A stretch of 64,000 bases of DNA from Kineococcus aurantiacus. GTDB lineage: Bacteria; Actinomycetota; Actinomycetes; Actinomycetales; Kineococcaceae. The position numbers and the translations under genes are program-made. The notes beneath the pieces were generated by a model that was not told the origin of the DNA, made no database searches, and worked only from the letters and a program-made list of their open reading frames with translations. The stretch spans positions 2,604,001 through 2,668,000 of the forward strand of contig NZ_JACCBB010000001.1 of NCBI RefSeq assembly GCF_013409345.1. Direction: 5' to 3'. The stretch's first letter is position 1, and each line of letters opens with the position of its first letter. Below are positions 1 through 64,000 of this stretch, one piece after another.

Positions 1-248
1 TCTCGGGTTTCGCGGTCGTCTCGTCCGACCTGGTTCGGTTACTCGGTGCAACGAATCTTTTACTCCCCGTTGCGTCTGAGTTTCACGATCGCACGGTTCC
101 CCGAGTTCCCGACACCTGGAGGGTTGTGGTTCACCTCACACCCGAGGCCAGCGGAACTCCCCGGCGCGCGGCCGGTGGAACACCGACCGCCGGGTCGTGC
201 GGCACCCGCGCAGCGGCCACCACCGCACCCGCCCGGACACGGGGTCGC

Positions 249-270
249 TAAGGTGAGGTTCGCCTCACCT
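249..270. promoter_or_regulatory. Candidate DtxR/IdeR iron box
   Basis: A palindrome AGGTGAGG-N4-CCTCACCT lies at 251-270, about 20 bp before the chosen start of the binding-protein gene. Aligned from base 249 it matches about 13 of 19 positions of the actinobacterial iron-box consensus. The gene behind it is an iron-siderophore-type binding protein, so iron repression by a DtxR/IdeR regulator is a reasonable inference. The rest of 1-248 holds no convincing gene; a weak GCAACG/CGTTGC inverted repeat is at 48-73. Confidence 0.6.
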
Positions 271-291
271 CACTCTCCGGAAGGACCCGTC

Positions 292-1287
292 GTGCCGATC
301 TCCCGCCGCCTGTTCGCCACCGGGACGCTCGCCGCCGCGCTCCCGCTGTCCGCCTGCTCCGGCGGCTCCCCCTCCGGCCCCACCGGCGGCGCGTCCACCG
401 GCACCGCGGGCTTCCCCGTCACCGTCCCCACGGCCTTCGGCGACGTCACCGTCCCGGCCGCCCCCCGCCGCGTCGTGGCCCTCGGCTGGGGGGACGCCGA
501 GACGGCGCTGGCCCTGGGCGTCCAGCCCGTCGGCGCCTCCGACTGGCTCGCCTTCGGCGGCGAGGGCGTCGGCCCCTGGGCCACCGGCCTGTACGACACC
601 GCCCCGGAGGTCATCGGCACCCTCGAACCGTCCTACGAGGCGGTCGCGGCCCTGCGGCCCGACCTCGTCCTCGACGTCAAGAGCTCCGGCGACCGCGACC
701 GCCACGACACCCTGTCGGCCATCGCCCCCACCATCGGGATCCCCACCGGCGGCGAGGACTACCTCACCACCCCCCAGCAGCAGGTGACGGCCATCGCCGC
801 CGCCCTCGGCCGGTCCGAACTGGGCCAGGAACTGCTGCAGCGCAACGACGACGCCTTCGCCGCCGCCGCCGCGGCCCACCCCGGCTGGGAGGGCGCCACG
901 TTCACCGCCGCCTCCCGCACCACGCGCGGCTGGGGCGCCTACGTCGAGGGCAGCGAACGCGTCGGCTTCGCCGAACGGCTCGGCTTCGTGCAGAACCCCG
1001 CGATCGCCGCCCTGCCCGTGGGCGAGAGCGGGTTCAGCGTCCCGATCTCCGCCGAGCAGCTCGAGGTCGTCGACGCCGACGTCGTGGTCGTCTTCCCCAT
1101 CGGCGTCCCCGCCGGGGACGTCACGGCCGACCCCGTCTTCCGGGCCGTGCCCGCCGTCGCGGCCGGGCGCTCCCTGGTCCTGGACCGCGACGTCGCCTCC
1201 GCCTACGCGCTCAGCTCGGTGCTCTCCACGCGCTGGGCGCTGGAGCGGGTCGTGCCGCTCCTGGAAGGGCTCGGCGACCTGCCCTGA
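292..1287 (+). CDS. Iron-siderophore ABC transporter substrate-binding lipoprotein
   Basis: About 331 aa. The GTG at 292 is chosen over the upstream in-frame start at 46 because GGAAGGA sits just before it and it gives a lipoprotein leader: SRR, a hydrophobic stretch, then the lipobox LSAC. The mature part looks like a FecB/FepB-type periplasmic-binding protein: a short beta strand with PRRVVALGWGDAETALALG near the N-terminus and the spaced PDLVLD motif mid-protein. It would capture ferric siderophore outside the membrane and pass it to an ABC permease not seen in this window. The next gene converges on it with only 2 bp between stop codons. Substrate is inferred from family and the iron box. 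Confidence 0.85.
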   Translation: MPISRRLFATGTLAAALPLSACSGGSPSGPTGGASTGTAGFPVTVPTAFGDVTVPAAPRRVVALGWGDAETALALGVQPVGASDWLAFGGEGVGPWATGLYDTAPEVIGTLEPSYEAVAALRPDLVLDVKSSGDRDRHDTLSAIAPTIGIPTGGEDYLTTPQQQVTAIAAALGRSELGQELLQRNDDAFAAAAAAHPGWEGATFTAASRTTRGWGAYVEGSERVGFAERLGFVQNPAIAALPVGESGFSVPISAEQLEVVDADVVVVFPIGVPAGDVTADPVFRAVPAVAAGRSLVLDRDVASAYALSSVLSTRWALERVVPLLEGLGDLP

Positions 1288-1289
1288 CC

Positions 1290-2615
1290 TCAGCCGCGCT
1301 CCGGGACGCCCAGGACGACCCACCCGTCCTGGCGCTCGCGCCGCACGAGCGTCACCAGCCGGGCCAGCGTGTAGAGCCCCGCGAAGGCGATCCACAACCA
1401 CACCAGCCCCGCCCGGCCCGGCGGCACGAACCACAGCACCGCGAACGCCGCGGGCAGGTAGCACAGCAGCGTCACGACCCCCGCGCGGGCGAGGTAGCGG
1501 CCGTCGCCGGCGCCGATGAGGACGCCGTCGAGGACGAACACCCAGCCGGCCACCGGCAGGCACGCGGCGAGGACGACGAGGGCGGCGGTCAGGAAGGCGC
1601 GGACGTCGGCCCCGGGGGCGAAGAACGCCGCGATCGCGGGCGCGCCGAACCCGACGGCGAGGCCGAGCACGACCCCCACCCCGACGCCCCACTGCGCCAT
1701 CCGGCGCACGGTGGCCCGCACGTCCTGGACGTCCCCGGCCCCCAGCGCGCGGCCCACGAGGGCCTGGGCGGCGATGGCGAGCGCGTCGAGGGCCAGCGCC
1801 GTGGTCGTCCAGACGGTGATGGCGACCTGGTGGGCGGCGATGCCCGCGTCGCCCTGGGACGCGGCGACGTAGGTCGTCACGAGGGCCGCGACGCGCAGCG
1901 TCACCGTGCGGACCAGCAGGGGCACGCCGTCGAGGGCGTTGCGCAGCACCCCCAGCGGGTGCGGCCGCACGCGCGCGCCGGTGCGCACGACGCCGCGGAC
2001 GACGACGGCGGCCAGGACGGCGGCCATGAGCACCTGCGTGGTGGCCGTGCCCACGGCGGACCCGGCGACGCCCCAGCCCACGCCGTGGACGAGCAGGAGG
2101 TTCAGCCCGGCGTTGAGGGCCGCGCCCGCCGCGGCCACCACCAGGGGGGTCCGGGTGTCCTGCAAGCCCCGCAGCACCCCCGTGGCGGCCAGCACGAGGA
2201 GCATCCCGGGCAGCCCCGGCAGGCTCCAGTGCAGGTAGGTCAGCGCGTGCGGGCGGGCCGCGGCGCTGACGCCGAGGGCGTCGACGACGGCCCCCGAGCA
2301 CAGCCGCAGCACGACGGCGGCGACGACGCCGAGGGCCAGCGCCAGCCACATCCCGTCGACGCCCTGGCTCAGCGCACCCCGCCGGTCGCCCGCGCCCAGC
2401 CGCCGCGCGACGCTGGCGGTGGTGCCGTAGGCGAGGAAGACGAAGACGCTCACGGCCGTCCCCAGGGCGGCCCCGGCGATCCCGAGCCCGGCCAGGGGCA
2501 GGGTCCCCAGCCGGCCCACGATGGCCGAGTCGGCGAGCAGGAAGAGGGGCTCGGCCACGAGGGCGCCCAGCGCGGGGACGGCCAACCTCAGCACCTCGGC
2601 GTCACGTCGGGTCAC
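1290..2615 (-). CDS. MATE family efflux transporter (DinF-like)
   Basis: About 441 aa from GTG 2615 (the frame is open further upstream to 2723, so the start is uncertain). It begins RRDAEVLRLAVPALGALVAEP and has about twelve hydrophobic segments, with the DinF-like features LADSAIVGRLG and LRGLQDTRTPL in the first half. It is a sodium- or proton-driven drug/metabolite exporter in the membrane. A MATE gene next to dnaB is a conserved arrangement in Actinobacteria from what I recall, which supports both calls. It is transcribed away from dnaB, across the 370-bp spacer containing DnaA-box-like sequences. Confidence 0.85.
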   Translation of the reverse strand: MTRRDAEVLRLAVPALGALVAEPLFLLADSAIVGRLGTLPLAGLGIAGAALGTAVSVFVFLAYGTTASVARRLGAGDRRGALSQGVDGMWLALALGVVAAVVLRLCSGAVVDALGVSAAARPHALTYLHWSLPGLPGMLLVLAATGVLRGLQDTRTPLVVAAAGAALNAGLNLLLVHGVGWGVAGSAVGTATTQVLMAAVLAAVVVRGVVRTGARVRPHPLGVLRNALDGVPLLVRTVTLRVAALVTTYVAASQGDAGIAAHQVAITVWTTTALALDALAIAAQALVGRALGAGDVQDVRATVRRMAQWGVGVGVVLGLAVGFGAPAIAAFFAPGADVRAFLTAALVVLAACLPVAGWVFVLDGVLIGAGDGRYLARAGVVTLLCYLPAAFAVLWFVPPGRAGLVWLWIAFAGLYTLARLVTLVRRERQDGWVVLGVPERG

Positions 2616-2699
2616 CTTGAGCCGCCTCGACAGAGCGTTACCCGATCGCAACGAAACCGCTTCTCCCTCGTCCGAACGGTGCTTTCTCCACCCACACCT

Positions 2700-2862
2700 G
2701 GTGGACAACCCCGTGGACAGCATCGTCGCAGGTCAGAGCCGCGCAGGCGGCGTGGGGGTGCCCGTCGGCCCCGCAGATCGGCCAGTTGTCCCCAGCGTTG
2801 TCCACCCCCTGTGCACAACGGTCCCCACCTCATCCACAGGCTGTCCACCGCCCTGTGCACAG
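2700..2862. promoter_or_regulatory. Cluster of DnaA-box-like 9-mers upstream of dnaB
   Basis: The gene-free stretch 2616-2985 contains many near matches to the DnaA box TTGTCCACA/TTATCCACA. One-mismatch sites are at 2700-2708 (reverse), 2786-2794, 2798-2806, 2810-2818 (reverse) and 2830-2838; weaker ones are at 2712-2720, 2841-2849 and 2854-2862. Eight in about 160 bp is far more than expected in such GC-rich DNA. They sit between the MATE gene and the dnaB start. Binding by DnaA, with control of dnaB or of DnaA titration, is an inference. Confidence 0.5.
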
Positions 2863-2985
2863 GACGGTTTGACCCAGGGCCCGTCGTCGGTCAGTGTGCC
2901 GAGGGGACGTGTCGGAGCCGTCCTCTACACCTGGGGCGAGGGATCGTCGCGGGGACGTCTCCGAGGGGGAAGAGGGCAGCTTTCA

Positions 2986-4893
2986 GTGACCACGTACGAC
3001 GAGCCGCCGGTCGACTTCGGCCCCCCCGACGACGACGGCGGCGACCGCCCCCGCGCAGGCCGCGGCGGGCGTGGACGCGGCCGCGGCAGCCGCGGCGGCG
3101 AGCGCGACGAGGGCCCCTCGTTCGACCGCATGCCCCCGCAGGACATCGCCGCCGAGCAGGGCGTGCTCGGCGGCATGATGCTGTCCAAGGACGCCATCGC
3201 CGACGTCGTCGAGGTCATCAAGAGCCAGGACTTCTACCGTCCCGCCCACGAGCTCATCTACGACGCGATCCTCGACCTGTACTCGCGCGGCGAGCCCGCC
3301 GACCCCGTCACCGTCTCGGCCGAGCTGACGAACAAGGGCGAGCTGACCCGCGTCGGCGGCACCCCGTACCTGCACGACCTCATCTCCACCGTCCCCACGG
3401 CCGCCAACGCCGCCTTCTACGCCCGCATCGTCGCCGAGCGCGCCGTCCTGCGCCGCCTCGTCGAAGCCGGCACCCGCATCGTGCAGATGGGCTACGGCTC
3501 CGACGGCATGGACGTCGAGGCCGTCGTCAACAGCGCCCAGGCCGAGATGTACGCCGTCACCGAGAAGCGGACCAAGGAGGACTACGCCGTCCTCGGGGAC
3601 GTCATCGAGGGCACCATCGACGAGATCGAGGCCAGCTCCCACCGCGGCGAGGGCATGGTCGGGGTGCCCACCGGCTTCGCCGACCTGGACAACCTCACCA
3701 ACGGCCTGCACCCCGGGCAGATGATCGTCATCGCGGCGAGGCCGGCGGTCGGCAAGGCCCTCGCCCTCGACACGCCCCTGCCCACCCCGACGGGCTGGAC
3801 CACGATGGGCGAGGTGGCGGTCGGCGACGAGCTCGTCGGCGCCGACGGCAGGCCCACGACGGTCGTCGCCGCGACCGAGGTCATGACCGGCCGCCCCTGC
3901 TACGAGGTGCACTTCTCCGACGGCAGCGTGATCGTCGCGGACGAGCAGCACCAGTGGGCCGTCGAGCGCTCTGCGTGCTCGGTGGTCCGCACGACGGGGC
4001 AGTTGCGTGCGGACCTGCGCTCCGGCGTGGACGTGCGCATCGCCCCCGCCCGCACCCCGGCGCTCGTCGGGGCGGGAGCCCCGCAGGACGAGCAGGGGTT
4101 CCACGTCGTCACCGCGATCCGCCCGGTCGACTCCGTCCCCGTCCGCTGCGTCGAGGTCTCCCACGACGACCACCTGTACCTCGCGGGTCCCTCGATGGTC
4201 CCCACGCACAACTCGACGCTGGGACTCGACATCGCCCGCGCCGCCTCGATCAAGCACGGCCTCGCCTCGGTCATCTTCTCCCTGGAGATGGGCCGCAACG
4301 AGATCGCCATGCGCCTGCTGTCGGCCGAGGCGCGCGTCCCCCTGCAGAAGATGCGCAAGGGGAACATGGACGACGCCGACTGGACGCGGTTCGCCCGCAC
4401 CATGGGCGCCATCAACGAGGCGCCCCTCTACATCGACGACTCCCCGAACATGTCGCTCATGGAGATCCGGTCCAAGTGCCGGCGGCTGAAGCAGCGCGCG
4501 GACCTCAAGCTCGTCATCGTCGACTACCTGCAGCTCATGACGTCCGGCAAGCGCGTCGAGAGCCGCCAGCAGGAGGTCTCGGAGTTCTCCCGCGCGCTGA
4601 AGCTCCTCGCCAAGGAGATCGAGGTCCCCGTCATCGCGCTGTCGCAGCTGAACCGTGGTCCGGAGCAGCGCACCGACAAGCGGCCGATGGTGTCGGACCT
4701 TCGCGAATCAGGGTCGATCGAGCAGGACGCGGACATGGTCATCCTCCTGCACCGCGAGGACATGTACGAGAAGGAGTCCCCGCGCGCGGGGGAGGCCGAC
4801 TTCATCGTCGCCAAGCACCGCAACGGCCCCACCGACACGATCACCGTCGCGTTCCAGGGGCACTACTCGCGGTTCGTGGACATGGCGACCTAA
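2986..4893 (+). CDS. dnaB: Replicative DNA helicase DnaB, intein-containing precursor
   Basis: Hexameric 5'-3' helicase that unwinds the replication fork. The precursor is 635 aa from GTG 2986; after removal of the 152-aa intein the helicase is 483 aa, normal for the family. The N-terminus has a Gly/Arg-rich tail, then MPPQDIAAEQGVLGGMM starts the N-terminal domain. The RecA-like domain begins at GVPTGFADLDNLTNGL; its Walker A motif ARPAVGK-STLGLD is interrupted after Lys257 by the intein. Walker B (LVIVDYLQLM), SQLNRGPEQR and DLRESGSIEQDADMV follow. The frame is open far upstream, but homology begins only after 2986. Its stop overlaps the stop of the convergent methyltransferase gene by 4 bp. 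Confidence 0.97.
   Translation: MTTYDEPPVDFGPPDDDGGDRPRAGRGGRGRGRGSRGGERDEGPSFDRMPPQDIAAEQGVLGGMMLSKDAIADVVEVIKSQDFYRPAHELIYDAILDLYSRGEPADPVTVSAELTNKGELTRVGGTPYLHDLISTVPTAANAAFYARIVAERAVLRRLVEAGTRIVQMGYGSDGMDVEAVVNSAQAEMYAVTEKRTKEDYAVLGDVIEGTIDEIEASSHRGEGMVGVPTGFADLDNLTNGLHPGQMIVIAARPAVGKALALDTPLPTPTGWTTMGEVAVGDELVGADGRPTTVVAATEVMTGRPCYEVHFSDGSVIVADEQHQWAVERSACSVVRTTGQLRADLRSGVDVRIAPARTPALVGAGAPQDEQGFHVVTAIRPVDSVPVRCVEVSHDDHLYLAGPSMVPTHNSTLGLDIARAASIKHGLASVIFSLEMGRNEIAMRLLSAEARVPLQKMRKGNMDDADWTRFARTMGAINEAPLYIDDSPNMSLMEIRSKCRRLKQRADLKLVIVDYLQLMTSGKRVESRQQEVSEFSRALKLLAKEIEVPVIALSQLNRGPEQRTDKRPMVSDLRESGSIEQDADMVILLHREDMYEKESPRAGEADFIVAKHRNGPTDTITVAFQGHYSRFVDMAT
3757..4212 (+). other. DnaB mini-intein, class 3-like, no homing endonuclease
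   Basis: In-frame insertion of 152 codons between Lys and Ser of the DnaB Walker A motif. It starts with Ala (ALALDTPLPTPTGW) instead of Cys or Ser and ends MVPTHN before extein Ser. Block B reads ADEQHQW, giving His65 and Trp67; block F reads VRCVEVS, giving Cys131; the C-terminus is His151-Asn152. Trp, block-F Cys and a non-nucleophilic first residue are the marks of class 3 inteins, in which the block-F Cys starts splicing; the +1 residue here is Ser instead of the usual Thr. There is no room for an endonuclease domain, so it should splice but not home. Confidence 0.93.
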
Positions 4894-5675
4894 GGGTTCC
4901 CCGGGCGGGCGCTGAACACCCGGCTGCCGTCCTCCTCGTCCCACTGCCCGGGCGGGGCCGGGACGGTGAGGACATCGGGGACCAGGCCGTGGACGCGGGC
5001 GAACTCCGCGGCGGGTCCGGTCTGGTCCTCGTCGAGCTCGGCGAACAGCCGTCCCCGCGGGGTGAGGCGCCCACGGGCCCCGGCCAGCACGCGGCGCAGC
5101 ACGTCGAGGCCGTCGCCGCCGCCGTCGAGGGTGCGCCGGTCCTCGTGCTGGCGCATCTCCGGCGGCAGGTGGGCGATCTCGGCGCTCGGGACGTAGGGGA
5201 CGTTCGCCACCACGACGTCGAAGCGCAACCCCGGCGGCAGCGGGTCGAACAGGTCCCCGGTGTGCACGACGGCGCCGGGCAGGTTCCGCCGGGCGCAGTC
5301 CGTGGCCGCCGGCAGCAGGTCGGCGGCGTGCAGGACGACCCCCGGCACCCGCCGGCGCAGCGTCCCGCCCAGGGCACCGGTTCCGCAGCACAGGTCCAGC
5401 ACGAGGTCGCCGGGGCGGGCGTGGGCGGCGGCGGCGTCGACGAGGGCCGCGCTGCGGTGGCGGGGCACGAACACGCCGGGAGCCACGGCCCAGCGCCGCC
5501 CGCCGAACTCCGCCCACCCCAGGACGTCCTCCAGCCGTTCCCCGGCGACCCGCCGGGCCACCAGCGCCTCCAGCTCCCCAGCGCTCGCGGCGGCCTCCAG
5601 CAGCAGGTCGGCTTCGCGTTCGGCCAGGACGCACCCCGCGGCCCGCAGGCGCGCGGTGAGGTCGGCGCGGTCCAC
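4890..5675 (-). CDS. HemK/PrmC-related protein methyltransferase
   Basis: 261 aa, SAM-dependent. The N-terminal helical part (about 1-75) is followed by a Rossmann methyltransferase core with VLDLCCGTGALGG as the SAM loop. The glutamine-methyltransferase signature NPPY is replaced by NVPYVPSAEI. This matches the actinobacterial PrmC-like subfamily annotated as putative N5-glutamine methyltransferase; the true substrate is unknown. The unusual NVPY is shared, as far as I recall, by that subfamily, and it may not act on release factors. It converges on dnaB with overlapping stop codons. Confidence 0.82.
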   Translation of the reverse strand: MDRADLTARLRAAGCVLAEREADLLLEAAASAGELEALVARRVAGERLEDVLGWAEFGGRRWAVAPGVFVPRHRSAALVDAAAAHARPGDLVLDLCCGTGALGGTLRRRVPGVVLHAADLLPAATDCARRNLPGAVVHTGDLFDPLPPGLRFDVVVANVPYVPSAEIAHLPPEMRQHEDRRTLDGGGDGLDVLRRVLAGARGRLTPRGRLFAELDEDQTGPAAEFARVHGLVPDVLTVPAPPGQWDEEDGSRVFSARPGNP

Positions 5676-5737
5676 GGCCGCAGTGTGGCAGGGGCGCGGC
5701 AGCGCATGGATCGGCGCGGACGGGGAAGGAGGCGGGC

Positions 5738-6544
5738 ATGGGACCCGACACCCGACCCTTCGCCGTGATCACCGGTGCCTCGACCGGCATCGGCCTGGAG
5801 CTGGCGCGTGAGTTCGTCACCGGCGGCTACGACGTGCTCGTCGCGGCCGAGGACGACCGCATCGCGCAGGTGCCCGCCCAGCTGGCGGGGGAGGCCGGCG
5901 CTGACGGCCGCGTGGAGGCGGTGCAGGTCGACCTCGCGCAGGACGGCGGCGTGGAGCGCCTGTGGGCGGCGGCGACCGCCGGCGGCCGCGTCGTGGACGC
6001 CGTCGCGCTGCACGCCGGGGTGGGGGTCGGCGGGGAGTTCGTCGACACCCCGCTGGGCGACGAGCAGCGCATGATCGCGCTGAACGTGCAGTCCGTGGTG
6101 CACCTCGCGAAGCTGGCCGCGAGCCACATGAGCGCCCGGGGCGGGGGGAAGCTGCTGTTCACCTCCTCGCTGGCTGCCCGCGTCCCGGCCCCCTACCAGG
6201 CCGTGTACGGGGCGACGAAGGCGTTCGTGCAGTCCCTGGCCCAGTCGCTGCGCCAGGAGCTGGACCAGCGCGGGATCACGGTCACGGCCTTCCTGCCCGG
6301 CCCCACCGACACCGAGTTCTTCGAGCGCGCGGGCATGGAGGACACCGCGATGGCCCACTCGTCGGCCAAGGACGACCCGGCCACGGTCGCCCGGCAGGCC
6401 TTCGAGGCGTTCCGGGCCGGCAAGGACCACGCGGTCACCGGCTCGGTGGGCACCAAGCTCCAGGGGGCGCTCGCCAACGTCACCCCGAACGCGCCGCTGG
6501 CCAAGGCCCAGGGCAAGCTCGCCGCACCCGGCTCGGCCGACTGA
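5738..6544 (+). CDS. SDR family NAD(P)-dependent oxidoreductase
   Basis: 268 aa classical short-chain dehydrogenase. The cofactor motif is TGASTGIG near residue 12, the catalytic Ser lies in TSSLAARV and the Tyr-x3-Lys in YGATKAF. Substrate cannot be told from sequence. A GGAGGCGGGC stretch just before ATG 5738 can serve as the ribosome site. The LLM oxidoreductase gene follows in the same direction after 74 bp, so the two could be cotranscribed. It diverges from the HemK-like gene at 5675, with 62 bp for both promoters. Confidence 0.88.
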
Positions 6545-6618
6545 GCGGCGGGCGGAACAGCCCGCCGCCTCCCGTGGTTGCCCCAGGACGGAAGCCTCAC
6601 CGTTCGAAAGGTCGCCCC

Positions 6619-7608
6619 ATGTCGCTCACGCTCTCGGTCCTCGACCTCGCCCCCATCGCCCCGGGGCAGTCGGCGGGCGACAGCATCGCGGCCAGCGTGG
6701 CCCTGGCCCGGGCCGCGGAGGAGCACGGCTACCGCCGCGTCTGGTACGCCGAGCACCACAACATGCCCCACATCGCGTCCTCGGCGCCGGCCGTCCTCAT
6801 CGCCCACGTCGGCGCGCACACGAGCTCCATCCGCCTCGGCGCGGGCGGGGTCATGCTGCCGAACCACTCGCCGCTGGCGATCGCCGAGCAGTTCGGCACC
6901 CTGGAGGCCATGTACCCGGGGCGCATCGACCTCGGGCTCGGGCGGGCGCCCGGGTCGGACGAGGCGACGACCTACGCGCTGCGCCGCGACCCGTCCCAGT
7001 CCGCCCAGTTCCCCGAGGACGTCGCCGAGCTGCGCGCCTACCTCGCCGGGCGCTCCCGCGTCCCCGGCGTCCAGGCCACGCCGGGCAACGGGCTGAACGT
7101 GCCCCTGTACGTCCTGGGTTCCTCCACCTTCGGCGCCCACCTCGCCGCCCGGCTCGGGCTGCCCTACGCCTTCGCCTCGCACTTCGCCCCGCAGCAGCTG
7201 CGGGCCGCCGTCGTGTCGTACCGCAACGAGTTCCAGCCCTCCGAGCAGCTGGCCGAGCCGTACGTCATCGCGGGGGTCAACGTCGTGGCGGCGGACACCA
7301 CGGCCGCGGCGCGCGAGTCCTTCGCGCAGGTGCAGCGGCGCTTCGCCACGTCCCTGTTCGGCCGCGGCCGCACCTTCACCGAGGCCGAGGTCGACATCCT
7401 CATGGAGACCGCCGCGGGGCAGCACGTGCAGCAGATGCAGCACTACTCCGCGGTGGGGACCCCGGGCGACGTCCGCTCCTACCTGGAGGAGTTCCAGCGC
7501 GAGGCCGGTGCGGACGAGCTCATCGTCGCCCACCAGGCGCTGTCCACCGATGCCCGGCTGCGGTCGGTGCGGCTGCTGGCCGAGGCCGTCGAGGGCGCGA
7601 CCGTCTGA
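6619..7608 (+). CDS. LLM class flavin-dependent oxidoreductase
   Basis: 329 aa with a luciferase-like monooxygenase TIM-barrel. Start ATG 6619 begins [37 protein letters not shown] and GLGRAPGSD are characteristic of the YhbW-like LLM subgroup, which binds FMN (or F420 in related groups). No substrate can be assigned. It follows the SDR gene in the same orientation and converges with the HD-domain gene 24 bp downstream of its stop. Confidence 0.88.
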
Positions 7609-7632
7609 CCCGCCGGCCCCGGCCCGCGCCGG

Positions 7633-8277
7633 TCAGCGGTGCTGCGTGGGGTGGGGGAGCACGACGGCGCGCGCGGTCCCCAGCCGCGCCTGCACCCGCG
7701 CGACGGCGGCGCGCAGGAACGGTTCCCGGTCCAGGCGCGCGCGCCGCTGCGGCGCGGGGTCGTCGCGGTGGCGCGCGTGCGCGTCCTGGAGCCGTTCGGC
7801 CAGCGACACCTGCCGGCCGTCGGGGGTCGTCGTCATGTCGCAGTACACGAGGGCGTCGGCGACGGGGCCGCCCTCGTCGGGGTGCGCGTCGAGGAGCTCC
7901 TCCAGCCCCAGGGCGCGCGCGGTGAAGCGCGCGCCGCTGTGGTGGGCGACGAGCCCGACCAGCCGGGTCGGCCACCCCAGGGCGGCCAGGTGGTCGGCGC
8001 CGTCGAGGGGGTGGAACCCGGAGCGGCGCAGCTGCGGGGCGTAGCCGACGTCGTGCAGGGCCACGGCGGCGAGCAGCAGGTCGCGGTCGGCCGGGGGCAC
8101 GGTGTGCGCGATGGTGGCCGCGGTGGCGGTGGCGACCTCGACGTGGGCCCGGCGCCGGTCGACGCCGTCGAGGAGCCGCCGGGCCAGGTCCAGGGCCTCG
8201 TGCGCCAGGGCGTCGTGGGCCGGGGGCGTCCCGGCCGGTGTGGTCACGGCGGTGCCCGTGCTCGTCTCGCTGCTCAT
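7633..8277 (-). CDS. HD-domain phosphohydrolase
   Basis: About 214 aa from ATG 8277, chosen because GGGAGCAGG precedes it; the frame is open to 8373. The HD fold is seen as RRRAHVEVA (first His), LHDVGYAP (HD pair), VAHHSGA and later YCDMTTTPDG (last Asp). Such proteins hydrolyse phosphate esters or nucleotides with a divalent metal; this one resembles small stand-alone HD proteins of Actinobacteria. Nothing nearby indicates the substrate. It ends 24 bp from the LLM stop and lies directly downstream of the WYL regulator gene. Confidence 0.82.
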   Translation of the reverse strand: MSSETSTGTAVTTPAGTPPAHDALAHEALDLARRLLDGVDRRRAHVEVATATAATIAHTVPPADRDLLLAAVALHDVGYAPQLRRSGFHPLDGADHLAALGWPTRLVGLVAHHSGARFTARALGLEELLDAHPDEGGPVADALVYCDMTTTPDGRQVSLAERLQDAHARHRDDPAPQRRARLDREPFLRAAVARVQARLGTARAVVLPHPTQHR

Positions 8278-8374
8278 CGCCTGCTCCCTGCTGGAGACGT
8301 CCTCGTCGTCCTGCCGATCGGCACACCCTGGCACGCCGGGTGCGCCCCTGCCAACAACCCCGGCCACCGTCACC

Positions 8375-9310
8375 TCAGCCGTACCGTCCCGCCAGTTCCC
8401 GGCCGATGCGGGCCAGTTCGTGCCGGACGGCCGGCGGCTCCTCCACCTCCAGGCCCGCCCCCCACCCGGCCAGCGTCCGGGCCAGGTCCAGGGGGGTGGG
8501 TGCCGCGACGTGGCAACGGGTCCGTCCCCCGCCCAGTTCCCGGGCGCCGGTGCAGTGCCGCCCGAACTGCTCCCGCAGCACCGGCAGGTGCCGCGTGGGG
8601 AGCACGACGACGGCGGTGGTGAGGGCCCGGCGGGACTCCACCTCGTCGACGACGCGCTGCCACTCCCGGGTCAGGTCGAAGTCCACGGGCCGCTCGAAGC
8701 GGCCGGTCAGGGTCTCCAGGTGCCCGACGCGGTCGACGCGGTAGGTGCGGCGCCCGGCCGGGGTGCCCGCGAGGAGGTACCAGACGTCGTCCTTGGCGAC
8801 GAGCCCGAGGGGCTCGACCGTCCGGTCGCGCGTCCCGCTGCGGGAGGCGTACGCGATCCGCACCGGGGTCCGGGCGACCACGGCCTCCTGGAGCCGGGTG
8901 ACGAGCTCGGAGCGCGGGCGCTCCCGGTCGCCCCAGCGGGCCGGGTCGACGACGACGGCCCCGGCCGCCGCCTCGGCGTCGGCGCGGAACGTCCCCGGCA
9001 GGGCCCGGACGAGCTTGCGCAGGGCCGAGCGGGTCGCCGGGTCCGCCGTCGCGGGCCCGGCGGTGAGGAACAGCGCGCGGGCCTCCCCGCTCGTCAGCCC
9101 GGTCAGGTCGGTGCGGGCGCCGCCCACGAGCGACCACCCCCCGCCCCGGCCCCGCTGCGGGTAGACGGGGACCCCGGCCGCCGACAGGGCCTCCAGGTCG
9201 CGGCGGGCCGTGGCGAGGGAGACCTCCAGCTCGGCGGCCACGGCGGCGGCCGTCACCCGCCCCCGCGACTGCAGGAGCAGCAGGACGGCCACGAGCCGGT
9301 CGGCGCGCAC
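8375..9310 (-). CDS. WYL-domain transcriptional regulator with DeoR/HTH_11-type N-terminus
   Basis: 311 aa. Residues 1-60 form a winged helix (VAAELEVSLATARRDLEALSAAGVPVY), followed by a WYL domain with VEPLGLVAKDDVWYLLAGTPAG and a C-terminal WCX extension. WYL domains sense ligands, often nucleic acid or small molecules. It diverges from the VOC gene at 9405, and a palindrome lies at 9331-9353 between them, so repression or activation of the VOC-aminotransferase pair plus autoregulation is likely. The HD-domain gene starts 97 bp downstream. Confidence 0.9.
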   Translation of the reverse strand: MRADRLVAVLLLLQSRGRVTAAAVAAELEVSLATARRDLEALSAAGVPVYPQRGRGGGWSLVGGARTDLTGLTSGEARALFLTAGPATADPATRSALRKLVRALPGTFRADAEAAAGAVVVDPARWGDRERPRSELVTRLQEAVVARTPVRIAYASRSGTRDRTVEPLGLVAKDDVWYLLAGTPAGRRTYRVDRVGHLETLTGRFERPVDFDLTREWQRVVDEVESRRALTTAVVVLPTRHLPVLREQFGRHCTGARELGGGRTRCHVAAPTPLDLARTLAGWGAGLEVEEPPAVRHELARIGRELAGRYG

Positions 9311-9330
9311 GTCGCCGATCCTGCCAGCGG

Positions 9331-9353
9331 AAGTGCTCAGGAGGTGAGCGCTT
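9331..9353. promoter_or_regulatory. Palindromic operator candidate between WYL regulator and VOC gene
   Basis: AAGTGCTCA-N5-TGAGCGCTT, 8 of 9 arm positions matching. It lies in the 94-bp divergent spacer, 20 bp upstream of the regulator start and 51 bp upstream of the VOC start. It is the only clear dyad there, so it is the likely site for the WYL protein. Confidence 0.45.
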
Positions 9354-9404
9354 CAGGGAGGAGGGTGGTGCTCACCGGACCGACCGACGCAGGAGGAGCA
9401 GGCG

Positions 9405-9815
9405 ATGTTGCGAGGCATGTCGACCGTGGTGCTGCTGGCCGAGGACTTCGAGGGCGCCAAGCGCTGGTACACCGAGCTGCTGGGGTTCCCGCCGTACTTC
9501 GACCGGCCCTGGTACGCCGAGTTCCGCGTCGGCGACCACCAGCAGGAGCTGGGCGTCCTCAACGCGGCGTTCGCCGGGCAGCTCGGCGGGGTGCCCGCCA
9601 CGGACCGTCCCGGCGGTGTCGTCCTGTACTGGCACGTCGACGACCTCGACGCCGCGCTCGCGCGCGCCGTGGAGCTGGGCGCGACGGTGTTCCAGCCCGC
9701 CCGGGAGTTCGGCGAGGGGTTCACCGGGGCCAGCGTCGTCGACCCCTTCGGCAACCTCCTGGGGCTGATGCGCAACGCGCACTACCTGCAGGTCCTGGCC
9801 GCGGGCTGCGGCTGA
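9405..9815 (+). CDS. VOC family protein (glyoxalase/bleomycin-resistance fold)
   Basis: 136 aa, one vicinal-oxygen-chelate unit of two beta-alpha-beta3 modules: STVVLLAEDFEGAKRWYTELLGF at the start and HVDDLDAALARAVELGATV in the second half, ending with SVVDPFGNLLGLM. Family members bind a metal and act on electrophiles, toxins or diols; the substrate is unknown. The AGGAGGAGCAGGCG before ATG 9405 is a strong ribosome site. The WYL regulator is divergent and the aminotransferase follows after 12 bp, so the latter is probably in the same operon. Confidence 0.85.
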   Translation: MLRGMSTVVLLAEDFEGAKRWYTELLGFPPYFDRPWYAEFRVGDHQQELGVLNAAFAGQLGGVPATDRPGGVVLYWHVDDLDAALARAVELGATVFQPAREFGEGFTGASVVDPFGNLLGLMRNAHYLQVLAAGCG

Positions 9816-9827
9816 GAGCATCGGCGG

Positions 9828-10988
9828 GTGCCTGCGATCGCCTCCCGCGCCCTGACCATCCCCGCCTCGCCGATCCGGCGGATCTTCGACCTCGCCCAGG
9901 ACCTCGACGGCGTGATCGCCCTCAACGTGGGGGAACCGGACCTGCCGGTGGCCCCGCACGTGCTGGCGGCGGGGGCGCGGGCGTGGGCGGACGACGTCAC
10001 CGACTACACGCCCAACGGCGGGATCGGCGCGCTGCGCGCCGCCATCGCCGGCAAGCTGGCGCGGGACAACGGCCTGGCCGTCGACCCCGACCAGGTGTGG
10101 GTGACGGCCGGGGGGATGCAGGCGCTGCACCAGGTGATGTCGATGACGCTGGACGCGGGCGACGAGGTGCTCGTGCCGGACCCGGGGTACGTGAACTTCT
10201 CCATGACCGCCCGGCACGTCGGTGCGGTCCCCGTGCCGTACCGCCTCGACCCCGACGACGGGTTCCGCCCGGACCCGGTGGCCCTGGAGGCGGCGGTGAC
10301 GGGGCGGACGCGCGTGCTGGTGGTGAACTCCCCGTCCAACCCCCTCGGCACCGTGTACCCGGCGCCGGTGCTGGAGCACCTGCTGGCGTTCGCCCGCCGG
10401 CACGACCTGTGGGTGGTCTCCGACGAGGTCTACGAGCGGTTCACCTACGGCGTCCCGCACGTCAGCCCCGCCGCCCTCGACCGCGACGGCCGGGTCCTGC
10501 CGGTGTTCTCGTTCTCCAAGACGTACGCGCTGACGGGCGCGCGCGTCGGCTGGTTCGTGGCGCCGCCGCAGTGGTCGGCGTTGCTGCGCACGGCGCAGGA
10601 GGCGGTGGTGAGCTGCGTCAACGCTCCCGCCCAGCTCGCGGCGCTCGCGGCGCTGGAGGGGGACCAGCAGACCGTCGCCGACGCCCGCGAGCACTACCGG
10701 GCCAACATCGAGGCCGCGTGCGAGCTGTTGCGGGGCAAGGGGGTGCGGCACCAGCGGCCGGACGGCGCGTTCTACCTGTGGGTCGACGTGTCGCACGTCA
10801 GCGGTGGGGACGTCTCGGCGTGGTGCGAGCGGTTCCTGGTGGAGCAGCGCGTCGCGGTCGCCCCGGGCACGGGTTTCGGGGCGTCGGGGGAGGGGTGGGT
10901 CCGGTTGTCGCTGGCCGGGACGCGGGAGGACGTCCTGGCGGGGGTGTCGCGCATCCCGTCGGCCGGGCGGGTGGTCGCGTCGCGGTAG
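9828..10988 (+). CDS. Pyridoxal phosphate-dependent class I/II aminotransferase
   Basis: 386 aa from GTG 9828, near the usual AspC/AlaA length. Fold-type I features: NVGEPDLPV early, YTPNGGIGALRAAI, VLVVNSPSNPLGTVY, WVVSDEVYERFTY and the PLP lysine in FSFSKTYALTGARVGW. The specificity (aspartate, alanine or aromatic) cannot be read from sequence. Start is 12 bp after the VOC stop, suggesting cotranscription under the WYL regulator. Confidence 0.9.
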   Translation: MPAIASRALTIPASPIRRIFDLAQDLDGVIALNVGEPDLPVAPHVLAAGARAWADDVTDYTPNGGIGALRAAIAGKLARDNGLAVDPDQVWVTAGGMQALHQVMSMTLDAGDEVLVPDPGYVNFSMTARHVGAVPVPYRLDPDDGFRPDPVALEAAVTGRTRVLVVNSPSNPLGTVYPAPVLEHLLAFARRHDLWVVSDEVYERFTYGVPHVSPAALDRDGRVLPVFSFSKTYALTGARVGWFVAPPQWSALLRTAQEAVVSCVNAPAQLAALAALEGDQQTVADAREHYRANIEAACELLRGKGVRHQRPDGAFYLWVDVSHVSGGDVSAWCERFLVEQRVAVAPGTGFGASGEGWVRLSLAGTREDVLAGVSRIPSAGRVVASR

Positions 10989-11012
10989 CGGGGGCGGGTG
11001 GGGGTACCCTGA

Positions 11013-11026
11013 ACGACAGGTGTCGT
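11013..11026. promoter_or_regulatory. Short perfect dyad upstream of SDR gene
   Basis: ACGACA-GG-TGTCGT, six-base arms, about 90 bp upstream of the SDR start at 11115. It could be an operator, but no regulator is divergent here and the nearest TetR gene has its own better dyad at 12684, so this is weak. Confidence 0.25.
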
Positions 11027-11114
11027 ACAAAGGGTGCGGAACCTGCCGGGCGGTCGACGGAGGTCGTCCGGTGCGCGCCGGGTGCGCGCAACCCGACCGA
11101 AGGGATCGTGTCCC

Positions 11115-11897
11115 GTGGACCGCTTCACCGACCGCGTCGTCCTCATCACCGGCGGGGGGTCCGGCCTGGGCCGTGCCGCCGCCGTCCGCCTCGCCGCCGA
11201 GGGCGCCCGGCTCGCCCTGGTCGACGTCTCCGTCGAGGGCCTGACCGCCTCGGCCGCCGCCGTGGCCGAGGCCGCCCCGTCCGCCGAGGTCCTCACCGTG
11301 ACCGCCGACGTGTCGCAGGAGGCCGACGTCGAGCGGTACGTCGCCGCGACGCTGGAGCGCTTCGGGCGCATCGACGGGTTCTTCAACAACGCCGGCATCG
11401 AGGGCCGGCAGAACCTCACCGAGGACTTCACCGTCGAGGAGTTCGACCGCGTCCACGCGATCGACCTCCGCGGCGTGTTCCTGGGCCTGGAGAAGGTCCT
11501 GGGGGTGATGCGCCGGCAGGGCGGCGGGTACGTCGTGAACACCGCGAGCGTCGGCGGGATCCGCGGCGTCGGCAACCAGTCCGGCTACGCCGCGGCCAAG
11601 CACGGCGTCGTGGGGCTCACCCGGAACTCCGCCGTCGAGTACGGGCAGTTCGGCGTCCGCGTCAACGCGATCGCCCCCGGTGCGATCTGGACGCCGATGG
11701 TCGAGGGTTCCATGCGGCAGCTGGACGCGGAGAACCCCGAGCGGGCCGCCGAGCAGTTCATCCAGGTGAACCCGACCAAGCGGTACGGGCAGGCGCCCGA
11801 GATCGCCTCCGTCGTGGCGTTCCTGCTGTCCGACGACGCGTCCTACGTCAACGCCGCCGTCGTGCCGATCGACGGCGGGCAGTCCGCGAAGTACTGA
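11115..11897 (+). CDS. SDR family oxidoreductase
   Basis: 260 aa classical SDR from GTG 11115, with GAAGGGA ahead of it; the frame is open back to 11034 but without homology. Cofactor motif TGGGSGLGRAA, NNAG motif, catalytic Ser in NTASVGG and Tyr-x3-Lys in YAAAKHG; Asp in LVDVS suggests NAD preference. It looks like a 3-oxoacyl reductase or cyclic-alcohol dehydrogenase type; substrate unknown. The convergent TetR gene ends 48 bp downstream; the spacer has the imperfect repeat GGCCGA around 11897-11935. Confidence 0.85.
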   Translation: MDRFTDRVVLITGGGSGLGRAAAVRLAAEGARLALVDVSVEGLTASAAAVAEAAPSAEVLTVTADVSQEADVERYVAATLERFGRIDGFFNNAGIEGRQNLTEDFTVEEFDRVHAIDLRGVFLGLEKVLGVMRRQGGGYVVNTASVGGIRGVGNQSGYAAAKHGVVGLTRNSAVEYGQFGVRVNAIAPGAIWTPMVEGSMRQLDAENPERAAEQFIQVNPTKRYGQAPEIASVVAFLLSDDASYVNAAVVPIDGGQSAKY

Positions 11898-11945
11898 GGC
11901 CGACGTGCTGAGGCCGAGGTACTGAGGCCGAAGGGCTGAGGCGGG

Positions 11946-12638
11946 TCAGCTGAGCCGTTCCAGCCAGCGCCGCAGCAGCGCCGTCTCCTCCGGCTCGAGG
12001 GTTCCCGGGTCGGTCAGGTCGAGCTGCGCGCGCAGCCGCCGGGCCGCGGACGGCAGCCCGGGGCGTCCCTCGCGGCGGGGGGCGTCGCGCAGCAGCGAGC
12101 CGAACACGGCGTCCCGCACGCGGTGGGACAGGTCCTCGCCGAAGACCTCCGGCTGGGCGATGCGGTTCAGCGCCGCGCCGACGTTGGCCGACAGGACCAC
12201 CTGGGCCGCGTGGTCGACCTCGACGGTGAGGCGGCCCGCGGCGGCCACCCGGGTCAGGGTCGCGGCGAGCAGGTCCAGGACGCGCTGCCGGGCGACCGAG
12301 CGCGACCGGGGCCGGGGGACGAACATCAGCTGGTACAGCGCGGGGTTGGCGGCGGCGAAGCGGGTGTGGTCGTCCCAGCCGGACAGCAGGTCGGCCACGG
12401 GGTCGTCGGTGACGGGCAGCCCGGCCTTCCGGTGGGCGTACCGCTCGAAACCGCGGTCGGCGAGGGCGTCGAGCAGGCCCTTCTTGTCCCCGAACTGCCG
12501 GTAGAGGACGGGCTGGGTGACGCCGGCCGCCTCGCACACCGCGCGGGTGGCGACGTCGTGGTCCTCGGAGGCGGCGAGGAGCCGTTCGGCGGCGTCGAGG
12601 ATGGCGGTGCGCTGGTCCACGTAGCAAGGGTACGCCAC
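11946..12638 (-). CDS. TetR family transcriptional regulator
   Basis: About 230 aa from GTG 12638; GTG 12620 is an equally possible start. The N-terminal HTH reads AVCEAAGVTQPVLYRQFGDKKGLL; the rest is a ligand-binding helical domain. It is divergent from the SDR gene at 12724, and the dyad at 12684-12704 lies between them, so it most likely represses that SDR and itself. The ligand is unknown. Confidence 0.9.
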   Translation of the reverse strand: MAYPCYVDQRTAILDAAERLLAASEDHDVATRAVCEAAGVTQPVLYRQFGDKKGLLDALADRGFERYAHRKAGLPVTDDPVADLLSGWDDHTRFAAANPALYQLMFVPRPRSRSVARQRVLDLLAATLTRVAAAGRLTVEVDHAAQVVLSANVGAALNRIAQPEVFGEDLSHRVRDAVFGSLLRDAPRREGRPGLPSAARRLRAQLDLTDPGTLEPEETALLRRWLERLS

Positions 12639-12683
12639 AGCAGTAGCGCTGCTCCTAGACCGGTGCTACGGTCGTCATATCGC

Positions 12684-12704
12684 CGGTACGCAAAGGGCGT
12701 ACCG
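12684..12704. promoter_or_regulatory. Perfect palindromic operator between TetR and SDR genes
   Basis: CGGTACGC-N5-GCGTACCG, eight-base perfect arms, 19 bp upstream of the SDR start. A possible -10 for the SDR (TACGGT, 12667-12672) lies just upstream, so bound repressor would block it. A second, weaker dyad AGCAG-N5-CTGCT is at 12639-12653, next to the regulator start. Confidence 0.6.
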
Positions 12705-12723
12705 AAGGTATGGAGGAGTGGGC

Positions 12724-13455
12724 ATGACCGAGCAGCGAGTCGCCGTCGTCACCGGGGCCTCCCGGGGCATCGGCCGAGCCGTCGCCACCGAGCTGGCCGC
12801 CCGCGGGCAGGCCGTCGTCGTCGGCTACGCCGGGTCCGCGGACGCCGCCGCCGAGGTCGTCCGGCAGATCACCGCCGCCGGGGGCCGCGCCGTGGCCGCG
12901 CAGGCCGACGTCGCCGACGAGGCCGCCGTCGCCGCCGCGTTCGACCTCGCCGAGCAGGAGTTCGGCGGCGTCGACGTCGTCGTCCACGCCGCGGGCCGGC
13001 TGAGCCAGTCGACCATCGCCGACCTCGACCTCGACGACCTCGACGCCCTGCACCGCACCAACATCCGCGGCACGTTCGTCGTGGCCCGCGAAGCCGCCCG
13101 CCGCGTCCGCGACGGCGGGGCGGTCATCACGTTCTCCACCTCCGTCGTCGGGCTGCAACTGCCCACCTACGGCGCCTACGTCGCCAGCAAGGGCGCCGTG
13201 GAGGGGCTGACGATGATCCTGGCCCGCGAGCTGCGCGGCCGCGACGTCACCGTCAACGCCGTCGCCCCCGGCCCCACCGCCACCGAGCTGTTCCTCGACG
13301 GCAAGGACGAGGCCACCGTGGAACGGCTGGCGAAGCAGCCCCCGCTGGAACGCCTCGGCGAACCCGCCGACATCGCCGAGGTCGTCGCCTTCCTCGCCGG
13401 GCCCGGGCGCTGGGTCAACGGCCAGGTCGTGCGCGTCAACGGCGGCATCGTCTGA
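12724..13455 (+). CDS. SDR family oxidoreductase (FabG-like)
   Basis: 243 aa. ATG 12724 is chosen over GTG 12718 because GGAGGAG is then at the correct distance. Cofactor motif TGASRGIGRAV, Ser in TFSTSVVG, Tyr-x3-Lys in YVASKGAVEG, and the C-terminal VNGGIV typical of FabG-like reductases. NADP preference is likely. Probably controlled by the divergent TetR protein. Physiological substrate unknown. Confidence 0.87.
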   Translation: MTEQRVAVVTGASRGIGRAVATELAARGQAVVVGYAGSADAAAEVVRQITAAGGRAVAAQADVADEAAVAAAFDLAEQEFGGVDVVVHAAGRLSQSTIADLDLDDLDALHRTNIRGTFVVAREAARRVRDGGAVITFSTSVVGLQLPTYGAYVASKGAVEGLTMILARELRGRDVTVNAVAPGPTATELFLDGKDEATVERLAKQPPLERLGEPADIAEVVAFLAGPGRWVNGQVVRVNGGIV

Positions 13456-13539
13456 CCCGCCCGTCCCGGAAGAGGGCGCGCGGCGGACGGGTTGGCCCCC
13501 GGGGGAGGGGAACGTCCCCTCGCCGGACAGGAGGACGAC

Positions 13540-14253
13540 GTGGCGGACACCCACCCCGGGGAACCGGTGCTGCACCAGGGGGACCTGACGGCCCGGCTGA
13601 ACCGGTTGCGGGCCGCGGTGCTCGGCGCCAACGACGGCATCGTCTCGGTCGCCGGGCTCGTCGTCGGCGTCGCCGGGGCCACCACCGACCGGACGGCCCT
13701 GCTGACCGCCGGGATCGCCGGGCTCGTCGCCGGCGCCCTGTCCATGGCCGCCGGGGAGTACGTGTCCGTCTCCACCCAGCGCGACACCCAGCGGGCCCTG
13801 CTGGCCACCGAGCGGCGCGAACTCGCCGAGATGCCGCAGGAGGAACTCGCCGAGCTCGCGAGCATCTACGTCGGCAAGGGGCTGTCCCCGGCCCTGGCGC
13901 AGCAGGTGGCGACCGAGCTCACCGCCCACGACGCCCTCGCCGCGCACGCCGACGCCGAGCTCGGCCTCGACCCCGACGAGGTCGTCAGCCCGTGGCAGGC
14001 CGCGTGGGCCTCGGCGGCCGCGTTCACGCTCGGCGCGCTGGTCCCGCTGCTGACGATCGTCCTGACCCCCACGGCCGCCCGCGTCCCCGCCTGCTTCGCC
14101 GCCGTCCTCGTGGCGCTCGCGCTGACGGGGGCGCTCAGCGCCCACCTCGGCGGGGCCGGTCACCGGCGCGCCACCGCGCGCACCGTCCTCGGCGGCGCGC
14201 TCGCGATGGCCGTCACCTACGGCACCGGGCACCTCGTGGGGCGCACCCTCTGA
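13540..14253 (+). CDS. VIT1/CCC1 family iron/manganese transporter
   Basis: 237 aa from GTG 13540, preceded by AGGAGG; the frame opens at 13492. Residues LRAAVLGANDGIVSVAGLVVGVAGA form TM1 with the family Asp; AGALSMAAGEYVSVSTQRD is the second conserved stretch. Between TM2 and TM3 is a charged cytoplasmic region (about 80-150) with ERRELAEMPQEELAEL, which in the family binds metal; three more TM helices follow. It would export or store Fe2+/Mn2+ across the membrane. It is read in the same direction as the upstream SDR and downstream response regulator. Confidence 0.88.
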   Translation: MADTHPGEPVLHQGDLTARLNRLRAAVLGANDGIVSVAGLVVGVAGATTDRTALLTAGIAGLVAGALSMAAGEYVSVSTQRDTQRALLATERRELAEMPQEELAELASIYVGKGLSPALAQQVATELTAHDALAAHADAELGLDPDEVVSPWQAAWASAAAFTLGALVPLLTIVLTPTAARVPACFAAVLVALALTGALSAHLGGAGHRRATARTVLGGALAMAVTYGTGHLVGRTL

Positions 14254-14275
14254 CCTGCCCGGGCAGGATGGGGAC

Positions 14276-14938
14276 GTGCGCATCCTCCTGGTCGACGACG
14301 AGGTGACCCTCGCCGCGACGCTGGCCGCCGGGCTGGCGGGGGCCGGGTTCACCGTCGACGTCGCCCACGACGGCGGGACCGGCCTGGCGCGAGCCGAGGG
14401 GGGCGCGTACGACGTCGTCGTCCTCGACGTCATGCTGCCCGTCCTCAACGGGTACGAGGTGTGCCGCACCCTGCGGGCGCGGCAGGTGTGGACGCCCGTC
14501 CTCGTCCTCACCGCCAAGGACGGGGAGCACGACGAGACCGACGCGTTCGACCTCGGTGCCGACGACTACCTGCGCAAACCCTTCTCCTTCGACGTCCTCG
14601 TGGCCCGGCTGCGGGCGCTGACCCGGCGGGGCGCACCGGAGCGCCCCGCCGTCCTGCGCTCCGGCGACCTCACCCTCGACCCGGCCGCGCAACGGGTCCA
14701 CCTCGCCGGGCGGGAGGTCCGCCTCACGGCCCGCGAGTTCCAGGTCCTGCACCACCTCATGCGCCACGCCGGTGACGTGCTGTCCAAGACCAACGTCCTG
14801 CAGGGCGTCTGGGACGAGTTCTACGAGGGCGACGAGAACCTCGTCGAGGTGTACGTGGGGTACTTGCGGAAGAAGATCGGGCGCGAGTTCATCGAGACCG
14901 TGCGCGGCGCCGGGTACCGGTTCGCGGCGGGGTCCTGA
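14276..14938 (+). CDS. OmpR/PhoB family response regulator
   Basis: 220 aa from GTG 14276. Receiver domain with acidic pair DD at 7-8, phosphoacceptor Asp51 (VVLDVMLP) and Lys101 (LRKPFSF); C-terminal winged helix with LTAREFQVLHHLMRHAGDVLSK and VYVGYLRKKIG. Its partner kinase gene lies tail-to-tail, 9 bp beyond the stop, an unusual convergent layout since such pairs are normally one operon. Target genes are unknown. Confidence 0.95.
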   Translation: MRILLVDDEVTLAATLAAGLAGAGFTVDVAHDGGTGLARAEGGAYDVVVLDVMLPVLNGYEVCRTLRARQVWTPVLVLTAKDGEHDETDAFDLGADDYLRKPFSFDVLVARLRALTRRGAPERPAVLRSGDLTLDPAAQRVHLAGREVRLTAREFQVLHHLMRHAGDVLSKTNVLQGVWDEFYEGDENLVEVYVGYLRKKIGREFIETVRGAGYRFAAGS

Positions 14939-14947
14939 CCGCACCCC

Positions 14948-16387
14948 TCAGGGCGGGCCCGGGGGTTCGGCCAGCGGCAGCTCCACCCGGAACGCCGTCC
15001 CCGGCGCACCACCGGGCGGGTCCACCACCGCCACCGAACCGCCGTGCGCGGCGACGACATCCCGCACGACCGCCAGGCCCAGGCCGCTGCCCCCGGAGTC
15101 GCGGGCGCGGCTCTCCTCCAGCCGCACGAACCGCTCGAACACCCGCTCCCGGTCCGGCGGCGGGATCGGGGCCCCGTCGTTCGTCACGGTCAGCACGGCG
15201 ACGGAGCCGTTGCGCCGCAGGTCGATCGACACCGCGGACCGGGCGTGGCGGGCGGCGTTGTCGGTGAGGTTGCGCACCACCCGGGACAGTTCCTGCCGGT
15301 CCCCGACGACGCGCGCCGGTTCGCGGTGCAGGGTGACCGTCAGCGTGGTGCTCGCCCGCAGCCGCCGGTGCTCGTCCGTCACCAGGTCGTCCACGTCCAC
15401 CTCCTCGCCCCGGCCCGGCCCGGCGGACCAGGAGCGTTCGTCCACCCGGGCGAGCAGCAGCAGGTCGCTCACCAGGGCGTCCAGCCGCTGCGACTCGCCC
15501 CGCACCAGGCGCGCCAGTTCCCGCGGGTCGGCGCGGTCGGGTCGCCCCAGGGCGATGTCCGCCGCGGCCCGCAGCGTCGCGATGGGGCTGCGCAGCTCGT
15601 GGCTGGCGTCGGACACGAACTGCCGCTGGGCCGTGTCGGCCCGTTCCAGCCCCGCCAGCATCGAGTTCATCGTCGACGCCAGCCGCGCCACCTCGTCGCG
15701 CCCCGGCGGGGTCGGGACCCGCCCGGACAGGTTCCCGTGGCTGATGCCCTCCACCGTCGTCCGGATGCGCGACACCGGCCGCAGCGACCTGCCCACGAAC
15801 AGGTACGTCGCCCCGCCCACCGTCAGCAGCAGCAGCGGGCCGCCCACCGCCAGGGCCGCCACCGCCGCGTGCAGCGCGTCCTCGCCCGTCCCCAGCGACT
15901 GCGCGACGACCACCGTGAAGCGCTCCCCGCCGGCCGCGCCGCCCAGTGCGGTCACCCGGTAGGCGTCGTCGTCGAAGGGCAGCCGGAGCTCGCGGTGGAC
16001 GACGTCGCCCGGGGCGGGCCGCTCGTCGACCACCGGCGGTTCCCCGCGCAGGTCCGGGCTGGACGCCACCACCGCCCCGGCCGCGTCGACCACCTGCACC
16101 GCCGCCCGCCGCCGGGCGGCCGCCTCGACCGCGGCCCGCAGGTCCGGCGAGGTGCCCACCCCGTCCGGGACCAGCGCCGCGACCGACTGGGCCGTGGCCA
16201 GCGTCGACGCGTCCACGCTCCGGTGCAGGTCGTCCACCAGGCTCAGCAGCAGCAGCGCCCCCATCGCCAGGACCACCACGCCCTGCACGAGCGTGGCCGC
16301 CACCGTCGAGCGGACCTGCACACCGCACTCCCGCCACAGCCGCAGCAGCCACCGCACGCCGCGCCCCAGGCTCATGCCGTCCAGCAT
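14948..16387 (-). CDS. Two-component sensor histidine kinase
   Basis: 479 aa from ATG 16387; ATG 16375 is possible. TM1 about 27-50, an extracytoplasmic sensor loop of about 120 residues, TM2 about 175-198, HAMP (RSLRPVSRIRTTVEGISHGNL), then the HisKA domain with phospho-His263 in SDASHELRSP. The ATPase domain has RVVRNLTDNAARHA (N box) and GGSGLGLAVV (G box). It should phosphorylate the convergent response regulator. The sensor loop matches nothing I recognise, so the signal is unknown. Confidence 0.93.
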   Translation of the reverse strand: MLDGMSLGRGVRWLLRLWRECGVQVRSTVAATLVQGVVVLAMGALLLLSLVDDLHRSVDASTLATAQSVAALVPDGVGTSPDLRAAVEAAARRRAAVQVVDAAGAVVASSPDLRGEPPVVDERPAPGDVVHRELRLPFDDDAYRVTALGGAAGGERFTVVVAQSLGTGEDALHAAVAALAVGGPLLLLTVGGATYLFVGRSLRPVSRIRTTVEGISHGNLSGRVPTPPGRDEVARLASTMNSMLAGLERADTAQRQFVSDASHELRSPIATLRAAADIALGRPDRADPRELARLVRGESQRLDALVSDLLLLARVDERSWSAGPGRGEEVDVDDLVTDEHRRLRASTTLTVTLHREPARVVGDRQELSRVVRNLTDNAARHARSAVSIDLRRNGSVAVLTVTNDGAPIPPPDRERVFERFVRLEESRARDSGGSGLGLAVVRDVVAAHGGSVAVVDPPGGAPGTAFRVELPLAEPPGPP

Positions 16388-16511
16388 CGACCACCCGGAC
16401 GGCTGTCGCCGCCACCGGGCTTCAGCGCACGTTCAGGAACGCTGCGCCACAGTGGCGGCGTGCGGGCGGCCGGCTCCGGGCGCGTCCGCGGGAGAGCGAG
16501 GAGAGATCACC

Positions 16512-17354
16512 GTGCAGCTGTGGCAGTCCGCCGTCCTCGGCGTCGTCGAGGGCCTCACCGAGTTCCTGCCCGTGTCCAGCACGGGGCACCTGACCGTCGT
16601 CGAGGAACTCCTCGGGTTGCGCGTCGACGACGCCGGCACCACCGCGTTCACCGCGATCGTCCAGTTCGGCGCCATCGTCGCCGTCATCGGGTACTTCCGG
16701 CGCGACATCGCCCGGCTGCTGCTCGCCTGGGTGCGCGGGCTGCGCGATCCCGCTGCGCGGCAGGAGGACTACCGCCTCGCGTGGTCGGTGGTCGTGGGTT
16801 CGGTCCCCGTGGGCCTGGTGGGTTTCGCGGCCCGGGACGTCGTGGCCGGGCCGCTGCGCAGCCTGTGGGTCGTCGCGTCCGCGCTCATCGGGTGGAGCGT
16901 CGTCATGGTCGCCGCGGAGGCGTACGCCGCGCGCCGCGCCGCCCGGCACGGCGAGGCGCGGGTCCGGCTGCCGGACGCCCTCGTGATCGGCCTCGTGCAG
17001 TGCCTCTCGCTGGTCCCGGGGGTGTCCCGCTCCGGGGCGACCATCAGCGCGGGCCTGTTCCGCGGGCTGGACCGGGTGACCGCCACCCGGCTGTCGTTCT
17101 TCCTGTCGATCCCGGCCCTGACGGCGGCCGGCCTCTACGAGGGGGTCTCGGCCGGCGGGGACGTCTCGGCCACCGTCGGGTGGGGGGCCACCGCCCTGGG
17201 CACCCTCGTGAGCCTCGTCGTGGCCTACGCCTCGATCGCGTGGCTGCTGCGCTTCGTCGCCCACCACCGGATCAGCGTGTTCGCGGGGTACCGGGTCGGC
17301 CTGGGGGCCGTCCTCCTCGCGCTGCTCGCCACGGGGACCCTGTCCGCCGTCTGA
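16512..17354 (+). CDS. uppP: Undecaprenyl-diphosphatase UppP (BacA type)
   Basis: 280 aa from GTG 16512 with GAGGAGA upstream. Polytopic membrane enzyme that dephosphorylates undecaprenyl pyrophosphate so the lipid carrier can be reused in peptidoglycan synthesis; gives bacitracin resistance in excess. Both signature stretches are present: GLTEFLPVSSTGHL and PGVSRSGATI. It diverges from the histidine kinase gene; the 124-bp spacer contains an imperfect dyad around 16425-16446. Confidence 0.96.
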   Translation: MQLWQSAVLGVVEGLTEFLPVSSTGHLTVVEELLGLRVDDAGTTAFTAIVQFGAIVAVIGYFRRDIARLLLAWVRGLRDPAARQEDYRLAWSVVVGSVPVGLVGFAARDVVAGPLRSLWVVASALIGWSVVMVAAEAYAARRAARHGEARVRLPDALVIGLVQCLSLVPGVSRSGATISAGLFRGLDRVTATRLSFFLSIPALTAAGLYEGVSAGGDVSATVGWGATALGTLVSLVVAYASIAWLLRFVAHHRISVFAGYRVGLGAVLLALLATGTLSAV

Positions 17355-17414
17355 GGCCGCGCACCCGCCCGCTCGTGGTGCTCGCCGTCGCCCCCTGGTG
17401 GCCGGGGAGCGGGG

Positions 17415-18029
17415 TCAGCGGCCCCCGCGCTCGCGGGCCCGCGCCTTGATCCGAGCGATGACCTCGCCCTTGGCGTCGGCGTAGGCGTTCGTGTCGTCCC
17501 AGTCCCGGGCCATCAGCTCCCGCTTGGTGCGCTCGTACAGGGCGCGGTCGTCGGCGTCGGCCCGCAGGTGGTCGCGCAGCAGCAGGTACTCGCCGACGGC
17601 GGCGTCGCCGCGGGCGTACACGTGGACGTGGACGTCGCGGGCGGGGGTGCGCACGAGGCGGTGCCCCGGTTCGCGGACCCGCAGCTCGTACCCGGCGGCG
17701 AGGAGCCGGTCGAGGTGGTCCTCCTCGGCCGTGACGTCGTCGACCGCCACGACGACGTCGACGACCGGTTTGGCCGCCAGCCCGGGCACGGACGTGGACC
17801 CGATGTGCTCGACGTCGGCGTCCACCCCGGTCAGCGCGGAGCGGATCCGGTCGTGGTGCTCGCGGTAGACGTCCGGCCACCGGTCGTCGTACTCGTGCAG
17901 CCCGACCCGCAGGGCCTCCACGCCCCCCACGAGCTCGACGGTCGTGACGTCCGGCCGGCGCTGCGCGCGGCGCCCGCTCCCGTGCTGGTCCCCGTGCCCG
18001 TCCTGGTTCCCGTCCCGGTGCTCGCTCAC
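17415..18029 (-). CDS. GrpB family protein (nucleotidyltransferase fold)
   Basis: About 204 aa from GTG 18029; the start is uncertain because the first 35 residues are a low-complexity His/Asp/Gln/Gly stretch with no clear ribosome site. The GrpB core has YDDRWPDVYREHHDRI, VEHIGSTSVPGLAAKPVVDVVVAV and VHVYARGDAAVGEYLLLRDHLRA. The family has a nucleotidyltransferase-like fold, sometimes fused to dephospho-CoA kinase, and its reaction is not established. Convergent with uppP, 60 bp apart. Confidence 0.83.
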   Translation of the reverse strand: MSEHRDGNQDGHGDQHGSGRRAQRRPDVTTVELVGGVEALRVGLHEYDDRWPDVYREHHDRIRSALTGVDADVEHIGSTSVPGLAAKPVVDVVVAVDDVTAEEDHLDRLLAAGYELRVREPGHRLVRTPARDVHVHVYARGDAAVGEYLLLRDHLRADADDRALYERTKRELMARDWDDTNAYADAKGEVIARIKARARERGGR

Positions 18030-18145
18030 GCCGCCATCGTCGCAGGGCGCCCCCACCGGGCCGCGCGCCCCGCCCTGCCCGGTCGGCCGCCGCGGCCCCT
18101 GGGACGATGGGACGCAAGCGATCGCCCTCCCGTCAGGAGCAGCTC

Positions 18146-19117
18146 ATGACCACCCTGCCCGCCACACCGGACCGCAACCTCGCCCTGGAGCTCGTCCGGG
18201 CCACCGAGGCGGCGGCGATCCGGGCGACCCCGTTCATCGGTCGCGGCGACAAGAACGCCGCCGACGGCGCCGCCGTCGACGCGATGCGCACGTTCCTCGG
18301 CACCGTCGACTTCGCCGGGGTCGTCGTCATCGGCGAGGGCGAGAAGGACGAGGCGCCGATGCTGTTCAACGGTGAGCAGGTGGGTACCGGCAACGGCCCG
18401 GCGTGCGACATCGCCGTCGACCCCATCGACGGCACCTCGCTGACGGCGCTGGGCCGCCGCAACGCGATCTCGATGATCGCGGCCGCCGACCGGGGCGCCA
18501 TGCTCGACGCCCACACCGTCTTCTACATGGAGAAGATCGTCACCGGCCCCGAGGGCGTCGGCGTCGTCGACCTGCGCCAGCCCATCGGCGAGAACGTCCG
18601 GGCGCTGGCGAAGGCGAAGGGCAAGGACGTCTCCGAGATCCAGGTCGGCGTCCTGGACCGGCCCCGGCACGAGCAGCTCATCGCCGACATCCGCGCCGCC
18701 GGCGCCGGGACCCGCCTCCTGCTCGACGGGGACGTCATGGGCGGGATCGGCGCGGCCTCCTACGAGGGCCGGCTCGACATGTGCGTGGGGATCGGCGGCA
18801 GCCCCGAGGGCGTCGCGACGGCGTGCGCCATCAAGGCGCTCGGCGGGCTCATCCAGGCGCGGCTGGCCCCGAAGACCGACGAGGAGAAGCAGCACGGCCT
18901 CGACGCGGGGCTGAAGTTCGACCACGTGTACACCGCCGAGGAACTGGTCAGGGGCGACAACACCTTCTTCGTCGCCACCGGCGTCACCGACGGCGACCTC
19001 GTCGACGGGGTGCGCCGCCTGGGGCCGGTCATCCGCACCGAGTCGATCGCCCTGCGCGCCCGCTCCGGGACGATCCGGTTCGTCCGCGCCGACCACCTCG
19101 CGGAGAAGTGGCTCTGA
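18146..19117 (+). CDS. glpX: Class II fructose-1,6-bisphosphatase
   Basis: 323 aa from ATG 18146 with AGGAG upstream. Gluconeogenic enzyme converting fructose 1,6-bisphosphate to fructose 6-phosphate; in Actinobacteria GlpX is usually the only FBPase. Motifs: FIGRGDKNAADGAA, VIGEGEKDEAPM, DIAVDPIDGTSLTALG (metal site) and GDVMGGIGAASYEGRLD. Length is normal. The next gene converges on it. Confidence 0.96.
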   Translation: MTTLPATPDRNLALELVRATEAAAIRATPFIGRGDKNAADGAAVDAMRTFLGTVDFAGVVVIGEGEKDEAPMLFNGEQVGTGNGPACDIAVDPIDGTSLTALGRRNAISMIAAADRGAMLDAHTVFYMEKIVTGPEGVGVVDLRQPIGENVRALAKAKGKDVSEIQVGVLDRPRHEQLIADIRAAGAGTRLLLDGDVMGGIGAASYEGRLDMCVGIGGSPEGVATACAIKALGGLIQARLAPKTDEEKQHGLDAGLKFDHVYTAEELVRGDNTFFVATGVTDGDLVDGVRRLGPVIRTESIALRARSGTIRFVRADHLAEKWL

Positions 19118-19133
19118 GCGGGTAGGCCGGGTC

Positions 19134-20198
19134 TCAGCCGAACCAGCCCGACGGGACGACCCGGCGGGCCAGGGCCGCGGCGCGGGTGGGCGGGAGACCC
19201 GTGAAACCCTGCGCCGCGACCCGGTCCCCGCCCCGGCCCGCGACCCGGTCCCAGGTCCCCACGACGCGCCCGCCGGCGACCACCGTCCCGCGGAACACGC
19301 CGTTGCCGCCGGGGGTCACCCGGTCGGCGTGCTCGGGGGCCAGGACGTGGGAGCGGTCGGCGTAGCCGAGCAGGAACTCGTCGAAACCCGGCAGCACGTG
19401 CAGGCCCCGCGCGGCCCGGCGGTGCGCCGCGACGAGGTCCGGCAGCCCCGGGTCGAGGAGGTGCTCGACGCCGTCGACGAGGGCCGTCTCGAACTCCCCG
19501 CGCACCGCGGCGAAACCCTCCCGCGCCCGGCCCAGCGGCAGCTTCGTCCACGCCGCGAAGTCCGCGGCGGTCGCCGGCCCGTGACCGCGCAGGTAGCGGC
19601 GGGCCCACTCCGCGAGCGGGTCCGGCGGGTCCCGGCGGTCTCTGACCCACTCGCCCGCCGGGACGAACAGCTGCTCCCGGCCGCGCACCGGCCCCTGGCA
19701 CAACGCACCGGTCAGGGCCAGGTGGACGATCAGGTGGTACCCGCGCCCGGCGGCCGTGGCCTGCCCGGCGGCCTCGAACGCGGCAAGGAGCCCGGCGCGG
19801 GTCAGCCCGGCGCGGGTGAGCGAGCGCGCCGCGGTCCCGCGCGCGACGTCCAGGTCGGCCGGGGAGATCCCCAGCTGCTCGCGCCGCCGCGCGGTGGCGG
19901 CCACGGTCCGGCCCGCGCACAGCTCCAGCACCCAGAACAGGTCCGCCGCGGGGAGCAGGTGCAGCGTCCCGCGCTGGGGCCAGGACCGGACGACCCGGCC
20001 CGCGTCCAGCGCTGCGGCCAGCCCGTCGACGGTCCCGCCCGCGGTGCGCAGGGCCACGGCCGTCGCGGCGGCGCGCAGGTCCTGCGCCTGCACGGCCGCG
20101 AGGTGCTCGACGACGTCGGCGGCCCCGTCCAGGACGGGCACCACGCGCTGGGCCACCAGCCGCCAGGTGCCGACGTCCTGCGCCGCGAGCCCGCTCAC
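19134..20198 (-). CDS. Winged-helix DNA-binding protein of the AlkZ/YcaQ-like family
   Basis: 354 aa. The family signature stretches are visible: HLAAVQAQDLRAA, SWPQRGTLHLLPAADLFWVL, LPGFDEFLLGYADRS and the C-terminal VVPSGWFG. Relatives such as AlkZ and YcaQ are DNA glycosylases that excise bulky or crosslinked adducts, using a QxQ or QxD motif; here QAQD is the candidate. Most actinobacterial members are uncharacterised, so repair activity is inferred. It could form an operon with the membrane protein gene upstream (20239-21285), 40 bp away. Confidence 0.8.
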   Translation of the reverse strand: MSGLAAQDVGTWRLVAQRVVPVLDGAADVVEHLAAVQAQDLRAAATAVALRTAGGTVDGLAAALDAGRVVRSWPQRGTLHLLPAADLFWVLELCAGRTVAATARRREQLGISPADLDVARGTAARSLTRAGLTRAGLLAAFEAAGQATAAGRGYHLIVHLALTGALCQGPVRGREQLFVPAGEWVRDRRDPPDPLAEWARRYLRGHGPATAADFAAWTKLPLGRAREGFAAVRGEFETALVDGVEHLLDPGLPDLVAAHRRAARGLHVLPGFDEFLLGYADRSHVLAPEHADRVTPGGNGVFRGTVVAGGRVVGTWDRVAGRGGDRVAAQGFTGLPPTRAAALARRVVPSGWFG

Positions 20199-20238
20199 GC
20201 GCCCGCGGCGGACGGTGCGGGGGTGCGGTGGCCGGGGG

Positions 20239-21285
20239 TCACGCGGGGCCGGTCCGCGGCCGGTCCGACGGCAGCAGGGTGACGACGAGCAGGCCGACGG
20301 GCGCCAGGAGGAGCGCCCCGCCGACCACGGGCAGGCCGTCGTACCCGATGACCGCCCCGGCGGGGGCCAGGACCGCCATCGACACCACCCCGCCGACCAC
20401 CGCGGGGACCACCAGCAGCGCCGGGACCAGACCGACGGCGACCCCGACGGCGGCCAGGACCAGGGGGCGCACCCACGGCGACCGGGCGCCGGGCAGGACG
20501 AAGGGGGCCAGGGCCGTCACCAGGGCCGCGCCGGCGGCCCACAGCTGCCCGCGCACCTGCACCGAGCCCCCGGACGGTTCCAGCAGCACCACCAGGCACG
20601 CCAGCGGCATCAGCACCGCCACCCGCGCCGCGCCGCGCGTCCGCGCGCACCGCAGGGCGCACCCGGCCACGACGAGCAGCGACGCCACGGCCGCCACGAG
20701 GTCCGAGGCGCCCAGGTCGGCGGGCAGCCACGGCCGGTAGCGGTCGGTGCCGAACCCCTGGAGCACCAGCACCGGCACCGTCACCGCGGCCAGGACGCCG
20801 GGGGCCAGGTCCCACGCCCGCGACGACGGCGCCGGTCGCCCCACGGGTCGTCCCACCCGGCGCGCGGCCAGCACCGCGAGCGCGGTGACCGCGGCCACGG
20901 CCCCCAGCAGGGCGGCCGCCGCGGCCGGCGGGTCCCACCCGTCCACCCGGTGCCCCAGGGCGACGTTCGCCACGACCAGCGCCGCGACCGCCGCGGCCCA
21001 GCCGGCCACCGCGCCGCGGCGCCGGCCCAGCAGCAGACCCGCACCGGCGGCGACGGCGACCATCCCCGCCAGGCGCGCGTCGTGGGCGAGCAGCACCAGT
21101 TCGCCCTCGCCGGGCATCTGCGCGGTGTGGTCCCCGCGCAGGGCGGCCAGCTCCCCGGCCCGGGCGGCGGACGTGCTGGAGGCGGCCAGCCCCCACGCCC
21201 AGGCCCCCAGCAGCACCGCCGCGCCCCCGAGCGGGCCGGCGGACCGGCCCCCGGTGCGGGCCCGGTCGAACCCCGTGGTCTCCAC
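20239..21285 (-). CDS. Uncharacterised integral membrane protein
   Basis: 348 aa, about nine or ten hydrophobic segments rich in Ala, Val, Leu and Gly; no motif I can assign. Between the first and second segments is a short polar stretch (TSAARAGELAALRGDHTAQMPGE). No catalytic residues stand out. It is upstream of the AlkZ-like gene in the same direction. Codon usage looks like its neighbours, so there is no sign of recent acquisition. Confidence 0.65.
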   Translation of the reverse strand: METTGFDRARTGGRSAGPLGGAAVLLGAWAWGLAASSTSAARAGELAALRGDHTAQMPGEGELVLLAHDARLAGMVAVAAGAGLLLGRRRGAVAGWAAAVAALVVANVALGHRVDGWDPPAAAAALLGAVAAVTALAVLAARRVGRPVGRPAPSSRAWDLAPGVLAAVTVPVLVLQGFGTDRYRPWLPADLGASDLVAAVASLLVVAGCALRCARTRGAARVAVLMPLACLVVLLEPSGGSVQVRGQLWAAGAALVTALAPFVLPGARSPWVRPLVLAAVGVAVGLVPALLVVPAVVGGVVSMAVLAPAGAVIGYDGLPVVGGALLLAPVGLLVVTLLPSDRPRTGPA

Positions 21286-21392
21286 GTCCTCAGCGTGCCG
21301 CGGCCGGCCCGCGAGGGGAAGCGGTGCGGGCCGGACGTCGACGGGTGTTCACCCGGCCCCCGCCGGTGGCACCCCCCGCCGGTGGTGCGGTC

Positions 21393-22148
21393 TCAGCGCA
21401 GGAGGTACAGGCCCGAGACGACCGACAACCCCAGCACCCACTTCTCGAACGTCCTGATGTCCAGCCGCTTCGCCAGCCACCAGCCGACGAACGCCCCCAC
21501 GACGACCGCCGGGGCCAGGCGCAGGTCCAGCCACAGGGAGTCGACGGCGATGAGCCCCAGCGCGACGCTGAACGGCACCTTGAAGCAGTTCACGATGAAG
21601 AAGAACCACGCGCCGGTGCCCAGGAAGGACATGACGCCCAGGCCCATGGTGAACAGGTAGATGGACATGGGGGCACCACCGGCGTTGGCGACCATCGTCG
21701 CGAAACCCGCGAGGAACCCGAAACCCAGGGCCGTCCACCGGCGGCGGGTCACCGACATCGGCGGCGCGTCCCCCTGCGCGCGCAGCTTGCGCTGCCGCCA
21801 CAGGTGGATGACGACGAGCAGGACCAGCAGCACGCCGATGGAACGGCGCATGACCGTGTCGTCGACGATCCGCACGAACCCCGCCCCGGCGACGACCCCG
21901 ACCGCGACGTACGGGAAGAGCCGCACGAGCAGCCCCCAGTCGGCGTGCCGGCGGTACAGCGAGATCGCGAACAGGTCGCCGAGGATCAGCAGGGGCAGGA
22001 TGAGGCCCGTGGACTCCTTCGCGGGCAGCACGGCCGCGAAGATCGCGATGGCGATGGTGCCGGCACCCCCGATGGAGGTCTTGGAGAACCCGATGACGAG
22101 GGCCGCCAGGTACAGGGGGATCAGCTGCGTCGTCGTCAGGTCCAGCAC
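21393..22148 (-). CDS. TSUP family transporter (TauE/SafE)
   Basis: About 251 aa from GTG 22148. Seven to eight TM segments; ALVIGFSKTSIGGAGTIAIA at the N-terminus and GFLAGFATMVANAGGAPMSIYL in the middle are the two family repeats. TSUP proteins move sulfite, sulfonates or other organic anions across the membrane. The start is only 18 bp from the divergent dinB start, so promoters must overlap the opposite genes or the mRNAs are leaderless. A downstream start is possible but would cut TM1. Confidence 0.85.
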   Translation of the reverse strand: MLDLTTTQLIPLYLAALVIGFSKTSIGGAGTIAIAIFAAVLPAKESTGLILPLLILGDLFAISLYRRHADWGLLVRLFPYVAVGVVAGAGFVRIVDDTVMRRSIGVLLVLLVVIHLWRQRKLRAQGDAPPMSVTRRRWTALGFGFLAGFATMVANAGGAPMSIYLFTMGLGVMSFLGTGAWFFFIVNCFKVPFSVALGLIAVDSLWLDLRLAPAVVVGAFVGWWLAKRLDIRTFEKWVLGLSVVSGLYLLR

Positions 22149-22166
22149 CGTGGGAGCGTACTCGTC

Positions 22167-23561
22167 GTGACCGACCCCACCCGGCCGGGTGTGATGCACC
22201 TGGACCTCGACGCGTTCTTCGCGGCGGTGGAGCAGCGGGACAAACCGTCGTTGCGCGGCAAGCCCGTCGTCGTGGGCGGCACGGGGGGCCGCGGGGTCGT
22301 CGCCACCGCCAGCTACGAGGCGCGGGTGTTCGGGATCGGCTCGGCCATGCCCACCGCGCGCGCCCGGCGGTTGTGCCCGAACGCCGCCTACCTCGCGGGC
22401 CGCTTCGAGGCCTACCGGGCGGTGTCGCACGAGGTGATGGAGCTGGCGCACGAGCTGTCGCCGCTCGTGGAGCCGCTGTCGCTGGACGAGGCGTTCGTGG
22501 ACCTCACCGCCGGGCACGACGACCTGGACGCCGAACGGGCCGGGGCGGTCGCGCAGCGGTTCCGCGCCGCCGTGCGCGCCCGGACGGGCCTGACCGTCTC
22601 CGTGGGCGTCGCGGCGAGCAAGCTCGTCGCCAAGATCGCCTCGGACCTGCGCAAACCCGACGCCCTCGTCGTGGTGCCGCCCGCCGAGCAGGAGGCGCTG
22701 CTGTCGCCGCTGAGCGTGCGCAGGATCCCCGGCGTGGGGACGGTGACGGGGGACCGGCTGGCGCGGTCGGGGGTGCGCACGATCGGGGACCTGGCCGCGG
22801 CCGACGAGGGGGAACTGGTCCGGATGCTCGGCAAGGCGCACGGCACGGCGCTGCTGGCGTACGCCCGGGGGGTCGACCCGCGCCCCGTCGTGCCCGAGCG
22901 GGAGGCGAAGTCCGTCTCGGCGGAGGAGACGTTCGCCGTCGACCTCACCGACCGCCGCGACCTGGGGGAACGGCTGCGGCGCATGGCCGACCGGGTCGCG
23001 GCCCGGCTGACGGCCTCGGGCCTGTCGGGCCGGACCGTGACGATCAAGGTGCGGCGGTACGACTTCTCCACCCTCAACCGGTCCCGGACGCTGCCGCACG
23101 CCACGAACACGGCGCGGGAGATCACCCGGTACGCGGGCGAGCTGCTCGACGCCGTCGACGTCGCCGACGGCGTCCGGCTGCTGGGGGTGGGGGTGTCCGG
23201 GCTCGGGGAGTTCAGCCAGGCCGACCTGCTGGCCGAGCTGGAGGACGAGCTGGAGGACGAGCTGGAGGACGGTCCCGAGGACCCCGAGGAGGCCGGTGAC
23301 GGCCACGAGGAGGGGAAGGAGGGTCCGCCGGTGTCGGCGCAGCCGTACGGCCCGCCCGCGGCGGGCGGGTGGCGTCCCGGGCAGGACGTCGCGCACGCCG
23401 GGTTCGGGCCCGGCTGGGTCCAGGGGTCGGGCGCCGGTCGCGTCACGGTCCGGTTCGAGGGGCCGCACACCCCCGTGGGGCGGGTCCGCACCTTCCGCGA
23501 CGACGACCCCGACCTCGTCCCCGCCGACCCGCCCGCGTTCGACCCGGGGCGGTGGCCGTGA
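22167..23561 (+). CDS. dinB: DNA polymerase IV (Y family) with actinobacterial C-terminal extension
   Basis: 464 aa from GTG 22167 (ATG 22194 is the alternative). Error-prone lesion-bypass polymerase. Catalytic acidic residues are in [16 protein letters not shown] and [26 protein letters not shown] is the thumb HhH, and the little finger follows. After about residue 355 there is a Glu/Asp-rich linker with three ELED repeats and then a module [29 protein letters not shown] seen in actinobacterial Pol IV. It lacks an obvious C-terminal beta-clamp peptide. Its stop overlaps the start of the glycosylase gene by 4 bp. Confidence 0.93.
   Translation: [464 protein letters not shown]
23235..23270 (+). 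repeat. Three tandem 12-bp repeats inside dinB
   Basis: GAGCTGGAGGAC repeated three times without change, encoding Glu-Leu-Glu-Asp three times in the acidic linker between the polymerase and the C-terminal module. Being in frame, copy-number change would only lengthen or shorten the linker. Confidence 0.9.
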
Positions 23562-24370
23562 AGCTGGAGGTGCCGGGCGGGCTGCCCGCGGAGCCGCTGC
23601 GCCGGTTCCTGCTGGCCCACACCGTGCCGGGGGCCGAGACCCACCTCGACGGCGTGCACCGCAGGGTGTTCCCCGGCGGGGTCGAGGCGACCGTGGACGT
23701 CGGCACGGGGGAGCGGTGCGAGGTCGTCCACGTCACCGGTCCCGTCGCGCCGGAGGTCGTGCGCCGCTGGCTGGACCTGGACGGCGACCACGCGCGCGCC
23801 GAGCGGCACCTGTCCGCCGACCCGCTGCTGGCGCCCCTGGTCGCGGCCCGCCCGGGGCTGCGGGTCCCCCGGGCGGTGTCGGGCGCGGAGACCGCGCTGC
23901 TGACGGTCCTGGGCCAGCAGGTGTCGCTGGCGGCGGCGCGCACGTTCGCGGGCCGCCTCGTCGCGGCCTACGGCACCCCGCGCGAGACCCTCGTGGAGTT
24001 CCCCGCCCCCGCGGCCCTGGCCGCCGCCGGGCCCGACGCGATCCGCGCCGTCACGGGGGTCACCGGGGCCCGGGCCCGCACGCTGCACGTCCTGTCGACC
24101 GTCCTGGCCGACGGCCTGGACCTGGACACCGCCGACCCGGCCGCGGCCCGCGCCGAGCTGCTGGCCCTGCCCGGCATCGGGCCGTGGACGGCCGACTACG
24201 TCGCGCTGCGGGTGTTCGGGGACTCCGACGCCTTCCTGCCCTCCGACCTGGTGCTGCGCCGGGCCCTGGGGCGGGTCCCGGCGCGCGAGGCCGCGGCGCG
24301 GGCCGAGCCGTGGCGCCCGTGGCGCGGGTACGCGCTGCTGCACCTGTGGACCGCGGAGGTCTTCGCCTGA
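23558..24370 (+). CDS. AlkA-like DNA-3-methyladenine glycosylase (HhH-GPD)
   Basis: 270 aa from GTG 23558, which overlaps the dinB TGA (translational coupling). Base-excision glycosylase for alkylated bases. The helix-hairpin-helix is LPGIGPWTADYVALRV and the catalytic Asp is in DAFLPSDLVLRRAL; LGQQVSLAAARTFAGRLV is the preceding HhH-GPD helix. It corresponds to the glycosylase part of AlkA; there is no Ada domain. Pairing a lesion-bypass polymerase and a glycosylase in one transcript suggests a shared response to alkylation damage. Confidence 0.9.
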   Translation: MKLEVPGGLPAEPLRRFLLAHTVPGAETHLDGVHRRVFPGGVEATVDVGTGERCEVVHVTGPVAPEVVRRWLDLDGDHARAERHLSADPLLAPLVAARPGLRVPRAVSGAETALLTVLGQQVSLAAARTFAGRLVAAYGTPRETLVEFPAPAALAAAGPDAIRAVTGVTGARARTLHVLSTVLADGLDLDTADPAAARAELLALPGIGPWTADYVALRVFGDSDAFLPSDLVLRRALGRVPAREAAARAEPWRPWRGYALLHLWTAEVFA

Positions 24371-24451
24371 CCTCTCCGCCCGAGCGCCCGGTTCGGCACG
24401 GCCCCCCGGCCGCGGGCGCGGGGTTCCTGCACGGTTCGCTACGGTGCGTGC

Positions 24452-25186
24452 ATGAACGGAGTCGTGGTGGTGACCGGCGGTAGTCGCGGGATCGGGGCGG
24501 CCGTCGTCCGGGCCCTCGCCGCCCGCGGGGTGCCGACGTGCTTCAGCTACTCCACGCACCGCGAGGCCGCCGACGACGTCGCAGCCACCGCCCGGGACCT
24601 GGGGACCCCCTCCCTCGCCGTCCAGGCCGACGTGTCCGTCGAGGGCGACGTCCGCCGCCTGTTCCGCGCCGCCGCCGGGCTGGGACCCGTCACCGGCCTG
24701 GTCAACAACGCCGGCATCACCGCGCTGCAGACGCGGGTCGTCGACCTCGAGGTCGACCGGATCCGCCGCGTCCTCGACGTCAACGTCGTCGGGTCGTTCC
24801 TGTGCGCGCGCGAGGCCGTCAAGCACCTGAGCGCCGCCGGCGGCGGGACCATCGTCAACGTCTCCTCCCGGGCCGCGGTCTCCGGCAGCCCCTTCGAGTA
24901 CGTCGACTACGCCGCCTCCAAGGCCGCCGTCGACGCCCTGACCGTCGGCCTGGCCCACGAGGTCGCCGCCGACGGCATCCGCGTCGTCGGGGTCCGGCCC
25001 GGGCTGATCCGCACCGACATCCACGCCAGCTCCGGGGAACCGGGCCGGGTGGAGCGGCTGCAGAAGACGGTCCCCCTGGGCCGGGCGGGGGAACCGGACG
25101 AGGTCGCCGAGGCCGTCGTGTGGCTGCTGTCGGAGTCGGCGAGCTTCGTCACCGGCACGACCCTGGACGTCGCCGGCGGCCGCTGA
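24452..25186 (+). CDS. SDR family oxidoreductase
   Basis: 244 aa. TGGSRGIGAAV cofactor motif, NNAGIT, catalytic Ser in NVSSRAAV, Tyr-x3-Lys in YAASKAAVD, and a FabG-like end (LDVAGGR). The stretch CFSYSTHR after strand 2 suggests NADPH. Substrate unknown. It is downstream of the repair operon but 81 bp away, and convergent with the LysR gene. Confidence 0.86.
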   Translation: MNGVVVVTGGSRGIGAAVVRALAARGVPTCFSYSTHREAADDVAATARDLGTPSLAVQADVSVEGDVRRLFRAAAGLGPVTGLVNNAGITALQTRVVDLEVDRIRRVLDVNVVGSFLCAREAVKHLSAAGGGTIVNVSSRAAVSGSPFEYVDYAASKAAVDALTVGLAHEVAADGIRVVGVRPGLIRTDIHASSGEPGRVERLQKTVPLGRAGEPDEVAEAVVWLLSESASFVTGTTLDVAGGR

Positions 25187-25212
25187 CCGCGGCCGACCAC
25201 GGCCGGGCCCCG

Positions 25213-26136
25213 CTACAGCAGCCGCGAACCGCGGGCGACGACGAGGTCGCGGAAGGCCGAGGCCACCCGCGGCAGCGGCTCGTCGCGCCGCACCAGCCCC
25301 AGCGTGCGGGTCGACGTGGGCCCGGCCAGCGGCCGTTCCACCACGCCCGCGAACGTCTCCGAGGTGCCCCGCTGGGCCGCCGGCAGCACCGCCACCCCCA
25401 GCCCCGCGGCCACCAGCCCCCGGATGGTGTGCGCGTCCTGCCCCTCGAAGGCGACCCGCGGGACGACGCCCGCCTGCGCGAACAGCGCCTCGGCGGCCTC
25501 CCGCAACCCGTAGCCCGGTTCGAACAGCACGAAGTCCTCCCCGGCGACCGCCGACAACCCCAGCGGGCCGGGCACCGCCAGCGGGTGGTCCTCCGGCAGC
25601 GCGAGCACGAGGGGCTGCTCCAGCAGGGCGTCGCACCGCAGGCCCGGCCGGTCCGGCAGCGGGGAGGTCAGCACCAGGTCGACCTCCCCGCGCGTGAGCT
25701 GGTCCAGCAGCGCGCCCGCGGCGCCCTGGTGCAGCTCGAACCGCACCCCGGGGTGGGCTTCGCGGAACGCCCGCACGAGGGCGGGGACGGCCGCCGCGCC
25801 GAGGGTGTGCAGGAAACCCAGCGCGACCCGGCCCGTCTCGACGGCGTCGTCCTCCCGCACGGTCCGCACCCCGCGCTCCACCTCCGCCAGCGCCCGCGCG
25901 GCCGTCGCGGCCAGCGCCCGCCCGGCCGCCGTCAGCCGCACGCCGCGCCCCTGCGGCACCAGCAGCGGGACCCCCACCGCGCGCTGGACGCGGGCCAGGG
26001 CCCGGCTGACCGTGGGCTGCTGCAGGCCCAGCGCCTCGGCGGTCCGCGTCACGTGCTCCTGCTCCCCGAGGGCCGCCAGGACCTGCAGCGGCCCCGCGAG
26101 CACCTCCACCGCGTCCTCCACCCCCGAAGTGTGCAT
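25213..26136 (-). CDS. LysR family transcriptional regulator
   Basis: 307 aa. N-terminal winged helix (HVTRTAEALGLQQPTVSRALARVQRAVGVPLLVPQGRGVRLT, residues about 28-70) and a periplasmic-binding-like effector domain. Divergent from the MFS gene at 26195 with a 58-bp spacer, the classical LysR layout, so it probably controls that exporter and the sirtuin gene behind it. The inducer is unknown. Confidence 0.92.
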   Translation of the reverse strand: MHTSGVEDAVEVLAGPLQVLAALGEQEHVTRTAEALGLQQPTVSRALARVQRAVGVPLLVPQGRGVRLTAAGRALAATAARALAEVERGVRTVREDDAVETGRVALGFLHTLGAAAVPALVRAFREAHPGVRFELHQGAAGALLDQLTRGEVDLVLTSPLPDRPGLRCDALLEQPLVLALPEDHPLAVPGPLGLSAVAGEDFVLFEPGYGLREAAEALFAQAGVVPRVAFEGQDAHTIRGLVAAGLGVAVLPAAQRGTSETFAGVVERPLAGPTSTRTLGLVRRDEPLPRVASAFRDLVVARGSRLL

Positions 26137-26194
26137 GAATCTCGCCCGGAGCAGGCATTGGACGCATGGGTCCGGGCGTTCCTACCGTCGGACC

Positions 26195-27427
26195 GTGAGC
26201 CTCGACACCCGCACCGCCACCCCCTGGCTCGGCCACGAGCGCGGGACCCGCGGCTACCGCCGCCTCACCGTCGCCCTCTTCGCCGCCGGTGTCGCGACCT
26301 TCGCCCAGCTGTACTCCGTGCAGGCCGTCCTGCCCGCCGTGGCCACCGGGCTGCACCTCGGCGCCTCCGAGGCCGCGCTGGGCGTCTCCGTCGCGACGGG
26401 GGCGCTGGCCGTCTCCGTCGTCGGCTGGAGCGCCGCCGCCGACCGGTTCGGCCGCGTCCCCGTCATGGTCGTCTCCGCCGTCCTGGCCACCGCCCTCGGC
26501 TTCGCGGTGCCCCTGGCCCCGTCCCTGACGCCCCTGCTCCTGCTGCGCGCGCTGCAGGGCGCGGCCCTCGGCGGGCTGCCCGCCGTCGCCACCGCCCACC
26601 TCGCCGAGGAGGTCCACGCCCGCGAGGTCGCGCTCGCCGCCGGCGCCTACGTCTCGGGGACCTCCCTGGGCGGCCTGAGCGGGCGTGTCGTCTCCTCCGC
26701 CGTCGCCGACCTGCTCGGCTGGCGCTGGGGCGTGGCCGCCGTCGCCGTCGCCGGGCTCGCCGCGACCGTCGTGTTCTGCGCCCTCGTGCCCCCCGCGCGC
26801 GGCACCGCCCGCCGCGGGACGAGCGGCCCGGCCCTGCGGACCCGCGTGCGGCGGGCCGTGTCAGACCCGGGGCTGCTCGCCCTCTACGCCCAGGCCCTGC
26901 TGCTCATGGGCGGGTTCGTCACCGTCTACAACTACCTCGGGTTCCGGCTGCTGCGGCCCCCGTTCTCGCTGTCCCAGACCGTCGTCGGCCTGCTGTTCGT
27001 CGTCTACCTCGCCGGCACCCTCAGCTCCTCCCTCGCCGGCCGGCTCGCCGGCCGCGGCCGGGCGCGCGTCCTGCTCGGCTCCGTCGCCGTGTTCACCGCC
27101 GGCTGCCTGCTGACGCTGGCCGGCGACCTCGTCGTGGTCGTGGCCGGGCTCGTCCTGCTCACCGCCGGGTTCTTCGCCGCGCACGCCGTCGCCAGCGGCT
27201 GGGTCGGGGCCCGCGCCCACCCGCAGGTCCGCGGCCAGGCCTCGGCGCTCTACACCGCCGCCTACTACGTCGGGTCCAGCGTCGTGGGCTGGCTCGCCGG
27301 GTTCGCCTTCGGGGCCGGCGGGTGGGCCGTCGTGGTCGGCGTCGTGGTGGCGCTCGCGGTCTGCGCGGCGGTCCTGGCGGTCCTGGGCCTGCGCCCCCGG
27401 GCGGCGGCGGGCAGCATGGGGGCGTGA
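26195..27427 (+). CDS. MFS transporter (YnfM-like)
   Basis: 410 aa from GTG 26195, twelve TM helices. The MFS loop-2/3 signature is AADRFGRVPVM and the second-half equivalent is AGRLAGRGRARVLL. AQLYSVQAVLPAVA near the start is typical of the YnfM subgroup of drug/arabinose-type exporters. Substrate unknown. Divergent from LysR; its stop overlaps the sirtuin start by 4 bp (GTGA), so the two are translated together. Confidence 0.9.
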   Translation: MSLDTRTATPWLGHERGTRGYRRLTVALFAAGVATFAQLYSVQAVLPAVATGLHLGASEAALGVSVATGALAVSVVGWSAAADRFGRVPVMVVSAVLATALGFAVPLAPSLTPLLLLRALQGAALGGLPAVATAHLAEEVHAREVALAAGAYVSGTSLGGLSGRVVSSAVADLLGWRWGVAAVAVAGLAATVVFCALVPPARGTARRGTSGPALRTRVRRAVSDPGLLALYAQALLLMGGFVTVYNYLGFRLLRPPFSLSQTVVGLLFVVYLAGTLSSSLAGRLAGRGRARVLLGSVAVFTAGCLLTLAGDLVVVVAGLVLLTAGFFAAHAVASGWVGARAHPQVRGQASALYTAAYYVGSSVVGWLAGFAFGAGGWAVVVGVVVALAVCAAVLAVLGLRPRAAAGSMGA

Positions 27428-28308
27428 GCGGGGAACTCGTCGGGCAGCTCGGGCAGGCCGGGCCGGGGGAGCAGGCCGAGCAGTCCGGGCGGCTGGAGGA
27501 GCTGGTGCGCGCCGGCGGGGTCGTCGTCCTCGAGGGGGCCGGGATGTCGACCGGTTCGGGCATCCCCGACTACCGGGGCCCCAACGGGTCGCTGACCCGG
27601 CACACCCCCATGACCTACCGGGAGTTCACCGGCTCGGCGGAGAACCGGCGCCGGTACTGGGGACGCAGCCACGTCGGCTGGGAGCACTTCCGCCGCGCGC
27701 AGCCCAACCCCGCCCACCACGCCGTCGCCGCCCTCGAACGCGCCGGGTTCGTCACCGGCACGATCACCCAGAACGTCGACGGCCTCGACCTGGCCGCGGG
27801 GACCCGCGAGGTCGTCGAACTGCACGGCAACCTCGACCGGGTCGTCTGCCTGGACTGCGGGGAGGTCACCTCCCGGGCCGAGCTGGCCGACCGGCTCCGG
27901 GAGGCCAACCCCACGTTCGAGGCCCGCGTCGAGGAGCTCCACGCCCTGAACCCCGACGGCGACGCCGACCTCACCGACGCCCAGCTGGCGGGTTTCCGCA
28001 CGGTCCCGTGCCGGCGGTGCGGGCAGGACGCCCTCAAGGCCGACGTCGTGTTCTTCGGCGAGACGGTCCCCAAGGACCGCGTCGAGCGGTCGTTCGCGCT
28101 GCTCGACGCCGGGCGGTCCCTGCTGGTGCTGGGTTCCTCCCTGGCGGTCATGTCGGGGTACCGGTTCGTCCTGCACGCCGCCAAGCACGGCAAACCCGTC
28201 GCGATCGTGACGGCCGGCCCGACCCGCGGGGACGCCAAGGCGACGGTCCGCCTCGACGCGGCCCTGCAGGACGTGCTGCCGGACCTGCGGCGGCGCCTGG
28301 GCGCCTGA
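27424..28308 (+). CDS. NAD-dependent protein deacetylase, Sir2 family
   Basis: 294 aa from GTG 27424. NAD-binding GAGMSTGSGIPDYRGPNG, catalytic His in VVELHGNLDRVVC, TQNVDGLD, four zinc cysteines (CLDC and CRRC pairs), and FFGETVPKDR. It has an insert between the zinc pairs. This is the SIRT4-like bacterial class as I read it; its substrates may be acylated lysines other than acetyl. Coupled to the MFS gene, a pairing I cannot explain functionally. Confidence 0.9.
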   Translation: MSGELVGQLGQAGPGEQAEQSGRLEELVRAGGVVVLEGAGMSTGSGIPDYRGPNGSLTRHTPMTYREFTGSAENRRRYWGRSHVGWEHFRRAQPNPAHHAVAALERAGFVTGTITQNVDGLDLAAGTREVVELHGNLDRVVCLDCGEVTSRAELADRLREANPTFEARVEELHALNPDGDADLTDAQLAGFRTVPCRRCGQDALKADVVFFGETVPKDRVERSFALLDAGRSLLVLGSSLAVMSGYRFVLHAAKHGKPVAIVTAGPTRGDAKATVRLDAALQDVLPDLRRRLGA

Positions 28309-28319
28309 CCGCGGACGGG

Positions 28320-28712
28320 TCAGAACGCCCCGCCCGTGCGCCACGGCACCTGCTGCAGGGTCAGGGAGTTCCCGTCGGGGTCGCAGAACCCCGCGTGCAG
28401 GACCCCGCCGCCGACGTCGACGACCGGGCCGACGTCGACCCCGCGGCCGACGAGCTCGGCGCGGGCGGCCTCGACGTCCTCGACCACCAGGTGCAGCCCG
28501 CGGACCGAACCGGGCGGGGCGCCGTAGACGTCCAGGCCCGAGCCGAAACCGATCGAGCAGGCCGACCCGGGCGGGGTGACCTGGACCACCCGGACCCCCG
28601 GGGCCGGCTGGACGTCGACGTCGGCGTGGAAACCGAGTCGGTCGACGTAGAACGCCTTCGCGCGGTCGACGTCGCTCACCGGGACGGGCACGAGTTCGAG
28701 CTTGGCGTCCAC
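28320..28712 (-). CDS. VOC family protein (glyoxalase-like)
   Basis: 130 aa. LELVPVPVSDVDRAKAFYVDRLGF, HLVVEDVEAARAELVGRGVDVG and FCDPDGNSLTLQQVP are the two VOC modules. Metal and substrate unknown. It converges with the sirtuin gene and follows the TetR gene in the same direction with only 4 bp between, so it is likely cotranscribed with that regulator and part of the same response. Confidence 0.86.
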   Translation of the reverse strand: MDAKLELVPVPVSDVDRAKAFYVDRLGFHADVDVQPAPGVRVVQVTPPGSACSIGFGSGLDVYGAPPGSVRGLHLVVEDVEAARAELVGRGVDVGPVVDVGGGVLHAGFCDPDGNSLTLQQVPWRTGGAF

Positions 28713-28716
28713 GTCG

Positions 28717-29310
28717 TCAGCGTAGGCCGTCGAGCAACCGGTCGACGGCGGCCCGTTGCCGGCCGGCGGTGTAGACCTCGGGGTCGGCGGCGGCCAGGGC
28801 GTTCAGCCCCTCCACCTGCGCGGCGAGGGTCACGGCGAGCTGGGTGCGCCCGGCGGCCGAGGACCGCGGCAGGCACCGCCCCACGAGGCGTTCGAGGCGG
28901 TCCAGGAACGCGCGGTGGTGGGCCACGTGGACGGCGCGCAGCTCAGGGTCGGGCACGGCGGCGGCCAGGAACCCCACCCACACGCGCCCCTCCTCGCGCT
29001 CGTCCTCCGTCAGGGACAGGGCGGCGTGCAGCACGGCGCGCAGGGTCTCCCACGGGTCCTGGCCCGACCCCTCCGCAGCGTCCTCCAGGGCGTCGGCGCG
29101 CTGCCCGGTCCGGCGGTGCAGGAGCTCGCGGGCGTGCCGCAGCAGGGTCCGCTTGTCGGCGAAGGCGTGCAGCACGAGACCGGTGGTGCAGCCGGCGCGC
29201 TCGGCGACGGCGCGCAGCGTCAGGCCCGGCAGCCCGTCGCGGGCCAGCACGGCCCACACCGCGGCCGAGAGCTGCTCGCGCTGGGCCTCCACGTCGCGCG
29301 TCCTGGGCAT
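28717..29310 (-). CDS. TetR family transcriptional regulator
   Basis: 197 aa from ATG 29310 with AAAGGGGG upstream. HTH: RAVAERAGCTTGLVLHAFADKRTLL. Divergent from the GNAT gene, with a 23-bp palindrome between. The VOC gene follows after 4 bp. It should repress both directions. Ligand unknown. Confidence 0.91.
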   Translation of the reverse strand: MPRTRDVEAQREQLSAAVWAVLARDGLPGLTLRAVAERAGCTTGLVLHAFADKRTLLRHARELLHRRTGQRADALEDAAEGSGQDPWETLRAVLHAALSLTEDEREEGRVWVGFLAAAVPDPELRAVHVAHHRAFLDRLERLVGRCLPRSSAAGRTQLAVTLAAQVEGLNALAAADPEVYTAGRQRAAVDRLLDGLR

Positions 29311-29328
29311 CCGAACCCCCTTTCCGTG

Positions 29329-29351
29329 ACGGATGTTACCGTAACGTCCGT
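29329..29351. promoter_or_regulatory. TetR operator overlapping the GNAT promoter
   Basis: Near-perfect dyad ACGGATGTTAC-C-GTAACGTCCGT (10 of 11 arm positions). It ends 1 bp before the GNAT ATG. A -10-like TAACGT at 29342-29347 lies inside the right arm, placing transcription start at or near the ATG, so the GNAT mRNA is probably leaderless and the repressor would cover the promoter directly. Confidence 0.65.
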
Positions 29352-29352
29352 G

Positions 29353-29814
29353 ATGGAAAAGAGCTTCACCGTGGCGCGCGTGCCCTGGGACGACCCCGAC
29401 GGCGACCGGCTGCGCGCCGCCCAGCGCGCCGAGCTCGACGCCCGCTACGGCACCGACGACCACGAACCCGGCACCCCGCCCAGCGCGGCCGACGTCCCCG
29501 TGTTCCTCCTGGCCCGCGACGGCACCGGCCGGGCCGTCGCCTGCGGCGGGCTGCGCCCCCTCGACGCCACGACGGCCGAGGTCAAGCGCATGTACGTCGA
29601 GCCCGCCCGGCGCGGCAGCGGCGTCGCCACCCTCGTCCTGCGCGCCGTCGAGGCCGAGGCGCGGGCGCTGGGCGTCCGGCGGCTGCTGCTGGAGACCGGC
29701 ACCCTGCAGCCCGAGGCCCTGCGGTTCTACCTGCGCGAGGGCTACGAGCGCATCGAGAACTTCGGCCCCTACGCCGGGCAGGAACTGTCGATCTGCTGCG
29801 CCCGCGACCTCTGA
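29353..29814 (+). CDS. GNAT family N-acetyltransferase
   Basis: 153 aa from ATG 29353; no Shine-Dalgarno, consistent with a leaderless mRNA. Acetyl-CoA site VEPARRGSGVATLVL, then LLLETGTLQPEALRFYLREGYERI, typical of small GNATs. The acceptor is unknown. Repressed, by inference, by the divergent TetR. The rRNA methyltransferase gene starts 15 bp downstream. Confidence 0.85.
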   Translation: MEKSFTVARVPWDDPDGDRLRAAQRAELDARYGTDDHEPGTPPSAADVPVFLLARDGTGRAVACGGLRPLDATTAEVKRMYVEPARRGSGVATLVLRAVEAEARALGVRRLLLETGTLQPEALRFYLREGYERIENFGPYAGQELSICCARDL

Positions 29815-29829
29815 GAAGATGGAGGGGCC

Positions 29830-30951
29830 ATGCAGTGCTCCTACTTCGACGCCCACGCGTGCCGGTCGTGCACCCTGATCGAGGTCCCCTACCCCGACCA
29901 GGTGCGCAGCAAGGAGGACCGCTGCGCCGAACTGCTCTCGGACCACCCCGGCCTGGAGTGGCTGCCCACCGTCCGCAGCCCCGAGAGCGGCTACCGGAAC
30001 AAGGCCAAGATGGTCGTCGGGGGCACCGCCGCCGCCCCCACCCTCGGGATCCTCGACGCCTGCGGGCGCGGGGTTGACCTGCGCGGGTGCGCCGTGATCG
30101 CCCCCGGCGTCCGCGACGTCCTGCCCGCCCTCGCCTGGTTCGTCACGCGCGCCGGGATCCCCCCGTACGACGTCCCGCGCCGCCGCGGTGAGCTCAAGCA
30201 CGTCCTCGTCACCGAGTCCCCGACCGGTGAGCTGATGGTGCGGTTCGTCCTGCGCTCGCGGGGACCGCTGGACCGGCTGCGCGAGCACCTGCCCGCCCTG
30301 CTCGCCCGCGCGCCCCGCATCGCCGTCGTCACGGCCAACCTGCTGCCCGAGCACAAGGCCGTCGTCGAGGGTGACGTCGACGTCCCCCTCACCGAGCGGA
30401 CCACCCTCGCGATGCCCCTGGGCGGCCTCACCCTGGACCTGCGCCCGCAGAGCTTCTTCCAGACGAACTCCCACGTCGCCGGGCAGCTCTACGCCCAGGT
30501 CGCCCGGTGGGTCGACGAGGTCGCCCCGGCCAGCGTGTGGGACCTGTACTGCGGCGTCGGGGGTTTCGCCCTCCACTGCGCCGCCCCCGGCCGCCGCGTC
30601 ACCGGGATCGAGGTCAGCGCCGAAGCCGTCGAGAGCGCACGTCACGCCGCCCGCGACCTGCCCGACGTGCGGTTCGAGGCCGGCGACGCGACCCGCTTCG
30701 CGCGCGAGTCCACCGAGGTGCCCGAACTCGTCGTGGTGAACCCGCCGCGGCGGGGCATCGGCCCCGAACTGGCCGGCTGGCTGGAGGACAGCGGCGTCCG
30801 GCACGTCGTCTACTCCAGCTGCAACCCCGACACCCTCGCGCAGGACCTGCGGGCCATGCCGTCGCTGCGGGCCGTGCGGGGACGGGTGCTGGACATGTTC
30901 CCGCAGACCAACCACGTGGAGGTCGCGGTCCTGCTCACCCGGGGCGGCTGA
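29830..30951 (+). CDS. rlmC: 23S rRNA (uracil-C5)-methyltransferase RlmC/RumB
   Basis: 373 aa, the RumB length (no TRAM domain). Fe-S cluster cysteines 3, 11 and 14 (CSYFDAHACRSC). SAM site VWDLYCGVGGFALHCA, PRRGIG and the catalytic cysteine in YSSCNPDTLAQDL. It makes 5-methyluridine in 23S rRNA, U747 in E. coli. Start ATG 29830 has GGAGGGG ahead. It follows the GNAT gene by 15 bp. Confidence 0.92.
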   Translation: MQCSYFDAHACRSCTLIEVPYPDQVRSKEDRCAELLSDHPGLEWLPTVRSPESGYRNKAKMVVGGTAAAPTLGILDACGRGVDLRGCAVIAPGVRDVLPALAWFVTRAGIPPYDVPRRRGELKHVLVTESPTGELMVRFVLRSRGPLDRLREHLPALLARAPRIAVVTANLLPEHKAVVEGDVDVPLTERTTLAMPLGGLTLDLRPQSFFQTNSHVAGQLYAQVARWVDEVAPASVWDLYCGVGGFALHCAAPGRRVTGIEVSAEAVESARHAARDLPDVRFEAGDATRFARESTEVPELVVVNPPRRGIGPELAGWLEDSGVRHVVYSSCNPDTLAQDLRAMPSLRAVRGRVLDMFPQTNHVEVAVLLTRGG

Positions 30952-30961
30952 GGGCCCCGGC

Positions 30962-31258
30962 CTAACGCAGCCGGTCGGGTTCGTTGCGCTTCTCCTGGAG
31001 GAAGACGAGGAAGTCGTCGGTGGCGAGGTGGCGGGTGAACGTCCCGTGGCGGCCGTTGTACCGGGTCTCCTCGACCTGCGGGTACGTCGCGCCGCGCAGC
31101 CGGGTCAGCCGTTCCCCGACCAGGGGCACCGGCTCGTCGCCCCACGCGAGGTCGAGGAGCTGCTCGCGCTGCGCCGGCCGCAGGCAGGACCACCAGTGCT
31201 CCCAGTCGTGCCCGCCCCACAGGTCGTCGGGATGGCCCTCGAAGATGCTGACGCCCAC
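30962..31258 (-). CDS. Hypothetical acidic small protein
   Basis: 98 aa, Trp-rich near the N-terminus (LWGGHDWEHWWSCLRP) and with a polar C-terminal half ending LVFLQEKRNEPDRLR. Soluble, no signal peptide. I do not recognise the family. It converges with rlmC. Confidence 0.6.
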   Translation of the reverse strand: MGVSIFEGHPDDLWGGHDWEHWWSCLRPAQREQLLDLAWGDEPVPLVGERLTRLRGATYPQVEETRYNGRHGTFTRHLATDDFLVFLQEKRNEPDRLR

Positions 31259-31331
31259 GGGTCCAGGATGCGGGTGCCGGGTCCGCGGCGGGCAGCGGCA
31301 CCCCCGGACGGCGCAGGGGCCGCCGGTCCCC

Positions 31332-31363
31332 GGTCACGGCCGTGGTCACGGCCGTGGTCACGG
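31332..31363. repeat. Tandem 12-bp repeat at a gene end
   Basis: GGTCACGGCCGT occurs twice followed by a partial GGTCACGG. It spans the stop codon of the GH16-like gene, so copy-number change would not alter the protein much. Confidence 0.8.
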
Positions 31364-32122
31364 AGCCCGCGGGACCCACTTCCCGACCCAGTCGACCTCC
31401 AGGGTCGGCAGGGTCGCCGGGACGGGGGTGCCGCGCTTGCGGTGCGTCTGGACGCCCAGCCACAGCGGCTCCGACGGGAAGACGAGCGCGGAGTCGTCCA
31501 CGCCGTTCGCGCGGACGCCGTCCCACTCGACCGACTGGCCCGCGACCTCGACGCGCACGAGGCGCGGTCCGAGGGTGAGCCACACGGTCTGCCAGGTGGT
31601 GAAGTCGGCCCGCAGGACACCGAGGCGGCGCTGCTGGTGCTGCCGGGCCGGCGGCAGGCGCGGGTCGCGCCAGTGGATCGTCGCGGCGACCGACTGCCGG
31701 TCGCCGCCGCCGTCCTCGACGACGTCGATCTCCGGCGGCCAGCCGCCCCCCTTGCGGTACAGCAGGACGACGTGACCGACGGAACCGTCGTCGGCGTCGA
31801 CGCGGTACCGGAACCCCCACGTGCCGTAGGGCCGGCGCAGGGCGGGGACGGCGTCCAGCGCCCGCGCGCTCGACGTCCCGGCGGACTCCACGACGCCGTC
31901 GGGGCCGATCGTCGTCTCGAACCGCAGGGAACCGGTGCCCGAGGGGTCGGCGACGAGGTTCGCGCGGTTCCACCGCGCGGTGCCGGCCAGCCCCTTCGGG
32001 TCGCCGTGGTAGGCCGACCACCAGTCGGTGTTCCGGCCGGACCGGAAGTCGTCCAGCCACACCTGCTCGTAGCCGGCCCCGGGGCCGTCCCCGGGGCCGT
32101 GCCCGCGGTCGTCGTCCGTCAC
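31358..32122 (-). CDS. Glycoside hydrolase family 16-like protein without signal peptide
   Basis: 254 aa. The GH16 catalytic motif ExDxxE is present as PPEIDVVEDGG (nucleophile and acid/base glutamates), with the preceding VVLLYRKGGGWP and following AATIHWRD strands and a TWQTVWLTLGP stretch matching the jelly-roll. Family members cut beta-1,3/1,4-glucans, agar or carrageenan. There is no export signal, and the N-terminus is a His/Gly/Asp-rich stretch, so it is either intracellular or exported another way. The in-frame starts upstream add no signal either. Confidence 0.72.
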   Translation of the reverse strand: MTDDDRGHGPGDGPGAGYEQVWLDDFRSGRNTDWWSAYHGDPKGLAGTARWNRANLVADPSGTGSLRFETTIGPDGVVESAGTSSARALDAVPALRRPYGTWGFRYRVDADDGSVGHVVLLYRKGGGWPPEIDVVEDGGGDRQSVAATIHWRDPRLPPARQHQQRRLGVLRADFTTWQTVWLTLGPRLVRVEVAGQSVEWDGVRANGVDDSALVFPSEPLWLGVQTHRKRGTPVPATLPTLEVDWVGKWVPRAP

Positions 32123-32165
32123 GGCGGGAGCCTGTCAGGCCGCCGGCCCCGCCGCGACCGGGTCC

Positions 32166-32804
32166 TCAGGCCACGGGTTCCTCGTCCAGCCAGCTCTGCA
32201 GGACCCGGCACAGCGGCTGCAGCTCCCGGTCCAGCTCGGGCAGCAGCGCGGCCGTCGGGTTCTCCACGTCCAGCCAGCGCCGCAGCATCGCCACGTACGC
32301 CCCGTGCACCCCGCCGGCGATGCCCTGCGGCGCCACGTCACCGGTCGCGAACCCGTGCCGGCGGGCGACGAAGGACGCCACGTGCTCGGACCAGGCGATC
32401 CACTGCTCCGACTCCTCCGAGCGCAGCTCGGTGGACCCCTCCAGGACCCTGAACCGTTGCATCCACAGGCCCTCGGGGTCGATGACCCGCTCCAGCGCCC
32501 CGATGATGCAGCCTCGCACCAGGTCCAGCGTCGCGCCCTCGGCGCCCACGGCGGCTTCGAGCAGCTCGGCGAAGCCGGCCGTGAACTCGTCGAAGCGCCA
32601 CCAGATGATGGAGCCCTTGGAGGGGAAGTACCGGAAGAAGCTCGTCTTGCTCACCCCGGCCGCCGCGGTGATCTCGGCGAGGGTCGTGTCCTCGAAACCC
32701 TTGCGCAGGAACAAGTCGATCGCGACGGTCTCGATCTCTTCGCGGGAGGAGGCGGGCGGCCTCCCACGTCGGGGGGCGGGGGTCTCCACCGGCTGCTCGG
32801 TCAC
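32166..32804 (-). CDS. TetR family transcriptional regulator
   Basis: 212 aa from GTG 32804. HTH: AEITAAAGVSKTSFFRYFPSKGSII after DLFLRKGFEDTTL. The C-terminal ligand domain is generic. It sits alone between two genes on the same strand; no obvious dyad was found in the 56-bp upstream spacer. Targets unknown. Confidence 0.88.
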   Translation of the reverse strand: MTEQPVETPAPRRGRPPASSREEIETVAIDLFLRKGFEDTTLAEITAAAGVSKTSFFRYFPSKGSIIWWRFDEFTAGFAELLEAAVGAEGATLDLVRGCIIGALERVIDPEGLWMQRFRVLEGSTELRSEESEQWIAWSEHVASFVARRHGFATGDVAPQGIAGGVHGAYVAMLRRWLDVENPTAALLPELDRELQPLCRVLQSWLDEEPVA

Positions 32805-32860
32805 GCCTGACAGCGTGCCACAAGCGTGCCCCCCGGCAGGGGGCCGCCACCGTTCCGGTC

Positions 32861-34339
32861 CTACGGCCGGCGCGCGGCGGTGCCGGTGGTGGTGGGGTGG
32901 AGCAACCGTCCGGCGAGGCCGTGCACGTCGACGCACGGCAGCAGGGGCCCGGTCGCCGAACCGGTCCGCACCAGCGGCGCGCGTTCCTCCGCGGCGGCCT
33001 CGCCGAGGTCCTCGCGCCAGACGGGGCGCTCGATGTCGGACAGACCCTCGACCACGAACCCGAGCCGGCGCGGCTCGGCGTCGGGGTCGGGCGCGGGGGG
33101 CCGCACGAGCAGGACGACCCCGCGGCGGGGGTCCTCCAGCCGGCCCCGGCCGAGGTGCTCGGCCAGGTCCACCAGCGGGACGACGTCGTGCTCGGTGACG
33201 AGGGCGCCCAGGTCCGAGCGGCCCCCGACCCAGGGCACCGGGTCGGGGGGGAAGGGGACCACGCCGTCGACCTGGGCCAGCGGCGTCGTCAGGGTGCCGC
33301 GGGCGCTGAAGACCACGACGGGGTCGTGCAGCGGGACGTCGGCGCCGCCACCCGTCGTCGCCGCCCGCACGGACGTGTTGAGCGAGGTCAGCGCGCTGAT
33401 CTCCGGGTCGGCCAGCACGGCCGCCACGTCGAGCACGAGCGTGTGCCCGTGCGGCAGGCGCGCCACCGCGCGCACGGCGCCGCCGGCCCGGCCGGAACCG
33501 GGCGCGGGGGAGGACCAGGCCCTCGGGGAGACCCGCACGATGTCGAGGGCCTCGTCGAACGCGAGCGCCAGCAGCCCGTGCTCGGAGCGCACCAGCAGGA
33601 CCTGCCACGCCCGGGACGGGTCCGCCGGCGGGAGACCGAGGACCACCAGGGGGTCGACCACGGGCAACCGGACGTCGCCGTGGTCGGTGACGCCCAGGCA
33701 CAGCGCCGAGGACAGCGGTGAGGGGCGCGGGGTGAGGGCGGGCAGCGTCGTCTGGACGTCGGCCACGTCGACGGCCAGCAGCAGCGGCACACCGGAGGCC
33801 GGTGTGCACCGGACGACGAGGTGGGCGGGGTCCTGCGTCGAACCGGTGTCGCCGCCGTCGGCCGCGAACACCGTGCCGCCGAGCTCGCCGGCCGTCGTGG
33901 CCAGGACCCCGGGGTGGCCCAGGACGGCGGCGGGGTCGAGCAGGCTGCCGATCTCACCGGTGCCCGGCCGCGCGAACGTGGCCGTGAACAACCGCGACCC
34001 GGGGTCCGCGACCGGTTGCAGCGCGGCGGTGTCGAGGTCGACGACGTCGTGGACGCCGTCGACGAGCAGCCCCAGCGCCCGTCCCTCGTGGACGAGCACG
34101 ACGACACCCATCGGCGCGCCGGGGCCGTCACCGGACGGGCGGCCGCAGAGGGCGCCGAGGTCGAGGACCGGCAGCACGGAGTCGCGCAGCAGCAGCGCCC
34201 CGACCAGCCCGGGTGCGTCCGTGGGCAGCGCGTCGAAGCGCTCGGGGAGCGGGACGACCTCGCGCAGGACGTCCACGGGCAGGGCGACCAGGGCGTCCTG
34301 CACCCGCAGCAGCCCCACCCGGGTGGAGCCGCGGGTCAC
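32861..34339 (-). CDS. Chemotaxis coupling protein with three CheW-like domains
   Basis: 492 aa. It appears to consist of three tandem CheW-fold units, roughly 1-155, 165-320 and 330-490; each has the LPVLDLGAL / [10 protein letters not shown] / [11 protein letters not shown] type core strand and a preceding V-x-P segment. CheW couples receptors to CheA kinase; multi-CheW proteins are uncommon. Its GTG start overlaps the stop of the MCP gene (GTGA), so receptor and coupler are made together. No CheA, CheB or CheR is nearby. Confidence 0.75.
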
Positions 34340-36396
34340 GGTTCCCCGCTGGTCCGGGCGGCGAGGTCGCCGATGAGGGCGCGGACCACGGCGGAGGTGT
34401 CCTGCTGCAGCTGCGTCGCGCCGGCGATGGTGGAGATCGACTCCGAGGTCTGGGCGACGCTGGCGACGATGTTCTCGAAGGCGTCCTGCGCGGACCGGGA
34501 CACCTCGGCGCCCTCGGCGACGCGCGCCTCGGACTCGGCGATCAGCTCGGCGATCTGCCCGGCGGCCGTGGAGGAGCGCTCGGCCAGTTTCCGCACCTCA
34601 CCCGCCACGACGGAGAAGCCGACACCGTGCTCACCGGCGCGGGCGGCCTCGATGGAGGCGTTGAAGGCCAGCAGGTTCGTCTGGGCCGCGATCTCGGTGA
34701 TGACGCGCACGATCTCGGCGATGGAGCCCGAGGAGCGCCGGATCAGCTCGATGGCGGCCATCGAGCTCTTCAGCGCCTCGAAGCCCGACAGCGCGTTGGT
34801 GTGCGTCTGGTTCGCCAGGTCCCGGGCCTGCACCGCGCTCGTCGCGATCTCGTCGATCGAGTGCGACAGCTCGGCGACCGTCTCGTTCATCTCACCGCTC
34901 TTGCAGGTGATGAGCTGTTCGAGCTGCGCCTGCGCGGTGACGTCGTAGGCGTACTTGACCACCTTGAACGGGTTGCCGCGCAGGTCGAAGATCGGGTTGT
35001 AGGTCGCCTGGATCCACACGTCGCGGTCGTACTTGCCGACCCGGTGGAAGCGCCCGGCGATGAAGTCGCCCTTGCGCAGCCGCAGCCAGAAGTCCCGGTA
35101 CTCGGCGGAGACGCGGTACTCCGGGGAGCAGAACAGGCTGTGGTGCTGGCCCTGCAGCTCCTTGAGGGAGTAGCCCATCGTCCGCAGGAAGTTGTCGTTC
35201 GCCACGAGGATGTTGCCCTCGAGGTCGAACTCGATGACGGCCTGCGCGCGGTCGACGGCCTGGACCCGGCTGGCGTACTCGGCGTTCTGGACGGTGCCGC
35301 CGGTGACGTCCACGGCGTACTTGACGACCTTCAGCGGCCGGCCCTCGGGGTCGAGGATCGGGTTGTAGGTGGCCTGGATGAAGATGTCCCGGCCGTCCTT
35401 GGTGATGCGCCGGTAGGTGCCCTCGTCGAAGTTCCCCTTGGCGAGCTTCTCCCAGAACCGCTGGTACTCCGGCGTCGCCGCGTCCACCGGGTCCACGAAG
35501 AGGCGGTGGTGCTGGCCCTGCACCTCGCTCAGCGAGTAGCCCATCACCTCGAGGAAGTTCTCGTTGGCGTTCAGGACGTGGCCCTCGAGGTCGAACTCGA
35601 TGACGGCCTGCGACCGGTCGATGGCCGCGACGCGCCCTTCCAGCTCCACGCCGCGGCGCGCCGCGTCGGTCACGTCGTAGGCGTACTTGACGACCTTGAC
35701 GACCTTGCCGTCGACCCCGAACACCGGGTTGTAGGTGGCGCGGATCCGGACCTCCTGGCCGAGCGCGCCGTAGCGGGTGAACTCACCCGCCTCGGTGCTG
35801 CCCGAGCGCAGCCGGCGCCAGAACGCGACGTAGTCGCTGCTCGCGGCGTAGGCCGCGTCGCAGAACATGCGGTGGTGCTGGCCGACGACGTCGTCGGACT
35901 CGTAGCCGAGCAGCTCCAGGAGGTTGTCGTTCGCGCGCAGCACGGTGCCGTCGGGGGAGAACTCCACGACGGCCTGCACGCGCTCGACGGCGCGGTTCTT
36001 GCTGCGCAGGTCGTACAGCTCGGCGCGGGCCGCGGTGACGTCGGCGGCCAGGACGAGGGTGGCGGTGGTGCCGTCGACGCGGCGGGAGGAGCAACGGGCC
36101 CAGCGCTCGGCCTCGGCGGCGCCGACCAGCACCTCCAGCGGCTGGGCGCGGTCACCGAGCAGCTCGGCGACGTCACCGTCACCGGGGGCCGTGAACAGGT
36201 CGGACAGCGTGCGCCCGCTCAGTCCCTCCAGGGTCGTGCCGCACAGCTCGGCCGCGCGCGGGTCGGCGTGCAGGACCGCGCCGGTCGCGGAGTCGACCAC
36301 GAAGATCGCCTCGCGCTCGGCGACGAGCGAGGTCAGCGTCTCCTGGAGCGCGGTGGTGCCGAGGTCGACGGCGCGGACGGCCGGGCGAGCGGTCAT
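34336..36396 (-). CDS. Cytoplasmic methyl-accepting chemotaxis protein with repeated PAS domains
   Basis: 686 aa from ATG 36396 (36447 is also open). No TM helix. PAS1 (about 20-110) is divergent; PAS2-PAS4 (about 125-485) are three close copies of about 120 residues, each with an AVxEFxxxGxxLxAN..L..xGY start, a QHHR/S-LF core and an A-TYNP-x[11 protein letters not shown] end. The signalling domain (about 490-686) is short; the hairpin tip reads [27 protein letters not shown] domains of this kind may bind heme, flavin or a small ligand. Read with the CheW-like gene. Confidence 0.88.
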
Positions 36397-36458
36397 GCTG
36401 GTGGATCGGGTGCTCGGGGGGTCGACTTGAGGCGCCCGTGATGGCATAGCCTCCAGGG

Positions 36459-37031
36459 GTGGTGGTGACTGGTGGACAACGCACGACGTACGTCGTCGTC
36501 GACGGCGAGAACCTCGACGCGACGCTGGGCGCGTCGATCCTCGACGGCCGCCCCGGCCCCGAGCAGCGACCGCGCTGGGAACGGCTGCTGAAGTTCGCCC
36601 GCGACACGTTCCAGCAGCAGGCCAAGGGCCTGTTCTTCCTCAACGCCTCCAGCGGTCACCTGCCGATGTCGTTCGTCTCGGCGCTGCTGGCCATCGGCTA
36701 CCAGCCCATCCCGCTCGCGGGGGGCCCGGGGGAGAAGGTCGTCGACATCGGCATCCAGCGCACGCTGGACGCCCTCGTCGACCGCGACGGCGACGTCCTC
36801 CTCGGCTCCCACGACGTCGACTTCCTGCCCCAGGTGGAGCGACTGCTCACGGGGGACCGCCTCGTCGGCATGGTCGGTTTCCGCGAGTTCATGAACTCGC
36901 AGTACGCGCCGCTGGCCGAGCGCGGGCTGAAGGTCTTCGACCTCGAGGACGACGTCCGCGCGTTCAACGTCGTGCTGCCCCGCGTCCGCATCATCCCGCT
37001 GGCCGACTTCGACCCGACCCGCTACCTCTGA
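36459..37031 (+). CDS. NYN-domain (PIN-like) protein, putative ribonuclease
   Basis: 190 aa. Acidic residues of the NYN fold are visible in [16 protein letters not shown] (first strand), [16 protein letters not shown] (middle) and [18 protein letters not shown] (third strand). NYN proteins are metal-dependent endoribonucleases. The start among GTG 36459, 36462 and 36465 cannot be decided. The last 41 bp overlap the 3' end of the ligase gene on the other strand. Function in the cell is unknown. Confidence 0.78.
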
Positions 37032-38523
37032 CCGTCCCGATCGTGTCCGCCTCCCCGGCGGTCTTGTCCTCCCGGTAGCGCACCACGCGCGCGAACCGCA
37101 GGGCCACGCCGCCGGGGTAGCGCGGCGAGCGCTGCACCCCGTCGAAGGCCACCTCGACGACCTGCTCGGGGCGGACGGTCACGACGTGGCCGTCGTCGGC
37201 GACCTGCAGCTCCCGGAACCGCCGCGTCTGCCACTCCAGCACCTCGTCGGTCATGCCCTTGAACGTCTTGCCCAGCATGACGAAGCCCCCGCCGTCGGGG
37301 TCGCGGGCCCCGAGGTGGACGTTCGACAGCCACCCGCTGCGCCGGCCCGACCCGCGCTCCACCGCGAGCACCACCAGGTCCAGCGTGTGGACCGGTTTCA
37401 CCTTCACCCACGCCCCACCCCGGCGGCCCGCCGCGTACGGCGAGGCCAGGTCCTTCACGACGACCCCCTCGTGGCCCCCGGCCACGGCGTCCTCGGCGAA
37501 GGCCGTGGCGCGCGCCGGGTCGGCGGTGACCAGGCGCGGGACGCGGTGGCGCTCGGGCACCAGGGCGTCCAGCACCTCCAGGCGCTCGCGCAGCGCGGTG
37601 TCCAGCAGGTCCGTCCCGTCGGCGTGCAGGACGTCGAAGAAGAACGGGGCCACGGCCGCGCCCGTGGCCTGCGCGGTCCGGGACGCGGTGTCCTGGAACG
37701 GCTGCGGCCGGCCCGCCGCGTCCAGGACGAGCGCCTCGCCGTCGAGCACGAGGTCCCCGCCGGGCAGCTGCGCGACGACCTGCACCACCTCGGGCAGCCG
37801 CGCCGTGACGTCCTCCAGGGTGCGGGTGGCGATGCGCACCTCCCCGCCGCGCCGGTGCACCTGGACGCGGACGCCGTCGAGCTTGGTGTCCACCGCGACC
37901 GGGCCCGCGAACCCCGCGACGGCCTCGGCGACGGTCGTCGCGCTCGCGGCGAGCATGGGCAGCACGGGCCGCCCCACCCGCAGCCCGAACCCGGCCAGCT
38001 CCGCCGCGCCGCCGCGCAGCGCGGCGACGACGGCCTCGACCGTGGAGCCGGCCAGCATCGCCGCCCGCCGCACGTCCTCGGCGGGGACGCCGGCGACCCG
38101 GGCCGCGGCGTCCTGCACGAGGGCGTCCAGCGCGCCCTGGCGCAGCTCACCGGTGACCACGCCCCGCAGCCACCGCTGCTCCTGCGCCGTGGCGGCCGCG
38201 AACAGGTCCCCCACGGCGGCCTCGCGCCGGCCGCGCGACCCCGCGCCCGCCAGGGCGGCGATCGCCTCGAACCGCGCGTCGACGTCGAGGACCGTCAGCG
38301 ACGGGGTGGTGGCCGGGACGGGGAGCTCCGTCAGCGAGCGCCACCCCAGCCCCGTGCGGCGCTGCCGCAGCCCGCCGGCGAGGTGGGCGGCGACGACCGC
38401 GGTCAGCTCGGTGTCGGCGGGGTCCAGGCGGCCCAGCAGGGCGGCCAGGGCGGCGACCTTGGCGGTCCGGGCGCGGGTGGCGGCCACGGCGGCGGAGGTG
38501 GCGACGACGTCGGCGAGCAGCAC
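36991..38523 (-). CDS. ATP-dependent DNA ligase (LigB-like)
   Basis: 510 aa from GTG 38523, the length of mycobacterial LigB. Motif I with the adenylated lysine is VDTKLDGVRVQVHR (Lys214); motif III VLDGEALVLD, IV GHEGVVVKDLASPY and V AWVKVKP follow. N-terminal DNA-binding domain about 1-190, C-terminal OB-fold ending in HVVTVRPEQVVEVAFDGVQRSPRYPGG. It seals nicks using ATP, besides the essential NAD-dependent LigA. It is divergent from the retron; 113 bp separate its start from the a1 arm. Its end overlaps the NYN gene by 41 bp. Confidence 0.92.
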   Translation of the reverse strand: MLLADVVATSAAVAATRARTAKVAALAALLGRLDPADTELTAVVAAHLAGGLRQRRTGLGWRSLTELPVPATTPSLTVLDVDARFEAIAALAGAGSRGRREAAVGDLFAAATAQEQRWLRGVVTGELRQGALDALVQDAAARVAGVPAEDVRRAAMLAGSTVEAVVAALRGGAAELAGFGLRVGRPVLPMLAASATTVAEAVAGFAGPVAVDTKLDGVRVQVHRRGGEVRIATRTLEDVTARLPEVVQVVAQLPGGDLVLDGEALVLDAAGRPQPFQDTASRTAQATGAAVAPFFFDVLHADGTDLLDTALRERLEVLDALVPERHRVPRLVTADPARATAFAEDAVAGGHEGVVVKDLASPYAAGRRGGAWVKVKPVHTLDLVVLAVERGSGRRSGWLSNVHLGARDPDGGGFVMLGKTFKGMTDEVLEWQTRRFRELQVADDGHVVTVRPEQVVEVAFDGVQRSPRYPGGVALRFARVVRYREDKTAGEADTIGTVRGSGSGRSRPAG

Positions 38524-38601
38524 GCCGCCATCGTGCCGCCCACCCACCCCGGCCGCACCGGCACGAGTCCCGCGGCCCCCGGGAGGGGGCCCCGGGACCT
38601 G

Positions 38602-38631
38602 CTGACAGCGCCGGGGCCGGTGTGTGATCGT
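38602..38631 (+). promoter_or_regulatory. Possible promoter of the retron transcript
   Basis: CTGACA (38602-38607) and GATCGT (38626-38631) resemble -35 and -10 boxes with an 18-bp spacer. A start about seven bases on, near 38638, would coincide with the left arm of the a1/a2 repeat. The -10 match is weak, so this is tentative. A separate hairpin (GGCCCCC-GGGA-GGGGGCC, 38574-38591) lies just upstream. Confidence 0.35.
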
Positions 38632-38636
38632 GGGCC

Positions 38637-38817
38637 CGTGCGGTGGAGCCGGTGCGAGAGGGCCCTCCCGGCGCCGGTGCACCGGCGGTGGGGCGGCAGC
38701 TCCGGGGTCACCCCGGGGGCAGCACGACACGTTCGGCACCACGCCGCAGGATCGACCGTGCGCTGCGCGCACTGCGGATCCCGCACCGCGGGACAGGTCG
38801 CCCGGCCCCACCGCACG
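38637..38817 (+). ncRNA. Retron msr-msd RNA with a1/a2 inverted repeats
   Basis: The left arm a1 is CGTGCGGTGGAGCCGG at 38637-38652, then a bulged T and GCGA to 38657. The right arm a2 is TCGC at 38798-38801 followed by CCGGCCCCACCGCACG at 38802-38817. They pair over 20 bp with one mismatch and one bulge. a2 ends one base before the RT start, where retron a2 repeats belong. Inside are several hairpins: palindromes at 38658-38667 and 38672-38687, CCGGGG-TCA-CCCCGG (38702-38716), CGGC-N5-GCCG (38734-38746), GTGCGC-TGC-GCGCAC (38758-38772) within CCGCA/TGCGG, and TCCCGC-ACC-GCGGGA (38779-38793). The branching G would follow a1, G58 region (38658) being a candidate. The msr/msd boundary cannot be fixed by eye. 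Confidence 0.75.
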
Positions 38818-38818
38818 C

Positions 38819-40138
38819 GTGGCTGAACCCGACGCGGTCGCCGCGGCGCTCGCGGCGGCGTTCCTCGACGGCCCGTGGACGGCGGACGCCCTGACGGCCC
38901 GCGCCCGCGAGGCCGTGGGGGTGCCGCGGGCGCGGTGGGTCGCGCGGCTGGCGGGGGAGGTGACCGGGCGGTTCGGCACCCCGCCGCTGGACGCCCCGCG
39001 CGAGCTGCGCGCCGCCGTCGCCGGTTCGCCCGCCTACGCCGGGGCCCGCGACGCGGCGCGCCGGGCGGGCCGGCCGCTGCGGGTGGCGCACCTGGCGACG
39101 GGCACGACCCGGATGGGGCGCAACCGGTTCTCGGTCCCGCCGCTGGACACCGTCGACGACCTGGCCGCGTTCTGCGGCCTCGACCCCGCGCAGCTGGACT
39201 GGTTCGCCGACGTCCACCGCTTCCAGGTCCGCGCGGGCGGTTCGGCGCTGCACCACTACCGGGCCCGCTGGGTCGCCAAGCGCGGTGCGCCGCGGCTGCT
39301 GGAGGCGCCCAAGCCGCGGTTGAAGGCCGTGCAGCGCAAGGTGCTGCACGAGGTCCTCGACCGCTTCCCCGTGCACGACGCCGCGCACGGTTTCGTGCCC
39401 GGGCGCTCCCCGGTGACCGGGGCCTGGGACCACGTGCTGGCCCGGACCGTCGTGCGGTTCGACCTGGAGGGTTTCTTCGCCTCCGTGCCGGCGGCGCGCG
39501 TCCACGGGACGTTCCGGTCCACGGGGTACCCCGAACCCGTCGCGCACCTGCTGACCGGGCTCGTGACGCACGTGACCCCGCTGCGGGACCTGCGGGCGAT
39601 GCCCGACGGAGGTTCCGCGGAGGCCCGGCACCGGTTGCGGCGCAACCTGTCCCACGCCCACCTGCCGCAGGGTGCCCCGACCTCGCCGGCGCTGGCGAAC
39701 CTGTGCGCGCGGGGCCTGGACGCCCGCCTCGACGGGCTGGCGCGGGTCCTGGGCGCGACGTTCACCCGCTACGCCGACGACCTGACGTTCTCCTCCACGA
39801 CGGGCCTGGACCCGGTGCGCCTGCACCGCGCGGTCCGCGCGGTCGTCGCCGACGAGGGGTTCACGCTGAACCCGGCGAAGACGCGGGTGCGGGGTGCCGG
39901 TTCCCGCCAGGTCGTGACGGGGCTGGTCGTCAACGAGCGCCCGAACGTCCCCCGCGAGGAGTTCGACCGGCTCAAGGCCGTCCTGCACAACTGCGTGCGG
40001 CACGGGCCCACGAGCCAGGACCGGGAGGGCCACCGGGACTTCCGGGCGCACCTGCTGGCCCGGGTGGCGCGCGTGGAGTCGGTCAACCCCGCGAAGGGGA
40101 GGCGGCTGCGGAGGAGCTTCGAGCAGATCGCGTGGTGA
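38819..40138 (+). CDS. Retron-type reverse transcriptase (Mx162-like)
   Basis: 439 aa from GTG 38819. An N-terminal extension of about 145 residues, then the RT: WVAKRGAPRLLEAPKPRLKAVQ (150-171), HGFVPGRS (190-197), VRFDLEGFFASVP (catalytic Asp215), HLPQGAPTSP (281-290), the active-site TRYADDLTFS (YADD 318-321) and NPAKTR followed by RQVVTGLVVN, whose VTG is a retron mark. The order and wording, including LDxxAQLDWFADVHR before the RT and the NPAKGR at the C-terminus, recall the Myxococcus Mx162 and Stigmatella Sa163 retron RTs. It copies its own ncRNA into msDNA. It is not a group II intron RT: no maturase or HNH domain. The last 56 bp overlap the DUF3817 gene on the other strand. Confidence 0.93.
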   Translation: MAEPDAVAAALAAAFLDGPWTADALTARAREAVGVPRARWVARLAGEVTGRFGTPPLDAPRELRAAVAGSPAYAGARDAARRAGRPLRVAHLATGTTRMGRNRFSVPPLDTVDDLAAFCGLDPAQLDWFADVHRFQVRAGGSALHHYRARWVAKRGAPRLLEAPKPRLKAVQRKVLHEVLDRFPVHDAAHGFVPGRSPVTGAWDHVLARTVVRFDLEGFFASVPAARVHGTFRSTGYPEPVAHLLTGLVTHVTPLRDLRAMPDGGSAEARHRLRRNLSHAHLPQGAPTSPALANLCARGLDARLDGLARVLGATFTRYADDLTFSSTTGLDPVRLHRAVRAVVADEGFTLNPAKTRVRGAGSRQVVTGLVVNERPNVPREEFDRLKAVLHNCVRHGPTSQDREGHRDFRAHLLARVARVESVNPAKGRRLRRSFEQIAW

Positions 40139-40439
40139 GCCCGCCCCGGCGCAGCATCCAGCGCTCGAAGACGACCGTCCCGAACGGCGGGACCCCCGCG
40201 GCCAGGCCCGCCAGGACGTTCCCCGGGCTCCAGCGCAGGGCGAGGCCGGCCCAGACCGTCGAGACCAGGTAGACGACGAAACCGATGCCGTGGACCATGC
40301 CCACGACGGGGACGCCGCCCTCGTGGGGGGCGTGCACGACCCACTTCAGGAACATGGCGATGAGCAGCGCGGTCCACGAGATCGCCTCGAACGTCGCGAT
40401 GACTCGGAACCAGCGGGCGGCGAGCGGCCCGGACGTCAT
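40083..40439 (-). CDS. DUF3817 family membrane protein
   Basis: 118 aa from ATG 40439 with AGGAGGAG upstream. Three TM helices; FRVIATFEAISWTALLIAMFLKW and GMVHGIGFVVYLVSTVWAGL are the typical DUF3817 stretches. Function unknown. The 3' end runs 56 bp into the RT gene from the other side, adding a Ser/Arg-rich tail that may be a lengthened terminus after a stop was lost. Confidence 0.85.
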   Translation of the reverse strand: MTSGPLAARWFRVIATFEAISWTALLIAMFLKWVVHAPHEGGVPVVGMVHGIGFVVYLVSTVWAGLALRWSPGNVLAGLAAGVPPFGTVVFERWMLRRGGLTTRSARSSSAAASPSRG

Positions 40440-40530
40440 GGGGGTCTCCTCCTGGTGGTCTGCACCCCGAGTCTGACGCGCCGCGGGGACGCCGGGTGCC
40501 ACCGGGGGTGTGGGATCCCTCACGCCCGGC

Positions 40531-42789
40531 TCAGCGCGTGAGCGCCTCGTCGTGCCGGGTGTCGTCCCCGGCGTGCCCCACCCGCCGCAGGTACCCGGGG
40601 ACGTCCGCGGCGCCCATGGGCGTCCCGAACCAGTGCCCCTGCGCGCGGTGCACCCCCAGGGCCCGCAGCGGCGCGACCTGCTCGGCGCGCTCGACGCCCT
40701 CGGCGAGGATCCCCACGTCCATGGCCCGGCACAGGGCCGCGATCCCGTCGAGCAGCGAGCTGTCGCCGCCGGTGGCCAGCGCCGTGAGGGACCGGTCGAG
40801 CTTCACGGTCGAGACGGGGAACCGGCGCATGTACGACAGGGACGTGTAGCCGATGCCGAAGTCGTCGAGGTCGAGGCGGAAACCGGCGGCGACGACCTCG
40901 CGCAGCGACGCCGCGATGCGGGGGTCGTCGGGCAGTTCCTCGTGCTCGGTGATCTCCAGGTGGATGCGCCCGGGGCGGATCCCGTGCCGGGCGGCGAGGT
41001 CGCTGATCCACCGGCTCATGCCGTGCCGGTGCAGGCTCCCGACGCCGAGGTTCACCGCCAGGTGCAGCCCGCCCAGGCCCAGGGAGTCCCAGTGCGCCAG
41101 GTCGGCCACGGCGCGGGAGGCGACGTGCTCGTCGAGCCGGGCGCCCAGGCCGGCGGCCTCGACCTGGGGCAGGAACTCGTCCGGCGTGACCAGCCCGGCG
41201 CGGGGGTGGTGCCAGCGGACGAGGGCCTCGACGCCGACGACCCGCGGGTGGTCGCCGTCCTGCGGCCCGTCGAGCGCCACGATCGGCTGGTGCAGGACGA
41301 CCAGCTCGCCCACGTCCTCGGGGCGGCCGTCCTGCAGCAGCAGGTGGCGCAGCTCCTGCTGCATCACCAGGGCGCCGAGGACCTTCTCGCGCAGCTGCGG
41401 CCGGTAGACCTGGGCGCGGCCCTTGCCGGCCTGCTTGGCGGCGTACATGGCGATGTCGGCGTCCACGAGGGCCTCGTCGAAGGCGACGCCGTCGCGCAGC
41501 GGGGCGATGCCGATGCTGGCGCTGACCTGGTACGGCAGGCCGCTGAACTCGAACGGGGTGTCCAGCGCCGTCAGCAGCAGGTCCGCGGGGCCCTCCTCGT
41601 CGTGCGGGGGCGTCCACACCACGACGATGAACTCGTCGCCGCCGGTGCGCGAGACCACCCCGTGGGTCCCGACGGCGCCCCGCAGCCGGGTGGCCACCTC
41701 CACGAGCAGGGCGTCGCCCACGGCGTGACCGCGGGTGTCGTTGATCTGCTTGAAGTCGTCGAGGTCGACCAGGCACAGGTGCAGGTCCTCACCGCGCAGC
41801 CGCTGCCGCAGCGCGTGGGCGGCGCCGGGCAGGCCGCGGCGGTTGACGAGGTCGGTCAGCGGGTCGCGGTCGGCGCTGCGCTCGGCGCGGCGCACGGCCA
41901 GGGCGGCCAGCGCCACCCCCGCGCAGGCCAGGACGTAGCCGCTGGGGGCCACGACGGCGACGGCGACGTCGGGCAGGACGCCCAGCACGCCCAGCAGCCA
42001 CAGGACGGGCACGGCGCAGAAGACGGGCAGGACGCTGAGCAGCCGCTGCCCCTCCCCGCGCAGGTTCCCGCCGGCGTAGGGGCTGCCGAAGTGCCGCATG
42101 CTCGGGTGGGCCGCGGCGGCGGCCAGCGCGACGACGGCCAGGCACTGCCCGCCCTGCAGCAGGGCCCGGCCGCCGGTCAGCAGGTCGGCGCGGGCGGTGA
42201 CCAGCGCGGAGACGGCCAGCAGCCCCCCGCCGGCCAGCAGCACCAGGGCGGTGGCCGGGGCCATGCCGTGCCGGGTGGCGAAGATCCGCAGCAGCACGAT
42301 GACCAGGACGATGTCGGCGCCCGTCCCCACCGCGACGGCCGGGTCCTCGACGAGCCCGGCGGTGCGCAGCATCCCCAGCGCCTGCACGACGAGGAGGGCG
42401 CCCGCGCCCACCGTCAGCAGCACGTCCGGCCACGTCGCGCGGACCTGCCCCGCGGGGCGGCGCAGGGTGCGCACGACGAACGGGACGAGGGCCAGGGCGG
42501 CGACCTGGACGGCCACGACGCTCCAGCGGGCCACCGGCGCCGTCCCGGTGGCGGTCAGCGCCAGGCTCCCGGCGAGGCCGGTGCCGACGACGGTGAGCAC
42601 GGCGGCCCACGCCCGCCGCAGCGCGGGGCGGTGCCGGCGGACGCCGCGGGCGGCGACCGCGAAGGCCCCCAGGTGCACCAGCAGCGCCGCGCCGTCGGCG
42701 GTGCGGCTGCCCGCCGTCCCGGGCAGGAGACCGACGACGACGCTCAGGGCGACCAGCACCCCGAGCACCGCGGTGTCCCGCTTGGACAT
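40531..42789 (-). CDS. Membrane GGDEF-EAL cyclic-di-GMP protein
   Basis: 752 aa from ATG 42789 with GAGGGGG upstream. About nine N-terminal TM helices (residues about 5-290), then GGDEF (RTGGDEF intact; DLDDFKQINDTRGHAVGD) and EAL (GVEALVRWHHP, LHLAVNLGV, ITEHEELPDD, DDFGIGYTSLSYM, AEGVERAEQ). Both active sites look complete, so it could make and degrade c-di-GMP. The inhibitory RxxD site before GGDEF is missing. It diverges from the F420 oxidoreductase gene at 42932. Confidence 0.92.
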   Translation of the reverse strand: MSKRDTAVLGVLVALSVVVGLLPGTAGSRTADGAALLVHLGAFAVAARGVRRHRPALRRAWAAVLTVVGTGLAGSLALTATGTAPVARWSVVAVQVAALALVPFVVRTLRRPAGQVRATWPDVLLTVGAGALLVVQALGMLRTAGLVEDPAVAVGTGADIVLVIVLLRIFATRHGMAPATALVLLAGGGLLAVSALVTARADLLTGGRALLQGGQCLAVVALAAAAAHPSMRHFGSPYAGGNLRGEGQRLLSVLPVFCAVPVLWLLGVLGVLPDVAVAVVAPSGYVLACAGVALAALAVRRAERSADRDPLTDLVNRRGLPGAAHALRQRLRGEDLHLCLVDLDDFKQINDTRGHAVGDALLVEVATRLRGAVGTHGVVSRTGGDEFIVVVWTPPHDEEGPADLLLTALDTPFEFSGLPYQVSASIGIAPLRDGVAFDEALVDADIAMYAAKQAGKGRAQVYRPQLREKVLGALVMQQELRHLLLQDGRPEDVGELVVLHQPIVALDGPQDGDHPRVVGVEALVRWHHPRAGLVTPDEFLPQVEAAGLGARLDEHVASRAVADLAHWDSLGLGGLHLAVNLGVGSLHRHGMSRWISDLAARHGIRPGRIHLEITEHEELPDDPRIAASLREVVAAGFRLDLDDFGIGYTSLSYMRRFPVSTVKLDRSLTALATGGDSSLLDGIAALCRAMDVGILAEGVERAEQVAPLRALGVHRAQGHWFGTPMGAADVPGYLRRVGHAGDDTRHDEALTR

Positions 42790-42931
42790 CGGCCCCCTCG
42801 TTCCGCTCGTTCCTCGACCGCCCGACCACGGAGTCTTCGACGGGACGGCGACCGGACTCATTCGGCCGAACAGGTGCGTCGGGGGTGGACAGGTGGGGAA
42901 CACCTCCCCGCGGGGCGGGGTTGCCGCGGTC

Positions 42932-43789
42932 GTGAGCGAACCCTTGATCAGCTTGTGGGGCGGCGGCCCGTGGCAGGACCCGGCACGGGCCGCGGAGGCC
43001 CGGGAGGTGGCGGCCGAGCTGGAGGAGCTGGGGTTCCACCGGTTGTGGTTCTCCGGCGGGTTCGGCGACGGGGTCCTGCCAGCCTTCGGCGAGCTGCTCG
43101 CCGCGACGCGCACGCTCGGGGTGGCCAGCGGGATCGTCAGCATCTGGACCGCGACGCCGGAGCAGTCGGCGCGCGCGTTCGCGGAGCTGGAGGCCGCGCA
43201 CCCGGGCCGGTTCCTGCTGGGGCTGGGCAACTCCCACGCCCCGGCGGTCGAGGGCCGGGGGGGCCGGTACGACAAGCCGTACTCGCGGACGGTGGACTAC
43301 CTCGACGCGCTCGGCGGGCGGGTCCCGCGCGAGCGTCTCGTCCTGGCCGCGCTGGGGCCCCGGATGCTGGAGCTGGCCCGTGAGCGCACCCTCGGCGCCC
43401 ACCCCTACTTCGTGACGCCCGAGCACACGGCGCTGGCGCGCGAGGCGCTGGGGGAGGGGTCGTGGCTGGCGCCCGAGGTCGCCGTCGTCCTGGACGCCGA
43501 CGCCGCCGGCGCGCGCGCCACGGCCCGCGAGCACCTGGCGACCTACCTGCAGCTGCCGAACTACACGAACAACCTGCGCCGCCTGGGCTGGGGCGACGAC
43601 GACCTGCTGCACGGCGGCAGCGACCGCCTCGTCGACGCGCTGGTGCCCTGGGGCCCGCAGGAGCGGGTCGCGGCCGGGGTGCGCCGGCACGTCGAGGCGG
43701 GCGCCGACGAGGTCGCGGTGCAGGTGCTCGGCGGGCGCGGGGACTTCCCCCGGGCCGCGTTCCGGGAGCTGGCGGCGGCGCTGGTCTGA
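42932..43789 (+). CDS. LLM class F420-dependent oxidoreductase
   Basis: 285 aa from GTG 42932. Luciferase-like barrel with LEELGFHRLWFSGGFGDGVLP at the start, ASGIVSIWTATPEQSARAFAELEAAHPGRFLLGLGNSHAP, and an ending ADEVAVQVLGGRG. This matches the TIGR03620-type F420-dependent group found in Actinobacteria. Substrate unknown. The CDF gene converges 14 bp after its stop. Confidence 0.88.
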   Translation: MSEPLISLWGGGPWQDPARAAEAREVAAELEELGFHRLWFSGGFGDGVLPAFGELLAATRTLGVASGIVSIWTATPEQSARAFAELEAAHPGRFLLGLGNSHAPAVEGRGGRYDKPYSRTVDYLDALGGRVPRERLVLAALGPRMLELARERTLGAHPYFVTPEHTALAREALGEGSWLAPEVAVVLDADAAGARATAREHLATYLQLPNYTNNLRRLGWGDDDLLHGGSDRLVDALVPWGPQERVAAGVRRHVEAGADEVAVQVLGGRGDFPRAAFRELAAALV

Positions 43790-43803
43790 GCGGCCGCCCG
43801 CGG

Positions 43804-44724
43804 TCAGTCGTGGGTGGAGGTCTCGTGCCCGGCGTGCCCGACGGGCTCGAGCTGGAACGTGGCGTGCTCGACGGCGACGGGGAAGTGCTCGGCCACGCAC
43901 GCCTGGAGCCGGTCGAGGATCTCCGGGGCGTGCCCGTCGCGGAAGCACGACTCGTCCAGGACGACGTGCGCCGACAGCACGGGCAGCCCGGAGGTGATGA
44001 GGCTGGCGTGCAGGTCGTGGACGGCGTGGACGTGGGGCAGCTCCAGCAGGTGCCGCCGCACGTCCTCCAGGTCCAGCCCGGGGGGTGTGGACTCCAGCAG
44101 CACGGACGTCGTCTCGCGCAGCAGCTTCAGGGTGCGGGGCACGATGAGGACGCCGATGAGCAGCGACACGACGGCGTCGGCGCGGGTCCAGCCGGTGAGG
44201 GCGATGACGGTGGCGGCCACCAGGACGGCCACGGACCCCAGCGCGTCGTTCACGACCTCCAGGACGGCGGCGCGGACGTTCACGTTCGCCTCCCCGCTGC
44301 CGCGCAGCAGCAGCCACAGCGCGAGGAGGTTGCCGAGGAGGCCGACGACGCCGAAGACGACCATCGCCCCGGAGTGGACCTCGGGCGGGCGGGCGAGCCG
44401 CTGGACGCCCTCGACGAGGACGAAGACGCCGATGGCGAGCAGCGCGGCGGCCTGCGCGGTGGCGGCGAGGACCTCGGCCCGCCGGTAGCCCCAGGTGCGC
44501 TGAGCCGACGCGGGCCGGGCCGCGAGCGTCGCGGCGAGCAGGGCGAGGACGAGCCCGGCGACGTCGGTGAGGACGTGGCCGGCGTCGGCCAGCAGGGCCA
44601 GGGAACCGGAGACGGCGGCGCCGACGGCCTCGACGACCAGGACGGTCCCGGTGACGGCCAGGGCGGCGGCGAGGCGGCGGCGGTTCTGCCGGGCGTCGTG
44701 CCCGTGCCCGTGGCCGTGGCTCAC
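43804..44724 (-). CDS. Cation diffusion facilitator (CDF) metal exporter
   Basis: 306 aa from GTG 44724. His-rich N-terminus (SHGHGHGHD), six TM helices, cytoplasmic C-terminal domain (LDLEDVRRHLLELPHVHAVHDLHAS). TM2 has the usual site HVLTD (His50, Asp54). TM5, normally HxxxD, reads EVVND, so His is replaced by Glu156 with Asp160 kept; this could shift metal preference from Zn to Cd, Mn or Co. It is translated with the CmtR-like gene (GTGA overlap). Confidence 0.92.
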   Translation of the reverse strand: MSHGHGHGHDARQNRRRLAAALAVTGTVLVVEAVGAAVSGSLALLADAGHVLTDVAGLVLALLAATLAARPASAQRTWGYRRAEVLAATAQAAALLAIGVFVLVEGVQRLARPPEVHSGAMVVFGVVGLLGNLLALWLLLRGSGEANVNVRAAVLEVVNDALGSVAVLVAATVIALTGWTRADAVVSLLIGVLIVPRTLKLLRETTSVLLESTPPGLDLEDVRRHLLELPHVHAVHDLHASLITSGLPVLSAHVVLDESCFRDGHAPEILDRLQACVAEHFPVAVEHATFQLEPVGHAGHETSTHD

Positions 44725-45053
44725 GAGGCGGCCCCGTCGGCGCACAGGTCCTCGTTGACGGCCAGCACGACGCCGAGCAGGTCGCCGAGGGCGTGGCTCA
44801 TCCGGGCGTCGGCGATCTCGTAGCGGACGCGCCGGCCCTGCGGCACGGCGGCGACGAGGCCGCAGCCGCGCAGGCACGACAGGTGGTTGGACAGGGACTG
44901 CCGGGAGACGCCGAGCAGGTCGGCGAGCTCGGCGGGGTAGCCGGGGGCCTCGCGCAGCGCCAGCAGCAGCCGCGACCGCGTGGGGTCCGACAGGGCGTGC
45001 CCGAAGCGGGCGAGGACCTGGGCGTGCGTCGCGATCACCCCCCGACGGTACAT
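44721..45053 (-). CDS. cmtR: CmtR-like ArsR/SmtB family metal sensor
   Basis: 110 aa from ATG 45053; GTG 45038 is possible. The recognition helix reads GVSRQSLSNHLSCLRGCGLVAA; Cys60, Cys64 and C-terminal Cys104 correspond to the Cd/Pb ligands Cys57, Cys61 and Cys102 of M. tuberculosis CmtR, and RVRYEIADARMSHALGDL-GVVLAV is also very close. It should repress its own operon and release it on binding Cd(II) or Pb(II). The downstream CDF gene overlaps by 4 bp. A dyad at 45039-45074 covers its promoter. Confidence 0.88.
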   Translation of the reverse strand: MYRRGVIATHAQVLARFGHALSDPTRSRLLLALREAPGYPAELADLLGVSRQSLSNHLSCLRGCGLVAAVPQGRRVRYEIADARMSHALGDLLGVVLAVNEDLCADGAAS

Positions 45054-45074
45054 CGGGACGTGGATCGTCGGGGG
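45039..45074. promoter_or_regulatory. Inverted repeat over the CmtR-like start
   Basis: CCCCCGACG at 45039-45047 and CGTCGGGGG at 45066-45074 form perfect nine-base arms 18 bp apart. They flank the ATG of the metal sensor. The wide spacing is unlike most ArsR dyads but could represent two half-sites. The hydrolase start at 45092 is 17 bp away, so it may be affected too. Confidence 0.45.
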
Positions 45075-45091
45075 TCGGCGGCCGGGGTAGC

Positions 45092-45922
45092 GTGCCGACC
45101 GTGACCGTCACCGCTGACCCCAGGAACGACACGGCCCCCGGGCCGCACGGCGCCGTCGACGTGCGCGTCTACGAACCCGCCGGGACCCCCGCCGCGGCGC
45201 TCGTCTGGGTCCACGGCGGGGGGTTCGCCGCCGGCGACCTCGACATGCCCGAGTCCGACGCCGTCGCGAAGCGGTTGCAGGAGGACGGGGTCCTCGTCGT
45301 CGCCGTCGGGTACCGGCTCGCCGGGCCCGGAACGCACTACCCCGTGCCCTCCGACGACGTCCTGGCCGCCTGGGCGTGGGGCCGCGACCTGGCGCTGGCC
45401 GCCGGGGTCGCCCCCGACCGCGTCCAGCTCGGCGGGGCCAGCGCCGGCGGGAACCTCGTCGCCGGTGCCGTCCTGCGGCTGCTGGCCGACGGCGGTGACG
45501 TCCCGCGCGCGGTGTTCCTGGCCTACCCCACCCTGCACGCCGTGCCCCCGCAGGACTCCCCGGCGGCGGCGCGCGCGGTCGCGTCCCTGCCCCCGGAGCA
45601 GCGGTGGTCGCCGGCCGACGTGGCCGCCATGTACCGGGGTTTCCTCGGTCCGGACGCGGGGGAGGCGCCCGCGGCGGCGGTCCCCGGGACGGCGGACCTG
45701 ACGGGTTTCCCGCCCACCTTCGTCCTGACGAGCGAGGCCGACGGGTTGCGCGGGTCCGCCGACGAGTTCGCCCGCCGGCTCGTGCTCGCGGGGACCCCCG
45801 TGCTCTCCGTCTGCGAGCCGGGGACCGAGCACGGTCACCTCAACGAGCCCGGCCCGCGGTTCGACGCCAGCCTGCGGCGCGTCGCGCACTGGGTGCTGAA
45901 CGCCCCGGTGCTGGTCGGCTGA
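45092..45922 (+). CDS. Alpha/beta hydrolase, hormone-sensitive-lipase-like
   Basis: 276 aa from GTG 45092. Oxyanion motif VHGGGFAAGD, nucleophile GGASAGGNLV, Asp in TSEADGLRGSADEF and His in EHGHLN. An esterase or carboxylesterase; substrate unknown. Convergent with the TetR gene, 33 bp to its stop, across a small tandem repeat. Confidence 0.88.
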   Translation: MPTVTVTADPRNDTAPGPHGAVDVRVYEPAGTPAAALVWVHGGGFAAGDLDMPESDAVAKRLQEDGVLVVAVGYRLAGPGTHYPVPSDDVLAAWAWGRDLALAAGVAPDRVQLGGASAGGNLVAGAVLRLLADGGDVPRAVFLAYPTLHAVPPQDSPAAARAVASLPPEQRWSPADVAAMYRGFLGPDAGEAPAAAVPGTADLTGFPPTFVLTSEADGLRGSADEFARRLVLAGTPVLSVCEPGTEHGHLNEPGPRFDASLRRVAHWVLNAPVLVG

Positions 45923-45929
45923 GCCGCCG

Positions 45930-45965
45930 CACCGGGGTCACCGGGGTCACCGGGGTCACCGGGGC
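45930..45965. repeat. Four tandem 9-bp repeats between convergent genes
   Basis: CACCGGGGT repeated four times (last base C in the fourth). It covers the stop of the TetR gene and the spacer after the esterase. Too short and too simple to be a CRISPR; a slippage tract. Confidence 0.9.
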
Positions 45966-46531
45966 GGGCGCAGCGCCGCGTCGATGAGGACCTCCGCCGC
46001 CGCGCGGGCCTGCGCGGCGGCGTCGGGCCGCCCGTCGATGGCCGCGGTCGTCTGGGCGCCCTCGGCCAGCAGGGCCAGCTGCGCCGCCAGCGCCGGCGGC
46101 GCGCCCAGCTCGTCGACGAGCGCGGCGACGTACCGCTGGAACGACAGCTTCTGGGTGCGGACGGCGTCGGCGACCTCGGGGGAGACCCCGCCCAGCTCGC
46201 CGTAGGTGTTGATGAACCCGCAGCCGCGGAAGTCGTCGCTGCGGAACCAGGCGTCGAGGAAGTCGTAGACCGCCAGCAGCCGTTCCCGGGCCCCGGTCGC
46301 GCCGGCGGCCGTGGCGGCGATGCCCTCCCCCCACGTCCCCTCGCGCCGGCGCAGGACGGCCAGGACGAGGTCGTCCTTGGAGGAGAACGCGGCGTAGAGG
46401 CGCTTGAGGGGGACACCGGAGGCCGCGCGGACCGCGTCCATGCCGACGGCCTGCACGCCGCGGGCGTTGAAGAGGCGGTCGGCGGCCTCGACGATCCGTT
46501 CACGGTCCGGTCGCACGTCCGTCGCCGACAT
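45956..46531 (-). CDS. TetR family transcriptional regulator
   Basis: 191 aa from ATG 46531 with GGAGGAAGAG upstream. HTH: DAVRAASGVPLKRLYAAFSSKDDLV. The ligand domain contains FLDAWFRSDDFRGCGFINTYGEL, a pattern found in a TetR_C group with a conserved Cys that could be a redox or electrophile sensor. Divergent from the hydrolase at 46631, with two identical-type operators between. Confidence 0.9.
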   Translation of the reverse strand: MSATDVRPDRERIVEAADRLFNARGVQAVGMDAVRAASGVPLKRLYAAFSSKDDLVLAVLRRREGTWGEGIAATAAGATGARERLLAVYDFLDAWFRSDDFRGCGFINTYGELGGVSPEVADAVRTQKLSFQRYVAALVDELGAPPALAAQLALLAEGAQTTAAIDGRPDAAAQARAAAEVLIDAALRPPR

Positions 46532-46553
46532 CTCTTCCTCCGGGTCTTGCGGT

Positions 46554-48494
<1,941 letters not shown>

Positions 48495-48519
48495 GGTTCC
48501 TCCTGGTGTGTGTGTTTGG

Positions 48520-48732
48520 TCAGTCACAACTGCGGGCACGCGGGAGCGCGCACCGCGGGGGTGGGCCGGGAGTGGCCGGTGCCCCGGGCCGGGTGCGGGC
48601 CCAGGGCTCCGGGGCGTCGTCGAGGCCGGCCGTCACGGGGGTCGCGTGGCACCCGGCGCGGGCGGAGACCCGCGCCGCCCTCGTCACCGCGAGCGCTCGC
48701 TGCGCCTCGGTGATCGGCCTCGTGGCTGTCAT
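48520..48732 (-). pseudogene. Possible remnant of a TetR regulator gene
   Basis: An open frame of 70 codons starting at ATG 48732 just behind the dyad at 48736-48753. The first 30 residues (TRAARVSARAGCHATPVTAG) resemble a TetR N-terminus of the type AAR-FAERGYHATPVTAI, with the rest lost and replaced by a Pro/Arg-rich tail. The normal protein would be about 190 aa. I read it as a deletion remnant, but a chance frame is possible. The stretch 48495-48778 otherwise holds nothing else that I recognise. Confidence 0.35.
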
Positions 48733-48735
48733 GTG

Positions 48736-48753
48736 TGTGAGTGAACACTCACA
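48736..48753. promoter_or_regulatory. Perfect TetR-type dyad upstream of the remnant
   Basis: TGTGAGTG-AA-CACTCACA, perfect eight-base arms, three bases before the ATG of the TetR-like remnant. Shape and position match self-regulating TetR operators. If the regulator is dead, the site is either orphan or used by a regulator elsewhere. Confidence 0.5.
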
Positions 48754-48778
48754 ACCGCGCCACGTCAACCCCCGCGCG

Positions 48779-49333
48779 TCACGCCGAGCGGCGGACCTCC
48801 CGCAGCACCCGCTCGGTGGCGGTCTCCCGGTCCAAATCCACCCCCGCCGCCCGCAGCACCCCCGCCGCCGCGCCCTCAGGGCGCCCCAGGATCGCCAGCA
48901 GCAGGTGCTCGGTCCCGATGGTCTTGTGGCGCAACGACAGAGCGGCCCGCAGGGAGTCCTCCAGCACCTTCTTGCCGCTGCGGTCGAAGGGGACGTGCGT
49001 CGACGGCGCGCCCCGGCCGAACAGCCGGCGGCGGCGCGGGCCGCGCTCCAGGGCCCCCGGACCGAAGGACTCCTCGGCCCGCCGCCGCACCTCCTCGAGG
49101 TCGATGCCCAGGCTGCGCAACGCCTCGGTCTCGTCGGCCGGTGCGCGGACGAGCTCGCGGACCCTGGCCAGGTCCGCCCCCGCCTCGGCCAGGAGGCGCT
49201 GCGCCAGGCCGGGGGTCACCAGGAGCCCCAGCAGGACGTGCGCGTCGCCGATGCGCTCGTGCCCGAGGGCGCGGGCCTCGTCCTGGGCGGCGGTCACGGC
49301 GGAGCGCGCGGGCTGGGTGAAGCGTTCGAACAC
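48779..49333 (-). CDS. ClpN (Clp repeat) domain protein
   Basis: 184 aa. Two Clp-N repeats: AVTAAQDEARALGHERIGDAHVLLGLL (1-60) and a second one about 125-175 with LSLRHKTIGTEHLLLAIL. There is no ATPase domain, so it resembles the substrate/adaptor-binding part of ClpC. It may modulate Clp proteolysis. It follows the HTH gene by 18 bp, an arrangement widespread in Actinobacteria. Confidence 0.9.
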   Translation of the reverse strand: MFERFTQPARSAVTAAQDEARALGHERIGDAHVLLGLLVTPGLAQRLLAEAGADLARVRELVRAPADETEALRSLGIDLEEVRRRAEESFGPGALERGPRRRRLFGRGAPSTHVPFDRSGKKVLEDSLRAALSLRHKTIGTEHLLLAILGRPEGAAAGVLRAAGVDLDRETATERVLREVRRSA

Positions 49334-49351
49334 GGTGTCCTCCTGGCGTCG

Positions 49352-49573
49352 TCAGATCCGGCGGGAGTGCTTCTTGTGGACGGCCTGCTTGCTGACCCCC
49401 AGCGCCTCGGCGATCTCGGCCCAGGACCAGCCCAGCCGGCGGGCCCGGGCGACCTGGAGGTCCTCCAGCCGGTCGGCGAGGCGGCGCAGGGCCGCGACGG
49501 CCCGCAGGCCCACCGCGGGGTCGGGATCGGTGCTGCGCGTGACCAGCAGCTCCTGGTCGGTCGGTCCGCTCAC
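49352..49573 (-). CDS. Small HTH protein paired with ClpN protein
   Basis: 73 aa from GTG 49573. C-terminal helix-turn-helix: RRLGWSWAEIAEALGVSKQAVHKKHSRRI. The N-terminal half is helical and could dimerise. It probably regulates its own operon through the two dyads directly upstream. What signal it senses is unknown. Confidence 0.82.
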   Translation of the reverse strand: MSGPTDQELLVTRSTDPDPAVGLRAVAALRRLADRLEDLQVARARRLGWSWAEIAEALGVSKQAVHKKHSRRI

Positions 49574-49575
49574 GG

Positions 49576-49619
49576 GTCAACTTTCATTGACGATCGGCCG
49601 CGCGTCAACCCCTGTTGAC
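49576..49619. promoter_or_regulatory. Two GTCAA-N6-TTGAC operators upstream of the HTH gene
   Basis: Sites at 49576-49591 and 49604-49619, identical arms and spacer, repeated with a 28-bp period. The first begins 3 bp from the start codon. The even spacing suggests two dimers bound on nearly the same face of DNA. The small HTH protein or another local regulator would bind. Confidence 0.65.
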
Positions 49620-49666
49620 GATCCGCGTCGTCACGGGGCGGGGGACCGGGCCCGGGGCAGGACCGG

Positions 49667-51286
49667 TCAGCGCACGGGCACGTGCACGAGGTGGCGCGCC
49701 GGGTCGACGCGGGACGCCAGCGCGCGCAACCGCTCCTGGTCCTGCCGGTCGCTGCGCGTCAGGCGCTCGCGGTGCTGGGCCAGGTGGTCCTCCCAGTCCG
49801 CGACGGTGAACTGCTCGAGGAGGACACCCGGTTCGTCCACGCAGCGGTACAGCCCCCAGGACAGGGCACCCGTGCGCCGGCGGGACTCCTCCACCGCACC
49901 GGCCGCGGCCAGGAACTGCGCCCACCGGTCCGGCGCCACCTCGTAGCGGACCTCCACGACCACCGGTTCCCCCGGCGCACCCGCCGGGACCGGGCCCACC
50001 TCCAGGGACGGCCAGTAGTCGACGACCTCCCGCGCGTCCGCGGGGTGCTCGCGCAGGCGCCACCAGCGCGCGCTGACCGACCCCGCGGCCAGCAGCACCG
50101 CCGCCGCGCAGAACGCCTGCGGCAGGCCGAACCGCTGCGCCACGAGCCCCCACGCCGCGGCGCTCGCGGCCGTCGCGCTGAACAGGACCACCTGGTAGAT
50201 CGACAGCGCGCGGGCCCGCACCCACGGCGGCAGGGACGCCTGCACGGCCGAGTTCAGCCCGGCGACCACCACGATCCACGCCGTCCCCACGGGCAGCAGG
50301 GTCACCACCGCCAGCGGCACCGAACGGCCCAGCCCCAGCACCGCCATCCCCACCCCGAACACCGCCCCGGACCACACCAGGCGCGCGGTCGGGTCCAGGG
50401 CCCGCGCCAGCCGGGGCATCAGCAGCGCCCCGACCACCGCCCCGGCCCCGGCGGCGGTCAGCAGCAGGCCGTACCCGGCCGACCCCAGCCCCAGGCGGCG
50501 CTGGGCCACCAGCGGCAGCAGCGCCCACAGCACGTTCGCCGGGACGAGGAACACGACCAGCCGCAGCACCGCCCGGCGCACGAAGGGGCTGTGCCGCACG
50601 TACCGCCCGCCCGCCTGCAGACCCTGCACGAACCGCGGGTGCGCGCCGGAGCGGACCCCGGTGCCGGGCGCCGCCCGTGCGCTGACCAGCGCCACGACGA
50701 AGACGGCGAACGTCAGCCCGTTGAGGGCGAACAACCCGCCCACGCCCAGCCGGCTCACCAGCAGCCCCGCGACGGCGGGACCCACGGCGCGGGCCAGGTT
50801 CACGGACAGGGAACTCAGCGAGGCCGCCGCCCCGACCTGCCCCGCGGGCACGAGGGTGGGGACCAGCGCCTGGTAGGCCGGCATCTGCACCGCCGAACCG
50901 CACCCGAGCAGGAACGTCATGAGCAGCAGGACGGTCGGGGTGAGGTGACCGCCGAACGTCAGCAGGCACAGCAGCGCGGTCACCAGCACCTGGACGGACT
51001 GCACGGCCAGCAGCATCCGGCGGCGGTTGGTGAACTCCGCGAGGACCCCGGCGGGCAGCGTCAGCAGGAACACCGGCAGGCTGGTCGCGCTCTGCACGAG
51101 AGCCACGAGCGTGGACCCGGCGTGCTGGTCCAGCAGGAACCACTGCGCGCCCACCGTCTGCATCCACGCGCCGACGTTGCTGACGAACGAGGCGATCCAC
51201 AGCGCCCGGAAAGCCCGGGCGCGCAACGGTTCCCACGGGGAGGCCGACGTGTTCGGGTGGTCGCTGCCGAGCGCCGCGGACGTCAT
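49667..51286 (-). CDS. MFS transporter (MFS_3 type) with C-terminal monooxygenase-like domain
   Basis: 539 aa from ATG 51286 with GGAGGAACC upstream (51301 also possible). Twelve TM helices to about residue 420: RALWIASFVSNVGAWMQTVGAQWFL and FTNRRRMLLAVQ are typical of the EntS-like MFS_3 group. The C-terminal 110 residues (EVRYEVAPDRWAQFLAAAGAVEESRRRTGAL and so on) look like an antibiotic-biosynthesis-monooxygenase fold, normal for this family. Exports an unknown compound. Confidence 0.87.
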   Translation of the reverse strand: MTSAALGSDHPNTSASPWEPLRARAFRALWIASFVSNVGAWMQTVGAQWFLLDQHAGSTLVALVQSATSLPVFLLTLPAGVLAEFTNRRRMLLAVQSVQVLVTALLCLLTFGGHLTPTVLLLMTFLLGCGSAVQMPAYQALVPTLVPAGQVGAAASLSSLSVNLARAVGPAVAGLLVSRLGVGGLFALNGLTFAVFVVALVSARAAPGTGVRSGAHPRFVQGLQAGGRYVRHSPFVRRAVLRLVVFLVPANVLWALLPLVAQRRLGLGSAGYGLLLTAAGAGAVVGALLMPRLARALDPTARLVWSGAVFGVGMAVLGLGRSVPLAVVTLLPVGTAWIVVVAGLNSAVQASLPPWVRARALSIYQVVLFSATAASAAAWGLVAQRFGLPQAFCAAAVLLAAGSVSARWWRLREHPADAREVVDYWPSLEVGPVPAGAPGEPVVVEVRYEVAPDRWAQFLAAAGAVEESRRRTGALSWGLYRCVDEPGVLLEQFTVADWEDHLAQHRERLTRSDRQDQERLRALASRVDPARHLVHVPVR

Positions 51287-51476
51287 GCCGGGTTCCTCCA
51301 CGGAGTGCGTGCGGCCCCGCGCGGGCGCCTCGGGTCCGGCCCGGGGTCGGCGGAGGGGGCACGCGGGCCGGGCGTGCGGCCCGCCGCCAGTGTGCCGGGA
51401 CCCCGCCCGCGACGGATGTCCCCGAGGTGACCCTGAGAGGGCCTGGCCGGACCGTCCCCGGGTTTCCCGGGGTCGT

Positions 51477-51518
51477 CCCCGGGCGGGGTTCCCCGGGTGG
51501 GGTTCCCCCCGCCCGGGG
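51477..51518. terminator. GC-rich hairpin downstream of the PPC-like gene
   Basis: CCCCGGGCGGGG (51477-51488) and CCCCGCCCGGGG (51507-51518) are perfect 12-base arms around an 18-bp loop that itself can fold. It lies 12 bp past the stop of the secreted protein gene (minus strand). No U tract, as usual for actinobacterial terminators. The rest of the 244-bp spacer to 51286 holds no gene. Confidence 0.6.
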
Positions 51519-51530
51519 ACCGGTGACGGG

Positions 51531-52349
51531 TCAGTTCCGGGGGATGCTCAGCGTGAGCTGCTGGGTCCCGGTGCGCACGTCGTCGGCCAGGTCGATCCGG
51601 TACGACCCGCTCACCGGCAGGGTGAGGGTGACGTCGGACTGGTTCTGGCTGTGGCCGGTGTGCAGCGGGGACCCGTCGGGGGCGGTGAGCGTGAACGTGC
51701 TCGTCGGGGAGCCGGCCAGCTGGATCCGGGCCTGCTGGCCCTTCGTGGCGGCGAAGGTGTACGCGGCCCGGTCCTGGGGGCCGACCGTCGCGGTCACCGT
51801 GGCGCGGGTGCGGCCGGGCGCGAAGGTGATCTTCGTGGCCTCGGCCACGACCGTCCCACCGGTGTCCGGCTTGCCGGTGCTGGGCTTGGTGGTGCTGGGC
51901 GTGCTGGGCTTGGTGGTGGTGGGGATGGTCAGGTCCAGGCGGTAGCGGGAGGGGCGGGTCGAGACGATGTCGACGTAGTACCGCCCGGTTTCGGGCAGGC
52001 GGTAGGTGAAGTCGGACTGGCGGGGGCTGTGGGCGTCGTGGACGGCTGGGCCGGTGGGGCCGACCAGGGTCCAGGTCTGGGCGCTGGTGGAGCGGGCCAG
52101 GTGGAGGTGGGCGGTCTGCCCGGCGCGGGCGTCGAAGACGTAGCGGTCGTCGTGGCCGGGGCCGACCGTGCCGCTGACCGAGGCGCTGGTGGCGCGGTGG
52201 GCGAAGTGGATGGTGGTGGCGGCCGGGACGCCGGCGGCTCCGGTGCCGGTTCCGGTGCCGGTGACCGGTCCGGCGGCGGTGGCCACACCGGCTCCGCCGA
52301 GCAGGACGGCGGCGGTGACGGCGGCGGCGGTGGACAGTTTGCGGTTCAC
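51531..52349 (-). CDS. Secreted protein with two PPC-like beta domains
   Basis: 272 aa. Signal peptide (KLSTAAAVTAAVLLGGAGVATAA, cut near 26). Two similar beta-sandwich units (about 45-145 and 175-272), each with GxxxxxYxFxAxxGQxAxxxL and a later SDxTxxLPxxGxYxxDL stretch, typical of bacterial pre-peptidase C-terminal domains. A Thr/Pro/Ser/Lys-rich linker joins them. No catalytic domain; binding or structural function unknown. Confidence 0.8.
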   Translation of the reverse strand: MNRKLSTAAAVTAAVLLGGAGVATAAGPVTGTGTGTGAAGVPAATTIHFAHRATSASVSGTVGPGHDDRYVFDARAGQTAHLHLARSTSAQTWTLVGPTGPAVHDAHSPRQSDFTYRLPETGRYYVDIVSTRPSRYRLDLTIPTTTKPSTPSTTKPSTGKPDTGGTVVAEATKITFAPGRTRATVTATVGPQDRAAYTFAATKGQQARIQLAGSPTSTFTLTAPDGSPLHTGHSQNQSDVTLTLPVSGSYRIDLADDVRTGTQQLTLSIPRN

Positions 52350-52466
52350 GGTGCAGTTCCCCTTCCCGGGGTTCCCGACGGGGTTCCGCTCCCGCTGGCT
52401 GCGGGTCCCGGCTCCGTCGGCGGCTTCAACACGACCACCCCCGGGTTCATGCCCGGCGCCGGCCGG

Positions 52467-52562
52467 TCAGGTCCGCTGCGTCCACACGGCGAGACCGCAG
52501 ACCACGGCGGCCGACAGGGACAGGGCCAGGCGCAGGGCGTTCCGCAGGGGACGGGTCCTCAC
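52467..52562 (-). CDS. Tiny membrane ORF coupled to its neighbour
   Basis: 31 codons from GTG 52562, whose GTGA overlaps the stop of the 69-aa ORF. The product (RTRPLRNALRLALSLSAAVV, ending GLAVWTQRT) is a basic head plus one TM helix. Unknown; could be chance, but the overlap is typical of coupled genes. Confidence 0.3.
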   Translation of the reverse strand: MRTRPLRNALRLALSLSAAVVCGLAVWTQRT

Positions 52563-52768
52563 CGCGAACCCCGCGGCGCCGACGGCGCGCCGGCGGTGAC
52601 GGGTACGAGCGCCCCCAGCGCCAGGGCGACGGGCACGGCGCAGGCCAGCAACGCGCTGTGCAGCAACGGGATCCCGCCGAACGGCAACGGGACGAACGTC
52701 AGGGTGGCCCAGGAGACCGTCGTGACGACGGTGGCCCGGCGGGTGGCGAAGGGGCGGGGTCGGTTCAC
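52559..52768 (-). CDS. Small two-helix membrane protein
   Basis: 69 aa from GTG 52768 with GAGGAG upstream. Arg-rich head, then two hydrophobic stretches (TVVTTVSWATLTFVPLPFGG and HSALLACAVPVALALGALVP). Family not recognised. It may be followed by the 31-codon ORF through a 4-bp overlap. The spacer 52769-52976 is gene-free. Confidence 0.4.
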   Translation of the reverse strand: MNRPRPFATRRATVVTTVSWATLTFVPLPFGGIPLLHSALLACAVPVALALGALVPVTAGAPSAPRGSR

Positions 52769-52948
52769 CCGGGAACTCCTCGTCGTCGGCGTGGTGCCGG
52801 GAGCGTACGACGGGAGCGGTGGCGTGAGGATGGCCCTCCCAGGGGCAGGGTCGGTGCCGTGGGCCGGACCCGCGCACCGCGCGCGGGGAGTTCCCGCGGG
52901 CCGGGGGAACCGCCCGCCGGGGACGGCCCGGGACCCGTTCCGGGGTGG

Positions 52949-52962
52949 CCGGGCCGGCCCGG
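52949..52962. terminator. Possible terminator after ohr
   Basis: Palindrome CCGGGCCGGCCCGG, 14 bp downstream of the ohr stop (minus strand). The surrounding 52769-52976 is extremely GC-rich and has no convincing gene. Confidence 0.4.
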
Positions 52963-52976
52963 TGGGGGCGGGGGGC

Positions 52977-53405
52977 TCAGTCCTCGTCGCTCACCAGGCG
53001 CACGTCCTGCTGGACGTTGCCGCGGGTGGCCCGGCTGTAGGGGCACATCTGGTGGGCGGCGTCGAGGAGCTCGTGCGCGGTCTGCTCGGGGACGCCGGGC
53101 AGCTGCGCCTCGATGGCGACGGTGAGGTCGATGCCCTCGGCCAGGCTGCCGGTGACGCCGACGGTCACCGAGACGGCGGAGTCGGTGACGTCGACCTTGC
53201 GGGCGCGGGCGACGGCCTTGAGGGCGCTGTGGAAGCAGGCCGCGTAGCCGGTGGCGAACAGCTGCTCGGGGTTGGTGCCGGGGCCGTCGTCGCCACCGAG
53301 GCCGCGGGGGACGGACAGGTCCAGGTCGAGGCGGTCGTCGGAGGAGGTGACGCGGCCGTCGCGACCGCCCCAGGCGGTGGAGGTGGCTTCGTACAGGGTG
53401 GGCAC
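52977..53405 (-). CDS. ohr: Organic hydroperoxide resistance protein Ohr
   Basis: 142 aa from GTG 53405, which gives the usual start PTLYEATSTAWGGRDGRV; the GTG at 53432 lies inside the operator and is less likely. The two redox cysteines are in GYAACFHSALK and HQMCPYSRATRGN. A thiol peroxidase that reduces organic hydroperoxides with lipoamide or mycothiol-linked partners. It is controlled here apparently by a divergent TetR protein instead of the usual MarR-type OhrR. Confidence 0.93.
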   Translation of the reverse strand: MPTLYEATSTAWGGRDGRVTSSDDRLDLDLSVPRGLGGDDGPGTNPEQLFATGYAACFHSALKAVARARKVDVTDSAVSVTVGVTGSLAEGIDLTVAIEAQLPGVPEQTAHELLDAAHQMCPYSRATRGNVQQDVRLVSDED

Positions 53406-53427
53406 GGGGGACTCGCTCTCGCTCGGA

Positions 53428-53452
53428 TTCACGTACCAGGGTGGTACGTGAA
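53428..53452. promoter_or_regulatory. Perfect 25-bp operator between ohr and TetR gene
   Basis: TTCACGTACC-N5-GGTACGTGAA, perfect ten-base arms. For the TetR gene, TAGTAT (53453-53458) is a good -10 that puts the transcript start at its GTG 53465, so that mRNA is probably leaderless and the repressor would cover its -35. For ohr (start 53405) the dyad is 22 bp upstream. Confidence 0.8.
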
Positions 53453-53464
53453 TAGTATGCGTGC

Positions 53465-54061
53465 GTGCCAGCTCCCGCGCGAGGTCGCCCCCGGGACCGG
53501 GGGATCGACGCCCGCGTCCTGACCGCCGCCGTCGACGAGCTCGCCGAAAAGGGCCTGGCGGAGTTCAGCGTCCGCGCCGTCGCGGCCCGCGCCGGCGTCG
53601 ACCGCCGCGGCGTGCACGCCCGCTGGCCCGACCCCGAGGACCTCGTCGTCGAGGCGCTCGCCACGCTCACGGCCAACCTGGAGCCCCCCGCGACGGGCAC
53701 CCTGCGCGGCGACCTCGAACGCCTCGTCCCCGACATCGCGGACGCGCTGTCGGGGGCCCGGCGGCGGGTGCTGCAGCGCTGCCTCGACGAGGTCGCCGTC
53801 GCGCCCGCCGTCACCCGCCGCTTCCGCCGCGACCACCTCGACCGGTGCGCCGCCGTCGTCGAGGACGCCTTCCACCGCGCCCGCCGCCGGGGCGAGCTCA
53901 CCGCGGCGACGACGCCCGCGCAGGCCACGGAGTTCCTCATGGGCGCCCTGCTGCTGCGGGCCCTCAGCCAGGGCGACGAGGCCGTCGGCGCCACCGGCCG
54001 GCGCACCGTCCTGGAGCACGTGCTGCGGCTGACGGCCGCGGCGGCCCCGGACGGGGCGTGA
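53465..54061 (+). CDS. TetR family regulator divergent from ohr
   Basis: 198 aa from GTG 53465. HTH with RAVAARAGVDRRGVHARWPDPEDLV and a C-terminal domain containing RCLDEVAVAPAVTRRFRRDHLDRCAAVVEDAFHRA. Two cysteines (in RCLDE and RCAAV) could sense peroxide by oxidation. No MarR-type OhrR is in the window, so this protein is the likely peroxide or electrophile sensor for ohr. Confidence 0.88.
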   Translation: MPAPARGRPRDRGIDARVLTAAVDELAEKGLAEFSVRAVAARAGVDRRGVHARWPDPEDLVVEALATLTANLEPPATGTLRGDLERLVPDIADALSGARRRVLQRCLDEVAVAPAVTRRFRRDHLDRCAAVVEDAFHRARRRGELTAATTPAQATEFLMGALLLRALSQGDEAVGATGRRTVLEHVLRLTAAAAPDGA

Positions 54062-54091
54062 CCACCACGGCGTGACCCCCGGACCGGGAGG

Positions 54092-54343
54092 TCAGACGGC
54101 CTCGCGGGCCCAGGCGTCGGCCCACCCGTCGGCGACCCCGCTGGCCAGGTCGTCGCGCAGGTCCAGCAGGGCCGTCAGCCGGTCGGTGCCGAGCCCGGCC
54201 AGCGCGACGACCGTGGCCGCGCGGACCGCGTCGTCGTGCAGGTCCTCGAAGGTCAGCCGGTGCAGGTCCGGCAGGGGGGTGGGGCGCGGGTCGTCCCGTC
54301 GCCCCCGGACGATCTCCCACAGGTCGTGGAGATCAGCGGTCAT
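54092..54343 (-). CDS. Hypothetical small protein
   Basis: 83 aa, acidic: DLHDLWEIVRGRRDDPRPTP start and a C-terminal helix ending WADAWAREAV. No known domain; possibly a small helical protein. Convergent with the TetR gene. Confidence 0.5.
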   Translation of the reverse strand: MTADLHDLWEIVRGRRDDPRPTPLPDLHRLTFEDLHDDAVRAATVVALAGLGTDRLTALLDLRDDLASGVADGWADAWAREAV

Positions 54344-54502
54344 GCGGGTGCCTCACTCGTCGTCGTCGGGATCGCGAGGCTCCGGCCGGGTCACCACCGC
54401 GGTCGCGTTCGCCTCGCACCCCGTGCAACACCGCGCGAGCCCGATCTGATCCGTCGCCGGTCGTTCCCCGCGTCACACCCCCGGCGGTGGAGCTCGGGCG
54501 GG

Positions 54503-55660
54503 CTAGGCGGCGCGGCCCAGCTCCCCGAGAGCCCCGGCCGCGAGCCGGTCCAGCGCGCCCTGCAGGACCCGCGTGAGCCGCACGTCCTCGACCAGCGGTC
54601 CCAGCCCACCGGGGTGGTCGCGCACCAGGGCGGTGGCGTCCAGGTCGTCGCCCGGACCACCGGACCGGCCGGCCGACGTCGCCAGCCAGGCCGCGGCGGC
54701 CAGGGCCAGGTGGCCCACCGGGTGGCCGCGGTCCAGGCCGCGCCGCAGGGTCGGCAGGACGGTCTCGCGCAGCAACCGCGGGACCGGGGGCGGCTCCAGC
54801 GGCCCGGTCGCGGCCGCGAGGTCGGTGACCACCGCGGCCCGGTAGCGCGCGAGGTGGTCGTCGGGGACACCGGGGGCGGTACCGGTGAACTCGTCGAGGA
54901 AACCCCGCAGGAAACCCCGCACGCAGGGGTCCGACAGGGTCTGCGCCGGGGACGGGCCACCGGTGCTCCCCGAGACCGCGCCCAGGGCCCACCGGGCCCC
55001 CTGGTCCAGCCGCCGCCGCAGCGCCTCCCACGGGGCGGTGCTGGGCACCAGGGTGATCCCGAGGGCCTCGGGCGGCGGGTGACCGGCGCAGAACGCGTCC
55101 TCGACGAGCCAGCGGGCCCCGGTGGCCTGCGGCGGGGCGGGGTCGGGGACGCTGCCGGGGAACGCGCCGTGCCGCGCGATCCAGGCGGCCAGGCCCGGGT
55201 CCTGGGCGCGGGCCAGCTCCAGCACGGCCTGCCGGGTCCGCGCAGCCCCGCGCGGCAACGGGTCCAGGTGCAGGACGGTGAAGGGCCCGGTCCCCAGGGC
55301 GCGCCGGCGGGCGAGCGCCCGGACCAGGACGTCGTGCGCGGTGGCCCCGCCGGCCCCGTCGAGCGGGCCCAGGGTGACGAGCCGCACGTCCGGCGCGGCG
55401 AGCACCTCGACGAGGTCCCCGGCCGCCCCGGAGCCGGTCGCGGAGGGCGGCAGCTCGACCCCGGCCACGCGCCAGTCCCCGGCCCGGCCGAGCCCGTCGC
55501 CGGGCACGTCGTCGGGCGCGTGGTCGGGCGCGTGGTCGAGCGCGGTGGCACCGGCAGCCCGCACGCGCACGACGCACGGGGAGGGGGCCTGGCGGGCCAG
55601 GGGCACGCCGGGGGGAGCTCCGGCGGGGGAGGGGCGGAGCGCGATCGCGTCGTGGAGCAC
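54503..55660 (-). CDS. Mannitol dehydrogenase-like protein, catalytic residues missing
   Basis: About 385 aa from GTG 55660 (AGGTGG upstream; open back to 55762). The C-terminal half fits the polyol-specific long-chain dehydrogenase family: RWLVEDAFCAGHPPPEALGI, APWEALRRRLDQGARWALG, LSDPCVRGFLRGFLDE and VPRLLRETVLPTLRRGLDRG with a HLALAAAAWL end. But the catalytic Lys, Asn and His (K-x4-N-x2-H) are Arg215, Gln220 and Arg223 here. The SCDNLP loop reads HLDPLP and the MVDRI strand is gone; the N-terminal NAD fold is barely visible. The frame is intact and long, so I read it as a pseudoenzyme, not a decayed gene. Confidence 0.65.
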   Translation of the reverse strand: MLHDAIALRPSPAGAPPGVPLARQAPSPCVVRVRAAGATALDHAPDHAPDDVPGDGLGRAGDWRVAGVELPPSATGSGAAGDLVEVLAAPDVRLVTLGPLDGAGGATAHDVLVRALARRRALGTGPFTVLHLDPLPRGAARTRQAVLELARAQDPGLAAWIARHGAFPGSVPDPAPPQATGARWLVEDAFCAGHPPPEALGITLVPSTAPWEALRRRLDQGARWALGAVSGSTGGPSPAQTLSDPCVRGFLRGFLDEFTGTAPGVPDDHLARYRAAVVTDLAAATGPLEPPPVPRLLRETVLPTLRRGLDRGHPVGHLALAAAAWLATSAGRSGGPGDDLDATALVRDHPGGLGPLVEDVRLTRVLQGALDRLAAGALGELGRAA

Positions 55661-55900
55661 GGGAGCCACCTGTTGGACTGGGTCGTGCGGCCCGGTGTTT
55701 GGACCGTCCGCGGCGCACCGCGGGACAGCCGGGGTCTCGGGCTGACCTCCCCACTGCACCACCCGGCCGTGCGGGGTGGCAAGCCCTCCCGTGTCGCACC
55801 GGGCCGCTCCGAGTGGCGACCGGTACCGGACGGCAACACGATGGCGGGGTCAGCGGCTCGCCGGACGGTGGGCCGGACCACGGTTGCGGAGGAGTTCCCC

Positions 55901-56047
55901 ATGCCCGACTTCGGCGACATCAGCGAGAAGGCCAGCGACGCCGCGATCGACAAGGCCGGCGACGCGGTCGACCAGAAGACCGGTGGCGACCACGCCGACC
56001 AGGTCGACAAGGCCCAGGAGACGGTGGACCACAAGATCGGCGAGTGA
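55901..56047 (+). CDS. MT0933-like (Rv0909-type) small antitoxin-family protein
   Basis: 48 aa from ATG 55901 with GGAGGAG upstream. Sequence MPDFGDISEKASDAAIDKAG, then a repeat-like DQVDKAQETVDHKIGE, matches the small PF14013 family. In M. tuberculosis its member is the antitoxin of a Rv0910 toxin. No toxin gene is adjacent here. It precedes a strong terminator. The 240 bp upstream (55661-55900) hold no other gene. Confidence 0.7.
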   Translation: MPDFGDISEKASDAAIDKAGDAVDQKTGGDHADQVDKAQETVDHKIGE

Positions 56048-56065
56048 CCACCCGCCACCACGGCA

Positions 56066-56105
56066 CGACGAGGGCCCCGACCGGTACCGGTCGGGGCCCT
56101 CGTCG
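56066..56105. terminator. Perfect 40-bp palindrome, bidirectional terminator
   Basis: Twenty-base perfect arms starting CGACGAGGGCCCCGACC, centred at 56085/56086, between the end of the antitoxin-like gene and the end of the convergent dehydrogenase gene. As RNA it forms a very stable hairpin from either strand. Confidence 0.85.
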
Positions 56106-56122
56106 CGTGCGGGGTGCGCCGC

Positions 56123-57301
56123 TCAGGTGCCGGAGGGGGCGAAGACCGCCCGCACGCACCCGTCGCTCTTGTCCTTGAACAGCTCGTACCCGCGCACGGC
56201 GTCCTCCAGCGGCATGGGGTGCGTGGCCAGGAACGACGTCGCCAGCTCCCCGGCGGCCAGGTGCTCCAGCAGGCGCGGTGCGTACCGCTGCCCGTGCTGC
56301 TGCGCCGCGCGCAGGGTGAGGCCCTTGTTGAGCACCACCCCGGTGGGGAAGCTGTCGGTCAGGCCGTACACGCCGAGGACGACGACCGTGCCCGCCTTGC
56401 GCACCGCCAGGACGGCCTCGCGCAGCGGGGTGGCCCGGTCGGTCTCCAGCCGCAGCGCTTGCTTGGCCCGGTCCACGACGTGCTGGGCGCCGGTGCCGTG
56501 CGCCTCCATCCCGACGGCCTCGACGACCGCGTCCGGGCCCCGTCCCCCCGTGCTCTCGCGCAACTGCTCCTGCACGCTGTCGACCGCGCTGTAGTCGATC
56601 GTCTCGGCGCCCACGCGGGTGCGCGCCATCTCCAGGCGCTCGGGCACCCGGTCGACGACGATGACCCGCTCGGCGCCCAGCAACCGCGCCGAGGCGGCCG
56701 CCATGAGGCCGACCGCACCGGCGCCGAAGACGGCCACGGTGTCGCCGGGGGTGATGCCGCACAGGTCCGCGCCCATGAACCCCGTCGGCAGGGCGTCGGA
56801 GGCGAACAGCGCCGTGGTGTCGTCGACCGCGTCGGGCACCGTGAAGCAGTTCACGTCGCCGAACGGGACGCGGATGAACTCCGCGTGCGACCCGGCGTAG
56901 CCGCCGAACGGCTGCGTGTACCCGTAGATCCCGCCCGTGGGGTACCCCAGCACGGGCTGCTGGGCCGCGGCGTGCGGGTTGGTGGTGTCGCAGAGCGAGT
57001 ACAGCTCGCGCTCGCAGTACCAGCAGGAACCGCAGGCGATGAACGAGGGCACGACGACGCGGTCGCCGACGCGGACCCGCGACACCTCCGGGCCGACCTC
57101 GACGACCCGGCCCGTGAACTCGTGGCCGATGACGTCACCGGGGGCGGCGCCGGGCAGGTAGCCGTCGATGAAGTGCAGGTCGGACCCGCACGTGCTGCTC
57201 AAGGTCACCTGCACGACGACGTCGCGCGGGTTGACGATCGTGGCGTCGGGCACGGTCTGGACCGCGAGGTCGTTGACGCCGTTCCAGCACAGGGCGCGCA
57301 T
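56123..57301 (-). CDS. Zinc-dependent alcohol dehydrogenase (formaldehyde-dehydrogenase-like)
   Basis: 392 aa from ATG 57301. Zinc ligands: CGSDLHF and GHEFTG (catalytic), then the four-Cys structural site CGSCWYCERELYSLC. Rossmann motif AVFGAGAVGLMAAA and VVDRVPERLEMA. The insertion NPHAAAQQPVLGYPTGGIYGYT resembles glutathione-independent formaldehyde dehydrogenases. Oxidises an aldehyde or alcohol with NAD. The ATG overlaps the TGA of the SRPBCC gene, so they are cotranslated. Confidence 0.92.
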   Translation of the reverse strand: MRALCWNGVNDLAVQTVPDATIVNPRDVVVQVTLSSTCGSDLHFIDGYLPGAAPGDVIGHEFTGRVVEVGPEVSRVRVGDRVVVPSFIACGSCWYCERELYSLCDTTNPHAAAQQPVLGYPTGGIYGYTQPFGGYAGSHAEFIRVPFGDVNCFTVPDAVDDTTALFASDALPTGFMGADLCGITPGDTVAVFGAGAVGLMAAASARLLGAERVIVVDRVPERLEMARTRVGAETIDYSAVDSVQEQLRESTGGRGPDAVVEAVGMEAHGTGAQHVVDRAKQALRLETDRATPLREAVLAVRKAGTVVVLGVYGLTDSFPTGVVLNKGLTLRAAQQHGQRYAPRLLEHLAAGELATSFLATHPMPLEDAVRGYELFKDKSDGCVRAVFAPSGT

Positions 57302-57822
57302 CAGTGCTCCTCCTGCCCGCTGCGGCGGCCGCTGGGGACGCGGCCCAGGGTGGGCACCTCGCCCGTCTGCAGCAGGGCCCGCAGCCGGTACAGGAACGTG
57401 AAGGCCGCGGCGCCCTCCCCGAGCCCACCCCCGCCGGGCAGGTCCAGCTGCACGACCACCTCCGACCCGCCCCAGCGGGGTTCGGGCCACGCCTCGACGA
57501 CGAGCACCTCGGTGGGGTCGGGGCCGGTGGTGCGGAACACCACCCGGTTCGGGTCGGCGCTCACCTCGGTGAGGACCTCCTGCCCGTCACCGCCCAGGGA
57601 CCACGCGAACCGGCCCGCCCCGTCGCGGGTGACCTCACCGGCCGGCCGCAGCACCGTGCTCAGCACGTCGGGGTCCTGGCAGGCGCGCAGGACGTTCTCC
57701 ACCGGCCGGGTCAGGGTCAGCGTCTGGCGGCGGGGGCCCGCCGTCCCCCCGCGGTGCAGGACCGCGTTGCCCGCGGCGGTCGCCGCCTTCTCCGCCAGTC
57801 GTCTCACTCCACCTGCGTGCAT
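57301..57822 (-). CDS. SRPBCC family protein
   Basis: 173 aa from ATG 57822. Polyketide cyclase/START-like fold with TLTLTRPVENVLRACQDPDVLSTVL at the start, and strands VLTEVSADPNRVVFRTTG and GSEVVVQLDLPGG. A small-molecule binding or shuttling role is likely. Always next to zinc alcohol dehydrogenases of this type in my experience. Divergent from the lipoprotein gene at 57970. Confidence 0.8.
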   Translation of the reverse strand: MHAGGVRRLAEKAATAAGNAVLHRGGTAGPRRQTLTLTRPVENVLRACQDPDVLSTVLRPAGEVTRDGAGRFAWSLGGDGQEVLTEVSADPNRVVFRTTGPDPTEVLVVEAWPEPRWGGSEVVVQLDLPGGGGLGEGAAAFTFLYRLRALLQTGEVPTLGRVPSGRRSGQEEH

Positions 57823-57969
57823 GGCTCGTCGGTCCTCCTCGTCGCGGGCGACGGGACGCGCGGTGCTCGACGTCCGGTCGGGTGGGCCCCACTGTGGTGT
57901 CCCCGGTGGCGGGCCGCACGCCGGGGGAACGGGAGGGTTGCCCCGCCCCGCGGTGGGTAGGGGCCCGGT

Positions 57970-58425
57970 ATGCGCCGTACCTCCGCCACCCTCGGGATCG
58001 CCGCGGCGACCCTGGCCCTGCTGCTCGGGTCCTGCTCGAAGAACGCGAACAACTCCGAGGACGAACCCAGCGCCACCCCGGCCGCCACCGACGCCCCGTC
58101 CACCGTGACGTCGCAGCCGGGGCCCACGCAGGGGCAGCCCGCGACCGACACCGAGTCGCCGGCGACGCTCACCTCCAGCCCGGACGCGTCGCAGACCGCC
58201 GAACTGGCCACCCGGTTGAACGCGATCGCACCGGGCCTGGGCGACGACCGGGACGCCGTCGTCACCGCCGCCTCCGACCTGTGCGAGCAGGTGGCGCGCG
58301 GGGACGACGAGGCCATGCTGTCCAGCGACGCCGCCAGCTACTTCGGCGGCGACGCCGTCGCGCTGACCGACGAGCAGAGCCGCGCCGTCGTGGACGCGGT
58401 CAGGACGACGTTCTGCCGCGAGTGA
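57970..58425 (+). CDS. Small lipoprotein
   Basis: 151 aa. Signal peptide with lipobox LLGSC (cut before Cys22). A Ser/Thr/Pro-rich linker, then a helical domain with two cysteines (DLCEQVARGDDEAMLSSDAA and TTFCRE) that could form a disulfide, as in DUF732-like secreted proteins. Function unknown. Confidence 0.75.
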   Translation: MRRTSATLGIAAATLALLLGSCSKNANNSEDEPSATPAATDAPSTVTSQPGPTQGQPATDTESPATLTSSPDASQTAELATRLNAIAPGLGDDRDAVVTAASDLCEQVARGDDEAMLSSDAASYFGGDAVALTDEQSRAVVDAVRTTFCRE

Positions 58426-58585
58426 CCCCCGGTTCCGGATGCGCGCGCTCCGGGCCGGGTTCACAGTGGCCGTGACCGCGCTCGCGGTCCTCGGTGCAAA
58501 CCTCGCCGACACGTCCGGGCCCGTTCCCGGTGGGTTCCGCGCACCCGCCCGGCGGGTCCCCCGCTCCTCAGGAGGATCCACACCC

Positions 58586-59137
58586 ATGGCTGGACGACAG
58601 ACTCTCATCCGCACGCTCCACGACGCCGGCCTCGCGGCCTGGTTCGGTGGCTCCCTGTTCGGCGCGGTCGGCCTCAACGGCGCCGCGGCCGCCGCCTCGG
58701 ACCCGTCCGAGCGCACGAAGATCGCTTCCGCCGGGTGGGGGAAGTGGGCCCCGGTCAACGCCGTGGCCCTCGCCGCCCACACCGTCGGCGGCATCGGCCT
58801 CATCGCGGGCAACGCCGGGCGCGTCGCCACGCAGAAGGGCGCCGGCAAGAACACGGTGATCAAGAGCGTCATCACGCTGGTCGCCATGGGGGTGACCGGT
58901 TACTCCGGCCTCCAGGGCGTCAAGCTGGGCAAGAACTCCCCGACCCCCGCCGCGGGCGCCACCGAGCCCTCGGCGCAGACCCCGCAGGAGGCGGCGCAGG
59001 CCCAGAAGCGCCTCAAGGTGCTGCAGTGGACCATCCCGGCGCTCACCGGCGTGCTGCTGGTGATGACCGTCCAGCAGGGCGAGCAGCAGAAGCCCTCCCA
59101 GATCGCCAAGGGCCTGATCGACCGGGTCCGTTCCTGA
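58586..59137 (+). CDS. Conserved membrane protein
   Basis: 183 aa from ATG 58586 with AGGAGG upstream. Three or four TM helices: TLHDAGLAAWFGGSLFGAVGLNGAA, then VNAVALAAHTVGGIGLIAGN and VIKSVITLVAMGVTGYSGLQG; a last one near the C-terminus (TIPALTGVLLVMTVQQ). Family not recognised. Precedes the manganese catalase by 74 bp, across a tandem 20-bp repeat that starts in its own last codons. Confidence 0.65.
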   Translation: MAGRQTLIRTLHDAGLAAWFGGSLFGAVGLNGAAAAASDPSERTKIASAGWGKWAPVNAVALAAHTVGGIGLIAGNAGRVATQKGAGKNTVIKSVITLVAMGVTGYSGLQGVKLGKNSPTPAAGATEPSAQTPQEAAQAQKRLKVLQWTIPALTGVLLVMTVQQGEQQKPSQIAKGLIDRVRS

Positions 59138-59190
59138 TCCACCCAGTCCGTTCCTGACCGACCCAGCCCGTTCCTGATCGACCGCCGGAA
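59111..59190 (+). repeat. Four degenerate tandem 20-bp repeats before the catalase gene
   Basis: Unit TTCCTGATCGACCCAGTCCG with variants, phase 20 bp, at 59111-59130, 59131-59150, 59151-59170 and 59171-59190. The first copy encodes LIDRVRS, the end of the upstream protein; the others lie in the spacer. The spacer was probably formed by duplication of the gene end. Confidence 0.85.
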
Positions 59191-59211
59191 CGTCCGCACG
59201 GAGGAGAGAAC

Positions 59212-60138
59212 GTGTACCGACACACCAGGGAACTCCAGTTCACCGCCAAGCCCGAGAAGCCCGACGCGCTGTTCGCCGCCAAGTTCCAGGAGATCCTGGG
59301 CGGTCAGTTCGGTGAGATGACCGTCATGATGCAGTACCTGTTCCAGGGGTGGAACTGCCGGGTCCCCGGCAAGTACAAGGACATGATCATGGACATCGGG
59401 ACGGAGGAGATCTCGCACGTCGAGATGCTCACCGTCATGCTCGCCCGTCTCCTGGAGGGCGCTCCCGGTGAGGCGACCGAGAAGGCCGCCGCGGCGAACC
59501 CCGTCCTGGCCGCCGTGCTCGGGGGGCAGAACCCGCAGCACGCCATCGTCTCCGGCGGCGGGGCCCGGCCGACCGACTCGCTGGGGAACCCCTGGAACGC
59601 CGGCTACATCGTCGCCAGCGGCAACCTCCTCAGCGACTTCCGGTCCAACGTGTCGGCCGAGGCGCAGAGCCGCCTCATGACCAGCCGCATCGCGAACATG
59701 ACCGACGACCGCGGCGTCAAGGAGATGCTCGCCTTCAACCTGGCGCGCGACACCTACCACCAGCAGCAGTGGCTCCTGGGCATCCAGATGCTCATCGACG
59801 ACGGGTACGTCGAGACCCAGATCGAGCGGTCCAACGGGGACTGGGAGGACCACGACGCCGCGCACGTGTTCTACACGTCGACCAACGGCAGCGCTGCCGG
59901 CGAGGGCCTGTGGGCCACCGGCAACAGCCTCGTCGACGGTGAACCGTTCCGCGCCGAGGAACTGCGCCCGCTCACCGACGACGACGGCACGCTGCCGGCG
60001 CCGGACCCGCTGCAGTTCGTCACCTACGACGGCAACGCCGGTCCCGGCAAGCCCGGCACCGGGGCGGGAGCGCACCTGCAGGGCGCGCAGAACGTCGTGA
60101 CCAAGGTCAAGGACGCCCTGACCGGCGACAACCACTGA
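59212..60138 (+). CDS. Manganese catalase
   Basis: 308 aa from GTG 59212 with GGAGAGA upstream. Dimanganese enzyme that disproportionates hydrogen peroxide. Ligand stretches: GGQFGEMTVMMQYLFQGWN, GTEEISHVEMLTVM (Glu and His), and LARDTYHQQQWLLGI. C-terminal tail with a GDNH end is flexible. Downstream is a strong hairpin. Confidence 0.93.
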   Translation: MYRHTRELQFTAKPEKPDALFAAKFQEILGGQFGEMTVMMQYLFQGWNCRVPGKYKDMIMDIGTEEISHVEMLTVMLARLLEGAPGEATEKAAAANPVLAAVLGGQNPQHAIVSGGGARPTDSLGNPWNAGYIVASGNLLSDFRSNVSAEAQSRLMTSRIANMTDDRGVKEMLAFNLARDTYHQQQWLLGIQMLIDDGYVETQIERSNGDWEDHDAAHVFYTSTNGSAAGEGLWATGNSLVDGEPFRAEELRPLTDDDGTLPAPDPLQFVTYDGNAGPGKPGTGAGAHLQGAQNVVTKVKDALTGDNH

Positions 60139-60145
60139 CGGCTCG

Positions 60146-60178
60146 CCGCGCACCGGACCCCGCGGGGCCGGTGCGCGG
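60146..60178. terminator. Terminator hairpin after the catalase gene
   Basis: CCGCGCACCGG (60146-60156) and CCGGTGCGCGG (60168-60178), perfect 11-base arms, with an inner CCCC-GC-GGGG. It starts 7 bp after the catalase stop. Confidence 0.8.
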
Positions 60179-60202
60179 CCGCACGGCGGGAGGTGAGGCA
60201 CG

Positions 60203-60496
60203 GTGAGCCCAGGGGCGAAGTCCGCGGCCAGCGGCGCGTGGACCCCCGAGGACGGCGGCAGCAGGTTGCCGGCCGGGGAGGTGCACGCCTGGAACCCGGG
60301 GAACAACGCCACGCTGTGCGGGGTGCCCCTGAAGCGGGCCGGGCTGATCCGCTTCCCCCACGTCGAGTTCTCCGACCTGGACCCGCTGACCGGCGGCGAG
60401 GGCGACCGCGTCCGGTGGACGTGCCCGCGCTGCGTGGCCGCCACGGGCGGCCGGTCCGGCGGTCGCCGCTGGGTCCGCTCCGACCCCCGGCCCTGA
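60203..60496 (+). CDS. Hypothetical protein with CxxC pair
   Basis: 97 aa from GTG 60203. Contains a single Cys (ATLCGVPL) and later WTCPRCVAAT, which could bind zinc with the preceding Cys. HAWNPGNNATLCG and LIRFPHVEFSDLDP are motifs I have seen in actinobacterial hypothetical proteins, but no function is known to me. Confidence 0.6.
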   Translation: MSPGAKSAASGAWTPEDGGSRLPAGEVHAWNPGNNATLCGVPLKRAGLIRFPHVEFSDLDPLTGGEGDRVRWTCPRCVAATGGRSGGRRWVRSDPRP

Positions 60497-60639
60497 ACCC
60501 CCTGGCCCTAAAACCCCGACCTCCGGTCCTGGATCTCGGCCGAGGTGCCCACCGGACGGTGTCGTCCTACCGTGGGAACAGGTCGAACCTGCGGCCTGCT
60601 CCACGCCGGGAACCCCCCGGCCGTGCTCGAGGGGATTCC

Positions 60640-61146
60640 ATGCGCACCAAGAGTTCGACGTCCACGTCGTCGGAGCTGTCCGTCCACCGCGCCCCGGTCT
60701 CCCGGACCGCGCAGGTCGTCGGTCTCGCGTTCCTGGTCGTGGGGGTCCTGGGTTTCGTCCCCGGCGTCACGACCGACTACGGCTCCCTCGCCGGCGCGGG
60801 CCACCACTCCACGGCCATGCTGCTCGGCGTGTTCCAGGTGTCGGTGCTGCACAACCTGCTGCACCTGGCCCTCGGTGCGCTCGGGCTCCTGGTGGCCCGG
60901 CAGGCCACGGCGGCCAAGGCCTACCTCGTCGTCGGCGGGATCGCCTACCTCGGGCTGTGGGTCTACGGGCTCGCCACCGCCGACGACAGCGCCGCCAACT
61001 TCGTGCCGCTGAACACCGCCGACGACTGGCTGCACCTGGTCCTCGGCCTGGGCATGGTCACCCTCGGCCTGGTGATGCCGCGCCGGTACACCCGTGAGAC
61101 GGCGCAGGCCCGGCACGGGTCGACCGCCGGCGGCGACATCCAGTGA
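60640..61146 (+). CDS. DUF4383 family membrane protein
   Basis: 168 aa from ATG 60640 with GAGGGGA upstream. Four TM helices, starting AQVVGLAFLVVGVLGFVPG, with HNLLHLALGALGLL and LNTADDWLHLVLGLGMV as the DUF4383 signature, both with His. Function unknown; often in stress regions. The 143 bp before it (60497-60639) has no gene. Confidence 0.85.
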   Translation: MRTKSSTSTSSELSVHRAPVSRTAQVVGLAFLVVGVLGFVPGVTTDYGSLAGAGHHSTAMLLGVFQVSVLHNLLHLALGALGLLVARQATAAKAYLVVGGIAYLGLWVYGLATADDSAANFVPLNTADDWLHLVLGLGMVTLGLVMPRRYTRETAQARHGSTAGGDIQ

Positions 61147-61165
61147 CCGGCCGTCAGCGCGCCGC

Positions 61166-61573
61166 GTGAACCGCGAGGAGCTCCTCGGCGTCTACCGGGG
61201 GTATCTCGCCTGCTGCAACGAACGGCGCTTCGACGAGCTGGGCCGGTTCGTCTCCGAACGGGTCAGCGGATCCGCACCCGTCGACGGCCTGGCCGCCTAC
61301 GTCGAGGGCGTGCGCGCCGTGATCACCGCCTTCCCCGACTACCGGTGGGAGCCGCTGACCCTCGTCGTCGACGGCGACACCCTCGCCGTGCGGCTCACCG
61401 GCCGGGGCACCCACCGCGGCCCCTTCGGCGGCCTGGCCCCCACCGGCCGCCGCGTCGAGGTCCAGGAACTGGTGGTCTACCGGTTCGAGGACGGCCTCGT
61501 CGTGAACTGCTGGGGCGACCTGTACCCGGTCCTGCGCGAGGCGCTGCGAGCCCCCGCCGCGGCGTCCGGCTGA
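61166..61573 (+). CDS. SnoaL-like polyketide cyclase/ester cyclase family protein
   Basis: 135 aa from GTG 61166. Fold signature VYRGYLACCNERRFDELGRFVS, AFPDYRWEPLTLVVDGDTLAVRLTGRGTH-GPFGGLAPTGRRVEVQEL, VVYRFEDGLVVNCWG. A cone-shaped ligand-binding protein; whether catalytic is unclear. The soxA-like gene starts 27 bp after. Confidence 0.82.
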   Translation: MNREELLGVYRGYLACCNERRFDELGRFVSERVSGSAPVDGLAAYVEGVRAVITAFPDYRWEPLTLVVDGDTLAVRLTGRGTHRGPFGGLAPTGRRVEVQELVVYRFEDGLVVNCWGDLYPVLREALRAPAAASG

Positions 61574-61600
61574 CCGCGGGCGGCGTGGCACCATGACGCC

Positions 61601-62716
61601 GTGGAGTTCGACGCCGACCTGATCGTCGTGGGCGGTGGGGTCATGGGATCGGCCGCCGCCTGGCAGGCCACCCGCCGCGGCCTGTCCGTGCTGCTGCTGG
61701 AGCGGTTCGAGGCCGGGCACGCCCTCGGCGCCTCGCACGGCGCCACCCGCAACTTCAACACCGCCTACGCCCAGGACGACTACCTCCGCCTCGTCCTGGA
61801 AGCCCGCACCCTGTGGGACGAGCTGCAGGAGCAGTCCGGGCGGGTGCTCCTCGACCTCGTCGGCCTCGTCAACCACGGTGCCTCCGGGCAGTGGCGGCGC
61901 ACCGCGGAGTCGCTGCGGAGGTGGGGGATCGCGCACCGCTTCCTGCACCCGCACGAGGCGGCCGAGCGCTGGGCCGGGATGCGGTTCCGCGACGAGGTGC
62001 TCCTCGTGCCCGACGCCGGCCGGGTCCGCGCCGCCGACGCCCTCACCGCCTTCCGGACCGTCGCCACCGCGGCGGGCGCGCAGTTCCGCTACGGCAAACC
62101 CGTCCGGGACGTCCTCACCGACGCCGGCACGGCCCTCGTGGTCACCGACGCCGGGGAGTTCCGCGCCCCGCGCGGCGTGGTCACCGTCGGGGCGTGGACG
62201 CGGGAGCTGCTGTCCCCGCGGGTCGCGCTGCCCCGGCTCGTGGTCACCCAGGAGCAGCCGGCCCACTTCGCCGTCCGCCCCGGGACGTTCGAGTGGCCCA
62301 GCTTCAACCACGCCCCCGACCCCGGCGCACCGGCCGACGCCGACTGGTACAGCCCCGTCTACGGGATGCTGACCCCCGGGGAGGGCGTCAAGGCCGGCTG
62401 GCACGGGACCGGCCCGGTGACCGACCCCGACGCGCGCAGCTTCCAGCCCGAACCGGCGCAGTTGGCGGCGCTGCAGCGGTACGCGCGGGAGTGGCTGCCC
62501 GGGGTCGACCCGGACTCGTGCGTCCCCGTCAGCTGCACCTACACCTCGACCGACGACACCGACTTCGTCCTCGCCCGCAGCGGCGCGTGGGCCGTCGGGG
62601 CCGGGTTCTCCGGGCACGGGTTCAAGTTCGCCCCGGCCGTGGGGCGCACGCTCGTCGACGTCGCGCACGGCACCCCCGCACCGCCGCGCTTCTCACCCGC
62701 CCTGCCCGCGGCCTGA
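61601..62716 (+). CDS. SoxA/MSOX-like FAD-dependent amine oxidase
   Basis: 371 aa from GTG 61601. FAD site DLIVVGGGVMGSAAAWQATRRG with LLLERF; GASHGATRNF; the covalent-FAD cysteine in PVSCTYTSTDDTDF; GFSGHGFKFAPAVGR at the end. Family members oxidise N-methyl amino acids (sarcosine, N-methyltryptophan) to the amine, formaldehyde and H2O2. Manganese catalase and formaldehyde-dehydrogenase-like genes are in the same region, which would remove those products. Confidence 0.9.
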   Translation: MEFDADLIVVGGGVMGSAAAWQATRRGLSVLLLERFEAGHALGASHGATRNFNTAYAQDDYLRLVLEARTLWDELQEQSGRVLLDLVGLVNHGASGQWRRTAESLRRWGIAHRFLHPHEAAERWAGMRFRDEVLLVPDAGRVRAADALTAFRTVATAAGAQFRYGKPVRDVLTDAGTALVVTDAGEFRAPRGVVTVGAWTRELLSPRVALPRLVVTQEQPAHFAVRPGTFEWPSFNHAPDPGAPADADWYSPVYGMLTPGEGVKAGWHGTGPVTDPDARSFQPEPAQLAALQRYAREWLPGVDPDSCVPVSCTYTSTDDTDFVLARSGAWAVGAGFSGHGFKFAPAVGRTLVDVAHGTPAPPRFSPALPAA

Positions 62717-62757
62717 GGGGCGCGGCGGGCTGCAGGAGGCCCACGACGCCGCGCCCC
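62717..62757. terminator. GC-rich hairpin after the SoxA-like gene
   Basis: GGGGCGCGGCG (62717-62727) and CGCCGCGCCCC (62747-62757), perfect 11-base arms, starting immediately after the stop. The rest of the spacer to 62859 has no gene. Confidence 0.65.
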
Positions 62758-62859
62758 GACGGCCCGCACCCCCCGCCAGCTGCGCGCCGACCTCGGCCGG
62801 ATGCGCAGCCGGGAGGAGCCGGCCGGGGGCGGGGCCCCCCGGTGCGGGCCCTGTGCACC

Positions 62860-63696
62860 TCACACGGCGAGGAACTCCAGCAGCACCCGGTTGAACTCCT
62901 CCGCGTGGCTGACGTTGATGCCGTGCGGGCCGCCGGCGACGACGTGGAGCCGGCTGCCGGGGATCGCGGCGTGCGTGCGCGCCCCGGACCCCTCGAACGG
63001 CACGGTGCCGTCGCCGTCGCCGTGGATGACCAGGGTCGGGACGTCGACCTCGGTGAGGTCCTCGCGGAAGTCGGTGGTGCCGAAGGACTCCATGGCCTTG
63101 AGCGCGGCCTTCTTGTCGGCCTGCTTCGTCAGGGCGAGGGCGTCCTGGCGCTGGGCCTCGGTGACCTTCAGGACGCCGTCGACGGAGAAGAAGTCGGTGA
63201 CGAACCCGTCGTAGAAGGTGTCCTCGTCGGCCTTCAGGCTCGATTCCATCTGGTCGGCCAGTTCCTGGGTCAGCGGGCCGTCGGGGTTGTCGTCCCCCTG
63301 GGCCATGAACGGCGGGACCGCGGCGGCGAAGACGACGCTGCGCAGGCGCTCGTGACCGTACTTGGTGAAGTAGCGGGCGACCTCGCCGCCGCCCATGGAG
63401 AACCCGACGAGGGTGACGTCGGTGAGGTCGAGGGCCTCCAGGAGGGTGTGCAGGTCCTCGGTGAGGGTGTCGTAGTCGTAGCCGCTGCGGGTCTTGTCGC
63501 TGCGGCCGAACCCGCGCCGGTCGTAGGTGACGACCCGGTAGCCGGCGGCCGCCAGGGCGGGGACCTGCTCGGACCAGGACTCACCCGACAGCGGCCAGCC
63601 GTGGATGAGGACGACGGGACGGCCGGGGCCGCCGGTGTCGTCGACGTGCAGGTCGGTGTCCTTGAACAGCCCGTGGTGGGCCGTGATCGCGGTCAT
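62860..63696 (-). CDS. Alpha/beta hydrolase, non-heme haloperoxidase-like
   Basis: 278 aa from ATG 63696 with GGAGGAG upstream. [32 protein letters not shown], nucleophile VGFSMGGGEVARY, Asp in HGDGDGTVP and His in GGPHGINVSH. A paralogue of 46631-47458. Esterase or perhydrolase activity is likely; substrate unknown. Confidence 0.9.
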   Translation of the reverse strand: MTAITAHHGLFKDTDLHVDDTGGPGRPVVLIHGWPLSGESWSEQVPALAAAGYRVVTYDRRGFGRSDKTRSGYDYDTLTEDLHTLLEALDLTDVTLVGFSMGGGEVARYFTKYGHERLRSVVFAAAVPPFMAQGDDNPDGPLTQELADQMESSLKADEDTFYDGFVTDFFSVDGVLKVTEAQRQDALALTKQADKKAALKAMESFGTTDFREDLTEVDVPTLVIHGDGDGTVPFEGSGARTHAAIPGSRLHVVAGGPHGINVSHAEEFNRVLLEFLAV

Positions 63697-63791
63697 GGGT
63701 CTCCTCCGTCGTCTCAGTCCCTGCACGGTAGGAGCGCCCCCGGGACCCTGCTCGTTGAACGCTCACCCAGCCGCAGCGGGTGGTCGGACGG

Positions 63792-64000
63792 TCACTCCCC
63801 GTCGGCCAGGACGAACGGGAACACCTCGTCGGCCCCCGCGCGGCGCAACTGCCGGGCGGCCACCGCCAGCGTCCAGCCGCTGCGCGTGCGGTCGTCCACC
63901 AGCAGCAGCTTCCGGTCCCGCACCAGGTCCGGGTCGGGCAGCTCGAAGCGCCCCGCGACCTGCGCCAGGCGGTGCGCGGAGTTCACGTCGGCGCGGGTCG
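63792..64000 (-). CDS. RecQ-type helicase or phosphoribosyltransferase, C-terminal part (partial)
   Basis: About 69 codons to the window edge; the 5' part lies beyond it. KLLLVDDRTRSGWTLAVAARQLRRAGADEV is a phosphoribosyltransferase PRPP-binding strand and following helix. In Actinobacteria a RecQ-family helicase ends with such a domain preceded by VNSAHRLAQVAGRF, so this is probably its end. A stand-alone phosphoribosyltransferase is the alternative. Confidence 0.5.
   Translation of the reverse strand, partial: TRADVNSAHRLAQVAGRFELPDPDLVRDRKLLLVDDRTRSGWTLAVAARQLRRAGADEVFPFVLADGE

What the first reader, a model, noticed from the sequence alone, without database searches (positions are those of the whole stretch)
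38637..40138. A retron: msr-msd RNA with a1/a2 repeat directly before a retron-type reverse transcriptase
Seen: RT with YADD, LPQG and VTG motifs; an inverted repeat of 20 bp (one mismatch, one bulge) at 38637-38657 and 38798-38817 bracketing about 140 bp of hairpins; the right arm ends one base before the RT start. Known: retrons place a2 at the 3' end of the ncRNA, often against the RT gene, and their RTs carry VTG. The protein resembles the myxobacterial Mx162/Sa163 RTs. An actinobacterial retron of that type is, as far as I know, little studied.
Basis: partly seen in the sequence, partly recalled or inferred. Interest (0 to 1): 0.9.

Follow-up and report, generated by a model that had tools for sequence, protein, structure and literature searches.

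The report
Actinobacterial retron without linked effector
This is a retron, a reverse transcriptase with its own structured template RNA; the same RNA design lies beside related enzymes in several bacterial phyla, and here the two sit in the chromosome without the partner gene that most studied retrons carry.

Summary
Alone, the repeat is only weakly better than chance in GC-rich DNA. Comparison settles it. A covariance model from 13 ncRNAs of other genera gives one significant hit in the window (E 1.9e-9). Two models together match 77 of 86 RT loci. In 57 sequences all 16 modelled a1/a2 pairs show compensatory changes. The best PDB matches are retron RTs. By anatomy it is a retron; msDNA is untested.

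It is not simply an Mx162/Sa163 relative. The RT belongs to PADLOC's RT_other/RT_outgroup class. Its N-terminal helical domain and its RNA were not found at 20 myxobacterial-family RT loci (one a fragment). In this genus the unit is ncRNA plus RT at one site, empty in RT-less genomes, with no linked effector found. Elsewhere some relatives lie on plasmids, and three Pseudonocardiaceae loci have a pentapeptide-repeat gene overlapping the RT stop. Most likely it is an inherited retron whose RT-msDNA complex is self-contained or acts through an unlinked partner. New variant of a known kind.

The parts
38602..38607 (+). probable promoter -35 element, CTGACA
   Evidence: Sequence; 17 nt before the -10; the same CTGACA-N17-TGATCG is in congener L003. 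Inferred, not tested.
38625..38630 (+). probable promoter -10 element, TGATCG (weak match to consensus)
   Evidence: Sits where 46 of 55 related loci have TANNNT before a1 (letter-shuffle mean 6.2, maximum 15 in 1000). The window itself is one of the 9 without TANNNT.
38637..38817 (+). retron ncRNA (msr-msd), a1 to a2
   Evidence: Covariance model R1, built without this genus: 38641-38813, 56 bits, E 1.9e-9; next best in the window E 2.2. R2, which includes the window: 86.4 bits.
38637..38657 (+). a1 arm
   Evidence: Pairs with a2; 16 of 16 modelled pairs have both-side changes across 57 sequences.
38658..38658 (+). predicted branch (priming) guanosine, directly after a1 (context CGA-G-A)
   Evidence: Closing A-U pair of a1/a2 in 54 of 56 sequences; A17 and G18 invariant in 13 of 13. 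In the cruder hand search a1 ended in A in 40 of 62. The 2'-5' linkage is inferred.
38662..38697 (+). msr hairpin A (variable; 24 nt longer here than in congeners L002 and L004)
   Evidence: MFE fold, alignment.
38700..38718 (+). msr hairpin B, CUCCGGGG-UCA-CCCCGGGG, the most conserved element
   Evidence: Helix 100% paired; three GC pairs the same in 56 of 56.
38719..38797 (+). outer limit of the msd template; RT start next to 38797, stop site unknown
   Evidence: Position between hairpin B and a2; inference from retron anatomy.
38746..38784 (+). msd hairpin (lower stem GGAUC/GAUCC, internal loop, apical GUGCGC-UGC-GCGCAC)
   Evidence: Model helices 6-8: 12 of 12 pairs have both-side changes across 57 sequences.
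38798..38817 (+). a2 arm; one base before the RT start codon
   Evidence: covariation with a1.
38819..40138 (+). retron-type reverse transcriptase, 439 aa, GTG start, no evident ribosome-binding site
   Evidence: Pfam RVT_1 4e-20; PADLOC RT_other 553 bits, RT_outgroup 525 bits; nearest solved structure Ec86 RT.
38834..39064 (+). N-terminal five-helix domain of the RT (residues 6-82)
   Evidence: AlphaFold model of residues 1-107 pLDDT 88.5, whole protein 92.6; no PDB match better than E 8.3.
39770..39781 (+). YADD catalytic motif
   Evidence: invariant in 38 of 38 aligned RTs.
39914..39922 (+). VTG motif (retron region Y)
36991..38529 (-). flanking gene, ATP-dependent DNA ligase; not part of the unit
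   Evidence: Pfam; next to DUF3817 without the RT in congeners L092 and L093; not found near the RT in L090 and L091.
40083..40439 (-). flanking gene, DUF3817 protein, convergent and overlapping the RT end by 56 nt; not part of the unit
   Evidence: Pfam; next to the RT in 5 of 5 other RT-bearing congeners; present in 6 of 6 RT-less genomes.

Best explanation
A genuine retron of the RT_other/RT_outgroup class. A transcript starts at a1 (about 38637) and includes the msr-msd RNA and probably the RT gene. a1 and a2 pair; the RT binds the msr hairpins (A and the near-invariant B). The 2'-OH of G38658, next to the closing A-U pair, primes DNA synthesis. The RT copies the msd from about 38797 leftwards through the hairpin at 38746-38784, giving a hairpin msDNA of roughly 50-80 nt joined to the msr RNA. 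In this genus the unit holds only ncRNA and RT, at one chromosomal site, with no linked effector found. So the RT-msDNA complex most likely either carries its own output through the N-terminal helical domain or acts with an unlinked host protein. Shown here: RNA family, pairing, RT class, fold, fixed site and empty sites. Inferred: promoter, priming base, msDNA, its length and its role.
For: RNA: R1, from 13 sequences of other genera, hits the window at E 1.9e-9. R1 and R2 together match 77 of 86 RT loci, 13 of them R1's own seeds, and 4 of 4 plasmid-borne relatives tested. Covariation: 16 of 16 a1/a2 pairs and 12 of 12 msd pairs with both-side changes, 0 of 500 shuffles as high for the whole structure; 13 of 16 a1/a2 pairs in the 13-sequence MAFFT alignment. 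Own arms are 96% complementary against 47% for arms swapped between loci (62 loci). RT and RNA occur together: the same 4 of 118 genomes of the class, own genome included, have both; 6 of 6 RT-bearing genomes of the genus have the RNA, 0 of 6 RT-less genomes do. A -10 box lies before a1 in 46 of 55. RT: PADLOC RT_other/RT_outgroup; all 38 aligned RTs match both at E <= 1e-20. The 18 best Foldseek PDB hits are retron RTs. No linked effector here: ligase and DUF3817 are neighbours without the unit in L092 and L093; 0 of 8 window ORFs nearby match PADLOC at 1e-5; the downstream neighbour on record in the genus is the convergent DUF3817 gene.
Against: No msDNA has been shown. Fold energy alone is not unusual (z -1.5) and the repeat alone is not rare in shuffles (3 of 8). 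All three NCBIfam retron models that match score below their cut-offs (158 of 600, 158 of 450, 157 of 235 bits). Within the genus the arms barely vary, so covariation rests on other genera. The A5 ends were set at a1/a2 stems found by a pairing search, and A7 is fitted to the model structure. The window's own -10 is weak. No ribosome-binding site is visible. The whole-protein fold match is partial (TM 0.51 by query, rmsd 8.9 A). A linked gene does exist in some relatives: a pentapeptide-repeat gene overlapping the RT stop in L037, L041 and L043, and a shared downstream gene in six Planctomycetota loci. An unlinked effector is not excluded.
Confidence: 0.87

Rival explanations
1. Same retron, but it is an anti-phage defence whose effector is encoded elsewhere in the genome or is a shared host protein; the msDNA complex holds it in check.
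For: By general knowledge studied retrons are mostly defence systems with effectors, and PADLOC lists this RT class among defence proteins. Presence is patchy (RT in 6 of 12 genomes of the family sample), as with many defence genes. Some relatives are on plasmids, and in three Pseudonocardiaceae loci a second gene overlaps the RT stop.
Against: No PADLOC match among 8 ORFs near the window RT nor for five downstream genes of relatives. In this genus one fixed chromosomal site. One scan of viral contigs found no relative; phage records gave only partial hits under 60% identity.
Confidence: 0.37
2. The RT makes msDNA but its N-terminal five-helix domain is itself the effector or sensor, so the system is a single protein plus RNA.
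For: The domain HMM matches RTs labelled Actinomycetota, Pseudomonadota, Acidobacteriota and a few Planctomycetota and Myxococcota (24 of these proteins are its seeds), and the domain is confidently folded.
Against: In most Planctomycetota and several Rhodobacterales RTs the RNA is present although the domain HMM does not match or matches weakly, so the domain is not essential to the pairing of RNA and RT. No recognisable fold.
Confidence: 0.28
3. The RNA is a cis-acting leader that controls translation of the RT, without reverse transcription of it.
For: a2 ends one base before the start codon and no ribosome-binding site is seen, so the a1/a2 stem could hide the start.
Against: In other loci the RT start lies at varying distances from a2, and in L026 the RNA is on the opposite strand. 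The architecture (G after a1, two msr hairpins, long msd hairpin, a2) is that of a retron RNA.
Confidence: 0.05
4. The inverted repeat is a chance feature of 79% GC DNA beside an unrelated RT.
For: Shuffled windows give a similar repeat in 3 of 8 cases; folding z only -1.5.
Against: Covariation and model hits across 77 of 86 loci.
Confidence: 0.01

Closest known systems
PADLOC retron RT classes RT_outgroup (PDLC03740) and RT_other (PDLC02949)
   Same: Full-length match including the N-terminal part (RT_other 553 bits, residues 3-439; RT_outgroup 525 bits, residues 5-439). All 38 aligned RTs match both.
   Different: Nothing tested differs. The tools give no function for these classes, and PADLOC's own msr-msd covariance models could not be searched here.
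Myxobacterial retrons Mx162 / Sa163 (tested through RTs of the family of L085's genome)
   Same: 41-49% identity in the RT core. A review says that Mx162 and Sa163 RTs have an extended N-terminus and were likely inherited vertically (PMC6868368, passages read).
   Different: None of 20 loci shows this N-terminal domain or this RNA at E <= 0.01; L123 among them is a fragment. Three related myxobacterial RTs tested (L081, L082, L085) are nearer PADLOC RT_XIII. No named Mx162 record was compared.
Retron Ec86 (Eco1) RT-msDNA complex, PDB 7v9x
   Same: Best structural match and among the best sequence matches in the PDB. By recall, Ec86 also has an A-U closing pair and the branch G right after a1.
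   Different: 27% identity; Ec86 is solved with its effector (entry title). The window RT is longer (439 aa against chains of 320-349) by its N-terminal part.
PADLOC retron type XIII
   Same: Next best profile (308 bits).
   Different: The 7 loci whose best profile is RT_XIII (L073, L081-L086) are without this RNA; five of them (L081, L083-L086) share an upstream gene.

Membership tests
Retron | RT with YADD and the VTG of region Y | tested here: met
   By recall a region-X NAxxH motif is also common in retron RTs; it is not in this translation and is not universal.
Retron | RT belongs to the retron lineage | tested here: met
   Top 18 Foldseek PDB hits are retron RTs; all 14 PDB sequence hits are retron RTs by molecule name or, for 9kjx and 9n69, by entry title; best PADLOC profiles are retron classes. 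NCBIfam's retron models match below their cut-offs.
Retron | msr-msd RNA next to the RT, with a1/a2 inverted repeat conserved by covariation | tested here: met
Retron | Conserved priming guanosine at the inner end of a1 | tested here: met
   Position and conservation only: A17 and G18 invariant in 13 of 13, A-U closing pair in 54 of 56. Use as the 2'-5' primer not testable.
Retron | Produces branched RNA-linked msDNA | not testable with these tools
   Needs expression and msDNA extraction.
Tripartite anti-phage retron (RT + ncRNA + effector) | Effector gene linked to or fused with the RT | tested here: not met
   For the window and its genus: unit is ncRNA + RT only; no PADLOC match among 8 nearby ORFs. 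A fused effector of unknown type (N-terminal domain) is not excluded. Some relatives have an overlapping pentapeptide-repeat gene.
Mx162/Sa163 group | RT core closely related to myxobacterial retron RTs | tested here: inconclusive
   41-49% identity. In the tree 25 rows, mostly myxobacterial, form a clade (SH-aLRT 91, not starred) in which no row has this RNA. No named Mx162 sequence used.
Mx162/Sa163 group | Shared N-terminal extension | tested here: not met
   Domain HMM: 0 of 20 rows (lowest E 0.81); L123 is a fragment, so 19 are informative.
Mx162/Sa163 group | Shared msr-msd RNA | tested here: not met
   R2: 0 of 20 loci at E <= 0.01; subthreshold matches at E 0.14-0.46 in L112, L113 and L122; L123 has almost no upstream DNA.
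DRT (defence-associated RT) systems | Match to DRT family models | tested here: not met
   Drt2 29.9 bits against cut-off 390, Drt3a 23.3 against 200.

The most novel reading that the evidence does not exclude
A distinct, old class of retron: one msr-msd design with a near-invariant CUCCGGGG/CCCCGGGG hairpin, kept with one RT lineage in genomes labelled Actinomycetota, Pseudomonadota, Planctomycetota, Acidobacteriota and Myxococcota, with no partner gene found common to the class. In this genus it is an inherited two-part unit: either a single-protein retron whose N-terminal helical domain senses or acts, or a domesticated msDNA factory with a cellular rather than an abortive-infection role. 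The pentapeptide-repeat genes coupled to it in some Pseudonocardiaceae would be lineage-specific additions.
Probability: 0.35. Interest if true: 0.75.

Novelty: new variant of a known kind. Interest (0 to 1): 0.52.

Why it matters
In a 2019 review the experimentally validated retron RTs came only from Gamma- and Deltaproteobacteria (PMC6868368, passage read). Here is a well-supported RNA with exact boundaries for an actinobacterial one, plus a covariance model that finds relatives in genomes labelled with at least five phyla. A retron that stays at one site with no linked effector makes the old question of what msDNA does without a toxin directly testable. It is also a small two-part source of DNA that may suit high-GC hosts.

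Tried and rejected
Rfam 15 at gathering threshold on the window and at E <= 10 on 38550-38900: no match. One scan of viral contigs: no relative. Phages: 11 records, all under 60% identity, none covering 80% of the query. Plasmids: 118 records, all under 60% and none covering 80%; my first reading that the class is not on plasmids was wrong: four of the best hits (H1, H3, H4, H6; Burkholderia, Tsukamurella, Dietzia) carry the RNA (R2 E <= 3.4e-13). The GAGAGG motif after a1 as a signature: rejected, rare outside the genus. First stem search with lax scoring gave meaningless long arms, replaced. An 18-sequence mixed-phylum alignment (A4) misaligned a1 and was dropped for A5, 13 of the 86 loci chosen by me for even length (Microbacteriaceae, Arthrobacter and L013, which bears a Vibrio label). 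Ligase as partner: rejected. DUF3817 as partner: rejected, present in 6 of 6 RT-less genomes. An RT relic in L092 (82% over 128 nt, window 40073-40200): unproven, because DUF3817 overlaps that stretch. Conserved minus-strand ORFs at the RT end: mostly antisense to the RT. N-terminal domain against the PDB: nothing better than E 8.3.

Papers: Mestre 2020, a FEMS review of 2021, Rice & Lampson 1995 and Khan 2024 are not held, so I cannot say whether this RNA class is already in print. Searches run: open-licence library only. I saw search listings and term-matched passages of PMC6868368, PMC8934634, PMC9252829, PMC8867640, PMC4244168, PMC12262390 and PMC6498646; a term search in PMC12548924 found nothing. 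No whole paper was read.

Left out before counts: 12 of 106 RT rows in the tree as near-copies or fragments; 12 of 86 loci gave no stem, and of the 74 with one, 62 with stem score 24 or more were used; L026 and L067 of the 57 R1 matches. Three RNAalifold pairs (columns 18-20 with 91-93) were removed by me from the structure used for R1. A7 and R2 hold one doubtful minus-strand row (L067). The 24 seeds of the domain HMM are among the proteins it was scored on.

Full report
OBSERVATION. The window carries an open reading frame 38819-40138 (+), 439 aa from GTG. It has LPQG, YADD and VTG and matches Pfam RVT_1 at 4e-20. Upstream lie a1 38637-38657 and a2 38798-38817, pairing over 19 Watson-Crick pairs with one mismatch and one bulge; the MFE fold of 38630-38822 forms this stem. 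Alone the repeat is not decisive: 3 of 8 shuffled windows had one as good, and the fold z-score is -1.5.

THE RNA IS REAL. I fetched 80 RT loci from named genomes (the best 80 of at least 544) and 5 from other genomes of the genus. Upstream of most lies an RNA of one design: a1, a G after it, hairpin A, hairpin B (CUCCGGGG-NNN-CCCCGGGG), a single-stranded stretch, one long msd hairpin, GACAGG or similar, then a2. A MAFFT alignment of 13 sequences from other genera (A5) gave 45 modelled pairs: 97.4% of cells paired, 25 pairs with both-side changes, 0 of 500 shuffles as high, slid versions far lower; 13 of 16 a1/a2 pairs change on both sides. The ends of these sequences were set at stems found by a pairing search, which favours pairing. 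The model of these 13 (R1), with no sequence of the window's genus, finds 38641-38813 at 56 bits, E 1.9e-9; the next best in the window is E 2.2. R1 matches 57 of 86 sources at E <= 0.1, its 13 seeds included; I discount a minus-strand match in L067 (E 0.07), leaving 56. One of the 56, L026, is on the strand opposite to its RT. On the alignment of the 57, 16 of 16 a1/a2 pairs and 12 of 12 msd pairs have both-side changes; that alignment is fitted to the structure. A second model (R2, from those 57) finds 21 of the other 30 at E <= 3.6e-5: 77 of 86 in all. The nine others: L033 (RT near the contig end, 101 nt upstream of the match), L054 (arms found by hand only), and L073 and L081-L086, which are the seven whose best PADLOC profile is RT_XIII among the ten tested. 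A test that compares loci with each other: in 62 loci the own a1 and a2 are 96% complementary over 12 positions, against 47% when arms are swapped between loci; with 36 dissimilar arms, 96% against 43%.

RNA AND RT OCCUR TOGETHER. In 118 genomes of the class, the RNA (stricter filters) and the RT at E <= 1e-40 are found in the same four, the window's own genome being one; in another, G093, the RT is broken. In the genus, 6 of 6 RT-bearing genomes have the RNA once each, next to the RT. Of 6 RT-less genomes (5 of the genus, 1 of another genus) none has it.

TRANSCRIPTION. A TANNNT box lies 8-24 nt before the first modelled a1 base in 46 of 55 loci, against a mean of 6.2 and a maximum of 15 in 1000 letter shuffles; the set includes near-copies such as 11 Curtobacterium-type loci. 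The window is among the nine without TANNNT; its likely promoter is CTGACA (38602-38607), 17 nt, TGATCG (38625-38630), shared with congener L003. The RNA thus probably begins at a1.

THE PROTEIN. PADLOC's best profiles are RT_other (553 bits) and RT_outgroup (525), then RT_XIII (308); all 38 aligned RTs match the first two at E <= 1e-20. NCBIfam's retron models match below their cut-offs, and DRT models far below theirs. The AlphaFold model from 38 RTs has mean pLDDT 92.6, pTM 0.74; its 18 best PDB matches by Foldseek are retron RTs, led by Ec86 (TM 0.51 by query, 0.70 by target). Residues 6-82 form five helices, confidently modelled on their own, with no PDB match (best E 8.3). An HMM of this domain matches strongly in most Actinomycetota and many Pseudomonadota of the set, weakly or not in most Planctomycetota, Rhodobacterales and Pseudonocardiaceae, and in none of 20 rows of the L085 family.

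KINSHIP. Twelve of 13 genomes of the family of L085's genome (record labelled Myxococcaceae) have RTs 41-49% identical in the core; 20 of the 22 matches became loci. None of the 20 gives an R2 match at E <= 0.01; L123 is a fragment; L112 (the same site as L085) gives E 0.24 upstream of the RT, perhaps a distant cousin RNA. In a tree of 94 RTs (quick method, midpoint root), a clade of 25 rows (SH-aLRT 91) holds no row with this RNA. A group of 66 has it in all but L033, with L054 by hand only; three further RNA-bearing Planctomycetota rows (L063, L074, L079) fall near the 25 on the other side of the weakly supported midpoint root. The N-terminus of L129-L131 looks to me, from memory, like that of Mx162; no named record was compared.

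GENE NEIGHBOURHOOD. In the 5 other RT-bearing genomes of the genus the RT lies next to DUF3817. In RT-less genomes of the genus the site is empty in 4 of 5: in L093 window-like sequence runs to about 38598 and resumes at 40137 about 20 nt later; in L092 about 130 nt of unaligned DNA lie between the ligase side and the DUF3817 side; in L094 and L096 the upstream gene and DUF3817 are neighbours. L095 is too short to tell; L097, of another genus, also has the two as neighbours. So here the unit is ncRNA plus RT and nothing else. None of 8 ORFs around the window RT matches PADLOC at 1e-5.

NEIGHBOURS ELSEWHERE. A raw-ORF comparison of the flanks found no gene common to the class. The widest families examined were ABC transporters and short-chain dehydrogenases at scattered places and ORFs mostly antisense to the RT end. 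Some lineages do have a fixed neighbour: in L037 (Amycolatopsis), L041 and L043 (Crossiella) a pentapeptide-repeat gene overlaps the RT stop codon; in six Planctomycetota loci a gene follows the RT, without a Pfam match in the two examples tested. Neither type of gene matches PADLOC in the examples tested. Four of the best plasmid hits carry the RNA too: two Burkholderia replicons of about 1 Mb, one Tsukamurella and one Dietzia plasmid. So the class moves at times; inheritance with losses is my reading for this genus, and I built no species tree.

MECHANISM. The closing pair of a1/a2 is A-U in 54 of 56 sequences and a G follows it in 13 of 13. A 2019 review places the priming G within or right after this stem, commonly in TAGC, also CAGA, CAGC, GAGC, ACGC (PMC6868368, passage read); here the context is GAGA. 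I infer priming at G38658, copying from about 38797 through the msd hairpin, and a product of roughly 50-80 nt. These steps are not shown.

ROLE. Three readings remain: an unlinked effector (defence), a self-contained protein through the N-terminal domain, or a cellular role. A 2022 review notes that some retrons lack a clear association with effector genes (PMC8867640, passage read), so effector-less retrons as such are known. What seems new to me is the exact RNA, its spread and the clean two-part unit here; I cannot claim it is unpublished, as key papers of 2020 and 2024 were not held.

VERDICT. Retron: confirmed as far as sequence can. Mx162/Sa163 type: not supported beyond the RT core. 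Novelty: new variant of a known kind.

Noticed in passing
L037:7011-7634, L041:6971-7561, L043:6972-7562: In Amycolatopsis and Crossiella a pentapeptide-repeat gene starts a few nt before the end of the RT stop codon; a possible translationally coupled partner in one family.
   Followed up: partly
L132-L135: RTs of this class with the same RNA on Burkholderia replicons of about 1 Mb and on Tsukamurella and Dietzia plasmids.
   Followed up: partly
L013 (whole locus): A contig labelled Vibrio cholerae strain 35D carries an RT and RNA that group with Arthrobacter; probably contamination or mislabelling. L065, labelled Exiguobacterium profundum MAG, likewise groups with Rhodobacteraceae.
   Followed up: no
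L026:5748-5916 (minus) against RT 6001-7296 (plus): In one Solirubrobacterales genome the RNA is on the opposite strand to the RT, while its sister L023 has it in the usual orientation.
   Followed up: partly
L106 and L111 (genome G093): The RT matches in two pieces in different frames with residues about 188-267 unmatched, yet the RNA beside it still matches R1 at E 2.4e-11.
   Followed up: partly
L081, L083, L084, L085, L086 upstream of the RT: RT_XIII-type loci labelled Myxococcota, Verrucomicrobiota, Planctomycetota and Chloroflexota share an upstream gene (491 aa in L086, no Pfam match); a possible type XIII partner.
   Followed up: partly
L038, L045, L051, L058, L059, L062 downstream of the RT: Six Planctomycetota loci share a downstream gene (no Pfam match in L062 and L058), and five (L038, L045, L058, L059, L068) share an upstream one, an M50 peptidase in L045; the RT N-terminus there often starts MGLF instead of the five-helix domain.
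   Followed up: partly
window 40083-40138: The RT and the DUF3817 gene converge and overlap by 56 nt; RT-less L092 still keeps similar sequence here, perhaps a relic of a lost RT.
   Followed up: partly
L085:5297-5450 and L112:3005-3158 (minus): Subthreshold R2 matches (E 0.24) upstream of the RT of one Myxococcaceae-labelled genome, possibly a distant relative of this RNA.
   Followed up: no
window 34336-36447 (-) and 40531-43275 (-): Flanking genes encode a PAS-containing methyl-accepting chemotaxis protein and a GGDEF-EAL protein.
   Followed up: no
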